DNA of 10,501 nucleotides from assembly GCA_018825725.1 (NCBI GenBank), contig JAHKBC010000190.1:1-10501 (forward strand). Reading direction: 5' to 3'. Each line of letters starts with the position of its first letter. Positions within the stretch are counted from its first letter, which is position 1. Below are positions 1 through 10,501 of the stretch, in pieces. This stretch comes from Candidatus Omnitrophota bacterium (GTDB lineage Bacteria; Omnitrophota; Gorgyraeia; Gygaellales; Profunditerraquicolaceae). Both the position numbers and the translations under genes were made by a program. Below the pieces are notes generated by a model. It saw only the letters and a list, made by a program, of their open reading frames with translations, was not told the origin of the DNA and did no database searches.

Positions 1-9
1 AAGTAATAG
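1..9 (+). other. Probable tandem stop codons of an upstream gene
   Basis: The window opens with AAG TAA TAG, which reads as a lysine codon followed by two consecutive stops. A clear intrinsic terminator follows 15 bases later, so this is probably the 3' end of a + strand gene lying to the left. No amino-acid sequence is available to identify it. This is inference from position only. Confidence 0.35.
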
Positions 10-23
10 ATCAAATATTATCA

Positions 24-52
24 CAGCTTTAATCGAAAGCTGTTCATTTTTT
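24..52 (+). terminator. Rho-independent terminator of the upstream gene
   Basis: A perfect 7-bp stem CAGCTTT/AAAGCTG (24-30 with 36-42) encloses the loop AATCG. It is followed by a T-rich run, TTCATTTTTT (43-52). The T-tract lies on the + side only, so it serves a gene entering from the left. The stem is moderately stable, with 3 G-C pairs. Confidence 0.7.
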
Positions 53-212
53 AGTACCAGTCATACCGTCCTCCTAGCCTATCCCCAAGTTAGAACTATA
101 AGCCCGCTCTCTAAATTGCCTTACAATTTTTTGGGATTTGTGGTTTAGATTTCCGGCCTCTGCTTCATCGTAAATCATTTACTCTAAAACTCCTATTATT
201 TTAAAATGGAAG

Positions 213-221
213 TGATATAAT
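213..221 (+). promoter_or_regulatory. Extended -10 promoter of the antiporter gene
   Basis: TGATATAAT gives a TGn extension (213-215) followed by a perfect TATAAT at 216-221. No good -35 hexamer is visible 16-18 nt upstream, which is common for extended -10 promoters. Initiation would fall near 228, leaving a leader of about 20 nt before the GTG start at 248. Confidence 0.55.
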
Positions 222-234
222 AAAAAAAACAGAT

Positions 235-242
235 AAAGGAGG
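235..242 (+). promoter_or_regulatory. Ribosome binding site fixing a GTG start
   Basis: AAAGGAGG is a full Shine-Dalgarno match ending 5 nt before GTG at 248. It decides in favour of this non-ATG start codon for the antiporter. Confidence 0.8.
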
Positions 243-247
243 AAGTT

Positions 248-1918
248 GTGTTTGAGCAGATTGGCTATATTTTGGACAAAGTATCTATATTGAAACTGAA
301 CATATTGTTTCTTTTGGGGTTGGCTTTGTTTGGCGGAACCATAGGTGGGCGTATTTTTCAAAAACTTCGCATTCCCCAGGTTGTGGGATATATGGTTATA
401 GGAATTTTAATCGGGGAGTCCGGATTTAAGATCGTCGGCCATGATATAGTGGCAATGCTACAGCCTTTCAGCTACTTTGCCTTGGGGTTGATCGGCTTTA
501 TGATCGGCGGAGAGCTAAAAATAGATACCCTTGTAAAATATGGAAAACAGTTTATCTGTATTCTATTGTTCGAAGGTTTTTTTGCCTTTTTGTTGGTTAC
601 TGTTTTTGTCGGTATAGTGGGTACAATCCTTTTTAAAGATTGGAAGATGGCCTGGTCACTCGGGCTGCTGTTGGGAGCTATTTCTTCGGCTACAGCTCCT
701 GCGGCAACCACGGAGGTACTCCGAGAGTATAAGACAAAAGGGCCATTAACCAGAACGGTCTTGGGGATTGTTGCCATGGATGACGGATTAGCATTATTGC
801 TCTTTGCCATTGCTTTTAGCATTGCCGGAAGCCTAAGCGGCGATACCCATGAAAGCGCATGGAGGGCTTTTGTTCATCCTTTATATGAAATCGGGATATC
901 TATAATATTAGGAATTGTTTCAGGGGTAATTCTTAATCATTTCCTAAAAAAGTACTCGGAAAAAGAAAGAATTTTAGTCTTTACCATTGGAATGGTTTTA
1001 TTGGTTTCGGGTTTTGCTTTAGCGATAAATGCAGATATGCTATTAGCGGTTATGAGCTTAGGGGCTATTATCACGAATTCCATTCCTTATAAAAGCAAGG
1101 AAACGTTTAAATTGCTCGCAGGCTTTACTCCTCCGATTTATGTTTTGTTCTTTGTCCTTGTGGGAGCAAAATTGAATATCGGCTTTATGAGTTTACCGAT
1201 CCTTATATTAGCCGTTGTGTATCTTATCGCTAGGAGCGTAGGGAAGATGTCCGGGGCAATATTCGGCGCAAAAATATCCCGGGCGCCTGAAACGGTAAGA
1301 AAATATTTGCCGATATGCCTTTTCAGCCAGGCCGGGGTTGCTATCGGTTTATCTATATTAGCAAGCAATAACTTCCCCGGAGAAATCGGCAATACGATAG
1401 TAATCATTATTACCGCCACAGTTTTTGTTCTGGAGTTAATTGGCCCGCCCTTTGTAAAAATAGCGGTTACTAAGGCTGGTGAAGTAGGATTAAATATTAC
1501 AGAGGAGGATTTTCTTCAGAATACCAAAATCGTTGAGGTAATGGATAGAAATCCTCCGATGGTTAAAGACAATGCTTCTCTGGATGAGATATTGCAAATT
1601 TTTAGCCGCAGCGCGAATTTGTATTATCCGGTAGTCGGTAATGATAATAAATTATCGGGTATTATAAGCGTGGATAACATAAAGAATATCCTTACGGAGA
1701 GGGAGTTGGGCGGATTAGTTTTAGCAGCTGATCTTAAGGAACCGATAGTAGCTACTGTTTCGGGTGTTACCAATCTTTCAGAAGCCATGAAAATATTAGA
1801 TAAATTTCATTTAGATTATCTGCCTGTTGTTTCAGATGAAAAGGAAATTGCAGGGTTCATTGAGAGAAGGGACCTGGGTAGAATAATCTCAACCAAGATT
1901 ATGGAATTGCAAAAGTAG
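248..1918 (+). CDS. Monovalent cation/proton antiporter with C-terminal tandem CBS domains
   Basis: This is an integral inner-membrane protein of 556 aa, predicted to exchange H+ for Na+ or K+ (cation:proton antiporter superfamily, CPA2/NapA-KefB-like). Residues about 14-405 are strongly hydrophobic, with roughly a dozen membrane segments. Family features seen are GYMVIGILIGESG (47-59), a helix-break motif SATAPAATTEVL (147-158) and an acidic pair DD at 178-179 in AMDDGLALLLF. In related antiporters such a pair is the ion-binding site of electrogenic members. Also present are FFVLVGAKLNIG (301-312) and QAGVAIGLS (361-369). Residues about 428-485 and 494-550 form two CBS repeats, which in other transporters bind adenine nucleotides and regulate activity. 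There is no KTN/TrkA-N domain, as there would be in KefB/KefC. The GTG start is supported by AAAGGAGG 5 nt upstream. The gene stands alone behind its own promoter, and no intrinsic terminator follows it. Ion specificity cannot be read from sequence. Confidence 0.93.
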   Translation: MFEQIGYILDKVSILKLNILFLLGLALFGGTIGGRIFQKLRIPQVVGYMVIGILIGESGFKIVGHDIVAMLQPFSYFALGLIGFMIGGELKIDTLVKYGKQFICILLFEGFFAFLLVTVFVGIVGTILFKDWKMAWSLGLLLGAISSATAPAATTEVLREYKTKGPLTRTVLGIVAMDDGLALLLFAIAFSIAGSLSGDTHESAWRAFVHPLYEIGISIILGIVSGVILNHFLKKYSEKERILVFTIGMVLLVSGFALAINADMLLAVMSLGAIITNSIPYKSKETFKLLAGFTPPIYVLFFVLVGAKLNIGFMSLPILILAVVYLIARSVGKMSGAIFGAKISRAPETVRKYLPICLFSQAGVAIGLSILASNNFPGEIGNTIVIIITATVFVLELIGPPFVKIAVTKAGEVGLNITEEDFLQNTKIVEVMDRNPPMVKDNASLDEILQIFSRSANLYYPVVGNDNKLSGIISVDNIKNILTERELGGLVLAADLKEPIVATVSGVTNLSEAMKILDKFHLDYLPVVSDEKEIAGFIERRDLGRIISTKIMELQK

Positions 1919-1987
1919 ATACAGGTAGAACTCTTGCTGAAATTATTTTTCCCTCGTCCTTGAATGGCAATATTGTAGACTCGGGAT

Positions 1988-2012
1988 CAAAATTTTACTG
2001 CGTAAAATTTTG
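1988..2012. repeat. 25-nt palindromic repeat, copy 1 (5' of tRNA-Ala)
   Basis: A perfect 11-bp inverted repeat CAAAATTTTAC/GTAAAATTTTG surrounds a TGC spacer. An identical copy lies at 2087-2111, directly after the tRNA. This copy ends one base before the first tRNA nucleotide. The stem is almost entirely A-T apart from its two end pairs, and it has no following T-tract, so it is not a convincing terminator for the antiporter gene. Confidence 0.9.
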
Positions 2013-2013
2013 A

Positions 2014-2086
2014 GGGGCTGTAGCTCAGCTGGGAGAGCACCTCGTTCGCAACGAGGGGGTCACGAGTTCGAATCTCGTCAGCTCCA
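2014..2086 (+). tRNA. tRNA-Ala (anticodon CGC)
   Basis: A complete cloverleaf is visible. The acceptor stem is GGGGCTG/CAGCTCC (2014-2020 with 2079-2085) and includes the G3:U70 wobble pair, the classic alanine identity element. The D stem is GCTC/GAGC with a GG in the D loop. The anticodon stem is CCTCG/CGAGG around the loop TTCGCAA, giving anticodon CGC at 2047-2049, which reads GCG codons. The variable loop is GGGTC, and the T stem-loop is ACGAG-TTCGAAT-CTCGT. The discriminator base is A (2086). The next bases are CAA, so the CCA end is not encoded and must be added after transcription. The gene is bracketed by two identical 25-nt palindromes. Confidence 0.98.
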
Positions 2087-2111
2087 CAAAATTTTACTGC
2101 GTAAAATTTTG
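2087..2111. repeat. 25-nt palindromic repeat, copy 2 (3' of tRNA-Ala)
   Basis: Identical at all 25 positions to 1988-2012, in the same orientation. It has the same 11-bp arms and TGC centre, and starts at the base immediately after the tRNA discriminator base. In the transcript it would form a hairpin touching the tRNA 3' end, where it could guide 3' trimming or weakly terminate transcription. Both roles are speculative. Confidence 0.9.
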
Positions 2112-2116
2112 TGGAT

Positions 2117-2161
2117 GTCGTGTGAACGTGGGGCTGCGGCAAGCAGCGCAGTGAACACGAC
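2117..2161. repeat. Two-tier hairpin downstream of the tRNA
   Basis: The outer stem GTCGTGT/ACACGAC (2117-2123 with 2155-2161) encloses an inner stem GCTGC/GCAGC (2133-2137 with 2143-2147) with loop GGCAA. GTGAAC also occurs twice (2122-2127 and 2151-2156). It has no T-tract and no coding potential. It could be part of a repeated intergenic element. No function can be assigned. Confidence 0.6.
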
Positions 2162-2180
2162 GCCAACACCTAAAATATTT

Positions 2181-2208
2181 TCCCGATAAGTTAGCTCCGC
2201 TATCGGGA
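2181..2208. repeat. 8-bp inverted repeat hairpin
   Basis: TCCCGATA (2181-2188) and TATCGGGA (2201-2208) are perfect reverse complements separated by 12 nt. What follows is AGGGACG rather than a T-run, so it is not a canonical terminator. It sits directly beside the larger inverted-repeat element starting at 2211. Confidence 0.65.
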
Positions 2209-2210
2209 GA

Positions 2211-2312
2211 GGGACGTTCCCTAAGGGGACACCCTATTTAGAATCTTATATTATAATTTATTTGCTTACAATGTGTTATGATCACCCATCCTGGTACCTC
2301 GGGGAACGTCCC
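2211..2312. repeat. About 100-bp element bounded by inverted repeats (MITE/REP-like)
   Basis: GGGACGTTCCC at 2211-2221 reappears as its exact reverse complement at 2302-2312. Extending inwards, 14 of 16 bases match (2211-2226 against 2297-2312). The interior is A+T-rich and non-coding and holds -10-like sequences. The right arm ends 17 bases before the amrS start codon. The architecture resembles a small non-autonomous element or a REP-type palindromic repeat. No transposase is present in the window, and assignment to a known family would need a search of the genome. Confidence 0.6.
2274..2282 (+). promoter_or_regulatory. Candidate extended -10 promoter for amrS
   Basis: TGTTATGAT gives a TGn extension and TATGAT (2277-2282, 5 of 6 to consensus). 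The -35 region is poor. Initiation would fall near 2289, giving a leader of about 40 nt. If real, transcription of the amrS unit starts inside the inverted-repeat element, and the leader includes its right arm. Confidence 0.35.
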
Positions 2313-2329
2313 GGTTATATTTTAAATCA

Positions 2330-3436
2330 ATGAAGAGCCTATTCGGTTTTATTATTATATTTGCGTTATTTCTGGGTTTGCTTTCTTTATGTTTTCTGAT
2401 TCCGCGGTTATCTGCGGAATTGCCTTCAAAAGAAGCCTTATTTTACCAGAAGCTTGAAAATAAAAATGTACAGTGCGGGCTTTGTCCTCGCAGATGTTTT
2501 ATTGCTTCTGGCAAAAGAGGGTATTGCGGAGTAAGAGAGAATCGTAACGGAACACTTTATGCTCTTACCTTTGCCAAGGCAGTTTCGGCGCATCCCAATG
2601 ACCCAATAGAGAAGAAGCCATTTTTTCATTTTCTTCCGGGAAGTTTTACTTTTTCCGTAGCTACTGCTGGGTGTAACCTGAAGTGTAAATTCTGTCAGAA
2701 TTGGGAGATTTCGCAGCGTACACCGGAAGAAGTGCAATTCAGTTATCTGGAACCCCGGGAATTAATCCAGGCAGTAAGAAAATCGGGCAGGAACATAATC
2801 GCCTATACTTATAGCGAGCCCACGATTTTCTTTGAATATATGTTAGAGACGGCAAAATTAGCCAAAGCCCAAGGCCTAATAAACGTAATGCATTCCAACG
2901 GTTTCATCAATGAGGAGCCGTTAAGAGAGCTGTGTAAATACCTGGATGGAGCGGATATCGATTTAAAAGGTTTCAGTGAGGAATATTATCAGAAGTTGTG
3001 CGAAGGAAGCTTAGAGCCGGTTTTAAAAAGCCTGAAAATATTAAAAGAGAATGGCGTGCATTTGGAAATTACCAACCTTATTTTACCGGGGTTTAATGAT
3101 AACCTGGAAGTAATCCGCCAGATGTGTGTATGGATAAAAGATAATCTTGGGGTGGATACACCCTTGCATTTGAGCCGTTTTCATCCGCAGTATCAACTAA
3201 TACATCTTAATCCTACGCCTTTGGAAACACTGGAGAAAGCCGGCGAAATTGCCAGGGATGTAGGTTTAAGATATGTTTATATTGGTAATCTTCCTACTGC
3301 CCAAGGAGAAAATACCTATTGCCCTAAGTGTAAAAAGATGGTTATTGGCCGTAAAGGATTTTTTGTGCTTGAGAATAATCTTATTAATGGAAGGTGCAAG
3401 TTTTGTGATGAGAAGATAGAGGGAATATGGCAATGA
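2330..3436 (+). CDS. amrS: AmmeMemoRadiSam system radical SAM enzyme AmrS, with N-terminal hydrophobic leader
   Basis: Radical S-adenosylmethionine enzyme of the AmmeMemoRadiSam system. The family always travels with MEMO and AMMECR1 partners, but its reaction is not established. The N-terminal cysteine cluster is C49-x2-C52-x3-C56 plus C66 (CGLCPRRC...GYCG). The radical SAM motif C115-NLK-C119-KF-C122 binds the [4Fe-4S] cluster. The TIM-barrel core follows, with SEPT (162-165) and DIDLKG (209-214). A C-terminal zinc-ribbon-like pair of CxxC motifs lies at 331-334 and 356-359. The oddity is residues 1-29: K2, then about 20 hydrophobic residues, then PRLSAE. This looks like a signal peptide or membrane anchor, whereas I would expect the conserved domain to begin near residue 34. 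No Shine-Dalgarno sequence precedes ATG 2330, and a TTG at 2420 (codon 31) would give a leaderless cytoplasmic form. It overlaps the next gene by up to 10 nt. Confidence 0.93.
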   Translation: MKSLFGFIIIFALFLGLLSLCFLIPRLSAELPSKEALFYQKLENKNVQCGLCPRRCFIASGKRGYCGVRENRNGTLYALTFAKAVSAHPNDPIEKKPFFHFLPGSFTFSVATAGCNLKCKFCQNWEISQRTPEEVQFSYLEPRELIQAVRKSGRNIIAYTYSEPTIFFEYMLETAKLAKAQGLINVMHSNGFINEEPLRELCKYLDGADIDLKGFSEEYYQKLCEGSLEPVLKSLKILKENGVHLEITNLILPGFNDNLEVIRQMCVWIKDNLGVDTPLHLSRFHPQYQLIHLNPTPLETLEKAGEIARDVGLRYVYIGNLPTAQGENTYCPKCKKMVIGRKGFFVLENNLINGRCKFCDEKIEGIWQ

Positions 3437-4929
3437 GATTAGCTAAGGTGATGTCTATTTTATTCCTGAGTTTGTGCCTGCCTGCCGGACAGGCAGGTTT
3501 CGTTGTTATTAATACATTTGCCCAGGAGATTAAACAGCCTAACGTGTCAGGCCAATTTTACCCCAGCAGCCCAATCGAACTTTTAGCAGTTGTCGATTCT
3601 TTTCTGGCCAAGGCTAACCCTGAGCCAATTAACGGCGAGATATTCGCGCTCATTGCTCCGCATGCTGGATATGATTATTCCGGGCTTGTTGCCGCCCATG
3701 GGTATAAACTTATTAAGGATAAACCTTACAAGACGGTTATTGTAATCGGCCTTAGCCACCAATTTGATTTTTCCGGTATTTCGGTTTATCCTCAGGGCAG
3801 ATTTCGTACTCCTTTGGGGGATATCGAAATTGACCGGGTCTTTACTCAAAAATTGCTGGATCAAGATCCTGAAATATTCTTCGAGCCTAGGGCTTTTAGC
3901 CATGAACATTCTGTTGAGGTGCAGCTGCCTTTTTTGCAGAGGGTGCTTAATGATTTTAAGATCGTGCCTGTGGTTATGGGTCAGACGAATTTTTTGTCCT
4001 GCAAAAAGTTTGCTGTCATACTTAAAAAAGCTATAGGAAGCCGCAGAGACGTATTAATAGTTGATTCTGTGGATATGTACCATGGTTATGATTATGTCGA
4101 GGCAGAGAAGATTGATAAAGAGACCGCTTCTTATATACTTAATTTAGATGCTGATGGTTTATATTACGGAATGCAACTCGGCACGCTGCAGCTTTGCGGA
4201 AGGGGTGGAAATTCCGTAGTCACTACGCTTATACTGGCTAAAGATCTAGGCCACAATACAGTCAAGATGCTTAAATACACAAATTCCGCTAAAGTTACTT
4301 CAAATCTAGGAAAGGGCGTATGGACTGTCGGCTATGGTAGTTTTGTTATCGACCAGGAGGGAGCGATGATGGATCTGAATATAAATCAAAAGAAAAGATT
4401 GCTGGAGATTGCCCGCGCATCGATCAAGGAATATTTAGATACCGGTAAAAGGCTTAAGGTAGAGGAGAATGATCCGGTTTTAAATAAAAGCCTAGGTGCA
4501 TTTGTTACCTTGCATAAACACAAAGAGCTGCGCGGTTGTATCGGTAATATGGTCGGTACTCAGGAATTATACCTGACTATACGGGATATGGCTATAGAGT
4601 CGGCTTTTAGCGACCCGCGGTTCCCATCATTGTCTAAAGACGAGTTGAAAGATATTGAAATTGAGGTATCGGTTTTATCACCACTAGAAAGAGTTGATTC
4701 TGCTGATAGTATACAGATGGGTGTGCATGGCGTATTGGTAAAAAAAGGTTTCAGAAGCGGGGTTTTCCTGCCGCAGGTAGCCACTGAAACCGGATGGTCA
4801 AAAGAGGAATTCTTAAATCATTTATGCGCCGGCAAGGCCGGATTGTCTCCTGATGCCTGGAAGGATAAAGCAACCGAGCTCTATACCTTTAAGGCCTTTG
4901 TATTCTCCGAGAAGGATATTAAATCCTGA
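3427..4929 (+). CDS. Fused MEMO-AMMECR1 protein (AmmeMemoRadiSam proteins B and A) with signal peptide
   Basis: A 500-aa two-domain fusion of the partner proteins of AmrS. Residues about 35-308 are a MEMO domain, related in fold to class III extradiol dioxygenases. Putative metal ligands comparable to those of human MEMO1 are all visible: H79 (PHAGY), H111 (GLSH), H219 (SVDMYH) and C257 (LCGRGG). Residues about 319-497 are an AMMECR1 domain, with LRGCIG (368-373), FSDPRF (394-399), IEVSVLSP (412-419) and FLPQVA (447-452). Residues 1-33 form a signal peptide-like leader with R4 and K7, then a hydrophobic core, then TFAQE. The core is interrupted by LPAGQAG (18-24), encoded by a 21-nt palindrome. 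The start is ATG 3427 or ATG 3433. The second gives an ATGA overlap with the amrS stop and better spacing from GAGGGA (3419-3424). Numbering here is from 3427. A strong internal ribosome site precedes M314, at the domain boundary. The catalytic role is unknown. Confidence 0.93.
   Translation: MAMRLAKVMSILFLSLCLPAGQAGFVVINTFAQEIKQPNVSGQFYPSSPIELLAVVDSFLAKANPEPINGEIFALIAPHAGYDYSGLVAAHGYKLIKDKPYKTVIVIGLSHQFDFSGISVYPQGRFRTPLGDIEIDRVFTQKLLDQDPEIFFEPRAFSHEHSVEVQLPFLQRVLNDFKIVPVVMGQTNFLSCKKFAVILKKAIGSRRDVLIVDSVDMYHGYDYVEAEKIDKETASYILNLDADGLYYGMQLGTLQLCGRGGNSVVTTLILAKDLGHNTVKMLKYTNSAKVTSNLGKGVWTVGYGSFVIDQEGAMMDLNINQKKRLLEIARASIKEYLDTGKRLKVEENDPVLNKSLGAFVTLHKHKELRGCIGNMVGTQELYLTIRDMAIESAFSDPRFPSLSKDELKDIEIEVSVLSPLERVDSADSIQMGVHGVLVKKGFRSGVFLPQVATETGWSKEEFLNHLCAGKAGLSPDAWKDKATELYTFKAFVFSEKDIKS
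3477..3497. repeat. 21-nt palindrome inserted in the signal peptide coding region
   Basis: CCTGCCTG (3477-3484) and CAGGCAGG (3490-3497) are perfect reverse complements around CCGGA. The 21 bases are exactly seven codons and add LPAGQAG to the hydrophobic core. Removing them restores a continuous LSLC-FVVINTFAQE leader with the frame intact. The block is visibly more G+C-rich than its surroundings. Short palindromes of this composition are, from general knowledge, scattered through some uncultured-lineage genomes. That attribution is from memory. Confidence 0.7.
4355..4368 (+). promoter_or_regulatory. Internal Shine-Dalgarno and ATG at the MEMO/AMMECR1 boundary
   Basis: AGGAGG (4355-4360) lies 5 nt before ATG at 4366, which is in frame (codon 314) and followed by a second ATG. 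Translation from here would give a 187-aa protein consisting of the complete AMMECR1 domain, which begins about 6 residues later. The position, spacing and strength are those of a normal gene start. This suggests either that the fusion arose by loss of a stop codon between two genes or that both products are still made. Confidence 0.6.
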
Positions 4930-5609
4930 TGTTGAAATTAAGCCTGACATTTTTTATTTATGGCCTATTGTTCGGCGTGGGGCCATGCTTGGCCAGCTGC
5001 GGGCCTTTGCTTGTAGCTTATTTTTCCGGTTCATCCAAGAATATCTTGATGAGTTTGTTGGAATACGCTTATTTTTCCCTAGCTAAAATCCTGGCCTATT
5101 TACTTATTACGCTGAGTGTTTTTAGTATCGGTAAGGTTGCCGCCAGGCATATTATCGGTGAATATTCAGTATATATCTTTATTGTCGGCGGAATCTTTAT
5201 TATTCTAGTGGGCTTATCTATGATTGTTCCTTTAGGCTCAATTACTTTCGAAGAAGGTAAAAATAAAATTTTCGACAGATTAACCAAATTTATTAAAAGG
5301 GAGGTTCTGCCTAAATCCAATAAGATGACTATAATAATTTTAGGGTTGCTTATTGGTTTATTGCCGTGCCTGCCGCTTCTTACTATTGCCAGCTATATTG
5401 GCCTTGCTTCTTCTCACTGGACAGAAAGTATTCTTTATGGCCTTGCATTCGGATTAGGGACAAGCCTATCTCCGCTTGTAATGCTGGTTTTCTTTTCCGG
5501 GATGATTTCACGCTTTGTAAGGAGCAAGAATTATGCTCGCGTATTTCGTATTGTCTGCGGCCTGATAATCATATTCCTGGGTTTTAAATTAATCGGCGGA
5601 GGTTTTTAA
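4929..5609 (+). CDS. Polytopic membrane protein, TauE/SafE / DsbD-CcdA-like
   Basis: A 226-aa membrane protein with about six hydrophobic segments arranged as two related halves, separated by a charged loop (about 106-133). The first half has GVGPCLASCGPLL (16-28, Cys20 and Cys24) in its first helix. The second has LLPCLPLL (144-151, Cys147). This pattern resembles the DsbD/CcdA transmembrane domain and the DsbD_2/UreH-like TauE/SafE group. In CcdA and DsbD, one cysteine in each half carries thiol electrons from cytoplasmic thioredoxin across the membrane. Cys20 and Cys147 would be the equivalent pair; Cys24 is extra. The start codon overlaps the preceding stop (TGATG), which indicates translational coupling to the MEMO-AMMECR1 gene and suggests a joint role. 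Function could instead be small-anion or metal export. The fold class is fairly secure; the substrate is not. Confidence 0.75.
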   Translation: MLKLSLTFFIYGLLFGVGPCLASCGPLLVAYFSGSSKNILMSLLEYAYFSLAKILAYLLITLSVFSIGKVAARHIIGEYSVYIFIVGGIFIILVGLSMIVPLGSITFEEGKNKIFDRLTKFIKREVLPKSNKMTIIILGLLIGLLPCLPLLTIASYIGLASSHWTESILYGLAFGLGTSLSPLVMLVFFSGMISRFVRSKNYARVFRIVCGLIIIFLGFKLIGGGF

Positions 5610-6344
5610 ATGCCTGTGTTTTATTGTTTGAATAAGAATATTGTCCAGGACAAAATAAGCATTACGGATATTGGGCAGCTCCACCATATTAAGAATGTCC
5701 TGCGAATTAAGGCTAATGAGTTGGTGACTATATTTGATGAAAAGGGTAACCGCTATGAAGTTTTTCTCCAAGAGGCCTTTAAAGATTATGTTAACTTTCG
5801 CATTGTTAATATTGAGATAGTTCAGCAAGCATCTTTACCCAGGTTGACCTTAGCTTGTGCCATACCCAAGAAGACAACTATGGATGATATTGTTAGTAAG
5901 CTAACCCAACTGGGAGTAGATAGTATAATACCTATGCAAACCAAACGGGTAGTGATAAAGTTGGATAATGCTAAAAAATTGGCCAAGTTAAAACGCTGGG
6001 AAAAAATAGCTTATTCTTCAAGCCAGCAGAGCCAGAGGAGAATTCCTCCTGTGATTAGCTCAATCCAGAGCATTGAAGAGGTTACGGCTAATGCCGGAAA
6101 TTTTGACTTGAGGATAATGCCTGTTTTAACGGGAAATCGAAAAAATCTTAAAGATCTATTTGTATCTGGTAATCCAATAAATGTAATTGTTTTAATCGGC
6201 CCGGAGGGTGATTTTACTCTGGACGAAATCTGCCTAGCCCAAAAAAACGGCTTTATAGCCGTTAATTTAGGTGCCAATGTTTTACGGGTAGAGACTGCAG
6301 CTTGCGCAGTTGCCAGTTTTATCAGGTTATATGCCAACCATTAA
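5610..6344 (+). CDS. rsmE: 16S rRNA (uracil(1498)-N(3))-methyltransferase RsmE
   Basis: A SPOUT-class methyltransferase of 244 aa, the usual length for the family, which uses SAM to methylate N3 of U1498 in 16S rRNA. The N-terminal PUA-like part includes HHIKNVLR (25-32). The family signature continues with IPKKTTMDDIVSKLTQLGV (85-103), W130 and SSQQSQRRIP (137-146). The knotted SAM-binding region has IGPEGD (196-201) and LGANVLRVETA (220-230). GGAGG (5598-5602) lies 7 nt before the ATG, and the start directly abuts the preceding TAA, so the gene is cotranscribed with the AmmeMemoRadiSam genes. Its link to them is probably only operon membership. It overlaps mtaB by 14 nt. Confidence 0.95.
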   Translation: MPVFYCLNKNIVQDKISITDIGQLHHIKNVLRIKANELVTIFDEKGNRYEVFLQEAFKDYVNFRIVNIEIVQQASLPRLTLACAIPKKTTMDDIVSKLTQLGVDSIIPMQTKRVVIKLDNAKKLAKLKRWEKIAYSSSQQSQRRIPPVISSIQSIEEVTANAGNFDLRIMPVLTGNRKNLKDLFVSGNPINVIVLIGPEGDFTLDEICLAQKNGFIAVNLGANVLRVETAACAVASFIRLYANH

Positions 6345-7596
6345 ATTTATTACTTTAGGATGCAAAGTCAACCAGTATGAAACCCAGGCAATCCGGGAAC
6401 AGTTTAAAAAAGCCGGTTACCAGGAAGAAGAGTTGTTTGCTCCGGCAGATGCCTACTTGATAAATACCTGCACAGTTACCAATAAAGCTGACAGCGAATC
6501 TCTGTATTATGTAAGAAATTCCCTGCGCCAGAACCCCCAGGCCAAAATTATCGTTACCGGCTGCCTTACTGAGCATGACGCCAGAAAAATATCCCAGATT
6601 GACTGCAGGATTATTATCATAAGGAATAAAGATAAATATAGAATAGCATCTTTATTGGTTAAAGGAGCTAGTACAAAAGATGAGGGGATAAGTGATTTTA
6701 AAGGGCATACCCGGGCTTTTCTCAAGATCCAGGATGGCTGTGATAACTTTTGTTCATATTGCAAGGTTCCTCTGGTAAGGGGTAGTTCCAGAAGTAAGTC
6801 CTGGAATAGGATTATCCAGGAGGCTCAGCGTCTGGTTAGGCAGGGTTTTAAAGAGATAGTCTTAACCGGAATCTGTTTAGGTTCGTATGGCAAAGACTTA
6901 GGTAAAGGTAGAGGTAGAGATTTGGTAAGCGTGATTGAAGAGTTGGAGAAGATAGAAGGGCTTTTGCGCATCAGGTTAAGCTCAATAGAATTTAAATATG
7001 TTTCATCGAGGCTCCTAAGAAAAATGCAAGTTTCAACTAAGCTTTGCCGGCATCTGCATATGCCTATGCAAAGCGGAGATAATAATATACTTAAGGCAAT
7101 GAATCGTAAATATACGGCTGAAGATTTTCTGGTGATGGTGAATAGAATAAAGAAAATTTTGCCCGGAGTAGCTATTACTACTGATATCCTGGTGGGGTTT
7201 CCTCTGGAAGAAGAGGGTAACTTTTTAAATACTCTAGAATTGGTCAAAAAGATCAAACCTTTAAAAGTACACATCTTTCCCTATAGCCCCAGGCCCGGGA
7301 CAAAAGCCTGCAAGCTTGCTCAGAAAAACAAGCCCGGCATTGTTAAAGAGAGGATTTTAAGGCTTCGCCAGGCAGCCCAAGCTTGCTGCCGGGATTATCT
7401 AAAAGATTTTATAGGCAAAAAGAAAAGGGTTCTTTTTGAGGCTAGAATCAAGGAACGTCCATATTTTTGGCAGGGGTATACGGATAATTATATACATGTC
7501 TATTTGAAATCAAGTGATGACCTTAGCAACAAGTTTCTAAATGTGAGGTTGCTTAAGGTTCACTTGGATTCTCTGGAAGCTGTCTTGGATAAGTAG
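6331..7596 (+). CDS. mtaB: tRNA (N6-L-threonylcarbamoyladenosine(37)-C2)-methylthiotransferase MtaB
   Basis: A 421-aa radical SAM methylthiotransferase that converts t6A37 to ms2t6A37 in tRNAs reading ANN codons. The N-terminal domain supplies three cysteines for the auxiliary [4Fe-4S] cluster: C11 (TLGCKVNQYET), C47 (NTCTVT) and C78 (VTGCLTE). The radical SAM motif is C137-DNF-C141-SY-C144 in IQDGCDNFCSYC. Downstream motifs are HLHMPMQSGD (241-250) and TDILVGFP (284-291). Residues about 362-420 fit a TRAM RNA-binding domain. I chose ATG 6331 because conserved family sequence starts at once (MPTIKFITLGCKVNQ). The upstream in-frame TTG at 6310 adds seven unconserved residues. The gene starts inside the last codons of rsmE, with only a weak AGG ahead, so it is probably translationally coupled. 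The TAG stop ends the first operon-like unit. Confidence 0.95.
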   Translation: MPTIKFITLGCKVNQYETQAIREQFKKAGYQEEELFAPADAYLINTCTVTNKADSESLYYVRNSLRQNPQAKIIVTGCLTEHDARKISQIDCRIIIIRNKDKYRIASLLVKGASTKDEGISDFKGHTRAFLKIQDGCDNFCSYCKVPLVRGSSRSKSWNRIIQEAQRLVRQGFKEIVLTGICLGSYGKDLGKGRGRDLVSVIEELEKIEGLLRIRLSSIEFKYVSSRLLRKMQVSTKLCRHLHMPMQSGDNNILKAMNRKYTAEDFLVMVNRIKKILPGVAITTDILVGFPLEEEGNFLNTLELVKKIKPLKVHIFPYSPRPGTKACKLAQKNKPGIVKERILRLRQAAQACCRDYLKDFIGKKKRVLFEARIKERPYFWQGYTDNYIHVYLKSSDDLSNKFLNVRLLKVHLDSLEAVLDK

Positions 7597-7626
7597 AAAA
7601 ATAGGGTTTGTCTCCTATTAAAGTCG

Positions 7627-7655
7627 TTGACACTAAAGGCAATAAATGGTATTAT
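7627..7655 (+). promoter_or_regulatory. Near-consensus sigma-70 promoter for the rpsU operon
   Basis: A perfect -35 TTGACA (7627-7632) is followed, after a 17-nt spacer, by the -10 TATTAT (7650-7655, 5 of 6). TGG directly upstream also makes it an extended -10. Initiation would be near 7662, giving a leader of about 45 nt before the rpsU start. It lies in the only sizeable gap (111 nt) between mtaB and rpsU, which supports a new transcription unit here. Confidence 0.85.
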
Positions 7656-7707
7656 AAAAAACTTATGAAGGAATGATATATTTTTATCCGGAAAGGGGAT
7701 GATATAA

Positions 7708-7869
7708 TTGCCAGAAATAGAAATAAAAAGAGGCGAATCTTTTGAGGGAGCGTTACGCCGTTTCAAGAGGAAGCTCGAAGAAGAGGGCATCTTAAGAGAG
7801 ATTCGCGAGCGTAAGCACTACGAAAAGCCCAGCGAGCGCAAGAAAAAGAAGATGAAAAAGAGAAGGTAA
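7708..7869 (+). CDS. rpsU: Small ribosomal subunit protein bS21
   Basis: A 53-aa, very basic protein, (M)[21 protein letters not shown]..., matching bS21. The conserved core [21 protein letters not shown] spans residues 9-29, [16 protein letters not shown] follows at 33-48, and the tail is lysine/arginine-rich. bS21 joins the 30S subunit late and acts in initiation through the anti-Shine-Dalgarno region. The start is TTG at 7708: AAAGGGG (7692-7698) lies 9 nt upstream, and the nearby ATG at 7699 runs straight into TAA. A non-ATG start could hold expression down. It is the first gene behind the strong promoter at 7627-7655, and its stop lies 1 nt before the next start. Confidence 0.92.
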
Positions 7870-7870
7870 A

Positions 7871-8794
7871 ATGCCTCTGGCTATTTCAACCTCTTGGAAT
7901 GCTTTCCGGCATAAGCAGGCTCTAGCAATAGTTGATGAGTTAAAGGATTTAGGTTTTAATGCAATAGAATTAAGTTTCAATCTCACTCCTTCCATAGTTA
8001 AAGACATAGAGAAGTTAGTCCGAAATAATAAGATAAGCGTTGTCAGCCTGCATAATTACTGCCCCATACCTGAAGGATTTAATAGGGTTGAGGCTTTGCC
8101 TGATTGCTTATCGCTTTCTTCTTTGGATGAAGAAGAAAGGGTTTTGGCTGTAAAGCAGACTAAGCATACTATAGATAATGCGCGCAAGCTGGCTGCTCGG
8201 GCAGTAGTCTTACATTGCGGCAGGGTAGAGATAGCTGATCGAACCAGGGATTTAATCTCTCTTTATCAATTAGGCGATAAAGGCTCTGGAACCTATAAAA
8301 AGATTAAGCAGTGTTTCATACAGTCCCGGGAAAAACAAAAAAAACCGTTCTTTGAAAATATTTTACGCAGTTTAGATGAATTAAATAGTTATGCCATTAA
8401 ATGTGGTATCAAACTGGGGGTAGAGAATAGGTTTTATTATCGCGAGATACCCTCTTGGGAAGAAATAGGGTATATTTTGGAGAAATTTAAGGGATCCGGC
8501 GTATGCTATTGGCACGATGTTGGCCATGCTCAAGTAATGGAGAATCTGGGTTTTAACAGTCATATTGATTTTCTTAATTCCTATAGCCGGCGTATGCTGG
8601 GGATGCACCTGCATGATATAATAGGTTGTCAAGATCATCAGGCAATCGGTAAAGGCAATCTGGATCTTAGGCATATTACCAGTTATCTGCCAGAAGATGC
8701 TTTGAGGGTTGTTGAGATTCATGGTCAGGCTAAGGCAGACGAGATAAAGCTGAGCCGTTCTTTTTTAGAGGAAATATTCCATGGGCGCTCCTAA
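7871..8794 (+). CDS. Sugar phosphate isomerase/epimerase-like TIM-barrel protein
   Basis: A 307-aa protein of the xylose isomerase-like TIM-barrel superfamily (AP endonuclease 2 fold, which includes sugar isomerases/epimerases and endonuclease IV). The strand-end residues that usually bind metal and substrate are present: E33 (AIELS), H61 (VVSLHNY), H115 (VVLHCG), E185 (GVENR), D216 and H219 (YWHDVGHA), H246 and H248 (GMHLHD), D255 and H256 (DHQAIGKGNLD), and E282 and H284 (VVEIHG). This pattern of E, D/H, H and E suggests an active divalent-metal enzyme. The substrate cannot be deduced, and an endonuclease IV-like repair role is less likely than isomerase or epimerase. AGAAGG at the end of rpsU precedes the ATG by 4 nt, so translation is coupled to rpsU. 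It overlaps the following MEMO gene by 14 nt. No signal peptide is seen. Confidence 0.85.
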   Translation: MPLAISTSWNAFRHKQALAIVDELKDLGFNAIELSFNLTPSIVKDIEKLVRNNKISVVSLHNYCPIPEGFNRVEALPDCLSLSSLDEEERVLAVKQTKHTIDNARKLAARAVVLHCGRVEIADRTRDLISLYQLGDKGSGTYKKIKQCFIQSREKQKKPFFENILRSLDELNSYAIKCGIKLGVENRFYYREIPSWEEIGYILEKFKGSGVCYWHDVGHAQVMENLGFNSHIDFLNSYSRRMLGMHLHDIIGCQDHQAIGKGNLDLRHITSYLPEDALRVVEIHGQAKADEIKLSRSFLEEIFHGRS

Positions 8795-9602
8795 AGTAAG
8801 AAAGGCTACTCAGGCCGGCGCATTTTATCCGGCTCAAGCCTCAGATATCAAGAAGATGATCGCGCAGTTTTTAGGGCCTGAGCTGCCAAAAGAAGAAGCA
8901 ATCGGTTGTCTTATGCCCCATGCCGGCTATATCTATTCCGGTAAGATTGCTGTTCGTACTGCTTCCCGAGTCAGGATTAAAGATAAAGTAATTCTTATTG
9001 GGCCTAACCATACTGGTTACGGCAGAGAGTTCAGCCTGATGTCAGAGGGGATATGGCAGACTCCATTAGGAGAAGTAAATATTGATTCTGGGCTATCCAG
9101 GGAGATATTAGGAGGATGTCCATTACTTAAAGAAGATGAAACGGCTCACCTTTACGAACATTCCCTGGAGGTAGAGCTGCCTATTTTGCAGTATTTCCGC
9201 AACGACTTTGAGATTGTTCCGTTGATTATCGGTTCAAATAATAAGGAATCACTTAAGCAGATAGGCATTGATATAGCCGGTGTTATCAGTAATAATAACC
9301 TTAAAGATAAGGTTTTAATTATAGCCAGCTCTGATATGACCCATTATGAAGCGCATGATAAAGCTGAATATAAAGACAAGCAGGCCATCTCTGCGATATT
9401 GGATCTTGATGAGGATAGGTTAGCTGAGAAAGTATCAGATTTGGAAATTTCTATGTGCGGCTATGCCCCGGCAATGATCATGCTTACGGCAGCCAAGCTT
9501 CTGGGGGCGCTAAAGGCGGAACTTATTGGTTACCAGACTAGCGCAGATGTTAGCGGAGATTTCAAGAGCGTTGTAGGTTATGCTGGCATCATAATTAAAT
9601 AG
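8781..9602 (+). CDS. amrB: Stand-alone MEMO family protein (AmmeMemoRadiSam system protein B)
   Basis: A 273-aa single-domain MEMO protein, normal family length, with no signal peptide and hence probably cytoplasmic. Putative metal ligands are H47 (MPHAGY), H77 (GPNHTG), H188 (SSDMTHYE) and C226 (SMCGYAP), matching those proposed for human MEMO1. EHSLEVELP (126-134) is also typical. It is a diverged paralogue of the MEMO half of the fusion protein at 3427-4929. For example, SSDMTHYE here corresponds to SVDMYHGY there. AGAGGAA (8767-8773) lies 7 nt before the ATG, inside the preceding isomerase gene, with a 14-nt overlap. No AMMECR1 or radical SAM partner adjoins this copy. It may share AmrS from the neighbouring unit or have an independent role. 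The biochemical function of bacterial MEMO proteins is unsettled. Confidence 0.92.
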   Translation: MGAPKVRKATQAGAFYPAQASDIKKMIAQFLGPELPKEEAIGCLMPHAGYIYSGKIAVRTASRVRIKDKVILIGPNHTGYGREFSLMSEGIWQTPLGEVNIDSGLSREILGGCPLLKEDETAHLYEHSLEVELPILQYFRNDFEIVPLIIGSNNKESLKQIGIDIAGVISNNNLKDKVLIIASSDMTHYEAHDKAEYKDKQAISAILDLDEDRLAEKVSDLEISMCGYAPAMIMLTAAKLLGALKAELIGYQTSADVSGDFKSVVGYAGIIIK

Positions 9603-9643
9603 CTCTATCCGGGTAACATTTTTTTAAAAAAAGGAGTACGGAT

Positions 9644-9991
9644 ATGCATGAAGAAATAAAGAACGTTGATGAAAGTTGGAAAGAAAACGTAGCTAAAGAG
9701 AAAGAGTCTAGCGGAGAGGGTAAAGATTTTATTCCGCCGGAGCCGAATTTTACCTTCTTTATTACTACTCTTTCATTGCAGGTTTTAGTTTCATTGGGCC
9801 AAATGGCTAACCCGGCAACAAATAAGAAAGAGGAGAATTTTAAGCAGGCGAAGTTTTTAATCGATACTCTGGATATGCTTAAAACCAAAACCAAAGGTAA
9901 TTTAAGCGATGATGAGGTAAAATCGTTGGAGAGTGTTCTTTATGAATTGCGGATGCTTTATGTATCCAAAGATAAAGGAGTGAAGATATGA
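9644..9991 (+). CDS. DUF1844 domain protein
   Basis: A 115-aa soluble protein. Residues 1-30 are charged and low in complexity (many E, K and S) and probably disordered. Residues about 34-107 match DUF1844: FTFFITTLSLQVLVSLGQMANP (36-57), an amphipathic segment, IDTLDMLKTKTKGNLSDDE (73-91) and LYELRMLYVSK (99-109). The role of the family is unknown. AAGGAG (9631-9636) is 7 nt from the ATG and could be partly masked by a weak hairpin, TATCCG/CGGATA (9606-9611 with 9639-9644), that reaches into the start codon. The stop overlaps the next start (ATGA), so it is coupled to the Trm112-like gene. Confidence 0.88.
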   Translation: MHEEIKNVDESWKENVAKEKESSGEGKDFIPPEPNFTFFITTLSLQVLVSLGQMANPATNKKEENFKQAKFLIDTLDMLKTKTKGNLSDDEVKSLESVLYELRMLYVSKDKGVKI

Positions 9992-10140
9992 TCGATAAAG
10001 AGCTTTTAGATATTTTGGCTTGTCCGTCTTGCAAAGGGGATGTGGAGCTTAAGGACGAAAAAATAGTTTGCTTGAAGTGCGGAAAGAAGTATCCTATTAA
10101 AGATGGGATACCTATAATGCTTATTGATGAGGCAGAATAA
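9988..10140 (+). CDS. Trm112-family zinc-binding protein
   Basis: A 50-aa protein, too short for most gene callers. It begins MIDKELLDILACPSCKGD, and its cysteines C12, C15, C28 and C31 form two CxxC pairs that bind one zinc ion, followed by KYPIKDGIPIML. This matches bacterial Trm112-like (YcaR-type) proteins. Eukaryotic and archaeal Trm112 is an activating partner of several methyltransferases; for bacterial homologues a similar partner role is inferred. GGAG (9977-9980) lies 7 nt before the ATG, and the start overlaps the DUF1844 stop as ATGA. The product could also be annotated simply as a zinc-ribbon protein, but the CPxC start and DGIPIML end make the family assignment fairly safe. Confidence 0.9.
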   Translation: MIDKELLDILACPSCKGDVELKDEKIVCLKCGKKYPIKDGIPIMLIDEAE

Positions 10141-10170
10141 GATAGATTTAAGAATTAAATTAAGGTGAAG

Positions 10171-10501
10171 ATGAAGAAAATACTTGTAATACATGGCCCT
10201 AATCTCAATCTTTTGGGTAAGAGAGAGCCTGGTATTTACGGAAAATCTAGTTTAGAAAGCATAAACAGCGCACTAAAAAAAATAGCCCGTAAAAATAAGG
10301 TTATGTTGAATATTACCCAATCTAACAGCGAGGGCCAGATTGTTGACCGGATAACTAAGAGCAGGACTAAGTATCACGGTATTCTGATTAATCCAGCAGC
10401 CTATACCCATACCAGCGTAGCTATAAGAGACGCTATTCTTGCATCCTGTATCCCTGCTGTAGAGGTGCATATCTCAAATATTTATACCCGCGAGGAATTC
10501 C
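10171..10501 (+). CDS. aroQ: 3-dehydroquinate dehydratase, type II (partial, runs off the window)
   Basis: The first 110 codons of a type II dehydroquinase, which converts 3-dehydroquinate to 3-dehydroshikimate in the shikimate pathway; the full family length is about 145 aa. Visible signatures are [18 protein letters not shown] (7-24), where R18 and Y23 are the expected catalytic Arg and Tyr, [28 protein letters not shown] and [14 protein letters not shown], which contains the substrate-binding histidine. The QSN-S-EG position is more often QSN-H-EG, a mild variation. The start is supported by AAGG (10162-10165), 5 nt before the ATG. It follows the Trm112-like gene after 30 nt without a visible terminator, so it is probably the sixth gene of the rpsU unit. 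Confidence 0.95.

Follow-up and report, generated by a model that had tools for sequence, protein, structure and literature searches.

The window, a 10,501-nt stretch of Candidatus Omnitrophota DNA, probably carries an AmmeMemoRadiSam system of an extracytoplasmic kind in its Omnitrophota form, in which a DsbD_2 membrane protein would supply reducing equivalents. Export leaders, a clade split, catalytic residues, gene linkage, the pairing of leader type with DsbD_2 and gene fusion provide the sequence-level support for this reading. The genes and elements concerned are listed below, with slashes at putative leader cleavage points, which were read by eye:

2330..3436, + strand: amrS, 368-aa AmmeMemoRadiSam radical SAM enzyme with an export-type leader, member of the export clade
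2330..2416, + strand: AmrS leader (residues 1-29) with Lys2, about 22 hydrophobic residues including Cys21, and possible cleavage at LSA/E
2672..2695, + strand: radical SAM cluster motif C115-x3-C119-x2-C122 of AmrS
3427..4929, + strand: MEMO-AMMECR1 fusion with a Sec-type signal peptide, 500 aa (TIGR04336 and TIGR04335; PF01875 and PF01871)
3427..3522, + strand: fusion signal peptide (residues 1-32), possible cleavage at TFA/QE
3532..4350, + strand: MEMO domain of the fusion, with His79, His111 and Cys257 matched to the MEMO1 iron/copper ligands H49, H81 and C244 (Cys257 by pattern alone)
4396..4905, + strand: AMMECR1 domain of the fusion, with the invariant R369-G-C371-x-G
4929..5609, + strand: DsbD_2 (CcdA-like) six-helix membrane protein, 226 aa; helix 1 holds Cys20 and Cys24, and helix 4 holds Cys147
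5610..7596, + strand: rsmE and mtaB, ordinary RNA-modification genes and frequent downstream neighbours

All three AmmeMemoRadiSam components exceeded their curated cut-offs in profile searches, and their genes are adjacent. AmrS matched TIGR04337 from residue 38 (357.7 bits; cut-off 220), while the fusion matched TIGR04336 over residues 36-308 (232.1 bits; cut-off 26) and TIGR04335 over residues 324-493 (187.9 bits; cut-off 99). The product of 4929-5609 matched PF13386 DsbD_2 in Pfam (91.1 bits; cut-off 24.9) and gave no match to PF02683 DsbD_TM at E 0.001. A TGATG overlap at 4927-4931 joins the stop of the fusion to the start of the DsbD_2 gene. The coupled membrane gene and its Cys20 and Cys147, as described in the first-pass annotation, thus held up. 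An alignment of 27 DsbD_2 proteins shows no variation at either cysteine; the same applies to Cys24, which had not been named. The genes rsmE and mtaB probably stand outside AmmeMemoRadiSam function: they lie downstream of the fusion even at loci whose amrS is located away from it. A second, leaderless MEMO is encoded at 8781-9602 of the window, and a second, leaderless AmrS elsewhere in the source genome; the first-pass annotation had noted neither.

Leaders were compared in two samples: 108 AmrS genes in regions from the source genome's family within Omnitrophota, a subset of that family's AmrS, and 80 named loci from many phyla, picked for likeness to a Tat-type AmrS. With classes (Sec, Tat, none, ambiguous) assigned by purpose-made rules and corrected by hand, 68 of the 108 family AmrS carried leaders (66 Sec-type, 2 Tat-type), and the named loci comprised 42/80 with a Tat signal on AmrS (30 RR, 11 KR and 1 RK motifs) and 14/80 with a Sec-type leader. 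The window leaders, read as MKSLFGFIIIFALFLGLLSLCFLIPRLSA/E for AmrS and MAMRLAKVMSILFLSLCLPAGQAGFVVINTFA/QE for the fusion, both appear, by eye and charge count, to have a positive n-region, a hydrophobic h-region and a small residue at -1; the AmrS leader (beginning MKSLFGF) contains no twin-arginine motif, neither RR nor KR. Among the fusions scored, 103/107 were leadered, the exceptions being L219, L224, L231 and the truncated L249. The export-type leaders initially noticed on both window proteins are therefore genuine recurrent features, found across the Omnitrophota family and in other phyla.

Leader class is largely a property of AmrS clade. In a FastTree phylogeny, a branch with support 99 separates 50 rows, all leaderless, from 139 rows that include the window AmrS and are classed as 81 Sec, 44 Tat, 8 none and 6 ambiguous. 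Two residues mark this split: Cys266 occurs in 106/125 leadered versus 1/50 cytoplasmic-clade AmrS, and Trp268 in 125/125 versus 4/50. Leaderless homologues in the same lineage, which the first-pass annotation had named as evidence against export, do exist (40/108 in the family). Two of them, L045 and L099, are leader-type genes that have been broken or truncated. The intact ones group in a clade of their own, and the 3.5 kb around them contain neither a fusion nor a SpeE-like or DsbD-like gene; they therefore look like a distinct cytoplasmic paralogue that does not refute export.

AmrS and the fusion of one locus tend to share the presence of a leader. In the named loci, intact fusions were leadered in 27/27 cases with a leadered AmrS versus 2/5 with a leaderless one (p=0.002, from a hand-entered table); a leadered fusion stands beside a leaderless AmrS in L220 and L237. 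Across family genomes, the fusion gene was present in 64/69 with an exported-type AmrS versus 17/39 without (p=3e-8). In 17 of 108 family genomes there is an AMMECR1 gene and, among the loci examined, no exported-type AmrS, so AmrS and AMMECR1 need not act together.

Sec-type leaders usually co-occur with a DsbD-like gene. At a distance of up to 3.5 kb from amrS, such a gene is present in 12/14 Sec-type, 0/42 Tat-type and 0/18 leaderless named loci, and in 55/66 Sec-type, 0/2 Tat-type and 2/40 leaderless family loci, the last two being the broken or truncated frames L045 and L099; the Sec-type L191 and L212 have none within this distance. The pairing reflects few independent switches: two pairs on well-supported branches (in the same direction 1.7 on average, opposite 0, no difference 0.3) and five on all branches, neither being significant. 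Furthermore, DsbD_2 and AmrS form a single protein in two genomes (L240 and G271). In L240 the AmrS part follows six helices starting outside, and loop charges place it outside; the G271 fusion adds no topology evidence, because the hydropathy rule detected only 5/6 helices. CcdA-like carriers have a cysteine in helix 1 and another in helix 4, each beside a proline, and P19-C20 and P146-C147-x-P149 are invariant in the 27 aligned proteins. The AF2 model of the window DsbD_2 (pLDDT 81.8) had CcdA 5vkv as top Foldseek match (prob 0.95 but E 0.14), and its charge pattern is N-out/C-out.

TatC was found in 34/36 Tat-leader versus 5/14 Sec-leader genomes tested; in L040, L044, L190 and L202, tatC and amrS are at most 3.5 kb apart. 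A PF01564 spermidine-synthase-like membrane protein with 14 predicted helices is a recurrent partner of AmrS loci, lying within 2.5 kb in 28/31 Sec-type loci without a nearby fusion and within 3.5 kb in 24/42 named Tat loci; its spermidine-synthase-like domain appears to be located outside. In the source genome, which is 81% complete, neither TatC nor a SpeE-like partner was found.

The catalytic residues are intact in the leadered proteins. The CxxxCxxC cysteines (C115/C119/C122) are kept in 125/125 leadered and 50/50 cytoplasmic-clade AmrS, and within the family it is the longer, leadered class that scores best against TIGR04337; the catalytic core is therefore under the same constraint. A TYxEP stretch is invariant across 8 aligned leadered AmrS. 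In 101 fusions, His79, His111 and Cys257 are conserved at >=0.99, that is, at least 0.99, and AMMECR1-domain Cys371 at 1.0. The iron/copper ligands of MEMO1 are H49, H81 and C244 according to PMC11081632; His79 and His111 were matched to them by alignment, which stops before Cys257. The AF2 model of the fusion (pLDDT 94.7) matches MEMO1 7kq8 and the AMMECR1-fold structures 1zq7 and 1vaj.

From these comparisons we infer a final location, an electron direction, a use of SAM outside and a kind of substrate. AmrS and MEMO-AMMECR1 would cross the inner membrane or be anchored to it, so that their catalytic domains lie outside. Many bacteria and some archaea of this branch have a Tat signal on AmrS, which would leave the cytoplasm in folded form, iron-sulfur clusters included. 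In Sec-leader lineages, mostly without detected TatC like the source genome, DsbD_2 would bring reducing equivalents over the membrane, keeping the 11 conserved AmrS cysteines and those of AMMECR1 and MEMO in a reduced state in which clusters and metals can be loaded, and might also feed AmrS. AmrS and MEMO-AMMECR1 would jointly act upon a putative envelope substrate. Comparison lends good support to the earlier idea of a membrane-bound or extracytoplasmic system linked to a thiol-type carrier; the electron-transfer part of that idea is what we infer.

Could the leaders simply be start-codon artefacts, with native proteins beginning near residue 31-34? Codons 17 and 31 of the window amrS are both TTG, and leaderless paralogues begin with ATG at the corresponding position. 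However, those paralogues sit in another clade, Tat motifs and signal-peptide features are repeated across phyla, and 75/124 leadered AmrS lack any ATG, GTG or TTG 8-26 codons ahead of the first domain cysteine, so no leaderless start is possible for those 75; we regard the artefact as highly improbable. A Sec-type AmrS anchored with its catalytic domain in the cytoplasm, leaving only MEMO-AMMECR1 and part of DsbD_2 outside, is unlikely, though conceivable for the window protein. SAM, low-potential electrons and Fe-S assembly are found in the cytoplasm, which is why radical SAM enzymes are regarded as cytoplasmic, and the window leader's 22-residue hydrophobic run, with a cysteine at the Cys21 column in 90/104 close homologues having a residue there, suggests an uncleaved helix. 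Against such anchoring stand the charge bias of Sec-type leaders (N-side above C-side in 71/80, equal in 9, lower in none, as for N-in/C-out), their sharing one clade with 44 Tat rows, the L240 topology and the plain, cleavable-looking signal peptides of relatives (PAQA/QE in L039, VYA/QD in L070).

A role for exported AmrS without radical SAM chemistry, as a periplasmic iron-sulfur electron carrier or a metal donor for the MEMO site, is of similarly low probability: it would fit the linked redox membrane protein, the intact metal site (2 His, 1 Cys) of the partner fusion and the lack of a known SAM pool outside the cytoplasm, but not the complete retention of CxxxCxxC, the invariant TYxEP or the best TIGR04337 scores lying in the leadered class. 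DsbD_2 might, with rather low probability, be a chance or housekeeping neighbour serving general cytochrome or disulfide chemistry, as DsbD_2-type proteins serve more than one job and rsmE and mtaB are frequent neighbours too, without obvious link. Yet DsbD-like neighbours accompany Sec-type AmrS in differing gene orders and phyla and never the 42 Tat-type ones, the two are fused in two genomes, and a DsbD_2-FMN_bind-Fer4_5 protein lies immediately upstream of Sec-type amrS in L200, L203 and L207.

The extracytoplasmic system with DsbD_2 as carrier has to accommodate that radical SAM chemistry requires SAM and a low-potential electron, that the radical SAM cluster needs a stronger reductant than thiols, and that Sec exports proteins unfolded; we know of neither SAM nor a low-potential electron source outside the cytoplasm, nor of periplasmic Fe-S assembly. 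More tentatively, and with considerable doubt, bacteria and some archaea may have an ancient radical SAM branch that operates beyond the cytoplasm, receiving SAM or a derivative on the outward-facing side of the membrane, perhaps via the 14-helix spermidine-synthase-like protein, and electrons or thiols from Tat-preloaded clusters or DsbD_2-like flavin-linked carriers, sometimes fused to AmrS. If true, a conserved multi-phylum export branch raises the new question of how SAM chemistry runs outside and would offer a handle on AmmeMemoRadiSam's unknown function, while the leader-DsbD_2 pairing predicts, testably, how Sec-exported Fe-S proteins stay reduced.

The literature searched, with a key 2019 paper lying outside it, held no account of an extracytoplasmic AmmeMemoRadiSam system. 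Compared with AmmeMemoRadiSam as defined by TIGR04335, TIGR04336 and TIGR04337, the window has the same three components, adjacent genes and intact catalytic residues, but differs in the export leaders on AmrS and the fusion, the coupled DsbD_2 and the separate AmrS clade. PF01564 14-helix proteins are recurrent partners elsewhere, yet none was detected in the source genome. Extracytosolic flavinylation systems, among them NapH-like and DsbD types, use DsbD-type membrane carriers to supply extracytosolic redox proteins (PMC8238504, main text, with 0 mentions of radical, spermidine, AMMECR1 or Memo). The DsbD_2-FMN_bind-Fer4_5 proteins of L200, L203 and L207 resemble these systems; unlike them, the 9 window proteins scanned gave no FMN_bind match. 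With CcdA/DsbD thiol carriers, the window protein shares six helices, PF13386 and cysteines in helix 1 (GPC) and helix 4 (PCxP). MEMO and AMMECR1 have human homologues of unclear function, and MEMO1 is regarded as intracellular. The window MEMO shares with human MEMO1 the fold and the 2-His-1-Cys metal site described in PMC11081632, but it is AMMECR1-fused and predicted to be exported.

The first-pass annotation had read export-type leaders on AmrS, the radical SAM enzyme of AmmeMemoRadiSam, and on the MEMO-AMMECR1 fusion protein, and both were confirmed in the sequence. The TGATG junction it had described between the fusion and the DsbD_2 membrane protein gene is present where it had been placed. 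The window corresponds to contig C322 of a metagenome genome (1.57 Mb, 81% complete), and its core of three genes, which overlap or abut one another, is followed by rsmE and mtaB:

2330-3436: amrS, core gene
3427-4929: MEMO-AMMECR1 fusion, core gene
4929-5609: DsbD_2 membrane protein, core gene

Named homologues of this AmrS are mostly from Candidatus Omnitrophota, with one from Margulisiibacteriota. The same genome encodes a second AmrS (C267:1312-2322) that begins MKEALLYDKL and carries no leader, as well as leaderless MEMOs at 8781-9602 of the window and on contig C9. Together, these leaderless copies are a natural internal control. The sole full-length AMMECR1 of the genome is the domain in the fusion; a second match at the end of contig C248 (L114) is a short stretch resembling the window's own sequence and was set aside as a probable assembly artefact. 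This stretch runs into a gene on the opposite strand, presumably encoding endonuclease III.

Several further features of this genome were recorded. The window's second MEMO (8781-9602) is without AMMECR1 as well as without a leader, and its neighbours are a DUF1844 gene and a gene for a TIM-barrel protein of the AP_endonuc_2 type; at two other loci (L071 and L102), a MEMO2-type gene likewise follows the AP2 gene. On contig C267 (L002, 229-2322), the leaderless AmrS lies beside two genes that we take to encode a nicotinamidase and an Rrf2-type regulator. A tRNA-Ala (CGC) at 2014-2087 has an identical 23-bp palindrome, AAAATTTTACTGCGTAAAATTTT, on either side (window 1989-2110), and these were the only two copies in the assembled genome with up to two mismatches allowed. 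Within the signal-peptide coding region of the fusion, a 19-bp GC palindrome (3478-3496) encodes part of CLPAGQAG and has two more genome copies, one exact and one with a mismatch.

In the GTDB family of the window's genome, 108 AmrS sequences (140 fetched regions) comprised 66 with a Sec-type leader or membrane anchor, two with a Tat leader (L040 and L044) and 40 without a leader, although two of these (L045 and L099) are of the leader type with a broken or truncated gene. Among 80 named loci from many phyla, 42 carried a Tat motif (30 RR, 11 KR, 1 RK), 14 were Sec-type, 18 had no leader and six were ambiguous; these loci come from a GTDB species-genome scan seeded with a Tat-type AmrS and are those with the greatest similarity to it, so their fractions do not represent prevalence. 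Some classes were set by hand: six named loci count as ambiguous, L219 as leaderless and L229 as Tat, and ten sequences classed automatically as Tat were moved to Sec. A start-codon artefact as the source of the leaders was rejected on account of homologues having no late start.

A tree of 189 rows, built with FastTree only, contained a branch with support 99 that splits 50 rows, all leaderless, from the remaining 139; five rows duplicate others, since the named set and the family genomes share some contigs, and rows with a domain shorter than 280 residues or with long X runs were omitted. The export side consisted of 81 Sec, 44 Tat, six ambiguous and eight leaderless rows, the last being five Bacteroidales, two archaeal sequences and the truncated L099. 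Across 80 Sec-type leaders, net charge was higher before the hydrophobic run than after it in 71, equal in nine and lower in none. This N-side excess favours a cytoplasmic N terminus, with the catalytic domain predicted to lie outside.

Cys21 of the window's AmrS leader (2390-2392) is matched by a Cys in 90 of 104 close homologues and absent from many other Sec-type AmrS; for this reason, we assign no function to it. Any leader Cys was found in 33/49 Sec-type AmrS with a fusion nearby and in 10/31 without. A lipoprotein leader on window-type AmrS was rejected, as bulky residues often precede the common Cys and the site does not fit a strict lipobox.

Most genomes of this Omnitrophota family seem to lack the Tat pathway. 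TatC scored over the cut-off in nine of 108 genomes, both genomes with Tat-type AmrS included, and any TatC match was present in six of 50 high-quality genomes. In both Tat-type genomes no more than 3.5 kb separates tatC from amrS; seven family genomes have TatC and nonetheless a Sec-type AmrS. The search for TatC in named genomes covered 50, of which 36 have Tat-type AmrS (out of 42 Tat-leader genomes) and 14 Sec-type; 34 of the former and five of the latter gave a match.

Sec-type leaders coincided with a DsbD-like gene within 3.5 kb of AmrS (12/14 named loci, against 0/42 Tat-type and 0/18 leaderless). In the family, the corresponding counts were 55/66, 0/2 and 2/40, the last two being L045 and L099. 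Fisher's test gave 1.6e-10 for named Sec versus Tat loci with kinship ignored. After accounting for phylogeny, the Sec/DsbD_2 pairing did not reach significance and cannot do so, because just two independent pairs of switches lie on supported branches (on average 1.7 in the same direction, 0 in the opposite one). The screen used two profiles, the second of which also catches an FMN_bind/Fer4_5 protein (L226); L226 is one of two ambiguous loci, out of six, with a hit in this screen (the other is the fusion L240), so the Sec and Tat counts are unaffected.

In at least two genomes, DsbD_2 and AmrS form a single protein, and some DsbD_2 proteins carry FMN_bind and Fer4_5 domains:

L240:5179-7005: DsbD_2-AmrS fusion (Lentisphaeria contig)
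L263 (G271:C65:87028-88890): DsbD_2-AmrS fusion
L200:4069-5814: DsbD_2, FMN_bind and Fer4_5 in one protein, beside Sec-type AmrS
L203:1744-3435: DsbD_2, FMN_bind and Fer4_5 in one protein, beside Sec-type AmrS
L207:4075-5742: DsbD_2, FMN_bind and Fer4_5 in one protein, beside Sec-type AmrS
L226:4473-5798: FMN_bind and Fer4_5, no DsbD_2

The L240 fusion has six helices, with 0 positive residues in its N terminus and 4, 0, 3, 0 and 5 in the successive loops, from which the chain is predicted to begin outside and its AmrS part to be extracytoplasmic. The DsbD_2 family of the window (27 sequences) shares this charge pattern, with a mean of 10.4 positives in loops 1, 3 and 5 versus 2.1 in loops 2 and 4. 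The G271 fusion was set aside as topology evidence, its sixth helix being under the hydropathy threshold.

The MEMO-AMMECR1 fusion lies within 3.5 kb of 43/66 Sec-type and 0/40 leaderless family AmrS, and near Tat-type AmrS in 26/42 named loci. A leader was present in 103 of 107 scored fusions (lipobox-like words in 11 of these 103), the exceptions being a truncated one and three Bacteroidales loci (L219, L224 and L231). There, neither AmrS nor fusion has a leader, as if the two had moved location together; L220 and L237 combine a leadered fusion with a leaderless AmrS. Among named loci, excluding partial fusions and two loci with ambiguous AmrS (L198 and L228), intact fusions were leadered in 27/27 cases with leadered AmrS versus 2/5 with leaderless AmrS (p = 0.002).

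AMMECR1 occurs in 81/108 family genomes, nearly always as one copy each; 70 of 84 matches fall in frames of ~490-570 codons, as long as that of the MEMO fusion, and most others are close to contig ends. By genome, AMMECR1 was present in 64/69 with exported AmrS versus 17/39 without. The genome-level co-occurrence test as a whole is based on the matches listed, with four genomes having soluble-domain matches only dropped, three (G000, G087 and G094) added as exported and seven unlisted ones assigned by elimination. The 17 genomes (e.g. G050, G074, G089 and G090), where exported AmrS was absent from the loci fetched, argue against a strict AmrS-fusion partnership; in 11 of them the fusion was fetched, and it was leadered in all 11.

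Another recurrent neighbour is a SpeE-like membrane protein of roughly 700-820 residues with a spermidine-synthase-like domain (PF01564; Pfam run on four examples), found within 3.5 kb of 24/66 Sec-type family AmrS and near 24/42 named Tat-type AmrS. Either this protein or the fusion was nearby in 65/66 Sec-type family cases, and a frequent order in named loci was fusion, PF01564 protein, amrS. By family genome, it was present in 60/69 with exported AmrS versus 11/39 without; a search of the window's own, 81% complete genome detected none. The consensus (n = 51) has 14 helices, with 15.7 positive residues in short loops on the N-terminal side versus 5.4 on the other. A hydropathy estimate on this consensus, which hinges on the helix count, puts the enzyme-like domain (309 columns) on the outer side, where its SAM-type fold appears to lie.

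Most likely, AmrS and MEMO-AMMECR1 would sit outside the inner membrane and act jointly on a substrate there. Via the Tat route, AmrS would be exported already folded and cluster-loaded, whereas without Tat the Sec-exported enzyme would have to fold and take up clusters outside, where DsbD_2 is the proposed supplier of thiols or electrons. A thiol by itself is not a strong enough reductant for the radical SAM cluster, so turnover would need electrons from a second, lower-potential route or from DsbD_2 paired with a flavin or iron-sulfur protein. The apparent outside position of its SAM-type fold makes the SpeE-like protein a candidate SAM source there.

All components of the AmmeMemoRadiSam system belong to families already known. 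The proposed extracytoplasmic branch, its two forms (Tat and Sec) and its link to DsbD_2 are apparently unreported, being absent from the literature matches listed, with the main Memo-superfamily study outside the search. Likewise, in a search that left subscription literature mostly outside, the matches listed included nothing on the export of AmmeMemoRadiSam or on radical SAM enzymes that are exported or carry a Tat signal. Burroughs 2019, which PMC7694686 cites, is the main comparative study of dioxygenases of the Memo family. Passages of PMC10924467 name just a neighbouring radical SAM gene. FMN_bind and Fer4_5, which the DsbD_2 proteins of L200, L203 and L207 contain, are components of extracytosolic systems for flavin-based electron transfer that are already described (passages of PMC8238504).
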